NCBI GenBank assembly: GCA_011037195.1
Contig: JAAEAF010008042.1
Span: 1 to 64,000, forward strand
DNA length: 64,000 nt
Direction of reading: 5' to 3'
Source: Triatoma infestans
Taxonomy: Eukaryota; Arthropoda; Insecta; Hemiptera; Reduviidae
A model generated the notes under the pieces. It did not search any database. It saw only the letters and a list, made by a program, of their open reading frames with translations, and was not told where the DNA came from. A program made the position numbers and the translations under genes. Position 1 is the first letter of the stretch. Each line of letters starts with the position of its first letter. Shown here one piece after another: positions 1 through 64,000 of the stretch.

Positions 1-1718
1 AGTGACCTGTACAAACTTAATAGAAGAAGTGAGAACGGCACAAACACTGTGGCTCAGGAGAGATATAGACGACAAGTGAAGTAATTTTAGAGGAATGAAG
101 AACGTTTGAAGGGTGTGGGAAAATAAATAACGCGCGATCTCCGAGAGATGAAAGTGCCGACAATCCCACCACCACGAGAGAAAGAGAGGGAAAAGGCGGG
201 AAGGCGTGGGAAATATGCGGGCGATGAAGTAACAATTTAGAAATAGCGAGCCAAAGTTAATCTCATAAAGGTGCTGCGACCTAACAAATGTCGTGTGAGT
301 GTTTCATACTATTTTCTTTTTTCTTATCTTTTTTTTTAAGAAAAATTATTATCTTAAAATTTCATAAAGAAGTTTTTTAAATAGAGATTTTTCCAACTTC
401 AGAGGCCTCGGAAAAATTTCTAAGAAAATCCGAGAAATACTAAGAAAATAACTATTCAGTAAAATCGCACTTCCGGTGTTGATAGATTTTTAACCGAGAT
501 CATCGTGACCGAATCCCCCCCCCTGATGATAGTGCTCAAATGGAACATCATGTTTAGTTTAAGGTTCCCGCGTTTTTACTGAATTATTTTGATCACATTC
601 AAAACACTGCAGACACACAAACAAGATCATTAGTTAATTTTTTGTTTCGTATTTACGAGACCTGTAAACGTGGCATTTCTAAAGAAACTTAATTTCAAAA
701 TTGGACATGATTGATTTGATTCCTCCTTGTGGGGTTGTGAATGTGTGTTTGTGTGAAAGATAAAGAGGGAGTGTGAGAGGGAATACAGGATAACACAAAA
801 AAGAAAAACCAGCCGGAAGCTCAACTTTGATACGGGTTTGATCCGAATTCCATCTACCGGAAGTATGCGTCTTTACTTAAATTGCTTTAAAAAAAAAATC
901 TTTTACAAAAATGGGAAATTTTTCAATTTGTATTAATTAGAGGTTATAATTATTAAAATTTCAGCAGGAGAAGTTTCGTATGCGTTTACCACAGTTGATT
1001 TCCCAAAGGGGGAAATGGATTAGCCATTTCTTTCGAAAAAGTTGACATCCTGTGGGTTATTGCAGCCTAAAAATACGAACATTACTTATAGTGACGTTCA
1101 GAACTGTACATTTTATGCACTTTACAGAGATCGAATTCATTGAATAGGCAGTCACAAAGAATTTTTTTATTCGCAATGGATTTGTAAATACAATTATTTT
1201 TCGCTTAATGAAATTTCAAATTTTAGTACTGAATCTTCCCTTAATTTTGTATATTGATTGGTGGAACTATTTTCAATTTGCTGGCACTTCATGGGTATAG
1301 TTGCTATTTATGATAATTTATCAGTTCACAATATCGGATTAAAAAAGCACTTGTTTAAATAACACTTTTGGCCAAAGCATTATTTTCAGTCAGCAAAATG
1401 GTCTTGCCATTTATACTGCAATTATCCTTTCAAAAAAACAAAAAAAAGAATTGTTTCAAATTTCCTGTTCACTGTTATCTAATAAAACCCGGTTTTCTCT
1501 TTATTTCTGTCTGGCGCCTATTTCCACCACAATTTAGAACGCTTTTCCCAGTTAGAACTCCAATAGTTAGATAGCAAACAGTCTGTTGTTACATTCACCC
1601 TACGCCACCCCTATACATGACTATAGTCCGTGAGTACATGACAGAGATGGACTACAATTAACATTTAAATTAAAAATTAGCCACGCTTGGTGGAACTACA
1701 GTTTGATATTGCTAGAGC

Positions 1719-1758
<40 letters not shown>

Positions 1759-2160
1759 GTGAGAAGAAAGGGAGGTTGGTGGGATAGACAATGAAGTGGT
1801 CATGCTGGCAGTGGGGGGGAGAGTTGGTATGTGGTGAAACCACTTCCACTTCGCTAATTATGTGTAATGAGAAGCCATCGCTTCATTTACCTTGCTACTA
1901 CCACGTTACCCAGTGGTGTACAGCTGTATTGCTACCAGTTCTACCGGCCAAAACAATACCGTTTAGTATCATTTGTTGCTTTTCCATTTTAGTTGACTAT
2001 TTTCCAGTGAAAAACCGTGTAATTACTTTAGTTTGTTTTGTTATTCTTCTATATTGCATTTTCTACTTTCTATCTTTTGTTTCTTCTTTTAAATTGCTTT
2101 AGTTTGATTGCGTAGAATTATTTGTAATTAGTATAAAAAGAAAAACATTTCATTTAAAAC
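1..2160. other. A+T-rich non-coding stretch with fragments of the dispersed repeat
   Basis: I see no coding structure. Pieces of the window's main dispersed repeat occur: a terminal-type motif near 290-310 (gtcgtgtgagtgtttcata), a 'cgcacttccggtg' block near 465-480 and a 'taccggaagtatgcgtcttta' block near 855-875. A pure (GA)n tract lies at about 1723-1756. The short open runs near 1368-1574 and 1791-2102 have low-complexity, hydrophobic A/T-driven composition and no recognisable domain. Confidence 0.55.
1723..1756. repeat. (GA)n microsatellite
   Basis: Uninterrupted GA dinucleotides, about 16-17 units, ending in gtgagtgag. Direct observation. Confidence 0.95.
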
Positions 2161-2164
2161 ACTT

Positions 2165-2252
2165 AGGTTTTCGGGTTTGAAACCGCGTCAATGGTTTGTT
2201 ATAAACCAACGTTTCGCCTTAGGCTTCATCAGCATAGCTGAAACAACACGGA
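2165..2252 (-). repeat. Hammerhead-like / Penelope-type repeat motif, copy 1
   Basis: Read on the minus strand this has CTGATGA, one extra A, a GCC-TAA-GGC mini-hairpin, then GAAACG followed by a long imperfect stem (gttggttt ... aaaccatt) and 'gacgcggtt'. The order CUGANGA, stem II, GAAA is the hammerhead core order. I do not see a clear NUH cleavage triplet where type I hammerheads have one. A second, more degenerate relative lies at 17176-17262 with the same 'gcgaaacgtcggttt ... aaaccactgacgcgg' tail. Such motifs are known from Penelope-like retroelements and retrozymes; that assignment is an inference. Confidence 0.45.
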
Positions 2253-2754
2253 CAAGAAATAAGGTGGAAAGTGTAGAGCAGTCAGTGGAGGAGTCCACCA
2301 TGTTCTGGTCAGACAGAGTCCACCATCTCTATTTAAAAGTTTTCGTCTTTTCCAATTTCTACTGTCTCTGTTACGCAATAATTGCTCACTAGGGCAAGGA
2401 CTTTGGTAGTCTCAAAATTTTAACACATAATACTTTAACCAAACAGTAGTAGTAAGAAATTAGAGACTGAAATTTTAATGCTCCCTTCCCTTTAGGAAAT
2501 TCAGTGTCAGCTGGGTTGCTGTCTACCAAGTTAAGTTTACTAGTGACAGCTAATTAGGTATAATTGCTTTAGTGATAACACTCACACGACTTTCTCACAC
2601 ACCTGTTAACACAATTATATATTAAAATGACAAATTTTCTTTCAATTTTAAATTTTAATCATTTCCCTTGACATAAATATCATGGGCCGGTGGGGTGGGG
2701 GGAAGGCATAATAATCTACCAACCCAGGGACATGAAGAGCGCGCGGCTATGATG

Positions 2755-3565
2755 ATATTGAACCTAACCAAAAAGCTGTTCTATAAAGTCGCACATCTGG
2801 AGATATCTAATTTCCGGAAATTGGCTCCAACGATTTTTTAGTAAACATCGTATCTACTACACACCTGTAACTTTTTTATATGAAACATTTTCCTACGAAA
2901 AGTGATTTTGTATATATGCCCGATGTATGGAGGAAGTGGACTAGCTACTGCTAGGAATTTTGGGATAACCGAGGGTATCCCAGGCTAACTACACGGAAAA
3001 ACTTTCTCTTATTAGTAGTAAGAGGAAGTGTTCCGATCAGATCGTAATTCATTTTTCACTGGAAACAAAAATTTTGAGGTCCTCTGAGTATGAGAAATGT
3101 TTTTTGGCCAGTATATATATGTGTGGTTGGGTGTGTGTGTGTGTGTGTATGTGTGAAAACTCGCAGACACTTTAAATTTGGTATTCCGTCGTTTTGGCAC
3201 GAAGTTTTTGAGCAAAATTCATCAACCACAATTACGACTTTACTGATTTTTTTTTCTCTTCGCGAATTTCTCAAAAATAGCTCCATCAATTTTCTTTAAA
3301 TGTCGTATCTATATTAATTACCTATAACTTTTATATGAAACATTTTTCTAGCAAAAGTGATCTTTTTTTTTTGTGGGTTCTGGATTGACAGTAGCGTTTA
3401 GCTTTCCTCTAAATTACCACTTCAGTACAATGTACGTTTTTTTTTTTTTTTTTTTTGTTTGCCATCTACATAATATTAACAGCATTGATAGAATTCCAAA
3501 TTACCGGTTATCCGGAAATCGGTTAACCGGAAGTGCGACTTTACAGAACAGGTTTTAGTTTATTA
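2755..3565 (+). repeat. Dispersed repeat family (CCGGTTAACCG-type), long copy
   Basis: This copy shows the recurring modules in order: a block ending in 'gaaacattttcctacgaaaagtga', a 'cttactagtaagaggaagtgtt' block, 'gagtatgagaaatg', a (GT)n tract at about 3127-3149, 'aattcatcaaccacaattacgactttactga', a second 'gaaacatttttctagcaaaagtga' block and finally 'gaaatcggttaaccggaagtgcgactttac'. The same modules recur in about a dozen other places in this window. No protein is encoded. It could be a large MITE, a SINE-like composite or a satellite-derived interspersed repeat. Confidence 0.7.
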
Positions 3566-3569
3566 TTTT

Positions 3570-4780
3570 TAGGAACGGCTATAATGATTTTCTTTAAACT
3601 TGAAAGTTCCAATGTACTGATAAAATTCTATAACATTTTTTGTCAAAGATTTTTCTTAAAAAAAAAGAAGATTTTCGAGAGTTTCTGGGATCCTGTCAAT
3701 TAGATTAAAATTTAAAACTGCTGCCGCAACGAGTTTTGATTGAGACTAGTTGAGCTTAGATTGAGAACACGCTCCTAGACTAGTTCCACTCAGTTTTTAT
3801 ACATGATAACCGCAACCGCCTTCTTTAATGGCAAGCCCAGTTAAAACGTTTGTTGACATAGCAGTTTTAAAGAATATTTTTCTAATATCTCGTATTAGTA
3901 AGAGCAAGTCGTGTGATTGTTTCCAGTATTTTTTTCAACTTTGAAAACTCAGTTTCATAAATTTACACGGTCATAATACATTTAGCTTTAAGAGAAATAA
4001 ATAAATAAATAAATAAAATAAATATGAACTGCTTAAAATAGAGCTTTGATTCCCCGGGAACATATGTTGGTCACGCATAGCGACCAATGTGGTCCAGTGA
4101 TATTGTTAGACTGTGAGCTGTACTTTGATTTAATGAAGCTCAGTTTTTTCTAGGTCGTTCCTAATTGCAATTACGAAACAGTTTCTATACAATATACTAA
4201 TGTTATGTGTATATGTATATATATATATATTTTTTTTTTAATTTTTAATGAGAAAGAGTAAACAGACGAATATTATAAGAAAAGTACTTTAAGTAATTAA
4301 ATTTGTGATTCAATATCTCACATTATGATGCAATTTATAACAAATATAATCGAGTTTTTAAATGTTTATAATGTTTAAATGTTGTATAAATGTTTATTTC
4401 ATATTTAAATAATTAATAATGTTAATGCATTACACTGTTTCAAATAGTTAGCTTCTGCATAAATATAAATATAAAATCGTTACTGCTTACTAATTAAATG
4501 AATCGTTTATGTAAACATAAACATTTTAATGTACTTTTGGAAACATTATCAAGTTGAACTGTTTGCTGTTCCGTTATTGTTTGGTTCTGTTTAAATTTTT
4601 TTTTTTTCATAATGGTACTTTCAACAAGTGCTTAATGATTTCACTAAATATAACCTTGACATATTGATTAGTTGATTATATTGCATTATTATTAATCGCC
4701 ACTGGGGATCGACTTAACCCTACGTTAAATAGCTTTACAAAAGATCAAATGTTTTAAACCTATCTTCTCACCACTCATGC
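3570..4780. other. A+T-rich non-coding stretch
   Basis: No open frame with recognisable content. There is an (aaat)n-like tract near 3995-4022 and a (TA)n tract near 4215-4232. I see nothing else in it. Confidence 0.5.
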
Positions 4781-4930
4781 AATCTGCCATCAGAGGGTGT
4801 TCTTCCTATATTACTTTAAAAAAAAAAAGTTCGGCTTGAGTCGATGTCTCCTTAAACAGTGTGCCCAGCAAGGGAGTCAATAAAATGTTTGAGAATGATC
4901 AGTGAAAAACACCCTATGAGCTCTGTCCGG
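4780..4930 (-). pseudogene. Degenerate LINE C-terminal fragment
   Basis: On the minus strand one frame reads SLIILKHFIDSLAGHTV, stop, GDI. This lines up with the better preserved SQTSLRHLVGFLTGHCRLRRHL of the LINE fragment at 58640-58930. That segment is the linker between RNase H and the CCHC finger in jockey/R1-like LINEs. It has an internal stop, and no catalytic motif remains. The identification rests on the internal comparison within this window. Confidence 0.5.
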
Positions 4931-5059
4931 ACATCCAATGAGCATTGCAGTGTAAAGGGATTTATGGGGGAATAGAACTAGACTCAAGAATCATTGGTAT
5001 ATTCAGTTAAGCAAAGTTACTGCAAGAACTTCGCAGAGAAAGGTTAACGTAAGGCCTAC

Positions 5060-5430
5060 AGAGCGAAGCGGCGTGGCAGATTAAGCTAGCCAAAGTATTT
5101 GCCTTCTTGAATGTTGAAGATACTATGTCTCTTAGTGGAAAACTCCCTCGCTTTTATGATAGTCGAGCCTACTACTGAATCCATCTTCTTTGATTCTGCT
5201 AGGAGTAAGTAGGCGGATCTTGCCTACCCTAGTATGCAATGTTGTGGGAGTTGTAGTGAGAGATGCTGCTATGCCAACATCCAGGTCACTTTTAATCAGT
5301 CTCGACATGGATGTTTCTAAGATGCTCATTTCGCTAGCCTGGGTCGCTAAGAGGGTTTCATCTGGTCTGGGATGCCACAATTTTAATCACGTTTTCTGTA
5401 CGAAGACGCCCAGAAAATGTTGACGGTCGC
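5060..5430 (-). other. Unrecognised segment with an 82-codon open run
   Basis: The base composition is less A+T-rich than the flanks. On the minus strand positions 5380-5132 stay open for 82 codons, with sequence such as DETLLATQASEMSILETSMS. I recognise no family. It could be a remnant of a transposon ORF lying next to the LINE fragment at 4780-4930. It is not supported as a host gene. Confidence 0.25.
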
Positions 5431-6590
5431 TGAAAGAGATTGTACAAAAATACCCTCAGTTAATACCCTCAGTATTCAGTTAATGGTACAAAAAAAAAAT
5501 AGGTCATGATTCAAAATCTGAGAAGCTGATTCGTCTATTTTATTACATCAATTTGGTATTCTTTGTTAACCTACTCTATTTTAATGAAATGAGTAAAAAA
5601 TTAATTCTTTTAAACATTTACTAACCTATAGTATAACCTTTGTAATCTTTGATTGAACTTTTATATTTAATGGCAAGAATAGGTATTATCGATAATTTGC
5701 GATATAATAAATTGAGATGAATACAATACCAAATAACTGTGGACTTAATTAAAATGGTTTTTATTTATCTAATCCAACTTATATATAGGATTATGGTTTT
5801 GGTGAGTGGATTTGTGATCCAAGTAAACAATTCCTTGAATTTGGTTCATTAACTTGTTGTTCTGCTGGGAAATTTAACAATGGCTTTCCCACTTGTTCGC
5901 TTAATAATTTGGCAGAAACCCTTCTTTTTTTTTTAGGATATCGATGGATAGTGAAATATAACAACGATATTTCCCCCACCTAAATGATGTATTATTCAAC
6001 TGAATTGTTCCATTTACTTCCTTTTTTATAAGACCTATTGTTTCTATATTAATTAATTTTCATTATTATGAATTTACCCTTTTTTTTTTAATAATAAAAG
6101 TATTGTTTTACAATTAGGATTTACTCATTGGATTTCAGAATAATTAATTGTAAACTTAGTTTTACCGTGCTCAAAGTTATGTTGCAAAGTTTCTGACAAG
6201 TCATTGCATAATAATGCAAGTAAATAGTTTTAGTTTCAAAGTATATAAGTTAATGTAAATAGTAAAGTTATTATGGTCAGAAATGCTTTATAAAACAATT
6301 ATTTTATCTTTCTTTGGTATTGCTGCGACTAGCATAGATAAAACAGAAAAAAAAATTCTATTGTCTTAAGATGCATACGATTTTCTTTCACAGCAATTTT
6401 TTTTATATTTCTATTGACAAATTTCCTTCAAACTTTGTATTTTACAAAATATTTAATGGTCTTTCAATACTGCACAGCTGGAAAAGCTAGACTAGTATAA
6501 TGAAATGGTAGTATCACGATCGCATTTGCTCCAATGTCACTTAAAATCAAATTTTCACGGAAAAGATTTCAACAAAACTGAGGAAAAAAA
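5430..6590. other. A+T-rich non-coding stretch
   Basis: I see no coding signal, repeat copy or RNA gene, only poly-A/T runs. Confidence 0.45.
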
Positions 6591-7040
6591 AACAAAATGA
6601 AACTTTTCAGGAAATTCGCACTTCCCGGTTGACTGAGTTTTGTCCAAGCTCAAAAGTCTAGCGACATATTTAATTTTCATTAACAACAATATATATAGGT
6701 GGTAGAACTGTGCATTACATTTTTTGTAGTGGAGTTTTTCTTGTAGGCTTGGAAAGAGAATAATATGTACACTGACTGGGGAAACTGACAGAGAAAGTAA
6801 ATTCATCTGAGAAAACACAGCCCTTTATTAAGTTTGAGGTTCCTGTGATTCTTCGTCTTTGAAATCTTGTATTTACACACACACACACACACACAGACAA
6901 ACAAACACGATATACATATTGATCATTAGCTAAAAATATTTTTTTTTCGTTAATATATGTATTTCCGGGACCACAATACTGGTAATTCCGGTGAAAAATC
7001 AATTTCCATAATATGTTACGATCTCAATACTTCCTCTCAC
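6590..7040 (-). repeat. Dispersed repeat family copy, reverse orientation
   Basis: It contains 'gaaattcgcacttcccggttgactgagttttgtccaagctcaaaagtc', an (AC)n tract at about 6877-6893, then 'aatactggtaattccggtgaaaaatc' and 'acgatctcaatacttcctctcacgagaagtaag'. These are the same modules as the copy at 2755-3565, read in reverse. Confidence 0.6.
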
Positions 7041-7190
7041 GAGAAGTAAGAAAAACAAATCAATAAAAATAATAATAAAAAAATTAAATGTTAACCGATT
7101 TTATGTACTTAACCCTGGTCGCATACAAACAAAATAAAAAGTTTACTTTTTCATACAAAAGCCCGCACAAGTTAATTGTTTAGAAACGTC

Positions 7191-7905
7191 TAATGCCTTG
7201 TCCACTTCGGCAGACAAAATCGCGCAACTCATGTCTATGAACAAAGTATTGCGATTGTTTGATAGACAGTCGAGAACAATTTGGGTGTTCCGCAACTCTC
7301 CATCGGCAAATCTCATGTCTACAGGTCTCCCATTTCGAATGGATAACTTGCGACTTGTTGCGCAACATTTCGTAGTATTCTGGACGTGTCCTATGGACAG
7401 GAACTACATTAGGCTTGTGAATGAGTCACCAGTCGCTAATGGAGCGTAACTGCCAACCTGAGAGAAACTGGGATGGTTTCCCAATTCGTGTGGTGCTTGG
7501 CGATTTTTCCCCCAACAATCTGAAGTAAATCTTCGAAATCACTAGGAGTGTCAACCGTGTGAAATTCCAGAATTCCAAGAAATCTTCCAATTTCAATTTA
7601 TCCAAGAGATTATTACCGAATGCAGAGCACTCTGATTGAAACTGCCGTGCCTAATAATGTCTTCTTTTTCTGTTTTTACTTTCAAAAATAATAACCAAAG
7701 CGGGTAACAACCCACAGCAGCGAAATGTCTCCGGCCATTACGAAGAATGTTCCAACATACTGACCAGAGACATGTATACAGGTGTGGACGCGTGACAAAG
7801 TCTACAAATTGTTCTGCAACTTGTTCCCAACAGCCTACGGGTAATATTCTTGAATGTTTATAGGCAGTTGCGCAATTTTGTCTACCGGTGTGGGCAAAGT
7901 ATTAA
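7191..7905. mobile_element. MITE candidate with about 38-bp inverted ends and TAA flanks
   Basis: The left end (taatgccttgtccacttcgg, continuing through 'cagacaaaatcgcgcaact' to about 7229) is matched in reverse complement by the right end (taatactttgcccacaccgg, then 'tagacaaaattgcgcaact', about 7904-7866). TAA is present at 7191-7193 and again at 7903-7905, consistent with a 3-bp target duplication of the PIF/Harbinger type. The interior has further 'gcgcaact'-like subterminal repeats and no transposase. The superfamily call is inferred from the TSD size only. Confidence 0.55.
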
Positions 7906-8659
7906 GAAGCTTGTAATAAAATTCAGATATAGTAATTAAAAAAAAAACAGCCATGATTGAATATAACAGAAGAATTTTAAGTACACATTAAGTTCATGTT
8001 TGTACAATATTGGTGGAAATACATATTACAATGTGGCCGGGCCACCCTTTCGTAAACTCTCTCGTACTGGCTCTTGTTGGTCCAACATGTTGACCTTGTT
8101 AAATGTACGAATAATTATAGCCACCACGTGCAAACATGCAACTCCATCTATTGAACTATTAATAAGTGACGCGCTACCACTGTATGAGAGACTTGTTATA
8201 GCCGCTATTTGCATGTAAATTATTGGCATGTGGTACTTTACTATATTTAGGCCATAGTAATTCCTGACCAGTCTACAGACTTAATTTATCACTATATAAT
8301 GTATTGTAGTCTCTCTTTCTTTTTATTCTCTCTCTCTCACCTCTTTCCCTATCTGTCTGAAACAGCTATATTCAATAATTCACACAGTTCTGATAGAAAA
8401 ATTCTATTATAATTATCTCCCACAGATTTTTGGAAATTCATTTTGGTCCTAGTGAAGTGGCACTTTAGATGAAAGTTTCCACGTTATGGATGACTTTTCC
8501 AACAGTCTCTTTAAAAATCAGTGTTCTTGGAGAAATGTTCGAAATAAAAGTGATTGGCATTTATGTATGTTTGCATTTAGTATTATTGGGAGAAATGTAT
8601 ATTTATATTTTTTTATTACTTGTTCAGTTTTCTTTTAAAACTTTCTCTTTTCTCCAAGA

Positions 8660-9340
8660 AAATCTCTTTTGAAAGCATTGAACAGCCTGCCCGCTGCTTT
8701 GATTCTTTCCTTAATTTCTCCATCGATCCAACCGTGTTCATTGGAGGTGAGCTCCAAGATATTTAAAAAACCAACATTTCCCTGTTTAGCCTCAAAATCC
8801 TTTTTGTTGCAATTTCCTCTTTATCTGATCTTCATGATTTTAATCTTTACCAAATTTATCTTGTTTAAATGTTCTTGGGAAAATCCCTAGGTTATGTTGG
8901 AGAGGTTGTGGCACTTGTTTCCAAATATGACTAAAGATCATCTGCAAAGAACCCCACACACACAGTGCTAGTGTTTGGGCTTAAATGTTCGTAACCCAAA
9001 TAAATGAGCCTCGTTCCCATTTATGTTATCTTAAGAGCGGACTCCAAAACTAATATGAATTGAATGGGGACTGAGACTGCACCCTTGTCGTCGGATGCCT
9101 TGATTGGTTTCCGAACATCTTGGAAAAGCTGTTACTGTTCTTTTGTTCCTTTCATAGGCTTTCAACAGCTTTTCTGAAGCCGATGTAGACTTCTTTATCC
9201 TCAAGACTGCTCATTATATTCTGTACTGTAATTGTAATTAGTTGTATTTATTCGCTCAAACGCCTTGGTAAGACCTACGAAGCAGACTATGGCTTCTTTA
9301 TAGTTTTCTATAATTTTAAGAAATTTGTCTGAAGAATAAA
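8660..9340 (-). pseudogene. LINE reverse transcriptase remnant
   Basis: Reading the minus strand across frames gives, in N-to-C order, CFVGLTKAFERI (the F-D-L-x-K-A-F-D block of RT), GIRRQGCSLSPHSI (the RQGCPLSP block), then further down IDGEIKERIKAAGRLFNAFKR, a conserved post-RT segment of endonuclease-type LINEs that share this tail. Stops and frame changes separate the blocks, so this is a dead copy. The catalytic YADD block is not preserved. RTE-like or jockey-like; the clade is not resolved. Confidence 0.75.
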
Positions 9341-9515
9341 TTAATGATGAGATAAGTTCCGTTTTTTTCACTTTTCTTTTTTAATTTATTTAATGAATAT
9401 TTGTCAGGAATAATTATTTAAAAAAAAAATCTAGAATTAACTTTTGTTCTTGTTATATTTTAATTGCTGTAGGAAGACTAGGAAGGATATGCTTCATCTG
9501 GAAGTGAAAAGAAGG

Positions 9516-9780
9516 TTATAAAGTGAGAAAGAAGAGAAAAAAAAAGAAAAAGAGAAAAAAGACGAATAAGAAACTGAATCCATTCGTTAAGATCAGAAGA
9601 ACGGCCGGCCCCTTATTCAAATGTGGAAGGCATAAGAAACATAAGAAGATGCTGCAGAGGAGGTGATCGAGGGGGAGAATCAAAGGAGTAATTGGCACTG
9701 TCTGGTTATAGGAGAGGGTTAAAATGAGAAGAATATGCCAGGCTGGGAAACTCATAGCTTTCCATTGCTCTGCAGATGAA
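9516..9780. other. Purine-rich low-complexity stretch
   Basis: The plus strand is dominated by gaa/aag tracts (for example near 9525-9565). The opposite-strand open run is an artefact of this composition. No feature is assigned. Confidence 0.5.
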
Positions 9781-10029
9781 GGTGCAAAGAAGGGGAAAAA
9801 GTAAATGGAAAAGCCAGTTAGAGCAGGTTCTTTTGTTATTTACCCAAAGTTTTTTTTCTTTTACCAGATTACCAGCCGACGAGTATATATATATCTAAGA
9901 ATACTGCCAAGTTTTGCGAGAATTCTGCTTCTTATTTGAGATCCTTTCATGAAACATATTTCTAAATAAATATCATTGATTTAAAAATTATAATTTTAGG
10001 TCAGATTATTTATAGATAAAAAAAAACTT

Positions 10030-10209
10030 TACTTTGCTCTAAACATGACATCCGTCTGTTTCACTTCCTCTTTCTGCCCTAAGCGGAAGTATTACGATGT
10101 GTCATTTTTTTTCGACATTGACTCGTCACCGGAAATACATGTTTTGATGGCATCAGAGTATGATGAAATGTTTTTAACGAATTTTCTAATTACGGTTGTG
10201 ATGTGTCCA

Positions 10210-10247
<38 letters not shown>

Positions 10248-10480
10248 GTTTGAACGAAATTTTGCAAAAACTATAAATCAAAGGAGGAATCTCAAACATG
10301 ATATTTCAAATAGGTTTCTTTTCCTTCATAGTTTCCTTGCAGATACTCCATTTTTTCGCATACAAAGTGCAATACCTAACACTTTTATTTGAACTTTTCT
10401 CTTAGAAAATTGATTTTAGGATATTTGGAGGGATTTTTTTGGCGTTAGGAGTAAATTTAATTTTTTTTTTTTATGGAGAG
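10030..10480 (+). repeat. Dispersed repeat family copy with (GT)n
   Basis: It carries the modules 'gcggaagtattacgatgtgtc', 'cgacattgactcgtcaccggaaatacatgttttgatggca', 'gagtatgatgaaatg', a (GT)n tract at 10214-10244 and 'gaacgaaattttgcaaaaac'. The module order is the same as in the 2755-3565 copy. Confidence 0.65.
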
Positions 10481-10794
10481 GGGTTCTCTACAACATAGTT
10501 CTATGAAACCAATAAATGAACTGTAAAAGTGAACATTACGAACCCCATCATTAATATTTATATGTAAAGGACAATTATGGTTAAGCTCATTAAGTATTTA
10601 GCTAATTCTAAGATCGAAGAAAATTTGCCTATCCAGGTATCTATGACAGGTAATACAAGAGAATATTGTGTAAGTGTTTCACGATATATTTTTTGTGTCA
10701 AAGTACCTTACTTATATTATTATTTGATTTTATTTTCCTTTTGCAAATAGCATCAGCGGGGGGAAAAATTCCAACCCACTGAAGACATTTCGTA

Positions 10795-11177
10795 TTATTA
10801 TAAATTGAGGAACTTCCTCACCAGCCTCGCTGTGTCCAATAAAACAGACTTCTGCGCCTTCTCCAACAACCCAACCAGGATTCCAGCTCGAGCTTGGACA
10901 GATTCTTGACTACTTCAACAGGCACTAGTAGGCCATTAACCGATATGACGATGGGGATTACCCTAACCACATCCAGCTGATAGATCTTTTTGATTTCAAT
11001 CGCCAGATCCTGGTACTTCCGCTTCTTCTCGGCTAAAGTTTTGCGGGTATTGTCGTCCAAGGGAATCCATACATCTATTATCTCGGCTGCCCTTTTCCGG
11101 GTATTTAAAATAAGGATGACCGACCTATCGATGATCATGCACTGATCCCAATACACCTTAACCCCGTCCTTTTCCAC
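10795..11177 (-). pseudogene. Non-LTR retrotransposon C-terminal fragment
   Basis: The minus strand stays open for about 119 codons. It contains RKRAAEIIDVWIPLDDN, EKKRKYQDLAIEIKKIYQL and VVRVIPIVISVNGLL. That order (a strand ending in 'IID.x.P.D', a 'KYQ.L..EI' helix and a 'V.VIP.V....G' strand) is the C-terminal block found after the RT in a widespread group of animal LINEs, probably including a restriction-like endonuclease fold. The upstream RT is missing, so only the tail remains. The exact clade is uncertain. Confidence 0.6.
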
Positions 11178-11589
11178 TATGGCCTTCCGGAAATACCTAT
11201 AATAAGGATGCTCCTTATTATATTATTATTATTATTAATAGATGCCCGTAGATGCGGACCTGAGCTAATACGCTCCCAAAAACCTCCATCAGCAATAACC
11301 ACTCTGTCTGCAATATCTTAAGATGGATAGCCATAATCTCCAACTTTCCCAGATAGTTGCCTCCTAAAATATGCGGAATCTAGGATTGGTGAAACGGGTA
11401 CACATACCTAATTGGTACATTGTTTCGCTTACTCTCTCGACACAAAGGACTAGACATCCTGCTTATTTTGTGCAAATCACTTGCTACCTAAGAAACTCCA
11501 GTCAATACCCTCACCAAGACTTTCAGTTGTATCCTAATGTCTCCCAGTATCTTATAGTTTTATACATCTTTTAGCCAATTTCTTCCAAT

Positions 11590-12010
11590 TTTTAACTTTC
11601 CTGCCGAAAAAGTGGCAGGAAACAGACTCCTGGCTCAAAACCACACAACGGTAATGATGAACCCACCTTGGCTAACTCGTCCGTCCTCCTACCATATCCG
11701 CATGTCCGGGTATTCAGAAAAGCTGTACTCTGCTTCTCTAAAGTCTTCTCCTACATTCATTCCGTAATTTAGACTATCCTCAACTTTTTGACTCCTCCCG
11801 AGTTTTCTTCCGCCAGACACCCGCATTCAGTGGTACCAATAATATCATCTTGAAAAAAAAAGTGACACACCCTCTAAAGCTACAAAATTTCCTTTGTTCA
11901 GCCCCTGTAGCCAAGCTCCTGCCACAGACAGACCAGTTTCCTTCTGTCTGGAGTCATCAGAGTAACTGCAAATAATGCCATTACTGTCCATCATTAGCCC
12001 TTTGAGGGTG
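11590..12010 (-). pseudogene. LINE RNase H domain remnant
   Basis: Minus-strand reading gives CSYSDDSRQKETGLSVAGAW (the first RNase H strand with Asp-x-Ser) near 11980-11910 and, after frame changes, RRTDELAKVGSSLPL near 11700-11640, which matches the ADELAK block at the end of LINE-encoded RNase H. Stops and frame shifts lie in between. It belongs to the same kind of RNase H-bearing LINE as the fragments at 14510-15110 and 31660-32240. Confidence 0.6.
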
Positions 12011-12273
12011 ACCATACCCATACCGCTAATACTAATCTTATATATCCACTCTTAAACCCACACTTCTTACTCAAGTGAAAAATCTTATCTTCAATCTGAA
12101 TATTACCCCTTCTGGAAGTTCTTATCCCTTCTCTACTCTGTTTCTGGCGTTTGTCCACCTTCAGGATGTTTTGACAAGCAAAGTTTATCAAAAATCATCT
12201 TACAAACTCTCTCTCTCTCTCAAAAACACACACACACACATGCCCTGAAATATCCATGATATCAACATTGTTT

Positions 12274-12304
<31 letters not shown>
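12274..12304. repeat. (AAT)n microsatellite
   Basis: About ten AAT/TAA units. Direct observation. Confidence 0.9.
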
Positions 12305-12305
<1 letters not shown>

Positions 12306-12609
12306 CATCTGAAGATGGCAAACACCTAAAGTCTGTCAATGACCACAAATTGGTTACCATAAAAAAAAAAGTCTGATATTTTCCTGCTTTTCCGGGGACC
12401 TAACTACAAAAGGGATTGCTGACTAAGAATTAAAGTGTACTGAGTGAGGAACAACAATTAAACCTATTTTGGATTGGTCAGAAACTTTGGATATAGCTGA
12501 AGATATGATATTTGGAATACAATTCGATTGTTTCAGGCCTGCTTGATCCTTTGCTTTCAATTAACTTTGACAAAAAACAGAAAATATAAGTAAAGATAAT
12601 AAAATATTA

Positions 12610-12725
12610 TTAAAAAGCAAAAAAAAATTTGTATCACCAGTGATATTCGAACTATGCACATTGAAAGAAACACGTACACAATGTCTAGGCCTCTAGCCAC
12701 TGTTATCAGTTTCGTACACTAGATG
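12610..12725 (-). repeat. tRNA-derived SINE-like head
   Basis: On the minus strand, 'ctgataacagtggctagaggcctagacattg' resembles a D-arm/A-box region and 'catagttcgaatatcactg' resembles a B box (GTTCGAATC-like). A short oligo-T/A tract follows. 'ctgata' and 'tatcac' at the edges could pair as a remnant acceptor stem. It is too degenerate for a functional tRNA call. Confidence 0.35.
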
Positions 12726-14040
12726 TTCTCTTATTCAGTAATGAATTTCAAGAAGTCTTACACAATCTTGTTATTTTATTTTGTTTCTTTCTTTCTACTA
12801 TTCTTCTCACTTTTCCAGTCTATCATTCTTGGTTTTATGTATATTTGTAGAATTCTAGAAAAACAACAAAATTGGCTCATTAATTCCGTTTTATTTTACT
12901 TACCAATCTATGCCGCTCCAATTGTGACCAGAATTTTATCTCAATTGTAAATTGATTCTTTCAAATTCATCTAATACATACAATGTTGAATATATATTAG
13001 TTCATTTTCTGAGTAAAAAAAAAGAAATATTCCTTAGGGAGCGCACAATGGACGAGAGAAAAATTGTTTTCAATTTTCCAAACCAATATATAGTGTAAGT
13101 ATAAGATCCAAAGAAAAAAAAAAAATTGCGCGATCACTTTAAATTTTCCTTTTATATGAGGCATTTTCCTTTTTCTCGTTTCTTGATTGGTCTACAAAAT
13201 TGGATAATATGAATCATATCTACATGTAAAGTATATTTTCTTTTCAAAAATAAAATAAATATGATTGGTTGGTTTACCTATATATACATATATATCTATA
13301 TTTATATATATATATATATTGTATGATTTATTGGCCAATTGAATTCAGGGAGAATTTTCTCTCAATATACATATTATGTAATATATTCTCGTATCATTTC
13401 TTCAGATATATGTTCCTACAATTGTTTTGAATTGTATTTTTTATCGTATTAAATTATTATAGGAATCTATAAAAAATTGCGAATTGTTTTTTATTCGCAT
13501 CTTTTAAGAATTGTTCCTCTATTTTATACTTTGTTAAAACAAATGGAAACTGGAAAAAATAAAAAAATCTATAGATAACACTTTGACTGCCATCCTGATT
13601 TTTTTCAAATGAGTCAGATATATCACTTATTTGTTTTTCATTAAATCATTAGATAAAAAACAATTTTAAATAATATCTATTCTAGTTTATTAATTATTTT
13701 GCTATTATTTCCGTATTTTTCGCCGTGAAGGAATACCATGTGCGGCATGAAGATATATTTCTTCTATCAGTGCCACGTGTATATTTTTCGGTACATGATA
13801 AGCAAGTTAAGGTAGGCTTAATTCTATTCATTTATGAGTTACATTTTTCTACTACAATTGCTTAGCTCTATAATATTATAAATTCGAAGATGCATAATTG
13901 GTTACAAAAATTACAAGATAAACTTGAGTGTCAACTTACCATAAGGAAACAAACCAAATGCGAAGCTAATGAGTGATAAACCAATATTGTTCGTCTTTTT
14001 TAGAATGTTTATTTGACACTCATAATTTATTGAATGTACA
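12725..14040. other. A+T-rich non-coding stretch
   Basis: No recognisable gene or repeat copy apart from (TA)n near 13295-13319. Short open runs are compositional. Confidence 0.5.
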
Positions 14041-14430
14041 TATTTTTTACTTTCTCTTACTTCTAGTAAGAGGAAGTATTGTGATCTTGTCAAATTTTCG
14101 ATATCGAGTTTTCACCGGAAATGCACGTTTTTTCAGGACCTTTGCGTCAAAAAAAGTGGTTTCTATGTGTTTGTGTCCGTAGGTATTTGAACAGCATAAC
14201 TCAGAAACCTAAAAATCCCAGCAAGTTCAAACTTGACATTCCGTTTAGGTGTCAACACACGATCCAATAGTAAGTTATCTGTCAAAATTCCTCAACCGGA
14301 AGTACCACTTTACTGATTGGATTTTTCACTTTTTTTGCGATTTTCTTTAAAAACAGTAAATCAATTACACATGTTTATTTGTGTTTATTTGAAACCATTC
14401 TCAGGGATAATTCATTTTTTAAAGGACCTG
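14040..14430 (+). repeat. Dispersed repeat family copy
   Basis: It begins with the near-palindromic 'ctttctcttacttctagtaagaggaagt', then 'gatcttgtcaaattttcgatatcgagttttcaccggaaatgcacg', 'tcaggacctttgcgtc' and later 'tcctcaaccggaagtaccactttactga'. No protein is encoded. Confidence 0.7.
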
Positions 14431-14509
14431 TTTGGGGACTAATGGGATAATATTTTCCTCTTAAGTGCTATTTTCGTTTATTATACAATTTCTTTATCTA
14501 ATTAATATT

Positions 14510-15110
14510 TTAATTAAACTTAAATATGTGGCCAAAATTCTGGGTTTGAAAAAATAACAGAAGCCCCCTCAATCTTACTACGGGACCTTTCCTAAAAGTT
14601 CTTATCCACTCTCCTTTTTTTGATCTGAGGAAGGTTATCGGAATTGGGATGAGCCTTTTTTGAACATTCTTTAGCAAGCCTTTTGCTTGGTCATTTCCAA
14701 ACATATCACAATGAGCCGGTATATACTGGAAGATGATATCAATTTCAGAGGCTGCAAAGCGTATTTGGCATTCAAGTACTTTCTGGAGATGATAAGTCAC
14801 TGGATCGGTCACGCCAGAGATGATACCCGGTTATTCACCAAACATCACTACCTTCTTTTCGGGTCTTTCTTTTAGGGCTTTTAATGCCAGTTCTACAGCC
14901 TTCACCACTCTCGAGTTAAAGCCTGGCCCTTCCTCTGGTCCGATACTCTCAAAAGACTTACGGTAAATTCCAGCCCGCTGTTTATTCTAGCGCCTTCAGC
15001 AGGGTCATCTGTATGTACGTGCATTCAAGGAGTTGAAGGGTGCGTTTCATTAAAGATTTTCAAGGCCCGGATCTTAAGTTCGTTTAGGAGCACATTGCTT
15101 TTCTACTCTT
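14510..15110 (-). pseudogene. LINE RNase H domain remnant
   Basis: The minus strand reads GIYRKSFESIGPEEGPGFNS, then RVVKAVELALKALKERPEKK and VVMFGE before a stop; beyond it the same strand continues with YHLQKVLECQ and IIFQYIPAHCDMFGNDQAKG. The last block is the 'W.PAHcG..GNe.AD' motif of LINE-encoded RNase H, with the Asp retained. The internal stop and loss of the flanking RT make it a pseudogene. Confidence 0.75.
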
Positions 15111-15119
15111 GCACAATTT

Positions 15120-17830
15120 TTAGGTAACCAGCGACCACTTTCCATTTAATGGAAATCTTTTCTTGATTTAAAACTTAATTTTATTCATTTTTTGAATTTT
15201 TCAGATATAGGACATGTAATGTTATGGTGTGGATGTGTGTAGGTAGCTTGTGGCGTGAGCGTTTTAGCGTAAAGGGCTTTTGTTTGTTTGAAATAGAATA
15301 TAAGAATATAATCAAGAAAACTCCACTGATTATAAAATAAATATATTTTCTAACTGAATTTAAATAGCTTTATAATATCGCAGCGATTAAGTATAAATCA
15401 ATTAATTAATCTAGATTAAATGCTAAACTCTTATGTTTTAACTTATAACTGGCAATGATTTGAAGAGGGCGATTCCTGAAGTGTTCTGGCTTTGAAGGCT
15501 GAGTTTAGACTATCTTTTTTGAACTGAACTATTTGAAAGCTATGGCAGACTCTATTCTTTGGAATTGCTCTCTCTCTCTAGCGGGGGAATTTACTTTTAC
15601 AAATGGTTTCTCCTAACGGGATTTTGTGCCTTTGTTTTCCTATTTGCTGTGATCCTAATTTACAGTACCTGGCACTAAAGTACACTCTTTTTGAAGGTAA
15701 TTTCACAGCACTAAAATAATTATAAAATATTAACAAAATTAGTTAAATTATTTTTAAAAACTATTATTTTTCATTTCGTACTTCCACTACAGACACTTGT
15801 ACTCTAATGTCTTGCTGTGGTCGGTTTAAAGTCCTTCTAATATTTTAAGTTCAATATCTGAAAACTTTAAATATCAAAATTTATTATTTAAATATTTTTC
15901 CACATTTTTGCTGTTTTATTCTTAATTAAATTATTATTATTTAAAATTAGAATTCGTTTTTGTATGAATTTATAAATGCTAAATTATACGATAAAAGGGA
16001 TTTGATGTTTATATGGGATTTTAGTTTCCAACATATTCCTAAATTTAAATCTATGTTTAGTAATTTATTTAGTAATATATTTTATTCAATATTAATCAAA
16101 TTCAATAAATAAATGTTGAATAATATTCCATTCAGAGATAAAATAAAAATTTATTCCCAATAGAGTAGAGCTTTTAGTAATATTATTTTCACATTCCTTA
16201 TTTATTTTGTTTAATTATAAATTTTCAGTTAATTGAGTACTCTACTGAATTGAAAACTTTGATTTTTACTTTATAAATATCCGTTAGGGGTTAATTGAAT
16301 ATTAAATTTGTTTCTTTAGTTTAAAAACACAAACTTTATAATTATAATACAAAATATTTATGTTTCCATAAAAATATATTTCAAGGACAATTTGATCCGA
16401 CAGCACGATTGTGAAAATAAAATAGAAATAAACTATCAGTTTGAACAAAATAGAGCGGAAAATACATCACCCCCTCTTTTTGCCTCCCCCTTTTAGCTTC
16501 CTTTATAAAATCTTTTATAAAATAATAGATTTGCTTTTCCCCAAAGTTTGTATCAAGGTGGCGAGGTTTAAGTTAGGCAGATTGATTTAGTATCTGAAGG
16601 ATTATATTTATGGTGCTTCGAAATGTTAATTAATATAATTAGTTCTGTTTCAACGCGTAATGAATTAATCTTCTAGATTGTAATAGTAGATACACAAGAA
16701 AGCCATGTCTCAAGTTATTCTTGGGCGAATAATTAATTGGATAGAACTACTATCCAACTTTTGTGTCTCTACTTAAAAAACACAAAACAATTGTAAACAA
16801 GTTGTAGTGGAAATTGGGTGCAAATAAAAAAAAAAAATTAAATCTATACATCATGCTTATATCTACGTCAGTAAACAACGAATTTGTTAACTTATTATTT
16901 CACCCAATTTCTATTGGGAGAAAGTTGAAATAAAGAATAGTTAAGTTTTGTGGCATACATGATTTTGATGGCAGGGAAATTTGACTTAATCATTATGTTA
17001 CGTCATAACCAGGATTTACTTCTCGTATAAATCTTTGTAGGAACCTTCAAAATTTCACTTGTTTTTATTTATGTCTCCAATAAACGTAAATTTTACGTTC
17101 TACGTTTAGATCTACAAAACAGTGCAACAATCACATGTGATATGATGATCTTATAGGCCACATTCATGAAAAACACCCAAGTTTTCCGGGTTGCAACCGC
17201 GTCAGTGGTTTGCTAGAAACCGACGTTTCGCCCATATTGCAACGATCCAGATGAAGGGCTTTTCAAGGTAATTGAAGTGTTTTTTTCAAGTACACGAGAG
17301 TTTATTTCTTTTGAAACAAAAATAAAATTCCCATAAAAAAATTTAATAAATATAAATAATAAATTTTCAGTTCTGCTGGTTACCGGTCCTCATAAATTCC
17401 AGCTACAAAGTCGATCCGCTGCAATACTATTCAAGGATATAGTTATAGTTATCCCCTCTAAACAGGGGTATTAGGAGATTTTTCTACAGCAAATCTCAGG
17501 ATTTAAATATAAAAAAATTCTCTTTTTACCGTGTTGGAATTTGTAATATGTATTTAGCTTCTCTCAATATTATAAAATGCTGAATCAACTCTACACGCTA
17601 TAAAAATAGCGTGTAATTATAGATCTTTATATAGAGTATTTGGTGTACTACCTAGTTTACAAGGAAATCGTTGGATCAATTTTCAAAAAAAGTGGAATAG
17701 CTGGAAAAAGCTATTCAGTAAAATGGCGGTAATTCAGTTCACTAATTTTCTTACACATGAAATATTAAAAAATCATTTAATTACCTTGTAAAAGAACAAA
17801 CGGTTTATGAAAATAATTATATTTTACATT
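15120..17830. other. A+T-rich non-coding stretch
   Basis: The only structured element I see is the hammerhead/Penelope-like motif relative at about 17176-17262. The rest is A/T-rich sequence without codon structure. Confidence 0.5.
17176..17262 (-). repeat. Hammerhead-like / Penelope-type motif, copy 2 (degenerate)
   Basis: The minus strand carries 'gggcgaaacgtcggtttctagcaaaccactgacgcggttgc', clearly homologous to the segment at 2165-2252. The CTGATGA box seen there is lost here. Confidence 0.45.
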
Positions 17831-17929
17831 GAATATGTGATGTGATGGCAAGAAGAAAGAAGATATAATTTTTAAATAATGAATAAATCTAAAAATTATA
17901 ACTAGTGGTTCCAGCCAGCCGCTATCTGC

Positions 17930-18095
17930 AGGTCAAGAACCGCGGCAAAACCCTTTCAAACAGGGGTCAATACACAGGTAAAAGAACCGCCGGCAAAACC
18001 CTTTCAAACAGGGGTCAATATACAGTCAAGGGAACCGCCGCAACACCTGGCCTGTATTCCTTTCATACAAGGGTCAATGTACACTCAAGAGGCCA
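17930..18095 (+). repeat. Minisatellite in left arm, about 48-bp units
   Basis: Successive units share 'gaaccgc(c)ggcaaaaccctt', 'tcaaacaggggtcaatac' and 'acagt'; the last unit is longer and variant ('cctttcatacaagggtcaatgtacactcaag'). The right arm (20300-20520, inverted) has one more unit than the left, so the arms have diverged in copy number. Confidence 0.75.
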
Positions 18096-18139
18096 CCTGC
18101 CACCATCTGTTAACAAGCATCGCCACCCCGGCCAAAAAC

Positions 18140-18433
18140 AGCCTTTGTTAATTACCGAAGTCAATATACTACGAGAGATGTCTTAGTGTGGCACGTACTT
18201 ACACATCAACCGATGTGTGAGTGATGTAAATATAAACGTCGCTCCACTGGAGGAGGGGATCAGTATACATCAGTTCACAACCAGTACGAGATCAGTCGTA
18301 CATCAGTTATACCCACGTCAGTTCCGGGATATCAGTCACAAATCAGTATCACATCAGTTACACCTCAGTTATCAAGCAGTTAAGTTTCACACATCGCGAG
18401 CGCGTCCCTATTCAAGGTTTTAAACACTATTTC
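18140..18433 (+). repeat. LTR-like promoter block, left copy
   Basis: It contains 'gatgtcttagtgtggcacgtacttacacatc', a TATAAA box at 18231-18236, a series of short 'catcagt' repeats and 'cacatcgcgagcgcgtccct'. Its inverted copy is at 18656-18965. The layout (TATA box, CAGT-rich leader) is like the U3/R region of the LTRs in this window, but no matching direct copy or internal retroviral region is present. Confidence 0.5.
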
Positions 18434-18655
18434 AACAGATGTATTGGAATCAGATGTCTTGGTATCGGGAGTTGAAGTGAGGAGTAAGTGTTGTTAGTAG
18501 AGAGTTTTAGAGAATTGTTATTCGAAATACGTACCACTGATTTAAGAAAATAAACTATATTTTAACAAATAATTTAAAGTGTTTTGAAATAGATAAACTA
18601 AGATGCACAATTGTAAATGAATATAAGAATTATGAAATGATTAATAAATATTAGA

Positions 18656-18965
18656 GAAATAGTGTTTAAAACCTTGAATAGGGACGCGCTCGCGATGTGT
18701 GAAACTTAACTGCTTGATAACTCGAACTGACGTGAACTGCTGTCTAACTGACTGATGAATACTCGTGTATATCTGATTTGTAACTGATGGAATACTCGTG
18801 TGTAACTCATGTGACTGATCCTCTCCTCCGGTGGGTGGAGCGACGTTTATATTTGCATCACTCACACATCGGCTGATGTGTAAGTACGTGCCACACTAAG
18901 ACATCTCGCGTAGTATATTGACCTTAGGGGAGGTCGGTCCGGGGTGGCGACAGATTGTTACACCC
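18656..18965 (-). repeat. LTR-like promoter block, inverted right copy
   Basis: This is the reverse complement of the block at 18140-18433, with a TATAAA box at 18851-18846 on the minus strand and the same 'cgcgagcgcgtccct' segment. Transcription from the two TATA boxes would converge across a 222-nt central spacer (18434-18655), which contains AATAAA at 18549-18554. Confidence 0.5.
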
Positions 18966-20294
18966 CAAATCCTTTGGGGCGGACAACAGTTGCCTTGACC
19001 AGCTCAGGGAGAAGGGGGGTAAGCTAGAATGGGGAAAAAAAAAGAAGGAAAATACCAGCTAGAGGAAGATAATTTTGAATAACACTGGCACTGGGTGGAG
19101 AAAGACAAAAATAAACCAATAGTGCTTCAGTAATGCTGAATTAAAAAGGAAAATAGCAAAATAAAAATAAAAACGGGCGAAATATTTAGAAATAATAATT
19201 AAAAAAAATTTAAAAAAAGTAAGTGATTGGTGAGCGTCGAACTTGTAAAGTTAACGGCCGTAGGCCGACATCCTAACCATTACACTACCTGTGTGTTGCG
19301 GTTATAGCATCTCTCCAGCAACTATACCAGCTATATCTCTCTTCCACGTGGAGCACTGATAGCAACTTCTCATCTAGGTTATACTGGTTCCCTTACACTC
19401 GAACAATAGTTAGGAAAATAATATCCACTTTAAAACAACCTTAATAGAATACAATATTTATTTACAATAAAGAAAACACAAAATAAAAGACATCCAATCT
19501 GGGAAATACAAAAACAAAACCATAAACTAATGTTAACAAAACGAAAAAGAGTACTTCTAAAATACGGCCAACGCTCCACTCTTCTTTTAAAATTAAATAA
19601 ACTAATCTTAATTTTATATTATACACAAAAAAAGGAGGTAAGGAATACAATAAAGGTTGCGCAGATAACTTAAAAAAAGAAAGAAAAAGAGTTAAGTTAG
19701 TTCATAAATTTCAGTTGTAATGGTCACACCTTTCCAACACCAGGCCTGGGTTTCACTTTAATTTTTTTTGATGAGGTTCACACACTACAAATGACCCACC
19801 TTTTTGGGGTTTCAGAGTCCTGGCCCCTCCTCAGCTTAATCCGGTTAACCGCAAAAATTAATATTCTTCTGAGGTTGCCAAATTTTTCGTCTTTTCTCGA
19901 CTCTGAACACTTATCACTTGGTCGTCTCTCTCTGATCTGACCTTGACTCCCTTATTGCCAGCTGATGTCCCCCTCTTCCATCATGCCCTCCTCCACTCTT
20001 CACTCCATCCATGCTTCGTCCGTCTGCTGCTGCTACCTGCTGCCTTGACTTATAACTAACTAACCTAGACCTAATTAACTACAATAAATCTACCTTAATT
20101 TCTACTTCCTACTTCTCTACGATTATTCTAACTTAAACCTAAACTTACCCTAACTTACTAGCTACATCACTAACCTATTACCTACTAATTAAGCCTTACA
20201 AATATCCTAAAAAGAGAGGCAGAGCAGGCGTAGCTGCCGGAGAGAGCACTCATACTTTAAACGCCTTTTTTTTTCCTTTTTTTTTCCGTAGCAA
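18966..20294. other. Segment inserted in the right arm of the palindrome
   Basis: It begins with 'tgttacaccccaaatcctttggggcgg', which contains the short palindrome ccccaaatcctttgggg and looks like an LTR start. It has no counterpart in the left arm. It contains the tRNA-like piece at 19225-19298 and a long pyrimidine-rich stretch (20040-20180). No open frame with a known domain was found. Possibly an LTR-element remnant. Confidence 0.35.
19225..19298 (-). other. tRNA-like pseudogene fragment
   Basis: Minus strand: 'gtagtgtaatggttaggatg' (D-arm/A-box type) is followed by 'tcggcctacggccg', an anticodon-stem-like hairpin, and 'acaagttcgacgctcacc' (B-box-like). The acceptor stem cannot be paired, so I do not call a functional tRNA. 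It could be a SINE head. Confidence 0.35.
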
Positions 20295-20599
20295 GATGAT
20301 AGCCAGGTGGCCTCTTGAGTGTACATTGACCCTTGTATGAAGGAAATACAGGCCATGTGTACATTGACCCTTGTATGAAAGGGTTTTGCCGGCGGCGGTT
20401 CTTTTAACTGTGTATTGACCCCTGTTTGAAAGGGTTTTGCCGGCGGTTCTTTTGACTGTATATCGACCCCTGTTTGAAAGGATTTTGCCGCGGTTCTTGA
20501 CCTGCAGATAGAGGCTGGCTGGAACCACTAGTTATAATTTTTAGATTTATTTATTATTTAAAAATTATATCTTCTTTCTTCTTGCCATCACATCACAAA

Positions 20600-22845
20600 T
20601 AATAGAAAATTTTGTTGTTATTTACAATATACATATTTTTATTATATTACAAAATGTTGGTGAAGATTAGGTAATCATATATATTTACAAGTATCTACTA
20701 TTGTGTGCTTACGAATATTTATCATTCTCCCCACCATCGGCAATATTTGTATTAAAGACAACTATGCGTTAAGTACAAAATCCAAATTTTTGTACGTAAA
20801 ATTGCATGAGATAAAATTGTACGCGAAATTTAAATTGTTGAACTAGGTTTTGCAGATGCTGTTTGTTGACAAGCAAAAAAATTTCGTATCATTGAAGATT
20901 ATAATGAGGATATGAAGAATCCTGTCAGTGGTTCGTAACCTCATTTTTTTTATTATTATTATTACAATTCACAGAAATGAGAAGAAAATCTTATAAAAAA
21001 CTTTAAAACTCTTTTTTAAATGTTTCTCAAGTTTCTCATCAGTAGAAAGATTCATTGAAAATGGCCTAAATGTTGTTGGATTTGTTAGAGGCAGAGAGAG
21101 AGACTTGTACTACATAAAATAAACTCAATTACTGAATAAAAGTGTATCTGATTGGTTTATTTCATTAGAAATTTCTTGTGTTATTGTTCGGTCATGTTTA
21201 CAATGACTGCGAATAGTGGGTGGGCGGGAGAATAGGAGGAAGGCATAGGACTAAACTTAAATGAATTTAAATTTGTTGGTTGGTTTATTTAAAGAAAGAG
21301 AAATGACAACTGAAATCAATAAAAGTGAGTTCAGGATTTTATTGAACAATCATTAGGATTTAATTATTTAATAAATCATATAATTGCACACTATTCCAGT
21401 AAGAGGAAAAGTAGTAAACTGATTACGTTTGACTATCATTGGGGACAGAGACCAGGTAAATTTTTTTTTATTATTATTATTTAAGGCACGTCAACATCTA
21501 TAGTCATTGGCACCCGGATCCTTCTCAGTGCACTGCCGGTCCCGGGCAGTGTTCTCTAGCTACAGACAACACTGCCCATCACCGACAGTGAGCTGTAGAG
21601 GCTTTTAGGAAGTTTCTAGGAAGATATTTAAGGATACATTCCTTGTTACAGAGATTAGTCATATCTATTTTATACATAAACAAATATCAATTAAATCCTG
21701 CAATATATAAAAATATAAAATAATATTAATAATAGAAATACATTATCTTCAACAAAGCAGAATAAAAATATTTTCTACTTTTAGACATCAAAAAAAAAGT
21801 TATAATACGTTAATGCCAAAGTTGTAAATATTGAAACAACCTGTTTTAGACTAGACAGACATTAATTTGAACAACTGCTGTTCTCTCGTAATATTTGAAA
21901 ACATAGCTAAATTAATTATGTATTCTAATCCGATACTACTATAAATTGGACAGCATTAATAAATAAATAAATGAATACGTATTGTAAATTCAGTTAACCA
22001 GAACATTATTTTACGAAAATCTATTTCATCAATTTTATTTATTTATTTATTTTTTGCAATTGTCACCAAAACGGCTCCATAGAATTTTTTCATGACGTTT
22101 ATTTGTAGATAATGGAAATAAGATGTGAATTTTCACTACAGCAAAACAAAAGCATCATTTATTCCAAATTTTTGTATCTACAGCACTACAGATGCTACGT
22201 ACTGAGGAATCTGTCACACCTGTGTAAATGTAGCGTACAAATGTGCTGCCAGAAAGCAACTACATCTTCTTCTATAAAAAATAAAAAAAAAAAATAAAAA
22301 ATGGACCAGATTCAGAGTCCAAATGAGTCTTCAACAAATAGATGGAAAAAAGTTATCTTCAAAGAGACATGAAGTCTAGTAGAAGTCTTAAAGCGATCAA
22401 CAGAACAAGCAGCAGGTCTCACCAGCAAAATACCAAGACATTGCCTTCGATAAATGCTATCGTAATGCTTGACGCTCATTCGTCTAAATCTACTCTTTAC
22501 TAAATCCTATCACTAACTAAAATGGCTAACTATATTGCTAGTTAACAGTTTTAATTAGAGTGTCTTCATTTCCACAAATCTACACTAACATCTCCAACCA
22601 TTCAATGTTCTTAGTATCACCAAACTTGTTATACTTATTAAACACTTTCATAAGTAACATTTGTCCGAAAATATTGATTTTAGCGGGACACTGACTAAGC
22701 TGTGATGTAATGCTTCCCTCCTGGCGTGTTGGCGGAAGTTTGCTTGACTTGACAGCTCAAAGTTTTCAACATCGTTTAAGTTCTGGCATTCGCTATCAAA
22801 TCTGCTACTAATATGTAGCTCCACAATTTTCTCCCTCTATGCTAG
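20600..22845. other. A+T-rich non-coding stretch with one SINE-like repeat
   Basis: Apart from the repeat at 21470-21680, I see only simple A/T-rich sequence, including (taaa)n-type tracts near 21958-21975 and 22035-22050. Confidence 0.45.
21470..21680 (+). repeat. Dispersed repeat with G+C-rich hairpin, copy 1
   Basis: After a (tta)n tract it carries 'cggatccttctcagtgcactgcc', 'gggcagtgttctctagctacagacaacactgcccatcac' and 'gacagtgagctgtagaggctttt'. A second copy in the same orientation is at 45595-45775. The segment 'cactgccggtcccgggcagtg' can form a hairpin, and 'acactgcccatcac ... gacagtg' a second. No RT is encoded; it may be a SINE. Confidence 0.6.
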
Positions 22846-23117
22846 TGTAGGGGTAGTGAACCCCCACCACTCATCCACACTGGCGAGTGAACCCCCACCA
22901 CGCATCAGAGAGAAAGAGCCCCTCTCGAGAGAGAGGAGAGGAGAGGCCAGTTGGATATATATACGAGAGACAGAGTCAAAAAAAAGGACATTCTGATCAC
23001 AGTCTCACACTTGAATTGTACACAAATGTTTAGCCACGTCAGTCAGTCTGTTCAGTTCTTGTAGTGTAAAGTATACAGTCCTTGGCAGTCAGTCATATAC
23101 ATATATATCAATTATAT
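22846..23117 (+). mobile_element. Older LTR-like sequence, left part (split by the Gypsy insertion)
   Basis: It starts TGTAGGGG and contains 'tgaacccccaccac' repeated twice, a 'gatatatatacgagagac' TATA-like box and a leader rich in 'cagtcagt' motifs. After the 6.6-kb Gypsy insertion the sequence resumes at 29762 and reaches 'ctcctcctaca' at 29816, so the rejoined unit would begin TGTAGG and end CCTACA, as LTRs do. No flanking duplication was found. Confidence 0.4.
23114..23117. repeat. Target-site duplication ATAT (left)
   Basis: ATAT immediately precedes the 5' LTR and recurs at 29762-29765 immediately after the 3' LTR. Metaviridae integrases usually duplicate 4-6 bp. The local sequence is A/T-rich, so the match alone is weak, but it sits exactly at both LTR edges. 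Confidence 0.7.
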
Positions 23118-23351
23118 TGTTGCAAGCAGGCGAGAGGTTCGGGGCGGCTGGGGCCAGGCGCCCGGTAGAGTTGGAGTGGGGCAAGTAGGTGGGTGGAAGT
23201 GTCTCGACTAGCCGAGGGCGGGCTGAAGCTTGTGGAAGGGTCTAGGCCAGTACCGGCCAGGCGCCCGGTAGAGTTGGAGTGGGGACGTGTCTCGACTGGC
23301 CGAGGGCGGGCTAGATGCGTGTGGAAGGGTCTAGGCCTGCCCACCCCAGCG

Positions 23352-23359
23352 TATATAAA
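23352..23359 (+). promoter_or_regulatory. TATA box of the 5' LTR
   Basis: TATATAAA, followed by a G+C-rich initiator region. It is identically placed in the 3' LTR (about 29440-29447). The role is inferred from sequence and position. Confidence 0.7.
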
Positions 23360-23598
23360 TGAGCCGGCGTGCAGTCCAACAGCAGTTCTTTGGACGCAGG
23401 GCTATCTGCGAGCGTGTTTACATCAGTGATAATTCAAGTGTGACAGGGTGGATACTATTGTGACAGTTTAGGATAGTTTAGTGAATATTTTAATAGAATT
23501 AGTTTAGTTAAGTGAATAGTCTAGTGAATATTTTAATAGAGCTAGTAGTTAAGTGAATAGTTTAGTGAACTATAATAAGCGTTTTAAATTAGTGTTAA

Positions 23599-23604
23599 AA
23601 TAAA
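23599..23604 (+). promoter_or_regulatory. Polyadenylation signal in the LTR
   Basis: AATAAA located about 70 bp before the LTR end. The equivalent hexamer in the 3' LTR is at 29690-29695, where it would direct 3' processing of the element's transcript. Confidence 0.65.
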
Positions 23605-23672
23605 GACGAGTCTAGTAGATATTGTGTTACTTATTTATTTCCTAGTCTGACCTACAACGAACTAGTAACAAT

Positions 23673-23690
23673 TGGTGTCAGGTGCGGGGG
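23673..23690 (+). other. Primer-binding site
   Basis: TGGTGTCAGGTGCGGGGG begins two bases after the 5' LTR. The leading TGG complements the universal tRNA CCA end, and TGGTGTCAG fits tRNAs ending CTGACA-CCA, as several animal tRNA-Leu do. The tRNA identity is an inference; complementarity beyond nine bases is unverified. Confidence 0.7.
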
Positions 23691-23753
23691 TCAGACTTGG
23701 AAAAACGTGAAGTGTTTTACAGAAAAGTGACTTTGAACTCGAAGTGTGACAAG

Positions 23754-25000
23754 ATGGTTGTGAAGAAACTAGCCGAACTGACTGTTCCTGAACTGAAGAG
23801 TGAGCTCGAGGAGAGAGACGAGGAAACCATCGGTAAAAAAACAGTTCTTCAACAACGCTTAAGAGATGCGCTCGAAGCAGCAGGGGAAAACCCAGATGAG
23901 TATCTTTTCGAGATAGATTCTATTAAATCTCTGAAGGAAGAACTAAAGGTAGATATAATTCAAAATCATTGGAAGACAAATTGGAAGCAAAATTAGATCA
24001 AAATTCAAAATCATTGGAAGAGAAATTAGCTCAAAATTCCAAATCATTGGAAGACAAATTAGCTCAGAACTCCGTATTATTGGGAGAAGAACTAAAGGCG
24101 GACTTAATTAAAAACTGCGAATTTCTGCGAAAAGAGTTAGACGAGAAATTAACAAGTCAGTTGATGGAAAGTGCGACATCGTTAAGAGAAGAATTACGCG
24201 AAAACTCTCAAACACTGAATGGAAAAATATCTGCAATAGCGAAACGTCTGAAGGAAGTCGAAGAAAACCGCCCTGGATCGATAACCCCGGCAATGCCTAC
24301 ATCAGGACGGGACATACCTACATTTGACGGCAAATCAGCCTGGGAGGAGTATCTAACGTTATTTGAGACGGTGGCTGCGGTGGATGAATGGTCAGCGAAG
24401 ACGAGGGGCTCCATGTTGAGCATGTCACTACGTGGTGAAGCCCTGCAAGTCCTCCGAATTATTCCTATGCAGGAGAGACAGAACTATGATGAACTTATCA
24501 AACATCTGGAAATGCGATTTGGCCAACAGCACATGGAGCCTGTCTACAGGTCGCAGTTGAAGAACAGAATCCAGAGGCCGAATGAAACCCTACAGGAGTT
24601 CGAGGCCGACGTAGTGCGACTGGTCAAGTGCGCTTACCCTACAGTTCCGGATGATGTCTACGAGAGCCTTGCAATTGACAGGTTCCTGGATGGGTTTCGA
24701 GAAGCCGAAACTCAGCAAGCTGTGAAACTAGCTCGGCCCCGAACATTGAATGAAGCGCTATCACAGGCCCTCGAATTTGAAGCGGTGAGGCAGTCAGTGC
24801 GCGGTCCCGCTCGGATCCGTTCTGTGGAAGGCACCACGGAAGAACCTCGTTTGCCAGCACTGGAAGACATTGTGCAGAAGGTTCTCGACGCGCTAAGGAC
24901 CGAGAAACGTGAAGTCCGCTGCTGGAACTGTGGAGGACTAGGACATCTGAGAAGCCGTTGTCCTAAGCCTCAGAAACCCAGGAAGTCGCCGGAAAACTAA
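23754..25000 (+). CDS. Gag polyprotein, SAP-like N-terminus, frame-disrupted
   Basis: The first ATG is at 23754 (MVVKKLAELTVPELKSEL). Residues about 5-40 fit a SAP motif: an amphipathic helix 'LTVPELKSELEER', a Gly-Lys turn and a second helix 'LQQRLRDAL'. SAP modules bind A/T-rich or scaffold-attachment DNA. A coiled-coil follows, made of 11-residue repeats of the 'QNSKSLEEKLA' type. The frame changes near 23960-23970. Positions 23969-25000 continue with the coiled coil, a capsid-like region ('YRSQLKNRIQRPNETLQEFE' and on) and a CCHC zinc knuckle CWNCGGLGHLRSRC at 24920-24961 that binds the element's RNA. The frame offset equals loss of one base; the local sequence suggests a 7-bp unit of a tandem 'tcaaaat' pair was lost. 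Gag forms the particle that packages the RNA. Confidence 0.85.
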
Positions 25001-27735
25001 AAAGGGTTGGCGGGAAGGGGCAACCGTCGATCCGTATTACCGAGGCCCCGGAACATCACGCAACCGTCGCATCTCTGGGATGTACGGCGAACAGCATTTT
25101 TTTGGATGGTGAAGTGAATGGCAGGAACAGAAGACTATTGCTGGACACTGGAGCGACGATGACTATTCTGAAACCCGAAGCCGTCGCCCCGAATAGTCGC
25201 ATAGGGCCAACCAGGTGGGTGCTACGAACAGCAACGGGAGCTTCGGTAACAACCCACGGTGAGACAGTTGCCAACTTCCGTATCGGGGGTATCAGCTTCG
25301 AACACCAGGTGCTAGTGGCCAATATAGAAGAAGAAGTCATCATCGGAATGGACATTATGATCAAATACGGTTTTAAACTGGATTTACAAAACGGCGTGAT
25401 CAAGATAGGACACGAAGAAGTTGTACTCCAAGGACGTGAGGATATGTCGGCACGCGTCGTCTCGACTGAGGACACAACTATCGAGGGACGAAGTGAGGTG
25501 ATGGTACTCGCCAGCTTGGATCGAGTGGTTCCAGAAGGCCGCATAGCGATGTTGGAACCGTTGTTATTTAACAATGGGGCAGGGAGAAATGTCCTGGTGG
25601 CGAAGAGCCTAGTCCACACAGGAAAAGCAGTCCCGGTACGGCTCATGAACATCAATGACTACCCAATTACCATCAAGAAAGGGTGCCTTCTGGGATATTG
25701 TTCACCCATATCTTCGGTTGTTAGACAAGCTCGACACGCCACTACGCAGCCGCAACGGTCATCGAAAGAATTTGAAGACTTCGTTCAGCAGGTGTGTAAA
25801 GACCTTACTGTAGACCAACGTGCGGAAGTTGCAGGCTTGCTGCACCGATACCAAGACGTCTTTGAGCAGGGAGGGGGCTCCAAAGGAAGAACCAGCGTCG
25901 TACAACACCGTATTGATACTGGCGACGCAAGACCTATTCGCCAAACGCCTAGAAGACTGCCCCTGGCCAAACGTGAAGAGGCCGAGCAAATCATCCGTGA
26001 CATGGCAGAGGACGGGGTGATTGAACCATCGAAGAGCCCATGGGTATCTCCCGTAGTGCTGGTGAAAAAGAAGGATGGCTCTTCTCGCTTCTGTGTCGAC
26101 TATCGTCAACTCAACAACGTGACGAAGAAGGACCGTTACCCCCTAGCCCGGATTGATGACACGCTTGACACTTTGGTTGGCTGCAACATCTTTTCCACCT
26201 TGGACCTGAAGAGCGGATATTGGCAGGTGGGATTACACCCCGAGGATAAGGAGAAGACAGCTTTCTCTATCGGCTCAGGTTTGTGGCAGTTCAATGTAAT
26301 GCCGTTTGGGCTGTGTAATGCTTCAGCCACGTTCGAGCGTCTGATGGACAATGTCCTGCGAGGAATGGCTTGGGAAACCTGCCTGGTCTACTTGGATGAC
26401 GTCATCGTCTTGGGTAAATCGTTCACAGAACATCTGAAGAACTTGGAACAAGTGTTCTTGCGTCTACGAGCAGCCAACCTTAAACTCAACCTCAAGAAAT
26501 GTAACCTGCTGCAGAAGAAGGTCCACTTCCTTGGCCACGTTGTTTCAGGAGAAGGTGTCTCTGTGGACCCGCAGAAGACAAATGCTGTAAAGGAGTGGCC
26601 AACCCCTAAGGACAAGCACGAGGTAAGAAGCTTTCTTGGGCTCTGCACCTACTATCGCAGGTTTGTTCCAGGGTTTGCCAACATCGCCAAGCCTCTTACT
26701 CGGCTGACAGAAGAAGGACGCAACTTCGTCTGGGATGACTCTTGCCAGCGCGCGTTCGAGGAACTGAAGAGGACACTGATGGCGGCCCCAGTACTCAGTT
26801 ATCCCCGGCCCGAAGGGAAGTTCATACTAGACACGGATGCTAGTAACGTGGGCATTGGAAGTGTCTTATCCCAGCTCCAGGATGGGCAGGAGAGAGTGAT
26901 CGGGTACTTCAGCAAGACCCTGTCAAAGCCAGAACGCAACTACTGTGTGACACGCAGGGAACTACTGGCCGTGGTCAAGTCAATTGAACACTTTCATAAG
27001 TACTTGTATGGACGGAGCTTTCTCCTGAGGACTGACCATGCTGCGCTGTTGTGGTTGCTCCGATTCAAGAACCCGGAGGGACAAGTTGCACGATGGATCG
27101 AAAGGTTACAGGAATATGATTTCACCACTGAACACCGTGCTGGACTGAACCACCGAAATGCCGATGCCCTGTCAAGAAGACCCTGCCAGGAAGAATGTAG
27201 ACACTGCAGTCGACTGGAGGAGACTGCGGCAACGGCTTGCAGGGTTACTGTCACCGATGACAATTGGCAGATCACTGAGATCCGCAAGGAGCAAGAAGAA
27301 GATCCAGACCTAAACAAGTTGCTGAAATGGAAGAGAGAAGGAAACAGGCCGACCTGGGAGGAAATTGCTCATCTCTCTCGCAGGCTGAAGTCATATTGGG
27401 CTCAGTGGGACTCCTTACTCCTGCAAGATGGTCTTCTGAAAAGAGTCCTGGAGAGTGAAGACGGAACGTCGAACCGACTTCAGATAGTGGCTCCAACGAA
27501 GCGGATACCTGAGATATTAAAGTTACTCCATGACGGAACATCTGGCGGACACTTGGGTGTTCGGAAGACATTGGACAAGATTAGGCAGAGGTTTTACTGG
27601 CTTAACTGCAAGGACGATGTAAAAGACGTGCAGGAAGTGCGTGGTGTGTGCTACGGCCAACGGACCCCACCGAAGGAAGAAGGCACCCATGAGGCAGTAC
27701 AACGTCGGAAGCCCTTTCGAAAGGATTGTAGTTGA
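24967..27735 (+). CDS. Pol part 1: protease, reverse transcriptase, RNase H, integrase N-terminus
   Basis: This frame is open from 24967, overlaps the end of gag by 34 bases in the -1 frame, and has no good ATG. A Gag-Pol made by -1 frameshift is likely, with slippage possible near 'ggaaaac' at 24991-24997. Numbering codons from 25102: protease LLLDTGATMTIL (Asp15) and a flap/core IIGMDIM; RT with FSTLDLKSGYW (Asp368), PFGLCNASATF and YLDD (430-433); RNase H with LDTDAS (577-579), Glu620, RTDHAAL (Asp645) and NADALSR (Asp688); integrase zinc-finger start HDGTSGGHLG (His810, His817). The frame fails after 27627, where two bases appear to be missing, and the last 35 or so codons to the stop at 27735 are out of register. 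Confidence 0.93.
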   Translation, partial: ASETQEVAGKLKRVGGKGQPSIRITEAPEHHATVASLGCTANSIFLDGEVNGRNRRLLLDTGATMTILKPEAVAPNSRIGPTRWVLRTATGASVTTHGETVANFRIGGISFEHQVLVANIEEEVIIGMDIMIKYGFKLDLQNGVIKIGHEEVVLQGREDMSARVVSTEDTTIEGRSEVMVLASLDRVVPEGRIAMLEPLLFNNGAGRNVLVAKSLVHTGKAVPVRLMNINDYPITIKKGCLLGYCSPISSVVRQARHATTQPQRSSKEFEDFVQQVCKDLTVDQRAEVAGLLHRYQDVFEQGGGSKGRTSVVQHRIDTGDARPIRQTPRRLPLAKREEAEQIIRDMAEDGVIEPSKSPWVSPVVLVKKKDGSSRFCVDYRQLNNVTKKDRYPLARIDDTLDTLVGCNIFSTLDLKSGYWQVGLHPEDKEKTAFSIGSGLWQFNVMPFGLCNASATFERLMDNVLRGMAWETCLVYLDDVIVLGKSFTEHLKNLEQVFLRLRAANLKLNLKKCNLLQKKVHFLGHVVSGEGVSVDPQKTNAVKEWPTPKDKHEVRSFLGLCTYYRRFVPGFANIAKPLTRLTEEGRNFVWDDSCQRAFEELKRTLMAAPVLSYPRPEGKFILDTDASNVGIGSVLSQLQDGQERVIGYFSKTLSKPERNYCVTRRELLAVVKSIEHFHKYLYGRSFLLRTDHAALLWLLRFKNPEGQVARWIERLQEYDFTTEHRAGLNHRNADALSRRPCQEECRHCSRLEETAATACRVTVTDDNWQITEIRKEQEEDPDLNKLLKWKREGNRPTWEEIAHLSRRLKSYWAQWDSLLLQDGLLKRVLESEDGTSNRLQIVAPTKRIPEILKLLHDGTSGGHLGVRKTLDKIRQRFYWLNCKDDVKDVQEVRGVCYGQRTPPKEEGTHEAVQRRKPFRKDCS

Positions 27736-29194
27736 CATCGTAGGTCCTTTTCCGAGAACAGATGTGGGAAACAAATACATTTTGGTGGCTATGGACTACT
27801 TCAGCAAATGGGTGGAGGCCTACGCTTTACCCGACCAAGAAGCGTCAACTGTAGCAGATGTGCTGGTCAAGGAGCTCGTGAGCCGTTTCGGTGTGCCCCT
27901 TGAACTCCACTCCGACCAGGGGCGGAATTTTGAGTCGACGGTGTTCCAGGACATGTGCAAGATACTGGGAATAAGGAAGACGAGAACAACTGCACTACAC
28001 CCGCAGTCTGATGGGATGGTAGAAAGGATGAATAGAACCATCGGAAAGCATTTGTCTAAGGTTGTCTCCGACCATCAACGAGACTGGGACCAGCATCTTC
28101 CTTTATTCTTGTTGGCGTACCGTTCCGCTGTCCACGAAACAACTGGCCTAAGTCCTGGGAAAGTATTGTTTGGACGAGAATTGAGACTGCCCTGTGACCT
28201 GAAATTCGGATGCAGACCGGATGAAGAAGTGGCTGGGGAAGACTATGTGTCGAACCTCCGAAGAAGAATGGACACCATGCATGACAGAGTTCGGTCATCT
28301 ATTCAGGATGCAAGTGACAGGATGAAAGACCGTTACGATATAAATGCTGACGATGGGGGTTACCAAGCGGGGGACCTTGTGTGGTTGTTCGACCCTAAGA
28401 GACGTCGAGGTTTTTCACCGAAGCTGCAGCGCCCTTGGGATGGCCCGTATGAGATTGTCAAGCGGATCAACGATGTCATATACCGCATAAGAAAGAGGCC
28501 GAACGGCAAACCACGTGTGGTTCACTTCAACCGGCTCGCACCATACCTGGGAGACTCGCCCGATGAGCAGAACATTCGAATTTGCAGAGTACCCAACGAA
28601 GAGCCAACATTCCACGAGTTCATGGAGCGACAGGACATCAGTCACGAGATTCGTTATGGAGTCACGACGGAAGTTGTGCTGGACTTGGTTGAATCACCCA
28701 GAGAACACGCACTGGCCCATTGTGCTGCTCAGGACATATTAATGTCAAGGGGACTGAGCAGAGTAATCCAGAAGAGGTTTGGCCGACCCAAGATTATGGA
28801 AGACCAGAAGCCGGCCGTTGGAAGTGTCTTATACTCGGAGCAGAATGGGCGACACCTGTTTTACCTAATCGCAAAGGCACGCCCCGGTGAGAAATCCAGC
28901 TATCTCAACTTGTGGAACTGCTTGCTCAACATGCGAGACCATCTCCTGAGGCTCAACCTCACCAGGCTCAGCGTACCCAAGCTCGGATCCGGATTCGACG
29001 GGTTAGATTGGCGAATTGTGAGGAACATGCTCGAGGTACTATTCCAGCACACCGGCATCGCGATTCAGGTTTGCTGCTTCAATCCGTGGGCCAAGAAAAA
29101 CACGAAGGAAACTGCCGATGGCGTACCAGTGGGGCAGGCTGCTCCTACCGTCACCACACTTATGGATACCAGTTCCGGGACGGAACAGTCTTAA
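27623..29194 (+). CDS. Pol part 2: integrase core, GPY/F module and TARG1-like macrodomain
   Basis: Continues Pol in the +1 frame. It starts with the zinc-finger cysteines (CRKCVVC, about 27629-27649) that complete the two histidines of part 1. Numbering codons from 27641: the integrase catalytic triad is Asp32 (VVDIVGPF), Asp92 (HSDQGRNF) and Glu128 (MVERMNRT) with the canonical 35-residue D-E spacing. A GPY/F module (WDGPYEIVKR) is at 266-275 and 'VVHFNRLAPY' at 293-302. Integrases of this family normally end soon after this. Here the frame runs on for more than 200 codons: a linker, a macrodomain (about 338-482) and a 35-residue tail, ending at a TAA 11 bp before the 3' LTR. No stop or frame change interrupts integrase core through macrodomain. 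Confidence 0.92.
   Translation, partial: KTCRKCVVCATANGPHRRKKAPMRQYNVGSPFERIVVDIVGPFPRTDVGNKYILVAMDYFSKWVEAYALPDQEASTVADVLVKELVSRFGVPLELHSDQGRNFESTVFQDMCKILGIRKTRTTALHPQSDGMVERMNRTIGKHLSKVVSDHQRDWDQHLPLFLLAYRSAVHETTGLSPGKVLFGRELRLPCDLKFGCRPDEEVAGEDYVSNLRRRMDTMHDRVRSSIQDASDRMKDRYDINADDGGYQAGDLVWLFDPKRRRGFSPKLQRPWDGPYEIVKRINDVIYRIRKRPNGKPRVVHFNRLAPYLGDSPDEQNIRICRVPNEEPTFHEFMERQDISHEIRYGVTTEVVLDLVESPREHALAHCAAQDILMSRGLSRVIQKRFGRPKIMEDQKPAVGSVLYSEQNGRHLFYLIAKARPGEKSSYLNLWNCLLNMRDHLLRLNLTRLSVPKLGSGFDGLDWRIVRNMLEVLFQHTGIAIQVCCFNPWAKKNTKETADGVPVGQAAPTVTTLMDTSSGTEQS
28652..29086 (+). other. Macrodomain (TARG1/OARD1-type ADP-ribosylhydrolase) within Pol
   Basis: This region of about 145 residues follows the TARG1 plan in order: a first strand (TTEVVLDL), 'ALAHCAAQDILMSRGLS' with the LAHC strand and Met-x-x-Gly turn, 'VIQKRFG', 'VGSVLY', 'LFYLIAKARP', 'YLNLWNCLLNMRDHL', 'LSVPKLGSGFDGLDW' and a last strand 'IAIQVCCF'. 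In human TARG1 the hydrolase residues are Lys84 and Asp125; the aligned positions here are Lys412 (codon 28874-28876) and Asp453 (codon 28997-28999), so both are kept. TARG1-type macrodomains remove ADP-ribose from glutamate/aspartate and can act on ADP-ribosylated DNA. The family call comes from motif order and catalytic residues read by eye; activity is an inference. Confidence 0.82.
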
Positions 29195-29205
29195 GGAGGA
29201 GGTAG
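29193..29205 (+). other. Polypurine tract
   Basis: A purine-rich AAGGAGGAGG run immediately upstream of the 3' LTR, overlapping the pol stop codon. It is the expected primer for plus-strand DNA synthesis. Confidence 0.75.
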
Positions 29206-29761
29206 TGTTGCAAGCAGGCGAGAGGTTCAGGGCGGCTGGGGCCAGGCGCCCGGTAGAGTTGGAGTGGGGCAAGTAGGTGCGTGGAAGTGTCTCGACTAGC
29301 CGAGGGCGGGCTAGATGCTTGTGGAAGGGTCTAGGCCAGTACCGGCCAGGCGCCCGGTAGAGTTGGAGTGGGGACGTGTCTCGACTGGTCGAGGGCGGGC
29401 TAGATGCGTGTGGAAGGGTCTAGGCCTGCCCACCCCAGCGTATATAAATGAGCCGGCGTGCAGTCCAACAGCAGTTCTTTGGACGCAGGGCTATCTGCGA
29501 GCGTGTTTACATCAGTGATAATTCAAGTGTGACAGTGTGGATACTATTGTGACAGTCTAGGATAGTTTAGTGAATATTTTAATAGAATTAGTTTAGTTAA
29601 GTGAATAGTCTAGTGAATATTTTAATAGAGCTAGTTTAGTTAAGTGAATAGTTTAGTGAACTATAATAAGCGTTTTAAATTAGTGTTAAAATAAAGACGA
29701 GTCTAGTAGATATTGTGTTACTTATTTATTTCCTAGTCTGACCTACAACGAACTAGTAACA
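29206..29761 (+). repeat. 3' LTR (556 bp)
   Basis: Nearly identical to the 5' LTR over its whole length, with the same internal duplication, TATA box and AATAAA (29690-29695). It ends AACA and is followed by ATAT (29762-29765), the copy of the target duplication. Confidence 0.95.
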
Positions 29762-29816
29762 ATATATCTTATACCGATATTGAGGTGTTATTTATCTATC
29801 AACATCTCCTCCTACA
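29762..29816 (+). mobile_element. Older LTR-like sequence, right part
   Basis: Continuation of the LTR-like sequence interrupted at 23117; it ends 'catctcctcctaca'. See the left part at 22846-23117. Everything here depends on the TGTAGG/CCTACA tips and the TATA/CAGT-rich leader of the left part. Confidence 0.35.
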
Positions 29817-30119
29817 ACCATTACACTAGGAAAATACCGATGAAGTTCAATGTGAATATAACTCTAACACTCCACCAAATGCATGAGCTCTTGCGACATT
29901 TACGGAAATTATAGAAACTTAAAACTTTCGTTTAATAATAATACACTTTATTTAAAAGAAAATATTACAACAAAAAATAAGTAATTAGTATTACATATAG
30001 CATGGCATGAAGCCATCTGCCAGAGTTTGGTTATTAATTATATATAAAAAGAAAAGCAAAATTACATATAACAAACAAAATTACTATTTTGTTTTATTAT
30101 AATTATTAATTATGAAATT

Positions 30120-30620
30120 GTAGGTATTAATGATTGGCTTTATTTCTATAATCTAGAGCTTGTTGAACAAATTTTACAAAAACAAGGCAATCAGTTATAT
30201 TGGAGAGGTAAGAAATCACAAACTGTGATGAAAGTGAACCCATTCCAATGTGTAAGACTTTACATGAGCCAGTGCAGAACATTGACATAAGAAGTGGAAC
30301 ATATCCTCTCGTTCATTTAGATTACACAAGTGGCACCGCTCTTTATCCGGGACTTTATTAAACCATGGGACACAATTGTAGATTGAGTAATTCACCCCTT
30401 ATTTTAAACAATATGCTCAAATCTTTAAGATTAACTTCTTCATTTAGCCCAACATTATATGTAGAGAGATTTTTATTAATATCCAACAGCTGTTTATAAA
30501 GAGGGAAACGATCAGGCTTCAGAGCACGACTCACAGTCTCCTCCTGATCACTTGTTCTGATTTTCTCCAACATCAGTAGGACTGAACTTCCCAGTCTGGT
30601 AAATTATCTAGACTAAAACT
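30120..30620 (-). pseudogene. LINE C-terminal fragment with CCHC finger
   Basis: On the minus strand, LFKIRGELLNLQLCP is followed in a shifted frame by CHLCNLNEREDMFHFLCQC, a C-x2-C-x9-H-x3-C finger, then SALAHVKSYTLEW. 'K.R.ELLNL' plus this finger is the carboxy end of several animal LINE ORF2 proteins (I/jockey-like groups). The frame shift separates the two blocks, and no RT motif is nearby. Confidence 0.65.
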
Positions 30621-30954
30621 GAATTCTATTGAGTATTTCTGTAAAAGATCCGACTAGCATTTAAACCAAAGAATATTCTTTTTAACAACTTCTGAGGCTA
30701 CAATATTAGTTAAACGGGAATCAGGAGAAGAAAAAATTGTAATGCAATATTTAATATGAAGATTTAATGTGAAGCAAAAATCTTTCGTTTAGGTATTACC
30801 ATGAATACATGTATTCAATAAAAGAAGATAATGGTCAAAAATCTATCTAGAACTACCATATAGTTCTTCAGTTTTTTTATATTTACTCGAAATTGGTTCC
30901 AAATATTGTCCAGAACTTGGTATTTTTACTAACAATTTTTTTTTTCAAATATTT

Positions 30955-31090
30955 TTTACTTTCTTTTACTCCTAGTAGTTGCAATCGGGTCAAATTTTCG
31001 TAATTTGATGAAAGTGAATTAGGGTGGATTGAAATACATGTTTTTAGCTCATCTGAGTATGAAAAAATGGTTATTATCGAATCATCTATT

Positions 31091-31130
<40 letters not shown>

Positions 31131-31520
31131 CAAAATATACCTAAAACGAAAAATCGCAGGAAGTTCAAAGGAAGACTTGGTATTTCTTTTTAGTACTATC
31201 ATCGCATCTGGCACGAAGATTTCGGGCAAAATCCATCCATCCGGAAGTGCCATTTACTGAATGTTTTTTTTTATTTTATTTTGTCTTGATTTTCTTTAAA
31301 CTTTGTACACTACTCACATACATCAATAACTATTACTTTTATTTCCCAAGAAAATTGATTTTTTTTGGTGGGTTCTGATCGTTATGCTTTCCACTAAAAC
31401 ACCACATCCAGTACAATGTATGGCCTACCACCTAGATATTATTTAATACCCATTAGAAGCATTGATAGAATTCCAAATTTTTTAAGAAAATCGGTTAAAT
31501 TGGAAGTGCGTCTTTACAAT
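30955..31520 (+). repeat. Dispersed repeat family copy with (GT)n
   Basis: Modules in family order: 'tttacttctttactcctagtag'-like start, 'gggtcaaattttcgtaatttga', 'catctgagtatgaaaaaatgg', a (GT)n tract at 31093-31128, 'atccggaagtgccatttactgaatg', and 'aaaatcggttaaattggaagtgcgtctttac' at the end. Confidence 0.7.
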
Positions 31521-31659
31521 ATTGGTTTTTGTGATGGGGGGGGGGAATTTTCTCTGAACGACTACTAAGATTTTCTATATACTTGGAGAACTAACTGCTC
31601 AGTTATAAACCTGATTTTTCCGAATAAACCCCGATTTTAGAGCGCTTGGTTAAAAACCT

Positions 31660-32240
31660 TTTCAGATGCCATGGGCGAGCCCCTCATCTACAGCACCCCC
31701 CACCAAGTTAAGATCCCTAAGGGATCTTAATATTCTGGAGGCTCTAGGAAGAGTATGTTCCCCTCCTCCTCCTCCTGGTAGTTCATAGTTACTTAGGTTC
31801 CTGAATCTTCTCTGAATGCCAGCAGACCGTTAGGAGATGCATTGGAGTTTCCTCGATCTCCCAGAGAATCTGCACATGTTGTCACTCTCCAAGCCCAGTT
31901 TTGTCAGGTGTCACTTGAGTCTACAATACCCCGTGAGGAAACCCTTAAGATGCGGAACTTATTCTTACTCCTCAGTAAGATGCAAGCTTCCGACCCCCAG
32001 CTGATCTTTGCCTGCCTAAGCCCCCTGGGAGGAAGTACCAGAGTGAGACCACCTTGTTTCCTCCTCCTCCTCCTCCTTCTTGAGTTCTTCTAGGAGAGAC
32101 TGGTCGCTGACCCCACAAAATGGTTCAGGCCCCAGAAATGGATATCCAGCGCCTTTCCATGGCAGAACGTTGACCATCTCATTTCCTTCAATGCCAACAT
32201 ACCCTGGCACCGAAAAGAGGGTGGTGGCTTTATTCTCCCT
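31660..32240 (-). pseudogene. LINE RNase H and C-terminal remnant
   Basis: Minus strand: PGYVGIEGNEMVNVLP (the 'PGH.GI.GNE.AD' RNase H block, with the catalytic Asp position changed to Asn), then GAGYPFLGPEPFCGVS and SLLEELKK. Further on, near 31880-31830, ILWEIEETPMHLLTVC matches the 'CRIC..EEETPMHL..DC' finger of the fragment at 58640-58930, with the finger cysteines mostly lost. Same LINE family, decayed. Confidence 0.7.
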
Positions 32241-32669
32241 GCCCAGGTGATTAAGCTTACCTAACCATTTCCAAGCTATTTTAGAATTATAACATGGGGT
32301 GTCTCAGGTTTAAATTAGGTTTAGGTTTACATTTAAACTGCACAAGCTTTGTTAGTTTCGACAGAGAAAGTTCTTGTGAGTAATTCACACCAGATTGGTT
32401 TTTTTTTTTTTACTTTTGTAAAATGAATCAAATCTTGAGCAATACAAGCTGGCATATCTATCTTTTCAGTGAAAATGTTACTTGCTACTTTACAGCAGAT
32501 AACCCAATATCTCAAAAACAAAAGATAATTACACAGAAATATAAGAGTTTATTTTCAAATAGTAAAAATGTTACTCAGATAATTAAAAGGATTAAATTGG
32601 TTGGCTTTGGTAAAAGAATATATAAAATGAACAGATAGATAGACGTAAAGAGAAAAAAAGAAGGAAAAG

Positions 32670-32707
<38 letters not shown>

Positions 32708-33495
32708 AAAGCAGTGAAAAGTCATTATTTCCCTTTAGTTAATGGATTAGTAACGAATGAACGCCGACCGCCAGTTCACCCTGACATTGATCTATTACGA
32801 AGAATATTTGGATTCCATTTTAATTGGCCGTCGCCAGCGAGAGGAGTGCGCCCATCCACGTCATGACCATATTTTTTTTTTTTTTTGCTGTGGCTGTTTG
32901 TTCCGTCCCACGGACGACTGGTTCCGCCACCGCAGGTTGATGCTTGGTTGTCCCACGGCAATCCGGGGAAGGGCGAGGTTGGGTACGCCAGTTATTGTTC
33001 ATTACAAACCGATTTATTATTTTTGTCAATGTGTCATTTGGTTTGCTCATTTTTCTTTTTCTTTAATTTATTTATTTATTTTTTATTATTTCCTTCGCAC
33101 ATTTTTAGCTTGGACATATTTTTTTGCTTAATTATTTTAGTTTTTAAAAATTTTCATTTCACATTCATCCATTAATTTTTTCACTTTTTCTCTCCCACGC
33201 ACTCTCTCTCTCTCTCTCTATTACCTAACTTATTGAATCCTAAAAATTGTAATCAATAGAGAAACTAAAAACAGCTGTTTTTTGACCATATTAGAATTAT
33301 CGAAATGCTTAAAATGTAAAAAAGAAAAACAATAATCAAATAAATGGAAATTAACTAATCTTTTAATTTGAAAAGATATAATATAACCAGAAAATAACAA
33401 GAAAACTTATTTACTATTAGAGTACGGGGAAAATAAATAATAATTTCGTATATTTCTTTACTCAGTTGTTATTTGTGCTTTTTTTGTTCAAAACA
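32240..33495. other. Non-coding stretch with a G+C-richer patch
   Basis: A (GA)n tract is at about 32673-32701. Positions 32757-33000 are distinctly richer in G+C than the flanks (for example 'gtcccacggacgactggttccgccaccgcagg') but encode nothing I recognise. Poly-T and (TTTA)n follow. This patch might be a fragment of a mobile element or an old exon; there is no support for either. Confidence 0.35.
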
Positions 33496-33499
33496 CTTG

Positions 33500-33792
33500 T
33501 GTTACGTTGCGGTATGCCTTGCACACCCTCTGCACTGCCGGGTGTCGTATCTAAAGTAGATACCAGAAGCAGTGGAGAGTACAAATGTGACGCCCGTAGG
33601 AAGTGACGACAGCTGGAAACACGACTTCCTTCCGTCTGTTGTATATAAACGAAACCCCTTGTAGAAGAGGGATCCATACCGCACACCACACACACTGCAC
33701 ACGCGCGCACACACTTACACTCAACCCTTTCACTATTTTCTCCCATCTCTAACCCTAGGCATTCCTGTTTTGTTGCCCTTCCCGTTACAACA
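33500..33792 (+). mobile_element. Solo-LTR-like sequence (candidate)
   Basis: It starts TGTTACGTTGCGG and ends CGTTACAACA. It contains a TATATAAA box near 33641-33648 with a G+C-moderate leader and an (AC)n-rich run (33676-33712). No flanking duplication was found and no second copy is in the window, so the LTR call is tentative. Confidence 0.3.
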
Positions 33793-35440
33793 AGGACGCA
33801 TTACAGTAGTGTTTATCTTACGAGTAGTGAGAGAGTATGTGATGAAAAATAAGAAGGAATAGGAAAGGTTTATAGTACTGTTACAAAGACATCCCTTCCT
33901 TCTTTTTTTTATAGTATAAAGGGAACTTTGTGTTTGCCTTTTAGTCCATCCCTCTCGCTTCTTTGCCCACGTCTTATTTACAACTGCTGAGTAATGTTTA
34001 CTCGAGGAGAGTTTTCTATTCCCTTTCCATTTCATATAGCTTGAGAATAGTAATACAGACTCAAAAAAAAATAAATAAATAAATAAATAAAATGACAAAG
34101 GATCAACTGCTCTTTTCGCTTCAAAATTTCAAGCTCTTCACTTCATTTTAGATTGTTTCGTGTCTATTCTTGTTGTTGACCATGAACTTTCAGGTTTTCT
34201 CAGGCCATTGTCAAGTCAAACACTAAAGCCTTCTGGTTTTAAGATCTTGTCCATGGGGTGATCGTTCTCTTTTATTACAATAGTCTTTCTTCTAGGATAG
34301 TTGTTGGTTTAAGATTTAGACTAATAGTCGAAAGTCAGCAACTTACATAAAGAAGTCTACTGCGTTACAGACGAAACGTCGGTTTATGCTAATCAGGGAA
34401 GCGATTCCATTAAAGCACCGAAGCCCCTGGGTTTCCTTCTTGACAGTTTGTTTGCCGACAATTCGTCCGTTTACGCAATGTGTGTGGCAGAGTGGGTAAT
34501 GCATAGTTGATGTGCGCCAACAGCGCACGATGCTAGAGCTGATATAGCTGATATCAGCAACATTAAGCCTCGATGCTGGTTGTGGCAAATTTCCTCAAAA
34601 TAGGATTGTGTATACCTCTTGTAAATGATGACTTTCTTCTAACTTAGATGTTAACAGTACAGATATATTAACATCACTTTTATTTGAAACAATACTCCAA
34701 GAAAAAATGTTTTCTTAATTGGTTCTCTGTGAATCTCTGTGAAGTTAGATTTCAAAAGGTTTTTTTTGAGATTTGTCTTCGAACTGCAGTTTAATCACAT
34801 TCAAGTTCTAAATCCCATGTTTTGAGAATCATTCTTATATTAATATTAGAACAAGTAAACTTTTATAAAGATCTCAAGTAGAATAGAATTTGTCAAACCA
34901 TCCTTTTTGTTTTAGTATTATCATTAATAATTTCCTATTCTTCATAAAATATTAAATAGAATTTTTTTTTTTAACAAATAAGAATTTCTAAGTTAATGTA
35001 AACACTAGAAGGGACTTAACTTCCCTCATTCACTAATAACTTGGTGCTTATTTTTAAGATAATCATAAAACTTTAATACTTATAATTTGAACGTCCTTTT
35101 CCAGTTGAATAGTGTCAGAGACAGACATATTCAAGAGTGGCAGAAAACTAGAGCCGGTTTTGTTTTTTAAGTTCCAAACAAGTAAGTAGATATTCTGAGT
35201 GGTATGATGAGAGAGACTGAAAAATCAAATTTCAACTCTTTTGTAAGCATTATAATAACATAAAACAAGGTGTACTTCACACTCGCCACCCCCCACCTTT
35301 TATAAACGCCGCCTTGACGTTATACTTCTCACTAACTTTAATTGTTTGTATTCAAAAATTTCTAAAGATCCGGGGAAAATCTTAATTAATTTGAGAACTC
35401 ATTTGAATATTAAAAATAATATTTAATAATTTTTTTTCTT
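33793..35440. other. Non-coding stretch
   Basis: It contains '(aaat)n' near 34068-34092 and a 'gacgaaacgtcggttt' motif at about 34370-34386 that recalls the hammerhead/Penelope-like motif. No coding evidence. Confidence 0.45.
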
Positions 35441-35444
35441 TTTC

Positions 35445-35760
35445 TTATCTTCCCTCATTACTAATATGAAATTTTGCGATCCTGCCAAATTTATGAAATT
35501 GAGTTTTCATTTGGAAATATATATTTTGATTTGGCCCGAGTACAAAAAAAATTGAGAAATTGAGCTATGTGTGTGTATAATCAGCAAAAGTGAGAAAAAA
35601 AAAAAACGTAACATTGCAGAAAGTTTGTACTGGATATTTTGCGTGATAAAGTGATAAGAGAAGACCCGAAATAAGGGTTTAAGTTAAATTCACTTAACCA
35701 AAGTACCACTTCACCTGTATAGATCTTTCAGATTTTTTACGATTTTCATTTTAACTGGGC
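35445..35760 (+). repeat. Dispersed repeat family copy (short, decayed)
   Basis: 'cttccctcattactaatatgaa', 'tgcgatcctgccaaatttatgaaattgagttttcatttgg' and 'tcacttaaccaaagtaccacttcacctgta' match the family modules in order. It is directly followed by the inverted-repeat element at 35866. Confidence 0.55.
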
Positions 35761-35865
35761 CTTTGGGTATGAGGGGTGGGGTTATGTTTCCTCTAAAGTG
35801 CTATTTTAGTTTATTTACAAAATTCTGTGATCATAATAATATTAATTAGTGCCATAAGAACCGAA

Positions 35866-36687
35866 GAGCGGAGAAATACAAAATTGAATCAACCTAGTAA
35901 TTCGCTACCTAGGCCAGACTAGGGTGGGAGATTCTGTATATCCTACAGAGAACAGTTTTTACAACAGTTTACGACCAGTTAACAACGAGTCAACAACCTT
36001 TTACTACCTTTCTCATCACTCAGTCTATATCTCTCGTTACCTAATTTCTATTATACGAGTAAAGTCCGTGCAGTTTGTGTTTTCTATCATCATATAGTGT
36101 TCAGTATATATTCTAGCTTATTTCGTCTTATAACACATTCTCTCGAATTTCTCACTCATGAAGAAATTTTTCATATATGAGAAATTTGAGCATGCTGCTG
36201 GCTGATATATGTTTGTAACACATCTGACTTTGCTACAAGTTTTCTTGTAGCTAGCCTGGGTTTGTTGAAGGTAGAGAAGTGATTAAAACTAGCTCATGTT
36301 GCAGAAAGCTAGTGATGATGCTGTTGCGAGCTAGCCAGTGATGTTGAAAGCTAGCAATGGCTGATGTTGCCACAAAGCTAGTGATGGTGATGTTAAGAGC
36401 TAGCCAGTGATGTTGAAAGCTAGCGATGATGATGTCTGTCATAATGAAAGAAGGAAAGAGAGAAAGAGAATGAATTTATGAGTTTGTAGTCCTTGGCAGT
36501 AATAAAAAAATATATACATATATGATTGTGTTCATGAATGAGAACTATTGATAGATATGAAAATAATTATTTAAAATTTCTGGTTCCTTCTAGGGCTAGC
36601 TCGGTTGTATATTTACAGAATCTCCCACCCTAGTCTGGCCTAGGTAGCAAGTTACCTAGGCTGATTCAATTTTGTATTTCTCCGCTC
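35866..36687. mobile_element. Inverted-repeat element, 822 bp, about 75-bp ends
   Basis: The left end 35866-35939 (gagcggagaaatacaaaatt ... ctaggccagactagggtggg ... attctgta) recurs as the reverse complement at 36613-36687 with few mismatches. The interior encodes no transposase. It has a TATA-containing, CAGTT-rich left half and a minisatellite at 36285-36435. No clear target duplication borders it. MITE or foldback element. Confidence 0.7.
36285..36435. repeat. Minisatellite with 'gctagccagtgatgttgaaa' units
   Basis: Three to four imperfect units combining 'aaagctagtgatgatgctg' and 'gagctagccagtgatgttg'. It lies inside the 822-bp inverted-repeat element. Confidence 0.7.
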
Positions 36688-36899
36688 ATTGGGTCCTATT
36701 ACAATTAGAAAACAAACAACACTAAAGTGGGGCTGCACAACTATATTGCGATGCGTACACACAGCGTTCTGATCTGCGAAGGACATAACATTAACTTACA
36801 AAATAAAATACTTCTAAAACTATCAGCTGGTCATATACATTCAAAAAATTATCTTCAAATGCTATATGAATCGTTAAGTATAATAATTCTAGCCAAAGG

Positions 36900-37860
36900 C
36901 TACCGTCCATAGATACGAGAGTTTAAAATCCCTAGAGAATCCACTAGTATAGATTCTGCCAAAGTAGTCAGATGTGATCGGTCTATCCCGACCTCGTCAA
37001 AGAACTTACGGTTAAGAGTAGAAATCGTACCTCTCGGCCCAAACCATAGACCATATATATGGAATTCCATTTCACCGTACTCCTCGAGAAACTTTTCTTT
37101 ATAGAAACCAATACATTTCTTATAAATATGTTTTTTCTCCCGGTGTACTATATCAGCCTGGTTCATATCATTACTTTCATATCGAATGATGCGATCTAAG
37201 ATCCGACATCATTATTCATGTGAAAGGCAATGATGTCGGCATATGGGTGGAGCCCTCTTCATCAATTGCGTAAACCTCCTCAAGGCACTTATAGCCCTTT
37301 TCTGACATTAGCTCCATTATCCTGTGCTTAATGTTGTGATGGCAGCGCATAACAAGAAGCATATTGTTAGGGCAACTACCCAGCACATGGGCTGGTGTTT
37401 CGCTCTGCCCATTTTGTGCAGAGGGGCCCAATATCTCCTGAACTTGGCTCCAACCAGGTACACCAGGCAGTGTGAGCATAATAATATTCAGTTTAATGGC
37501 ATTAGTGCAGTCAGAACCGACAGAAGTGCCCTGTCACAGATAAATTTATTGCATTAGGAGTATCTTCAAAATGGTGGTTACCAATCCCTTGCCACTTACA
37601 TTACTCCATTTTTCAAACGCATCCTCTCGTAGAGATTGTCGAATTTTTCTTGATATCGGGCAATCGTCTTGCTCCGCAAGTCTATATTCAGGCGTTTTGT
37701 TCGCACATTCAGTCACCAGCTACGTTGTAAGGTCAAAACATGCTTGGAAGATGGAGTCGGGAACTGTTGCCAACTTTCTCTGCTATGGACAATGTTGAAG
37801 AGGAGCCTCCCACTGGCAGTGATTACCACGGGCCTCGGTACCTGCGAGGAGCATACCCAT
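36900..37860 (-). pseudogene. LINE C-terminal region of the restriction-like-endonuclease type
   Basis: Minus strand, N to C: REDAFEKWSNVSGKGL (helical region after the RT), GVPGWSQVQEILGP, ETPAHVLGSCPNNMLLVMRC (zinc-finger region with the 'ETPAHVLG.C' signature), RHHN-like and 'KGYKCLEEVYAIDEEGSTH', then a frame change to IIRYESN, 'NQADIVHREKKHIYKKCIGF', 'FHIYGLWFGPRGTIS' and a conserved C-terminus ending at 36900. The order (finger, then an endonuclease-like block, then 'YGLWFG.RGTI') is that of LINEs that use a restriction-like rather than an AP endonuclease. Several frame breaks; no RT catalytic block. Confidence 0.7.
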
Positions 37861-39250
37861 TATAAAATATGTTGACAAATTTGGAACATTTTGAAACGAA
37901 AATCTTTTGACGGGACACAAAAATGCGTTTCTTCTTTTCTTTTTTTTCAGTTCGCCGCATTTCTGCTGGCGATTTTCTGTCCACAAAAACACCGATGGAT
38001 TCATTCAAAAAGTTATACAACTGTGTACAGAGAAACCTATATAACTTTTGTTTCAAAATTTTTTTGGAGAAAGTTCCTTTGAAGAAGATTGGGGAATGGA
38101 AGATTATGCTTTCTTCAAAAACAAAACAAAAAAAATCATTTTATTTAAATAGATTTCCTCATTGATTTAAAATTGAAGGGACCGTAAACCATTGAGTAAA
38201 AAAATTATAGGTTTGAAGAAGTATGTCAAATTATAACTGTGTAGGCTGCAGTAAGAGAAAGTCGTGTGAGCTGTATCGTCCAGATCTTTTTTTTTTCCCC
38301 TCAGAGACACAAAAGTGTGAGAACGTATGTTTTCCGTTTTAAAAACGCTGTTTTTTCAAAATTTAGACACTGCTTTAAGTGAAAGTAAAAAAGGATTTAA
38401 TTTAGATCTTATTTAGCAAATGACTGCTAATACAACTTATATTAATGAGAATTTGAATATTTGCAATTGTTGATTTCATTCAGACCTTCTGTGACTGCAG
38501 CTATCCGGAATCTTATCTATCTACATTTGAGCTAATTCTGCATAAGACGTTTTAGAAAGATGTTTATTTTAATGTTCTAATATTTTGAGAATTTTTTTTT
38601 TTTTCATTAACATTTCTCTCTCAATTCTATTTAGAGAGATATTTGAATGTAATAAATGCAACAACTCTGTCGCAGCACTTATATTGAATCCACCAGTTCA
38701 TACAAATACATATTTAGAACCTGCAGAAGTACTACGTATATTTGGGAAAGCTTAGCCATACTTCAGCCCACCATTAATTTCCTGGCATTATTCAAAACAC
38801 TTTACATTTGTACAACACATGTATTACATAATCCTACAAGGAATCTAAAAATGTTTCTCAGGTCAAGTACAGATTTTGCTCCGCGTGGCCAGTCCATGAG
38901 TTCATCACCAAATGCAAAGGTTAACTATCACAATTAACCAGTACACTGTTTTAAAAACATTACCTTTTTTTTACTTTCTTTTAAGAAATATTGCAATCTG
39001 TATTTCAATCATTCTGACAACAATTTCTCACCGTTGTTTGTACACATTTTTTTAAATAATTGTCTATTTATAGGTTAGGGAATATTTCAAACTCCTTAGC
39101 CCCCTTTTGAATGAAAAGAAATTTTACACAAAAGTTTCTGCTTTGCTAAAGTTATGAAAGGCTTCATTTCAAGGAACTTTTTATTTCCAATGTTTCCCGA
39201 CTTCCTTGAAGAAGACTTCAAAGTATAAATCAATTTGGTCTATAAAAACT
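37860..39250. other. A+T-rich non-coding stretch
   Basis: One fragment of the family end motif ('cagtaagagaaagtcgtgtgag') is at about 38250-38272. No gene was recognised. Confidence 0.45.
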
Positions 39251-39254
39251 CAAT

Positions 39255-39515
39255 ATATTCATTTTAATCTACCCTATGGCGCAACAGCCATGAAGGGCCA
39301 TGGTGTATTCTATTACTGGTGGGGGGGGGGCACCACGCCGCAATTTTCCCCCGCGTTTAGTTCTGACCTTCGCCAGCTGGGGCACTACCAACTGTAGATT
39401 CCCACATTTTCTCACGATGTTGGGTCAACTCGACTTTGCCTTCATAGGAATCCCATCCTGAAGATCGCACCACAGGCGAAGTGCGCTAAATCACTATACT
39501 TACGCGTGAGGACTA
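39255..39515 (-). repeat. tRNA-derived SINE, copy 1 (minus orientation)
   Basis: On the minus strand a tRNA-like head ('gtatagtgatttagcgcac' with 'ggatgggattcc' as the B box) is followed by a body containing 'atctacagttggtagtgcc', then 'cttcatggctgttgcgcc'. The copy at 63605-63870 in the opposite orientation has the same head type, 'atctacagttggtagcgcac' and 'cttcataggcctgttgcagc' in the same order. Two independent copies sharing head, body and tail support a SINE family. Confidence 0.65.
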
Positions 39516-39519
39516 TATA

Positions 39520-42500
39520 TATAGTATATATATTATATATATATTATATATTCAACAGAAACAATTATTCCACTAAAATTAGTGGCTAAATTGATTTTTA
39601 ATGTCTAGAGATTAAAAGTAAAAACACAATGTTGCCAACTTTCAATTAAACAAATTTCAAGGTTGGGTTGAAATTGTTAAAATATATTTATTATAGAAAG
39701 TAGAAATTAAACATTAAATATCAGAAAACATAATAGAATTTTGCTTAACATTAACTTAGTGTTTTCCAACCTTACTGAAGGATAATCTCCCTTCTTTCAA
39801 AGGACTAAATTCTGTAGAGATTACCATAATGTTTTAACGGGTTTTTATTTTTTATTTTTTTAACAATAGTTTTAACTATTGTAGAAAAAATATAAGATTT
39901 AATGGTTTTGTGTTATATTACTCTCGTTCAGTTGAGATATTTGCTAGTGTTGATGATGTAACCCTGAACTCGTGTTATGTAACTCTTCTTTAACTTTATT
40001 TATTTACTTTTCAAATTGTAAGTAAGATAATTTCAATAGAATAATGTGTACTAGATTTTATTTTACTCAGACAAATAGAGAATTTTTTCTTGTAACTTTG
40101 AAGATTAGTTCTGGCAGAGTTTTGGTAGTTTTATTCGTTTTCTCTATCGGAATCATAAAAATTTATTATTTAAAGTTTTATTCGTTTTCTCTGGTAATCA
40201 TAAAAATTTTCCTCAATCATAAAGTATTCAATTGGAACTGCTTATGGTAGAAACTCCCAGAGAAGTTTACTTTTAACAAGATAATCATTATTTGCGTTTG
40301 TTAGGTAAAAAAACAATTCTATTTTCATTAATACCTTGATCGCCACGTCATCATTCAATCTGGCATTGACAGCAGCTATGTTACGAGAGGGGTCCCGTCA
40401 CATAATTGGTTGTCACTTTTCTTCGAACAGTTATATAAGATCTTGAAGTAATTCGCAATAATTTTTATTTGTAACACAAATATTTAATGGTACTTTTACA
40501 TGTATGTACATGTAAATCAACATATATGTTTAAAAAAATATAACATGATCATACTACATTGCATGATATTCATTGAAAATACAACTGTGGTGAATTGGAA
40601 CAATTATGGCAATACGTCCTATCTTCCTTGCATTCCAGTGCTTGTCTCTTCTTCTCTGATAGCACAGAACGCATATCCTTTTTATTGTCTTTCTGCGGCC
40701 TCGCAGGAAATATACCTGAACAATATGTTGAATATAACTTTTATTAAAAAAAACAAATACAAATTATTCCAACGTATGGCCTTTTTTTTGAAATAAAATA
40801 AAACAAATATTTGCTTCTGTATTCTGAAGTTTGAATTTCTTTTGTGCCAATTGAGCTAAGTTATATTTATCAGCGTCCTTTTACAGTTTTATTCATTGAA
40901 TTCTTAGGAAAAAAACACACACAAAAAAACGGAAATTATAAACCATATTATACTAATTTCAAACAATAATGGTTAGGACCAAGTGAATATATGAATTATC
41001 GGGTATATTATAATATTAACTTCCAACAGTACAACTATTGGAGAATATAGTAGTAACCTCTGGAGAATATAGTTCTACTGGAACTTGGATTTAGAAGTTT
41101 GTCTGAAAGTGCCAACTTCTTCTGTATAACATATAATGCTTGTACTTTCACGTACACAAACTGGAATTACGCAAACAATATGCAATAGAATTGCTCAATT
41201 ATTATTTCAATTGTTTATGTATGTATGTTTGTGCATAATTTTTTTTTTTTTTTTTGAAATTTCAATGAAATATGCAACATACAATTTGACACTAATCAAA
41301 AATGGAATAAAATCCTTTGTCTCCCTTATAGTTTATCTGCAAATTTTTTGCCCCCATTTATGATTTCGTCATTTCAAAAAGTTCGTCGATCATTTGTTAT
41401 CCAAACTTGGTAATATATGCAGCGAGAAGTACCTCGGATAGAAGATTAAGTATAATACCCGTCACTTCTTAAGTCTTTCAAATCATCCAATGCCTGTCTT
41501 TCACAGTCATAATATATGAAAAGAATTCTGTGTTAACTTTTTTCTGTATTTTTAGGGAACCAATTATAACTATAGATTATCGAAACTACTGCGGCTAGAT
41601 ATAAATCCCTACTGGTATAAAAATATTTTCAATTGCCCAAGTAGAAAGACGAGTAGCATACGAGCACACCAATTTTCATATAGTTGTCTGGGTCTTGATA
41701 ATTTCCTTTTAAATACAACATTTCTTATTCACTCGATAGCCATTTATTTTTTTGGAAAATATTCTTGAGTTAAAATTAGATTTAAAATTTTATCTAATTT
41801 TAGGTCAAGAATTATAATATATTCAAATTTCTTAAAACTTGAAATTTTGAATAGGTACATTTTATTAGATAGATAAGTCTTTATTAATAATTTTTATAAG
41901 ATTACAAAAACTTAACTTGTAAATGCATAAAGACAGACTCATTGGCCTAGGTAGGCCGTCTGAGGAGTCTTATCAATTTAACTTAAAAGAAACCAAAATA
42001 TATCTTAGAACTAAATACATAATAAAACAAATAAATGAAAAACAAAAATAATTTGTCTCTGTTATAATACAAAGTGAATTAATGCATACTAGTATTATAT
42101 ATTTAATAACTTATTTCTAAGGTCGTAAGCTATTTTACAATATTGACCAATTTTTCCCATTTAAAAATTCCAACATATTTTCTTTACTTATATTAGCTGT
42201 TTACATTTTATTATAATGCTGTAAAAAGGCAAGATAGTGAAGAACAGAACGTTTTACTTGTTAATTCCTAGGACATGCTTCAAATTAAAAAATCTTTGAA
42301 GCCATTTTAGAGAAAATCTCCTCCCCAAAAAAACTCAAAATACCTTTCCGTTAATCGATTAATCCCACTTTCCAGCTAATCGATTTTCTTTAAACTGGCA
42401 CTTTTCGAAATGCATTTAATATAGTACATTTCTAAGTATTATAATGTGGTATTAATATTGTAATTTGTACGAAATGGCACTTTAGTGAAAAGCTTAACCG

Positions 42501-43335
42501 TCCCTCCATAATTAGTTTCTGAAAGTTAAGTAAAAGTTTATAAGTGATGAATTCATTGGAGAAAAAATGAAGGAGTGACACAAATTGAAATGTCGCTAAG
42601 GGTGGAATGGTACACCTATTTAAATACAAATTTCCAACCGTTGCTTATGCCGTACTCAATTATTTAGTTCAAAAGAGAAACATAAGAAAATCTTCCTAAG
42701 CTTCCAGCGGATGAAGAAGAGAAAGTCTGAGATTAGGAGTGAGAAAGCGAGTTAGCGAAAGAAAAAACTAAGTGACGTCAGTAATAACTTTGCATTTTCA
42801 AAGAGTAGTTAAAGTTTTCCGATAAAGAAAAAGGCAATGTAATTTTTTTTTTTTTTTTTTGAACCGGCTGAAGGTAGTTAAAAAACTACGAAGGATTAGA
42901 AATTGACATAGTAAGCAGAACACTAGTAGACACACTCAAGTAGTCAAAGAAATAGTAGGGTTTTCAACTACTAAGTGGAAATCTTGATTTGAATATTTTA
43001 GAAGAGTGAATGTTATATGGAATCAAGTGAATTAATTAAAAATAAAAGACATCATCTTCTTTTCACTGGCACCAGTATCTCGATAACTGGATGCATTGAT
43101 AGTCAACAGGGTAGATCTAGGGAAATAGGTATGTAGGGAAGAGTAGTTAAAGCACTCTACTCTACTATATAAAGATAGTAACTAAGATTGGGTTTTCTTT
43201 ATGAATTATGAATTTTTCCTTATCGTGCCTTCCTTGATTTTAAAAACCATCTGTAAAACAAAAGAATAAATATAAAATTTATTCATGCTATTTTCTTTTT
43301 AAAGGAAAACTATTTAAAGAATTTAATGATTACGT
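39520..43335. other. A+T-rich non-coding stretch
   Basis: It contains (TA)n near 39513-39555 and poly-T tracts (41238-41255, 42844-42860). The sequence 'ctcattggcctaggtaggccgtctgagg' at 41938-41965, beside A/T-rich DNA, looks like a repeat end but has no second copy here. No gene was recognised. Confidence 0.4.
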
Positions 43336-43339
43336 TCTT

Positions 43340-43730
43340 TATTTTCAGTCTTTTTTACCGCGTGTGTGTGTGTGTGTTTGTGATCAAAATAGAACAAAAG
43401 TTACAGAAAGCACAAATTTGATATTCCGTTTAAATACCATCACGGTGGTTTTGGTCAAAAATTATCAACCAAAAAGTGCAGCTTTACTGAAAGTTTTTGT
43501 TTGTTATTCGCGATTTTCTCAAAAATGCGAAAATCGAAAATTCTTTAAACTTCGTATACTATCTGCATATAGAAATATAGAACAGTTTTGGAGGAGGGGC
43601 TGATGCAAAGTGGCACTTTATTGCAGTATGAGATTCTTCAAAATCTAGCCTTGCCAATACGTACTTCCGAACTTTGTAGAACATTGGTTAACCGGAATCG
43701 CAAGTTTACAGAGGAATAGGTTTCTGATTT
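43340..43730 (+). repeat. Dispersed repeat family copy
   Basis: (GT)n at about 43363-43378 is followed by 'tgatcaaaatagaacaaaag', 'ttatcaaccaaaaagtgcagctttactgaaag', a 'cgcgattttctc' block and 'cattggttaaccggaatcgcaagtttacag'. Module order as in other plus-strand copies. Confidence 0.65.
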
Positions 43731-43859
43731 TTTTTGGAATTTTTTACGAATACGATTAAAACGATTTGTTATAGAAATTTGAATGCCAAATTGGGCACAG
43801 AGAACAAATATAAACCCATCACATTTCAATTCAATTCAACTGTGAATCTACAGTTGAAG

Positions 43860-44225
43860 TAGAACCTTGGCCTTGTCTCTACCAAATTGTCCTCAGCCCT
43901 CCAGATCTATAGCCCTTCTTCTCCTATGACTTATGTTTTTAATTGCTACAGATCCTCCACCACATCGCACATGCAACGCCGCCTACGTCACCCCCTCGGT
44001 CTGCCACCTCCTGGATGAGCCTATATTGCTCTTCGTGGTGCTCTCCTGAATTCCAACGGATATATATGTCCCAGCCAACGGAACCACCCTTGCTTGAAGA
44101 TCGACACGTTATTTCAGCATCTCCAGTATCCACTTTGATACACTGGACCATACACTGCCCTCCAGCATCTTCCTCTCCCAGCAGTTCAGTTTTAAACTCA
44201 TCTGCCCATCTGACTGTCTTATAAA
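43860..44225. other. Less A+T-rich segment, unrecognised
   Basis: Both strands have open runs of 70-93 codons at 43939-44224, but neither resembles a family I know. The local G+C is higher than in the flanks, consistent with a fragment of a coding transposon or exon. No function is proposed. Confidence 0.25.
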
Positions 44226-45594
44226 TTAATAATTTTATCTATCTTGACAGGAATCTGTTGTAGAACGTCCATTTCAACATTCCTAAACACCTATTTCCCA
44301 GCCGCTATTCGATTATCTATATCACTCGATCATTATTATTTGAAACGTTTTTCTGTTAAAAATTGATTTAATGGAGTTTTTGTGGTATTTGTGAACTGTA
44401 TGCGTAATTGTAAACTGCCGAAGAAGTTTTTATGGGGAAGAGAGAAGAAAAGCAAGGTCCATTCACGTGAATCTAACAACTATCATCCAAACCATCTTAA
44501 TTTATGTGTAATATTTATTTAAACGCCAACTTCAAATTTTGTGTAGGTGGTAATTGTAGTAAGGGACCTGGAACCTCTTATTTCCGATGAAAAAAACTCA
44601 CATTCGAAAATTTGACACGATCATAATACTTACTTTTACAAGGAGTAAGAGAAAGTAAATATTTCTAACTTTGAAAAAAATCTACTTCGTGTATGACTGA
44701 CTTACAAATATCTGTACAGTCTTGCTTACATGCTAAGTTAAGAAACCCTTAGTGATAAAATTACTAGCCACCAAAAATAAGTTCCAGATAAATTCCAATT
44801 GCATTCTATGACCTTAGATTAACAAATTCCGCAGGAAGAAGTGGATTAGCCATTTCTTCAAAAATCATAGCGTCTCTGCGGGTATTCTAGGCAAGACATG
44901 TAGAGAGAATTGATGTTGGCAAGTGTTCTTCTTAGGTCTAGCGAATCCACAGTTAAAATTTCCTGCTCACAACTAAACACACGCAAACACTAACAATTAT
45001 ATCATATTTTACACTGTGCTATATTCTGTGTACAAACAGAAACATCTCAAGCATCATCATGTGATGGATGCAAGAAAACTTGGAAATAATATTAATTTAT
45101 AAAAAAATCAGAAATGTGACATTCCCTTGCTAAATGGCAAGCCAGGTATAACAAGTCCAATTACTGGTACGGGTCAAGAACAATTATGGCATTGTACTCC
45201 CCTTCTCCTCACAGGGGAGGAATTGAAGGAACAAAGAGAAGAGATTCTTTTAAAGACAGTCTTGTTCTAAAAATCAAGGTGGAAGCATCAGAGCTATACC
45301 AGTATTAAGTCATAAGAATTTGTTATAAGCTTTTATTGTGATATTCAAAGACCTTCATTTCTCTTGAGGAATAATATATTTATTTATAAAACAGTGGTGA
45401 TTTCTTTATTGTTGCTAATACTTCATTCTCTTTTAAACTTGCATACTTACAAGCCCTCTATTTTACGACACCGCTCGTACTACTACAAATCACACCATAA
45501 CATTACAATCACAATTGATGTTTCAGGTCGCTGTGGATTTGGCTTTATAAAACCACTTCCTCTACACACATAGAATTTCTACAATTTTTAGATT

Positions 45595-45775
45595 TTATTA
45601 TTATTATTAAGGTGAAAGAACATCTGAGGTCATGGGTGCCTGGATCCATGTCAGTGCACTGCCCTTCTGGGCAATGTACTCTCGTTATAGACAACACTGT
45701 CCATCACTGGACAGTGAGCTGTAGATGCTCCTAGGAAGAGATTATCTAAGAGTAGCACTGCTAGACACGAACCTG
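45595..45775 (+). repeat. Dispersed repeat with G+C-rich hairpin, copy 2
   Basis: 'ggatccatgtcagtgcactgcc', 'gggcaatgtactctcg', 'agacaacactgtccatcact' and 'gacagtgagctgtagatgctcctagg' align in order with the copy at 21470-21680. Both follow an (A/T)TT-type microsatellite, as SINE insertions often do. Confidence 0.6.
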
Positions 45776-46101
45776 AGTCCTCATTATTATTGTTGCTTTT
45801 TAACCAGTGTCAAATTAAAAAAGAAATTACTTTGAAGAAAAATGGTGATCAGCACAAGAACCAACGGATATAGCATATTAAGGAGGGAAAATGAATAGCA
45901 ATGAAGGCTAAAGAAAGCCTTTAATATTTTCTTTATATATATATATATAATATCATAATGAGAAGAATATTTTTAATAAAAACTCGGAGAAAATGTTGAT
46001 GGAACCTCTTTGTAAAATGTATAGAATCTATTAGTTCTGGATGAAAGCTTGTTGACTAATATTCAGCACTTTCCATGGTTTTTCTTTCCTTTTTCTATCT
46101 C

Positions 46102-46138
46102 TTTTTTGTGTTTTTTGTGTTTTTTGTGTTTTTTGTGT
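46102..46138 (+). repeat. (TTTTTTGTG)n minisatellite
   Basis: Four near-perfect 9-bp units. Direct observation. Confidence 0.9.
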
Positions 46139-46459
46139 TTGTTAAATTTTTTCTTTCTTCTTATGTGGAAATATTTCTTGCATTTTCCTGTTGATACTCT
46201 TTTCTTTGTGCGTTCTCTCGCTCTCTCTCTCTCTCACTGCAACTCCGGCGTTATAAGGAAAAACCTTTACAACCTTTAGAACTTTAAAGGTGCTGCGTAT
46301 TTTCTCAGAACTTAAAGCCTTCCAGTTCTCTCTGTTGGCAATATTTATAAGTAAACAATTTTCTTCTATATATTTATAAATATGTCTAGTTTCTAGTAAT
46401 TGTGTTAGTTTTACTGTGTTGTTGTAATTTTACTAAAAGTTTTTAAATAAAATTATCGC

Positions 46460-47460
46460 CTAGCTATTTTAGAAAAACGCATTTCCGGTCAACCGATTTT
46501 CTTCAAACTCAGAAATTTGACGACGTATTTAATTTTAATTAATACTATTTAGTTGCTTGAACTGTATAATAAACACAAAAAAAAAATCCGGTTCTTACTC
46601 CAGTTTTCAAAATTTAAATTGACAAATTTTATAGTTAGTGTACCACATTTAATGAAATTCGTCAGAATTCGTCGAAAACTGATGAAACTGTTTAGTAAAA
46701 GCGCACTTCCAGTTTACTAATTTTCTTGAAACTCGGAATTTTGGCTACCTATTTATTTTTAATTAATTTTGTTTGGATGGTAAAATTGTATAATCAACTA
46801 TGATAGCACTTCAGAAAAAACATAGCCCGCCCACTCCACCAAAAGCCTCCTTAAATGACGTTATCATAAGAAATGTTTCAAATAAAAGTTGTAGCTCTTT
46901 ATTTATAGTACACATTATTACTTTAAAGAAAATCGTTGGAGCCGTTTTCGAGAAAATACCCGAAAACTTAAAAAAATACATTTCATTAAAAACGCACTTC
47001 TGGTCATCCGATTCTTTTCAAACTCGGAATTTCAACAACATATTTAATTCTAATTAATATTATTTAGATGACAGAATTGCATAGTAAACTGAAATAGTAC
47101 TTTAGAGGAAAACCTAACCCCACTCTTCCACCAAAACTGTCTTTAAATGAATTTTCCAGGAGAAATGTTTCAAATACAAGTTGTAGTCTTTGTATGTGTA
47201 CTTGATATGCTAAGTTTCAAGAAAATTGTCGGAATCATGTTTGAGAAAATCGCAAAAAAGTAAAAAAAAAAAATGTAATAAAGGTGGTACTTCCGGTTGT
47301 GTAATTTTGACAGACAACTTACTCTCTGAATCCATGGTGATACCTAAACGGAATAACAAGTTTCAACTTTCGGCGATTTTTCATTTTTGATCTATGCTAT
47401 TCAAATACATACAGATATGTAAAACTATCACTTTTATGAAAAACATCCCCCCCCCCACCC
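46460..47460. repeat. Dispersed repeat family, tandem-module copy
   Basis: The block 'cacttccggt(c/t)...ccgattttcttcaaactcgg' recurs at about 46480, 46700, 46990 and 47285, spaced by about 220-290 bp. Between the blocks are 'attaatattatttag..gatagaattg' and 'gaaatgtttcaaataaaagttgtag' segments. The arrangement matches 61020-61960 module for module, so the unit is an array of related monomers of about 290 bp rather than a single copy. Confidence 0.7.
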
Positions 47461-48274
47461 AAAATTGATCACAGATAGTTTTGCGGAGTATGTACTGTTA
47501 AATTCAAAATGTTTTATGAGGTTGGTTTGGTGTTATAGGCGTAATACAATGTAATCATTGCTAGTACTTGCCTAGGTTAATATTTGCCCCCACTAATCAA
47601 CATATTCATGGTCATGGCAACTGAGTAAAATTATAGGTATAAAGATAATTATAGGTATAAAGATAATTATATATAAGTATAAAGATAATTGCATTAAGTG
47701 TAGTAAGAGAAAGATGTGTTTCACAAACCAGAATTTTATTCCTTTGTTTTTGAAGCACAAAGTAGGTACACATCCATGGGTAAAATTACAAAATGAAGCT
47801 CTTCACGAATTAAGCTTTCAAGCTGACAGAATTCATCCATATCACTCTCAACATATTCTTAATGTAATTTAAACATAAATTAATATCATTTAAATTATGC
47901 ATGATAAATAATGACGCATACATTTGATTTCCTTTATTATTTATTTTAATATCATCTCCAAATTGCCGTTTGCCGCCAACCTTCTTACATAATTAATTTA
48001 TTTACATATTTTCTTGTATTAACCCTGCTTGTATTTCACATTTATTTTTTACTTATACAAGCTAATGACTGTCCATAATCTTTGCATTGCCTTTCTTTAA
48101 AATTGATCTATTCTTACAGTTTACTCCTGATATAACTTTCGCCTGCCCCCCCCCCCCAATAAAAATGACTTGATAAAACAGCACTATTAAAATTTAGTTA
48201 TAAAGTTTTCTTGAAAACATGTCATTTATTATACACTATTTTCTAATGTCTTATCATAATTCCACTTTGTCATG

Positions 48275-48276
<2 letters not shown>

Positions 48277-48316
<40 letters not shown>
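48277..48316. repeat. (AC)n microsatellite
   Basis: About 20 uninterrupted AC units. Direct observation. Confidence 0.95.
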
Positions 48317-48318
<2 letters not shown>

Positions 48319-48426
48319 TAACATAAAATTATAACCTCCCCACATATATACAGCCAACAAACCAACAAATGTGAGTGTAACAGAAACATTATGTTGACGT
48401 GCACTCTCTACACAAACTTGGTGTAT

Positions 48427-48466
48427 TTACTCTGACGATGGATGAAAATCCGAAACCGGTCAGTAA
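48427..48466 (+). ncRNA. Hammerhead-ribozyme-like motif (type I layout)
   Basis: In order: stem I strand TTACT (48427-48431); CTGACGA core (48432-48438); one extra T; stem II GGAT-GAAA-ATCC (48440-48451) with a GAAA tetraloop; GAAA (48452-48455); a minimal stem III made by CCGG; a GTC cleavage triplet (48459-48461); and the stem I return strand AGTAA (48462-48466), which pairs perfectly with TTACT. The short palindromic stem III resembles that of hammerheads in retroelements, which can act as dimers. The extra T between core and stem II is non-canonical, so self-cleavage is uncertain. It probably marks a Penelope-like or retrozyme-like remnant. Confidence 0.5.
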
Positions 48467-51400
48467 CAAAATCAATATGCATGCTACGACGTATAAAATA
48501 CCTGATATGCTGAGTACTTTCTTTACTCTACCTGCAAAATACACACATTAACCTCCTTATAGATAGCTTTATAAAAGCAAAAAAAAAAATAATAATATTA
48601 CGAGCATATATATATATATATATAGAATATAAAATTTTGCTTCTAAAAACAAGCATAAAAAGTTACTTAGCGTCCCGCACACATATTGCTCTGGTGGTAG
48701 TTTATTGAACTTATACCAAAACTTTCCATTTTTTTTTTTACAAAGTTCGTTTTTATTTTATTTTATTTATTTTTTTTTTTTTTTTAGAAGTAGTAAAGTT
48801 CTTTGATGAGTTTGCCAACATCTCTTTTTTTTTTTCCTGCTCTTATCTGTTACGTCACTTCACCTTTTATCAGTATTATTAAATTGATGTTTTTTCGATG
48901 TTTTTCAATGTAAATTGATTTTTTTTTTTCTAAGAACATTTTGAAAATAAATATTATATTGTAAAAATCCAAATTGTTGTAACAATTACAAACAGCTCAT
49001 TCATTTGAATAATAGAAATTCATTAATTGGATGAAATTATTAGAATTATTTATCTTGATTTGTTTATGGTCCTAGCTGATCAGCTGGAAGCGTTGTACAG
49101 GCAACATAAAGACTAGATACTAGATATGGTTGGTCTTTGTAGAAGGTAGAAATGTTTTTTTTTTAATTACTTAGTGTAAACTGCAGCTGTATTTTTGTAA
49201 TTTCATCAGTTGTTGAGGTTGACGAAATTTTTGGTCGACCTTTGTAGGAGTTTCGTGGTATTTTGAATTATTGCTTCATTTGAGAGTTTTTTGTTTGTTT
49301 GTTACGATTTGGAAATGTTTTTTTTTACATAAAAAAATAAATAAATAAATTTAATCAAACGAACAAAGAAATTATAAATAACAATATGGGTGACAAGTTC
49401 TTAAAGAAAAATCTATCACATTGGTGCAAAACATTGGCCAAGAATTTAGATTAGCAACATCATAAATATCTAAGATTGTATTGCTATTAACATCAAAAAG
49501 GAAATAACTTTTTACTGTCTCTTGCACTAAGTGAACTGTGAATACTATTTTGATGTATTAGGTAGATGTATTGTATGTGTGTGTGTGTGTGTGTTGTGTT
49601 GTGCTGTAGCATTTGGCGTGAGTGTTGTTGAAAAGGTTTATGTATGGGTAAGTTTTAGATAAGAGAAAAGTATTAAGAAATAAGTAAGAAGTCACAACTG
49701 GTTTAAAAAAATATATTATCTCTTAAAAGAATTTAAATACTTCCCAATAATAAGCTTATAAATACAATATAGAAACCCTTGAACTTAAATGTTCTTAAAC
49801 TCAAACACTTATTGGCACACTGAATTTAAAATGAGGGAGTGTAGTTCTGAAAGCGACGAATGTTACTGGTAGAATCCAGAAATTAGACTCTTCAAACAAT
49901 GCTGGGCCTTCCGGAAGGGGTATTTAGAAAGGTTTTTTTAACGGTGTTGTACCTAGGTTCTTTGTTTAGGGATATCATTGAACTTGGATTAATAGTCCCT
50001 AACAGATTATACGTTCATTTCACTGCACTAAAATACAGTCATTTAAAGTTAAAATCACTGACATACGAATTTTCCAAACGAATTTCTATTTTTCCCTTTG
50101 CTTCTTCCACTACACTATTCACTAAGGTGGCTCTTAAAGATTATCTCAATCATCTTAGAATTGTTAAAATAAATCAAAATTTAAGCCTATTAAAGGGCAG
50201 TTCTAGAATGATGGAAGGTAAGGAGCTTTAATTTATTTTGTAAGTAGATATCACTTGCTGATTTCTCCTTGTGCATGAAGCGTTGTTTTCCAGGTTGAGA
50301 CTTATAGCTATACTATGCTATATTTCGAATTTGCGGCTGGCGTTCTCAAATCTAAATGGCAATTTGTACTGATCGGATTGTTACTTGATTCTAAATTCAC
50401 TGATAGAATGTTCTATAAGTGGAATAGAAGTCAATTTCCTAGGCATATCCTGCTTGCCTTCGAAATCGAGGAGGGCACTAAATAAGGCACCTCTCTCCTA
50501 TTCCATGGGATGTTATGAGGGGTTAAGAAGGAAGAATATAAAAATGATTGAAGGTGGAAAAGTAACTTCAATATGCTACGTTTTCTTACTTCTTGTCAGC
50601 TATCTTTACTAGGCGTAACCTCAGTTTCCCTTTACAAGGATAACTACAAAAATGAATGTACTTCGTGTTAATTTTATTGATTACACTCCCATGTTACTTG
50701 CGGCACTGCTTAGTGCTAGAATGTTCCTTCCACATTAAGTAACTCTCAACAATTACTCACATTCTGTAAATCCTTCCAATTATCTCCATGTCATCAGCAT
50801 ATGCAAATTAATGCATACTTTATTCCAAATTTACCCCTGAAACATTTTCAGTTTGCTTACCCCGTGATATTAAATTTTTACAATTCCTGTTTTCATGGAA
50901 ATTCCATAAATACGATACATAGGAATCATTTTTAGTAATTTAACTGTTTATAATATTATTTATTAGATCGTAGAGAAATGTCTGTCAAATCCACGGACCT
51001 GCTTTTAATACTAAAGTTTTCTTAAACCCACACGGCATTTGGTCACGGACTGTTGACAGCATATCATTCATATAACACCTTAAATATGGTCAGTTTTTGG
51101 TAAATTATGGCAGAAAATAGCCAGGAAAAGTGGTTAGCAAAACTCAGTGATTTTGACTTTTCTAATTTCACTTAAAACCATAAACTTTTAATGGTTCCTG
51201 TGGATTATGTAACATTAAACTTTGTAATGAAGAGTTTTTTTTAGAATTAATAACTGGAAAGGTTTATTGAAACTTTAATTATATAAATATTTATATGATA
51301 GTGTCAAATTATAGTTTCGTACTATTCTTGACCTACATCCTAAAGATAAAATGCGGTATTGAAACTCATACGTCTTTCTTCTTACTGCAGTTAATAAAAA

Positions 51401-52364
51401 TGACAATTTTCAACTTTGAACTTGTATTTAAAAATTTGTTTATTGGCCCGAACATAAATATGGAGGTAGTTGACTAGGTAATAGAGGTAGAGGTAATAGT
51501 TGAATAATTATATTGTAATCAGAAAAATTTAGCGCCAATAACACATTTAACAAACACGAATAACATCTGCAATTTAACGTCGTTAAATTTTTCAGAACCA
51601 TCCAAAAAAAGCAATTTTAACGGGAATATAATTTTTGTTTTAAACACAAGTGATTTATTTGTAGAATCTCTCGCTCTTTGTTTCCGCCCATGTTGCAATG
51701 AGCCTCTTCAGTGTCGTTACACCTTAAAAGCCAATAAGGCAATGAACCTTGGTAGAGAAGGGGCGTGGCTATCAATTGCCATAAGTGAAATTTGTGTGAA
51801 TATTTCACATCTTTTTTTTTTTTAATCTTCTTAAGGAACTGCTTTTAAAAGTTGGCAATAATCATAGGGAAAAAAAGTATCTCGCCTTACTATTTAAACA
51901 CTTGATATATTTGATAAATAGAAACTTAGAATTCCTTTAATAATAATAATAATAATCAAAAACATAAAAAAAATGATATTGCTTGAGCACAGGCAAACTG
52001 CTGTTCCATTTCCTGTAGCTCGCGTGGTCATTACTTTTGTGTGCACATGTCGCTTGATATTTTGAGTTATATACATCGCTCATGCTTCAACTATATTAAT
52101 ATAAATATTTTGTCACGTAATTATAACCTTAGATCACCCACAACCCTTAAATCCCAAAAATGACCAGTATTAACTTGGAAAAATTAAGAAAATTAATTAT
52201 CTGACGAGAGTTAAATATTAAATTTTAGATTTTTAGATTAAAATACAAAATAAAATAACTCACCTATGCGCAGAATAGTTTATAATCTGGTAAACTTCCG
52301 TGAACAACAATATCTCTTGAATATTAATTCCATTTTTTTTTTACTTTGTTTAATAGTTTTTTTT

Positions 52365-52683
52365 TTACTCACTCTTGCTATCGTGTCCAATGTTTGAAAT
52401 TGAGTTTTCATCAGAAATACATGTGAGCTTTGCACAACTCAAAAACGCTTAAAACATTGCAAACTTCCATATTTCGTTTAAGTTTTACCAGGTTTTGGTT
52501 AAAATCGGTCAACCGGAAATAACACTCTACTGAATAATTTTTTATCAGCTATGACGATTTACTTTATAAACTTGATATATCATCTACAGGTTTTTAAAAA
52601 GCTACAACTGTTATTTGAAACATTTTTCCAAGAAAGTATGGGCTTTTTGGAGAAGGGACGGCATTATGCTTGTCTTTAAAGTA
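52365..52683 (+). repeat. Dispersed repeat family copy, left part (interrupted)
   Basis: 'ttgaaattgagttttcatcagaaatacatgtgagc', 'tcggtcaaccggaaataacactctactgaat' and 'gaaacatttttccaagaaag' match the family. The copy is interrupted at the TA dinucleotide at 52682-52683 by the pogo-like element and resumes at 53837. Confidence 0.6.
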
Positions 52684-53836
52684 GGGGAGGGTGGGGCTTG
52701 TTGTTACAGTAGAATTTTTAAAAAATCGGCTGAGAGAAGCACTTCCTAGGTGGCCAAATTTGAGAGATGTGCCAGTGCTGTGTGTTGTAACCAGTTCCCG
52801 CTAAGATTCTGTTGCATATGGCGGCATTGTGTGACTTTCCTCGAAATATCATAGTGCAAGCTGCATTTTATTATTGAAACAGAAAGCTGTGATCTGAAAA
52901 CTACTAAAGATAAAGCTTTCATACTTATGCTGTTAATTCACGCATCCTTAACAATAATTTCAATCCAATATGGTTGCGCTAGTTCTTTGACCTATGTGTT
53001 TACGGAATAATTAGTGAAATAGCGTCATTGGGGTTAATTGTTACACTAGTTTGGAGCATGATGTTACAGTGTAACCACTTGCCCCACTGCTGCTTATCTT
53101 AAATCAAATCACAGCAGATCATAAAAGAAATGAAGCCAAAAAACAAGAAAAACGAGAAAGTTGGCAATTCTAACAAAAAGTAAATCTGTGTCTCCAAAGC
53201 TGCGAACAAGAATTAAAAAAAATAATTTGCCGTCATCAAGTTCCGGCGAAGAAGATGAGGAGGACTGGCTGTGCCTGAAATGTCTAAAACCATGGTCGCA
53301 GTCAAAAGGTGTAGAAAATTGTGTTCAATGCCTGCAGTGCAAAAGATGGGCCCATTCAAAATGTGTTAAAGATGACCCTAGATATATTTGCCACAATTAT
53401 CACTTGGACTTAGAGATAGGGAGTGGCAGTGAATAGAAAGAGAATGAATGTTTAAGCATTTAAGTTTGTAATAATCCATGTTTAAATCATAATCAAGCTG
53501 CTATTATTAATAAAATAAAGATCTGATAATTTGTTTATTGAACCTATTTGTTTTATTTCCTTGAAATAAATACCCAAACATATATTTTATACATTGTAAC
53601 AACTTACTGCACGTAGCAACAAGCCCCACGGAAGGGCACGTTGTTACAGTATGCGCATTTTAATAGTATTTCAATTTTTTAAATGTTACTTCATTTTGAA
53701 AAATCCCCCAAAAAATATATAATTAGTAGAAATAAATGAGACAACAAATTAATCAATTTTCAGTAATTTTGAGTGCAACATATAGCAATTAAAAAATGTT
53801 AACTGAAATTTGTAACAACAAGCCCCACACCTCCGC
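52684..53836 (+). mobile_element. pogo/Tc1-like DNA transposon derivative, 1153 bp
   Basis: The left end (ggggagggtggggcttgttgttaca) and the reverse complement of the right end (gcggaggtgtggggcttgttgttaca) form inverted repeats of about 25 bp. TA stands outside both ends (52682-52683 and 53837-53838), the hallmark duplication of the Tc1/mariner/pogo superfamily. The 'gttacagt' and 'gccccac' motifs recur subterminally (near 53070-53090 and 53620-53650). The only coding remnant is the C-terminal finger at 53134-53436, so most of the transposase gene has been lost by internal deletion. Confidence 0.8.
53134..53436 (+). pseudogene. C-terminal part of a pogo-like transposase with zinc finger
   Basis: The frame is open from 53134 after a TGA. 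It reads KTRKTRKLAILTKSKSVSP, an acidic Ser-rich linker (SSSSGEEDEEDW) and then LCLKCLKPWSQSK, CVQCLQCKRWAHSKC, ending YICHNYHLDLEIGSGSE. The Cys/His spacing and the 'W.QC..C..WAH..C' signature are those of the PHD-like finger at the C-terminus of many invertebrate pogo/Tigger-type transposases, preceded there by the same 'Lys-rich, ILT-S-P' segment. The DDE catalytic core and the DNA-binding helix-turn-helix are absent. Whether any product is made is unknown. Confidence 0.7.
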
Positions 53837-54100
53837 TATTATCTTCGTATAAATTATATGATTTTATCATTTATATAATATTAATTTAGAATTAAAGGTG
53901 TTGCTGAAATATTCTGAGTTAGAAGAAAACCAGTTAACCAAAAATGCGACTTTACCGAACAGTTCTTTCAGTTTTCTGCGATTTATCCATAAATTTGATA
54001 TATACTAAATAGACACTTTTGTTTAAAACTTTATTCAAAAAAATTCATTTTAGGGGCATTTTGGGAGAGGAATGATGAAATTGTGTTTTCCTTTAAATAA
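53837..54100 (+). repeat. Dispersed repeat family copy, right part
   Basis: After the transposon the family modules resume with 'ttgctgaaatattctgagtt', 'aaccagttaaccaaaaatgcgactttaccgaacag' and 'gcgatttatcc'. Together with 52365-52683 this forms one copy split by the insertion. Confidence 0.55.
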
Positions 54101-55637
54101 AATAAAAAAAACATTTTATTAAGTTTACATTATTCCATCACTATAACACAGAAGACAAATAAACATTTATTTTTTAATCGCAATTTTTCTTTTAATTACA
54201 ATCATCTAGCGATGCCCTCGAAGTTTCCTCATTTCTTAATATCAACTATTTAGTTTATAGTTTATGTCTACATAGACAGTGCTTAATTAAGCTTAATGGA
54301 TTAACGCTATATAATCCCCACTACAAAGACACGCTATTGGCTTAATTATATCTCCCGCCTTTATTATTACATATCAATATGTTGATAACTTTATTTACAT
54401 ATTAACTATAGAACTTTGGGGGATGATCATGACGTGAATAAAAGAATCTCTTTAGACAAACCCTTTTTATTAGGCCATTTTCCCACTACTTCCTGTCCAC
54501 ACCAGCCTTTTCCTAACATGTCACTCTTCTTTTATATGTGTAAGCTCCATGATTCCGTAGTGATTAAAATGGCATTACTCTAATTTAAAAATAAAAAAAC
54601 CATACGGATGGTACAGATCGATCAGAATTTCTTAAACGAACTATACCCGATTTTGTACGGAAAAATACGAAAATCAACGAATACTTAACAAGAATTTCCT
54701 CCCAAGAAAATTTCATTTAAATTTTGTCTCCAAATTTCTTATTCAACGCCTCCTTTTCTCGAAGGCCAATAATCTTATAAACTTTTCTGCAACATAATAA
54801 TAAATACATGGTCTACCAATGCGGATGAGTTCTACCTGGGAGAGTTCAACACTTTCCTGCTTTATTAGGGTAATAATAAATTCCATGTCAATAGTAACTA
54901 TGTAAATTGCAATTTTGAGACAATGGTTTGAGTTTTGAATAACATTCAATATACATATACATATATATATATATATATAGACCTTTTCTTCTTCAATAAA
55001 TTTGGCCATCACCCCAATTATCGCTGAATTTTCTTTTTAACATTAAGTATACAAAGCTAATTACAAATGAATATCACAAATAAATGAATTTAGTGTCAAA
55101 TATTGCAAAAAATTATTTAGAAGAAAACAATTCAATCCGTTTATGCTTTAAAAAAATAATAAAATAAAATAAATAAAAATAAAGAATAATTCAAGAAAAG
55201 TAAATAAAAATTTCACTATATTTAAAATTGAATATCTCCGAGAAATATTCAATGGGGTTTTTTCTCTTTCAATAACCATTTTTCAAGAAAATAAATCTAT
55301 TTTAAGAATTCGTTAAAAAAAAAATATGTCGTTCAAATTTAAATAAGAAAGTTGGTTTTTGAAATCTCTTCAGCTTAAAAAAAATATTTATAAAAAAAAT
55401 ATATATGTGGATTTCTTGAAAAAATTAAGTAGGTTATCATTTGGATAATTTTTTTTTTTTTCATCTGATCTTCTTTCGAAGACAAATGAGTGGGCATATT
55501 TAAATCGTCACCCTGTACAATAAAACAAGCTATTTATTATACTGTTATTCATTTTATATCAGATATTTAAGTAATAGAATTAAAAACATTGTTGACGAAT
55601 TATCCAAGTGAGTGAAGTTCCATGAATATCGCTATGC

Positions 55638-55677
<40 letters not shown>

Positions 55678-55725
55678 ATTATATATTTATTGTTCAAGTG
55701 AAAGTAGCCAGTCGTGAGGAACTTT
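54100..55725. other. A+T-rich non-coding stretch
   Basis: It contains (TA)n near 54958-54979 and (TTA)n at 55639-55676. No coding evidence. Confidence 0.5.
55639..55676. repeat. (TTA)n microsatellite
   Basis: About twelve TTA units. Direct observation. Confidence 0.95.
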
Positions 55726-55729
55726 ATTC

Positions 55730-56440
55730 AAATCACTATCTCGAAGTACATGGTATACGCGTTGTTCACCCGTTCCGCCAGAGTTTCTGATCATCTGTTT
55801 CTAGACCTTCCAATCTTCTTGTCGCCTTTCAGCCTATATTGCATCGTTTGCGATGGCAATCGGCTAATCTCCTTCCGATTCAATGGAATGTGACTTGGTC
55901 ATTCTCCTCCTATATTAATGGTAAATGAAAAACTCTTAAATAAATCTCAAACTCTACATTTCGGCTACTTGGATTCGGCTAAAAATCCTAGGCTCATAGG
56001 ATCCATGTCTCACGTTCATATAGTGCGGTACAAACACCTCCATAAATCTATAAAGTTTCAGCTGCATCGACTTTTTCCTGAAGGGTCCTCTTTGATCTTG
56101 CTACACACTTCATTCTGAACCGTCCTATTGTATCCGTCGATACAAGTAGGGCACATAAGAACCGATATTTCTAAAATGTGAGGCTTGTTTCCATTTCTTT
56201 GCCATTTATCACAATTTTCAATTACACTGCCTTTTGTCACAATTTTGTTACACTGAAATTTCATAACTTCAGATTTCTGGTTTGAGATCAACAAATTAAA
56301 TTTGAGAAGGACAGCTTTTGGAGAGAAACTTCCGATTCTGCTAGAAGAACACCATATCATCCGCATACAATATTGACTCGATGTATAGACACCGCGGCCA
56401 ACTGACAGTCGCATATACAAATTTCTCCATTTTTGTAGGA
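55730..56440 (-). pseudogene. LINE reverse transcriptase palm remnant
   Basis: Minus-strand reading gives LYADDMVFF (the YADD catalytic block of RT) at about 56371-56345, followed after a stop and frame changes by 'ISNQKSEVMKF' (the 'N..KTE.M.F' block), 'LYRFMEVFVPHYMNV' and further degraded sequence. Order and spacing are those of the RT palm/thumb of animal LINEs. Several stops, so dead. Confidence 0.65.
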
Positions 56441-56559
56441 GATCGTCCCCACATATATATACTATTAAACAATGAAGATGGTAAGCTACGCCCTTGAATT
56501 ACCCTTTAAAAAAAATATCGTTATTGAGTGAAATAAGCTGATTTTTGGGAGCCCCAAAT

Positions 56560-57180
56560 CTGTGATTATAGTACTCAGCGTATGTGTGTAAGTGCCTGTC
56601 TCAGTACAATAACTCAACACGAAAAATTGCAGAAAGTTCCAGCTTTGCAACTTCCGTTAGGTATCATCCAAAGCATGTTTGACCAAAATCCGTCAGGAAG
56701 TGCAATTTTACTGAATAATTGTTGTTTTGCAATTTTCTCAAAAACGGGTAGAATAATTTTCTTTGAACTTTCAATAATAAATAGATAATTTGATTTAAGG
56801 ATAGTTTTGAAGAAAATTTAATGCTTTCCTTTAAAACCGGTCATTTATACGATTCCTATTACTTTTATCTTATGAAGTATATTGTATAATGAATTGCTGA
56901 AATTTCCGAGTTTAAAGAAGGTCTGTTAACTGAAAATCTTAGACTTTACTGAAAATGGCTTTCTAAGATTGCCGGGAATCACTGGAAAATGGTTGCAAAG
57001 ATTTACTTTAAAACTTAGAAATTTATCTGCATATCTATCACACAGATTATTTTTAGGGAGGCATGAGGCTCTGATTTAGGTTTAAATATTTAATAAACTG
57101 TGCAGATATTTAAATAAAATTTGTTAGTTACAATTGTAACAACAATAGTAAGAGAAAGTCATGTAATTGTTTTATACCGG
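56560..57180 (+). repeat. Dispersed repeat family copy
   Basis: 'cgtatgtgtgtaagtgcctg', 'aaaatccgtcaggaagtgcaattttactgaat', 'gttaactgaaaatcttagactttactg' and a terminal 'gtaagagaaagtcatgtaattg' mark the family. Confidence 0.6.
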
Positions 57181-57955
57181 TGTTTTCCTCCTCTAGTAAT
57201 GTAGTGAAATGTTAAAAAAAAAATATTCCTTCAATTAACTCACATTGTTTATGAATAACGTGCTGTTCACAATTTTAATTATGTTTTTGTTATATTTTAT
57301 TATCAATCATTTTCATTAATTGAAGCCATCGTTTTAATGAAATAAAATTTGTATGTATGTATGCATATGATATATTTGTTTGATGAATTTTAAATAAATT
57401 TTAATTAATTACGTTTTAATTACATTTTGTGTGTATAATTAATTTAGAATGTACTTTTTACGGTTTATATCTATGAATATATTTATGTATGCATGGGAAA
57501 TTTCCCCATATTTTACATGGCTTTATTATTTTTTTTTTTTTGTTGAATTTATTTCACCATTTTTCATATTTTCTATAAATTTCTATTTATATAACATTAT
57601 TTCTCATACTTTATTTCAATATTCTTTTGTTTTGTTTTTCTTTAAATGAAGGAACATCACGCGAGGGAGTTGTCTTCGGCTGTAATATCGATCGATATAT
57701 CTGTCGATCTTTCTAAGTTATGTGCACATCTTGGACACACATAAGGACATTCAAAAAAATCTTATGTGAAACACTCACACGACTTACTCTTATTCTTCTT
57801 AATAAAGTAATATATTGCCTTCAAGAAGACAATAACACTCTACCCAACTTAATCATGCCGTTCCGCTCAATTAGCCTTATTATTATTATTATTCAAAGAA
57901 GAGGAGGGCAAAACCCTACGCTATCCAAAGCCTCCCTGCGCCCATATAGCTACCC
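57180..57955. other. A+T-rich non-coding stretch
   Basis: Nothing recognised except a family end motif on the minus strand ('gtgaaacactcacacgacttactctta') at about 57766-57793. Confidence 0.45.
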
Positions 57956-58254
57956 TGTAACGGCAAGAGAGAAAACACAGGCCCGATTGAGAGAAAAAAG
58001 GCCCTCTCTGGTACTCTCTCACTCAAGCAGGCTAGAGTGGGGTCCAGTATATAAGCCAGTGAGATATCTAGACATCTATCTATCTATCAGATTCAACCAT
58101 ACATCGCATCGTGTCATATCTCTACTCCCACCTTTTATTCTTTAAAATCATTACAAGTCTAGTGTAGTTTGTGTAAACTTATAGCTATATTATAGCAGTG
58201 TCTTCATATCTCGTCTAATTAATCAATCCCACTTTCTCTCCGATATCAACTCCA
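57956..58254 (+). repeat. LTR-like copy 1
   Basis: It starts TGTAAC and ends 'tcaactcca' just before the PBS. A TATATAA box is at about 58049-58055. By eye it is roughly 85-90 percent identical to copy 2. Confidence 0.6.
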
Positions 58255-58321
58255 TTATAATGGTGGCAGCGTTTGAGAATCCCGCTTCAGCTTCAACATT
58301 TTCGAAGATAAAGATAAGTCG

Positions 58322-58597
58322 AACACAGGCCCGACCGAGAGAAAAAAGGCCCTCTCTGGTACTCTCCCATTTAAGCAGGCTAGTGTGGGGACCTTTATAT
58401 AAGCCAGTGAGAGATCTAGTCATCTATCTATCTATCAGATTCAGCCATACATTGCATCGTGTCATATCTCTACTCCCACCTTTTATTTTATAAAATCATT
58501 ACAAGTCCAGTGCAGTATGTGTAAACGGCTATATTATAACAGTGACTTCATATCTCGTCTAATTAATCTAACCTAATTTCTCTCCTCGTCAACTCCA
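58322..58597 (+). repeat. LTR-like copy 2
   Basis: Direct repeat of copy 1 from 'aacacaggcccg' to 'gtcaactcca'; 5'-truncated. A TATATAA box is at about 58398-58404. Confidence 0.6.
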
Positions 58598-58639
58598 ATA
58601 TATACTCCTAAAGAATAACAACTACTGGGATTAGAACAA

Positions 58640-58930
58640 AAGCCCAGGCCCAGGTTTTAATCATTTAAGTTTCACCACAGACCCAAACCTTAAAAGGACA
58701 TAGCTTAAGATCCTCTACCGATATTCTATTCCGGCCGAAGGTCCTAAACCTAATCTCCTCACAGCCCAAACAATCCGTCATCAAATGCATGGGTGTTTCC
58801 TCCTCCGTCTCACAAATTCTACAAAAGGGGTCAGGCATGAATCCCATTGTATAGAGATGTCTCCTTAAGCGACAATGCCCAGTGAGGAAGCCAACCAGAT
58901 GCCTGAGAGAGGTCTGTGAAGGACATCGAA
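58640..58930 (-). pseudogene. LINE ORF2 C-terminus with intact CCHC finger
   Basis: The minus strand is uninterrupted here: SQTSLRHLVGFLTGHCRLRR, HLYTMGFMPDPF, the finger CRICETEEETPMHLMTDC (C-x2-C-x8-H-x4-C), then EEIRFRTFGRNRISVEDL, ending at a stop near 58665. This is the terminal segment of an RNase H-bearing jockey/R1-like LINE and is better preserved than the relatives at 4780-4930 and 31660-32240. The RT and RNase H are absent, so it is truncated. Confidence 0.75.
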
Positions 58931-58989
58931 TCCCGCTACTCTTTTAGCCTTACACTAACCTTTTTTCCTTCCCATTCTTGTTTACTGTA

Positions 58990-59515
58990 AAGTCCTGACA
59001 GTATCTTATGCTTTGAATTAATACACCAATGAATCATGAATGTAACTCTCATGTGAACATTCGCTAACTCTTATTCCCTACAAAAAACCCACTGCAAAAT
59101 TATTGCGATAACATAAAATTCTGCGACTTTTATTTCTTTTGTACTAGAGGTTATACAGTTCAGATCATCAGAACTCAGCTTTTCAAAAATATCTAAGACG
59201 AATACAGCACTACAACTAACTCTTTATATTATATTGTATTGATTAAGACAGAATAGAAATTACTATTTTAAAATATATGATTTATGATAATATAACCATT
59301 TTCGTTTTTTTTTTTAAAAAAAAAATGTATTCACTTTAATTACATCATATTGAATTGTAAAACAGGTTGCTAAGGATGGATGCAAAGTAACCAAAGAATA
59401 TAATAAAGGAAAATTCGAAAAAATAAAAAAATATAAAAACATCAAATACTGTTACACAATTTTCAAGTCAAATATTACCACTCCCTCATTCACTCTCTCC
59501 CACTCACTCTCTCTT

Positions 59516-59573
<58 letters not shown>

Positions 59574-60980
59574 AAACACAGTGATACAACGATTGTTACA
59601 GTTATTTTAACAATCAGCATTTTATGTTATAAAGGCGGAGAGGAGGGTAATGGCGACGGCAAAGCGAGGAATGAGGATTTTTTTATACATTTTCCTTTAT
59701 TATTTGCCGCACGCTCTTTAACGATCTTTCTCTATTTTCTCTTTTTAACGTTGAAAAAAGAAAATAAAATATTATAATAAAAATTCAATTGGAAATTCAT
59801 TTCAATTGAAACCTTTTAAAAATGTAACGTTTATTTGAATATATATAATATTATATTATATTATTTCTTCTTCTTTGTTTTTTTTCTTTAATCCTTTGTT
59901 TATTGTTTTTAATAAAATAAAGTGTATATAATTTCTTTTCAATTTTCAATTAATTTATTTTCTTTTTTTCCTCACAGATGGCAGTGGCGGAGGAAGTAAT
60001 TGGATTGAGCCAGTATTCACTACACCGCTATTGTTTGCTTGGCTTTCTGTGAGGCTGTGAGCTCTACATTGTTAGGTAATTAGAATGTGTGTTTTAAATC
60101 AGCTGGGCTGAATTAAACACCTATCCTATTCTATTGTAGTACTTAAAGGGCCTCCCTAGGAATGGGCCTATTGTACTTACCAAATTCTCATCAGCCTTGT
60201 CTTATTAATGAATCATTTGTCATACGGTTGTATCCGCCATCTCACCCGTTAGATAGAACAATATGGGAACAATCAAGTATGAGATAGCAAAGTAATTATG
60301 TTTAACTTGACCAAAGGTCAAAGATCAAAAGATCACAAGGGGGGAAAAGCTTTGGTAATAAGACTTTGACGTTCTTACGGTGCAGATATCGATTCCGGGA
60401 AATTCAACAAAATGGAAAGAATTGCCCTACAAAAATTGTATGGAAATTCTCGGAAGAGAGAGAAACGAAACCCACGACCTACTTATTCAACAAGTTTAAT
60501 TGCAACTGTTGAAAATATTACTGCAAGTAATAGAAAAAGAAAAAACTTTACAGCACATGAAGATCGAGTACAGTAAGGGGGAGAAGGCATCCGATCCGGT
60601 ATTCCTGGAACATTGGTGAACACTGTTGAGTACAGTTAAGTAACTGTTTTAAAACTGGTCAAAGACACTTCTGAAACTGATCAATGACCCTTCTTAGATT
60701 TCATTATAACTCCCGTAAAACTTGTTGATGACTGTGACTGTTAAGACGGTGGCCGACATCCTGGCAAGTTAAGGCACTTCATATTCTTTTTTGTGGAGCA
60801 TGAACCCCCATTTTTTTGTGTGTGGGATAAAGGACCAGTTTCCTCGAGAAGAGCTCAGAAATGAGGAGGAAGTGAACGAAGCACAGCTCTGGCAAATGCC
60901 TCCCAGGATTGAAGACCTGTCTATAAAATGATAACCTGTATAAAACCAGAAAAAATCTCAAGCATGCATCAATCTTCATA
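58990..60980. other. Non-coding stretch
   Basis: A long (TC)n/(TA)n compound microsatellite is at 59494-59574. The remainder has no recognisable gene. The segment 59975-60760 is slightly less A/T-rich but encodes nothing I can assign. Confidence 0.45.
59494..59574. repeat. (TC)n(TA)n compound microsatellite
   Basis: Imperfect TC repeats run into about eleven TA units. Direct observation. Confidence 0.9.
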
Positions 60981-60984
60981 AAAA

Positions 60985-61960
60985 AAATCTGGTGTGAAAC
61001 ACTCACACAACTTTCTCTTACTCCAGTTCTCAAAATTATAATTGACAAATTTTATAGTTAGTGTACCAAATTTTATTGAAATTCGTCGAAAATTGAAAAA
61101 ACAGTTCAGTAAAAGTGCACTTCCGGTTTACTAATTTTCTTAAAACTCGGAATTTGGTCATCTATTTATTTCTAATTAATTTTGTTTGGATGATAGAATT
61201 GTATAATCAACTATGACAGCAAATTTAAAGAAAGCTGTAACCCCACCCCTTCCCTAAAAGTGCCCTTAAATGAATTTTCCCAGACAGACAAGTTTAAAAT
61301 AAAAGATGTAGATCTTTGCATGTTTAGTTTATATACAAAGTTTCAAAAAAATCGTCGGAGCTATTTTTGAGAAAATCGCGTAAAAAGTGAAAAAATCATT
61401 TAGTAAAGTGGTTAAAACAACGCACTTCCGGTTATCCGATTTTTTTCAAACTCGGAACTTCAACAACATATTTGATTCTAATTAACATTATTAAGAAGAC
61501 AGAATTGTCTAATAAACTGAAATAGCAGTTAAGATGAAACCCAGCTCCACACCTCCCCCAGAAGTGCCCTTAAATGAATTTTTCCCGGAGAAATGTTTCA
61601 AATAAAACTTGTAGCCCTTTGTATGTGTAGTTGATACCCCAAGTTTAAAGAAAATCGTCTGAGCCATTTTTGAGAAAATCGCAAAAAAGTATACAATGCA
61701 ACTTGGAAGTGGTACTTCTGGTTGAGGAATTTTGACAGATAACGTTGTGTCCCCATGGTGAGACCCTAATGGAATATCAATTTTCAACTTTTGCGTTTTT
61801 TTTTAGCTATCCTGTTCACAACACACACACCACACAACCCATTTGCTAAAACCACTTTTTTGGAATCAGGGGACCTCAAAACGGATATTTCCGGTGAAAA
61901 CTCGATATCGAAAATTTGACACGATTACAATACCTCCTCTTACTAGGAGTAAGAGAAAGT
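60985..61960 (-). repeat. Dispersed repeat family, long tandem-module copy
   Basis: It starts 'gtgtgaaacactcacacaactttctcttactc' and ends 'aaactcgatatcgaaaatttgacacgattacaatacctcctcttac'. 'cacttccggt' blocks lie near 61115, 61420 and 61715. Segment by segment it parallels 46600-47450 and adds the outer ends missing there, so it is the most complete copy in the window and the best guide to family boundaries. Confidence 0.75.
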
Positions 61961-62855
61961 ACTGTGAGGTACGGCATCTCTCATATCTATGGTGCTCACC
62001 TATCCTACCATAGTAGGACAGACGGCCAGAAGTAGTGTATTTTTCGTATTTTATTTCTTGAATAAATGAGAATGTCTTTATTTTGAAAAATAACATTTTT
62101 TTTGTAGATAATAGAAGTTGACATGTGTTTTATAAGCATTACCTCTTTAATATATCTCCTACACTTTGATGCAGGGCATAACTTTGAAATGTGCGTCATC
62201 TCTCCTAGCTGTACTCTAATATGTAAATTGTGCTTTAAAATGCAGCAAATAAAGAGCTTTATAATATGTACATATAATTGTATATAAGTATATAATTTCC
62301 CTCCTTGGTATTCTTATACCAGTCTATTTTCTTATGTTTGCCATACAGACTATCTATAACCATAAAGAACTAATTTATGGCTTTAATGGGCCCCCTAAGA
62401 GACATCGCCCGACCAAACGAGACTTGTTTATAAATCAAACTATAGTCGGAGATAGTAAATTACTATCAACTTATTTCCGATAATTTGTCAAAATATAAAT
62501 ATGCGTTGTTGACTTTATTACTTGTGTTCCTCTAGATGCAATGTCCTTGGCATTCTTTTACATTTTTTTTATTTCTTGTACAAGATTAGCAAACATTTCA
62601 TTCTAGCAATATAATAAATTATTTTTTCCGTTTTTGACTAACTTTTCTCTTTTTTATTGTTTATTAAATTTATTGACTGAAGTCACGAACCATGACTTCA
62701 TAAATTTGAAAAAGTTTTGAATCTTTAAAAAACAAAAAACAGCTGATATATAAATCATTCACAGATCTATTTCTTACTATAATTTTATTGGATACATTTT
62801 TCTTTTTCAAAGGTGGAGATGATTATACATACTTGTTCACTTGGATACCTTATAA
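61960..62855. other. A+T-rich non-coding stretch
   Basis: I see nothing in it. Confidence 0.45.
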
Positions 62856-62859
62856 TGTG

Positions 62860-63260
62860 ATAAGGATGGTAGTTTCAGACCACCAAGCATTGAAAATCTA
62901 AAGAAAATTGAGGGTCTCTTTTCAAGAAAATCCAAAAGAACTCAGAAATCTATTCTGTGAAGGTACATTTCCGGTTAACCGATTTCCCCTTCGCCCCCAA
63001 ATTACGAATTCTAGCAATACTTTCAAGATACGCTAATTATTACATGGATTGCAGAATAATAAATTGCACAGAATTGGCACTTTAATGGGAAACTTTACAT
63101 TGCTGCCTTCCCAGAACTCGCTAAATATTATCAGTTTTCTTGGAAAAAAAGATTGCCAAGTGGTGGGTAGTTATATGCCTGGATAATATTAACAAATTTT
63201 ACAGAAAATCTATAGAACCGTTTTAAGAGAAAAGTAGTGAAAAAAACTGGATTTTCAGTC
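62860..63260. repeat. Dispersed repeat family copy
   Basis: 'tctgtgaaggtacatttccggttaaccgatttcc', 'attgcacagaattggcactttaatgggaaac' and 'gaaccgttttaagagaaaagtag' are family modules in the usual order. Confidence 0.6.
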
Positions 63261-63604
63261 TCAACGTTCTCAACGTTTACTCCTCTCGTCCCTGTAAGAG
63301 CTAGCTCCAGATGAAGTGGACCAATGGTATCCGAAACTTAGAGCAACAAAGAATTCTTTTTCTTTAAAAACTCCTCTGGCCATTGCTGTACAAACATCTC
63401 TTTGTGAAAAAACCTTTTCAATAAAAGAGTATGTGCAGTTGTGGTTTCTAACGAAACCTATATTTTTTGTGGGGGGTATTAAAGGATACCTGGTGATATC
63501 TTTCAGTATATTTTTACCTAGATAATCTTAAGGTCTACAACAACCTAAAGGATGACTGAGAATATCTTGAAGTGTTCGGGACTGTAATAACCTGCAAATA
63601 TGGT

Positions 63605-63870
63605 TTCATCGCTTTCACTAGTTGGTCTATTGGCTAGCGCCCTCTCCTTTGGCGCGAGAATTCAGCGTTCAATTCCCATGAGGGCCCCCACAGCAACGTG
63701 TCAAAAAGAGGGGAGGATCTACAGTTGGTAGCGCACCTTGATAGCAAAGGACTGAACTAAAACGGCGAGGGTTCTGCGGCGTAGTTATTATATGTCCTAT
63801 CCACAAATAAAAATCGCCGTTTGGCAAATTTTGGTCCCTTCATAGGCCTGTTGCAGCATTGGTTTAATTA
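63605..63870 (+). repeat. tRNA-derived SINE, copy 2 (plus orientation)
   Basis: Head: 'agttggtctattggctagcgc' (A-box type) and 'gcgttcaattccc' (fits the B-box consensus GTTCRANYCC). Body: 'gaggatctacagttggtagcgcacc'. Tail: 'tggtcccttcataggcctgttgcagc'. Same order as the copy at 39255-39515. SINEs are transcribed by RNA polymerase III from these boxes and need a partner LINE to move; the partner is not identified here. Confidence 0.65.
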
Positions 63871-64000
63871 AAAGACAGGAATCTCTAATTTCTTACAGTA
63901 TTAGAGAAGCCCCATTGAACGGAATCGGTATTCCGACTCGTAGACTGAGATCTCCAAGTTTTTCCCCCAAAATTAAGGTAACATAAATATAAAAGGTTAA

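Follow-up and report, generated by a model that had tools for sequence, protein, structure and literature searches.

The LTR retrotransposon at 23118–29761 of the Triatoma infestans window (the whole stretch of DNA analysed, 64,000 nt) raises the question of what a macrodomain does at the end of an integrase, and whether it could act there as an enzyme. The order protease, reverse transcriptase, RNase H and integrase, together with the p58_C/GPY-F module carried by the integrase (PF22938), places the element in Ty3/Gypsy. Its LTRs are identical at 546 of 553 aligned positions, with 3 gap positions besides, and ATAT stands outside both of them as the probable target-site duplication, a four-base match that is weak alone because the flanking DNA is AT-rich (coordinates are collected in Table 1). 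Both LTRs contain internal duplicated segments (e.g. of 31–56 bases with a spacing of 43), and G+C content is much higher in the element than in the window (0.499 versus 0.350). Rfam (at the gathering cut-off) and tRNA scans of the 64-kb window returned no match, and a further six window ORFs had none in Pfam (E up to 0.01).

Table 1. Positions of the element's features in the window.
Feature	Position	Strand	Remarks
ATAT, left copy of probable 4-bp target-site duplication	23114..23117	.	
5′ LTR	23118..23670	+	TGTTGC...TAACA; 553 bases
SAP-domain ORF, probable N-terminal part of Gag	23646..23996	+	PF02037, residues 43-77, E=1e-9
Gag ORF	23927..25000	+	PNMA-like capsid region and CCHC zinc knuckle
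Pol ORF	24967..27735	+	protease, reverse transcriptase, RNase H, start of integrase zinc domain
Integrase-macrodomain ORF	27623..29194	+	523 codons stop to stop; rve, p58_C/GPY-F, linker, macrodomain, short tail
rve (integrase core)	27713-27997	+	Pfam E=4.8e-17
p58_C/GPY-F	28442-28543	+	PF22938, E=4.2e-14
TARG1-like macrodomain	28652..29086	+	145 codons, open, in frame with rve and p58_C/GPY-F
Lys codon	28874..28876	+	aligned with TARG1 Lys84; residue 418 of the stop-to-stop ORF
Asp codon	28997..28999	+	aligned with TARG1 Asp125; residue 459 of the stop-to-stop ORF
CCCH finger and conserved C-terminus, remnant	29113..29199	+	frame of the RT-RNase H ORF, not the macrodomain's; one finger Cys missing (by eye)
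Polypurine tract region	29193..29205	+	directly 5′ of the 3′ LTR; overlaps the macrodomain-frame stop codon
3′ LTR	29206..29761	+	556 bases
ATAT, right copy of probable target-site duplication	29762..29765	.	

In this copy Pol is interrupted. The reverse transcriptase of the Pol ORF is readily recognised (Pfam E=6.1e-34), and the RT-RNase H and integrase ORFs lie in separate frames, the switch falling inside the integrase zinc domain, a break on which the initial annotation was silent. That annotation had taken the near-identical LTRs as the sign of a recently mobile lineage; the LTR identity (~98.7%) fits this, but this copy is frame-broken in both the integrase and the tail, which rules out an intact element. 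These frame changes concern the copy and do not bear on membership of the family. Upstream, the PNMA-like capsid match (E=7.6e-5, 22.7 bits) lies below the Pfam cut-off of 25, and the SAP and capsid ORFs are in different frames, either naturally or through damage; short tandem repeats of 33 bases occur at 23957–24078, in the Gag region near this frame change. To our knowledge SAP, a chromatin-/DNA-binding module, seems unusual in Gag, and it may have some connection with the extended integrase.

The frame of the integrase core and GPY/F module runs on without a stop through the 145 codons of the macrodomain, as the initial annotation had read it. Aligned with PDB sequences, these codons match human TARG1 at E=1.2e-24, the next chain other than TARG1 being a DarG macrodomain at E=0.022. 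The macrodomain fold, predicted with high confidence, is likewise closest to TARG1, and the structural alignment gives a constant offset of 10 at the Lys and Asp. Both the sequence and the fold searches, the check proposed with the annotation, match a macrodomain, and its claim that the two catalytic residues align was borne out; the codon positions that it gave are correct, whereas its numbering (Lys412 and Asp453) used another start than the stop-to-stop ORF. The general Macro model of Pfam scores the domain below its cut-off (E=0.009; 16.4 bits versus 22). According to PMC7050489, TARG1 cleaves ADP-ribose esters, both those on acidic residues and those at the ends of nucleic acids, with a proposed Lys nucleophile. 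The partner residue is printed there as Glu125; the aligned human sequence has Asp. TARG1 also reverses thymidine ADP-ribosylation of DNA, an activity reported as lost in K84A (PMC8501950).

A relative in another species carries the same architecture, and two more share its signatures. A domain search with a raised length range yielded a sole relative among 281 candidates, the 1125-residue protein P0004 of Callosobruchus maculatus, and a search with the domain alone yielded two among 12, P0002 (223 aa) and P0003 (Aromia moschata); the protein search with the 523-residue ORF, in its own length range, gave no match at E up to 1e-3 among its 190 candidates. In P0004 the order is that of the window, reverse transcriptase, RNase H, integrase, GPY/F and macrodomain, followed by a CCCH zinc finger. 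Pfam identifies its reverse transcriptase, RNase H, integrase zinc domain, integrase core and p58_C, and does not list Macro at E up to 0.1; the macrodomain was recognised through its alignment with the window domain, in which 145 of 145 residues are covered. A tblastn comparison of P0004 with the window is collinear and covers the junction of GPY/F, linker and macrodomain in one piece (49.8%). The P0004 model omits part of the integrase, probably a matter of the gene model. P0002 and P0003, in which Pfam Macro is barely above its cut-off (24.1 and 22.5 bits versus 22), begin at or just before the macrodomain. From the flanks in common, we infer an integrase fusion in these two as well: P0002 has the linker of the window and ends in the same tail, and P0003 has the R-Y-G-V-T start together with part of the finger. 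Callosobruchus maculatus and Aromia moschata both belong to the Chrysomeloidea.

Recurrence in another species excludes, by sequence comparison, a one-off chimera. Chance resemblance and assembly chimerism are ruled out by the TARG1 match, the structural alignment and the collinear P0004 of Callosobruchus maculatus; a host gene adjoining the element is ruled out by the single frame that the domain forms with the integrase and by its end at the polypurine tract. The interpretation first put forward for this locus is thus partly supported, in its TARG1-like fold, catalytic residues, Gypsy fusion and, through these relatives, recurrence. As to whether family members without the region exist, all the relatives found keep it, but the searches that found them used the macrodomain region as query, to which relatives without it are invisible.

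Downstream of the macrodomain, P0004 and P0002 carry the CCCH finger, which the initial annotation had overlooked and which scores under the cut-off in each (PF15663; E=2.9e-5 for P0004, 24.7 bits versus a curated 31, and E=2.6e-5 for P0002); a conserved end follows it, ahead of the LTR. The window's counterpart, 29131–29199, matches the tails of both P0002 and P0004, with none of 500 shuffles as good in either comparison, and the tail read in the macrodomain frame matches neither relative (equalled by 26 and by 442 of the 500 shuffles). Because the matching tail is out of frame and one Cys is absent, this copy is judged to have lost its finger, the macrodomain frame staying open to the stop at the polypurine tract.

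Two signatures mark the retroelement macrodomains: they begin with R-[Y/F]-G-V-T, and M-[S/P]-R-G replaces the G-A-G loop. Both occur in all four retroelement sequences and, by eye, in none of the 11 phage and viral rows (two of them identical). The G-A-G loop, which is typical and not known as defining, is present in human TARG1 and in ten of these rows; the catalytic Lys and Asp are kept in all four retroelement sequences and in 11 of 11 rows. Because [S/P]-R-G replaces the G-A-G loop, the domain is, on its residues, named TARG1-like, a separate branch and not TARG1 itself, and the change might alter ligand binding or catalysis. In a tree, the four retroelement macrodomains group together, apart from the phage and viral ones, on a branch with 100/100 support; with 7 of 11 inner branches open and cellular TARG1, including that of insects, outside the sampling, this tests the retroelement branch against phages and viral contigs and not the source of the capture. 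The proposal that a host-type hydrolase had been captured therefore stands as one possible source, since phages and viral contigs from IMG/VR also have relatives. The IMG/VR scan gave 15 pattern matches and seven TARG1-like loci at 27–32% identity, with no R-[Y/F]-G-V-T start among the viral loci in the stretches inspected; a prokaryote genome scan gave 51 pattern matches and no relative among them.

The fusion can be set beside several known systems. Chromoviruses are Ty3/Gypsy elements with a chromodomain C-terminal on the integrase that steers them to methylated histones. They resemble this element in having an extra domain after GPY/F, which here is a macrodomain (with a CCCH finger in relatives) and not a chromodomain, none being found in the 523-residue ORF by Pfam at E up to 1. 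Human TARG1 (OARD1, C6orf130) is free-standing and, unlike P0004 and P0002, has no CCCH finger after the macrodomain, whereas the element's domain is fused to an integrase and has the extra start and altered loop. DarG and the phage and viral macrodomains are, like the element's, of the ALC1-like class, the DarG model being matched at E=1.4e-5 to 3.7e-14 (24.5–52.7 bits versus a cut-off of 250); their genes are small and, where annotated, free-standing, and DarG is described as being without the second catalytic residue (PMC7050489). Fish epsilon-like endogenous retroviruses (Basta et al. 2009, as cited in PMC4977317) are likewise LTR elements that gained a macrodomain, but as an additional ORF, whereas here it is fused to a Gypsy integrase; the PMC4977317 passage names neither an integrase fusion nor a TARG1 type. 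LTR retrotransposons of bdelloid rotifers also gained host-like enzymes, GDSL esterase/lipase and DEDDy exonuclease, as separate ORF3s; the main text of PMC5408684 names neither macrodomain nor CCCH. Judged by title, no paper in the open-licence literature searched reports a Gypsy integrase that bears a macrodomain. The initial annotation knew of no Gypsy family with this architecture, and the search agrees; macrodomain ORFs are nevertheless already known from the fish retroviruses.

Identity to P0004 differs between domains. It is 76.9% in the reverse transcriptase, 79.1% in RNase H, 76.6% in the integrase core and 77.6% in GPY/F (49 of 59 residues aligned), versus 58.3% in the integrase zinc domain beside the frame break (36 of 38 aligned), 54.0% in the spacer between RNase H and integrase, 49.7% in the macrodomain and 33.3% in the linker (24 of 35 aligned). 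The macrodomain, nearer in identity to the spacer and the zinc domain, thus evolves faster than the catalytic core, which counts either against strong constraint or in favour of adaptive change.

Our preferred reading, to which we give an even chance, is that a Ty3/Gypsy lineage also present in beetles bears at the C-terminus of its integrase a TARG1-like macrodomain that is a predicted ADP-ribosylhydrolase of the integration site. The Lys/Asp pair would hydrolyse ADP-ribose esters as TARG1 does, and the fusion would carry the hydrolase to sites of strand transfer. PARPs respond to nicks, and because the domain sits on the integrase we place its substrates at integration: candidates would be ADP-ribose added by host PARP to the integrase, to nearby chromatin proteins, or to the DNA ends or nicks of strand transfer. 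Clearing such marks would leave the intasome active and allow gap repair to be completed, and the CCCH finger, in relatives that keep it, would add binding of RNA or other nucleic acid. Counting against an eraser are the lower conservation of the macrodomain relative to the Pol core, the [S/P]-R-G loop and the broken frame of the window copy, and no link between integrase and PARP marks in insects was found in the literature examined.

The same lower conservation, together with the damaged tail of this copy, would suit a captured passenger that stays open by chance or under weak constraint and brings the element no benefit. We regard this as very unlikely, given that the four retroelement macrodomains, at 47–61% identity, are all open with catalytic residues kept and form one branch with common signatures; moreover, in a substitution-only neutral simulation run to 52% identity, the frame remained open in 32 of 2000 runs, and a chosen set of five conserved residues was retained in 44 of 2000. 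Alternatively, by analogy with the chromodomain, the macrodomain could be a reader, binding to chromatin that is ADP-ribosylated or to DNA breaks and directing integration to them. It occupies the slot of the chromovirus chromodomain, directly C-terminal to GPY/F, its [S/P]-R-G loop could shift the balance from turnover towards binding, and the ALC1-like class includes readers (PMC7050489); a pure reader would have no need of the Lys/Asp pair, yet the pair is kept in all four sequences, and we consider such a role improbable.

A further alternative, which we also think unlikely, moves the activity away from integration: the domain might strip host ADP-ribose from Gag, from ends of the element's RNA or from silencing factors, with the CCCH finger docking it on RNA. 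The finger that follows the macrodomain in P0004 and P0002 would fit, as would ADP-ribosylation of KAP1 by SIRT6, which silences L1 (PMC4695847), and the restriction of L1 by ZAP/PARP13, itself a CCCH protein (PMC4441479). RNA ADP-ribosylation may aid the recognition of transposon-derived or viral RNA, and coronavirus and togavirus macrodomains offer a general precedent (both PMC7050489). These silencing examples are mammalian, however, and the domain is attached to the integrase, not to Gag or in a separate ORF. Data on PARP-1 itself bear on the preferred reading and their limits count against it: in a Drosophila mutant, five of eight significantly changed mobile elements rose, with ten more rises below threshold, an effect that its authors allow may be indirect (PMC7712786), and the ZAP study reports that PARP1 overexpression did not inhibit L1 (PMC4441479).

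Should the preferred reading of an integration-site hydrolase hold, viral counter-ADP-ribosylation, known in RNA viruses, would extend to genomic parasites of insects, and a catalytically complete relative within integrases would offer a natural way to ask if marks made by PARP restrict integration or the expression of retrotransposons. According to a review, no ALC1-like macrodomain of animals other than TARG1 is hydrolytically active (PMC7050489). It is conceivable, though on balance doubtful, that Ty3/Gypsy integrases of beetles and relatives hold a second animal lineage of catalytically complete TARG1-class hydrolases, erasers at joined DNA ends that would make PARP signalling a site of host–retrotransposon conflict.

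Separately, TARG1-like genes of phages were seen in 13 phage records and at loci L008–L011, the carriers including the Lactobacillus phages LpeD and LP65, Bacillus phage G and Fusobacterium phages. The phage copies are often annotated as "hypothetical protein", and one RefSeq phage copy and phrog_335 of PHROGs are labelled "phosphatase".
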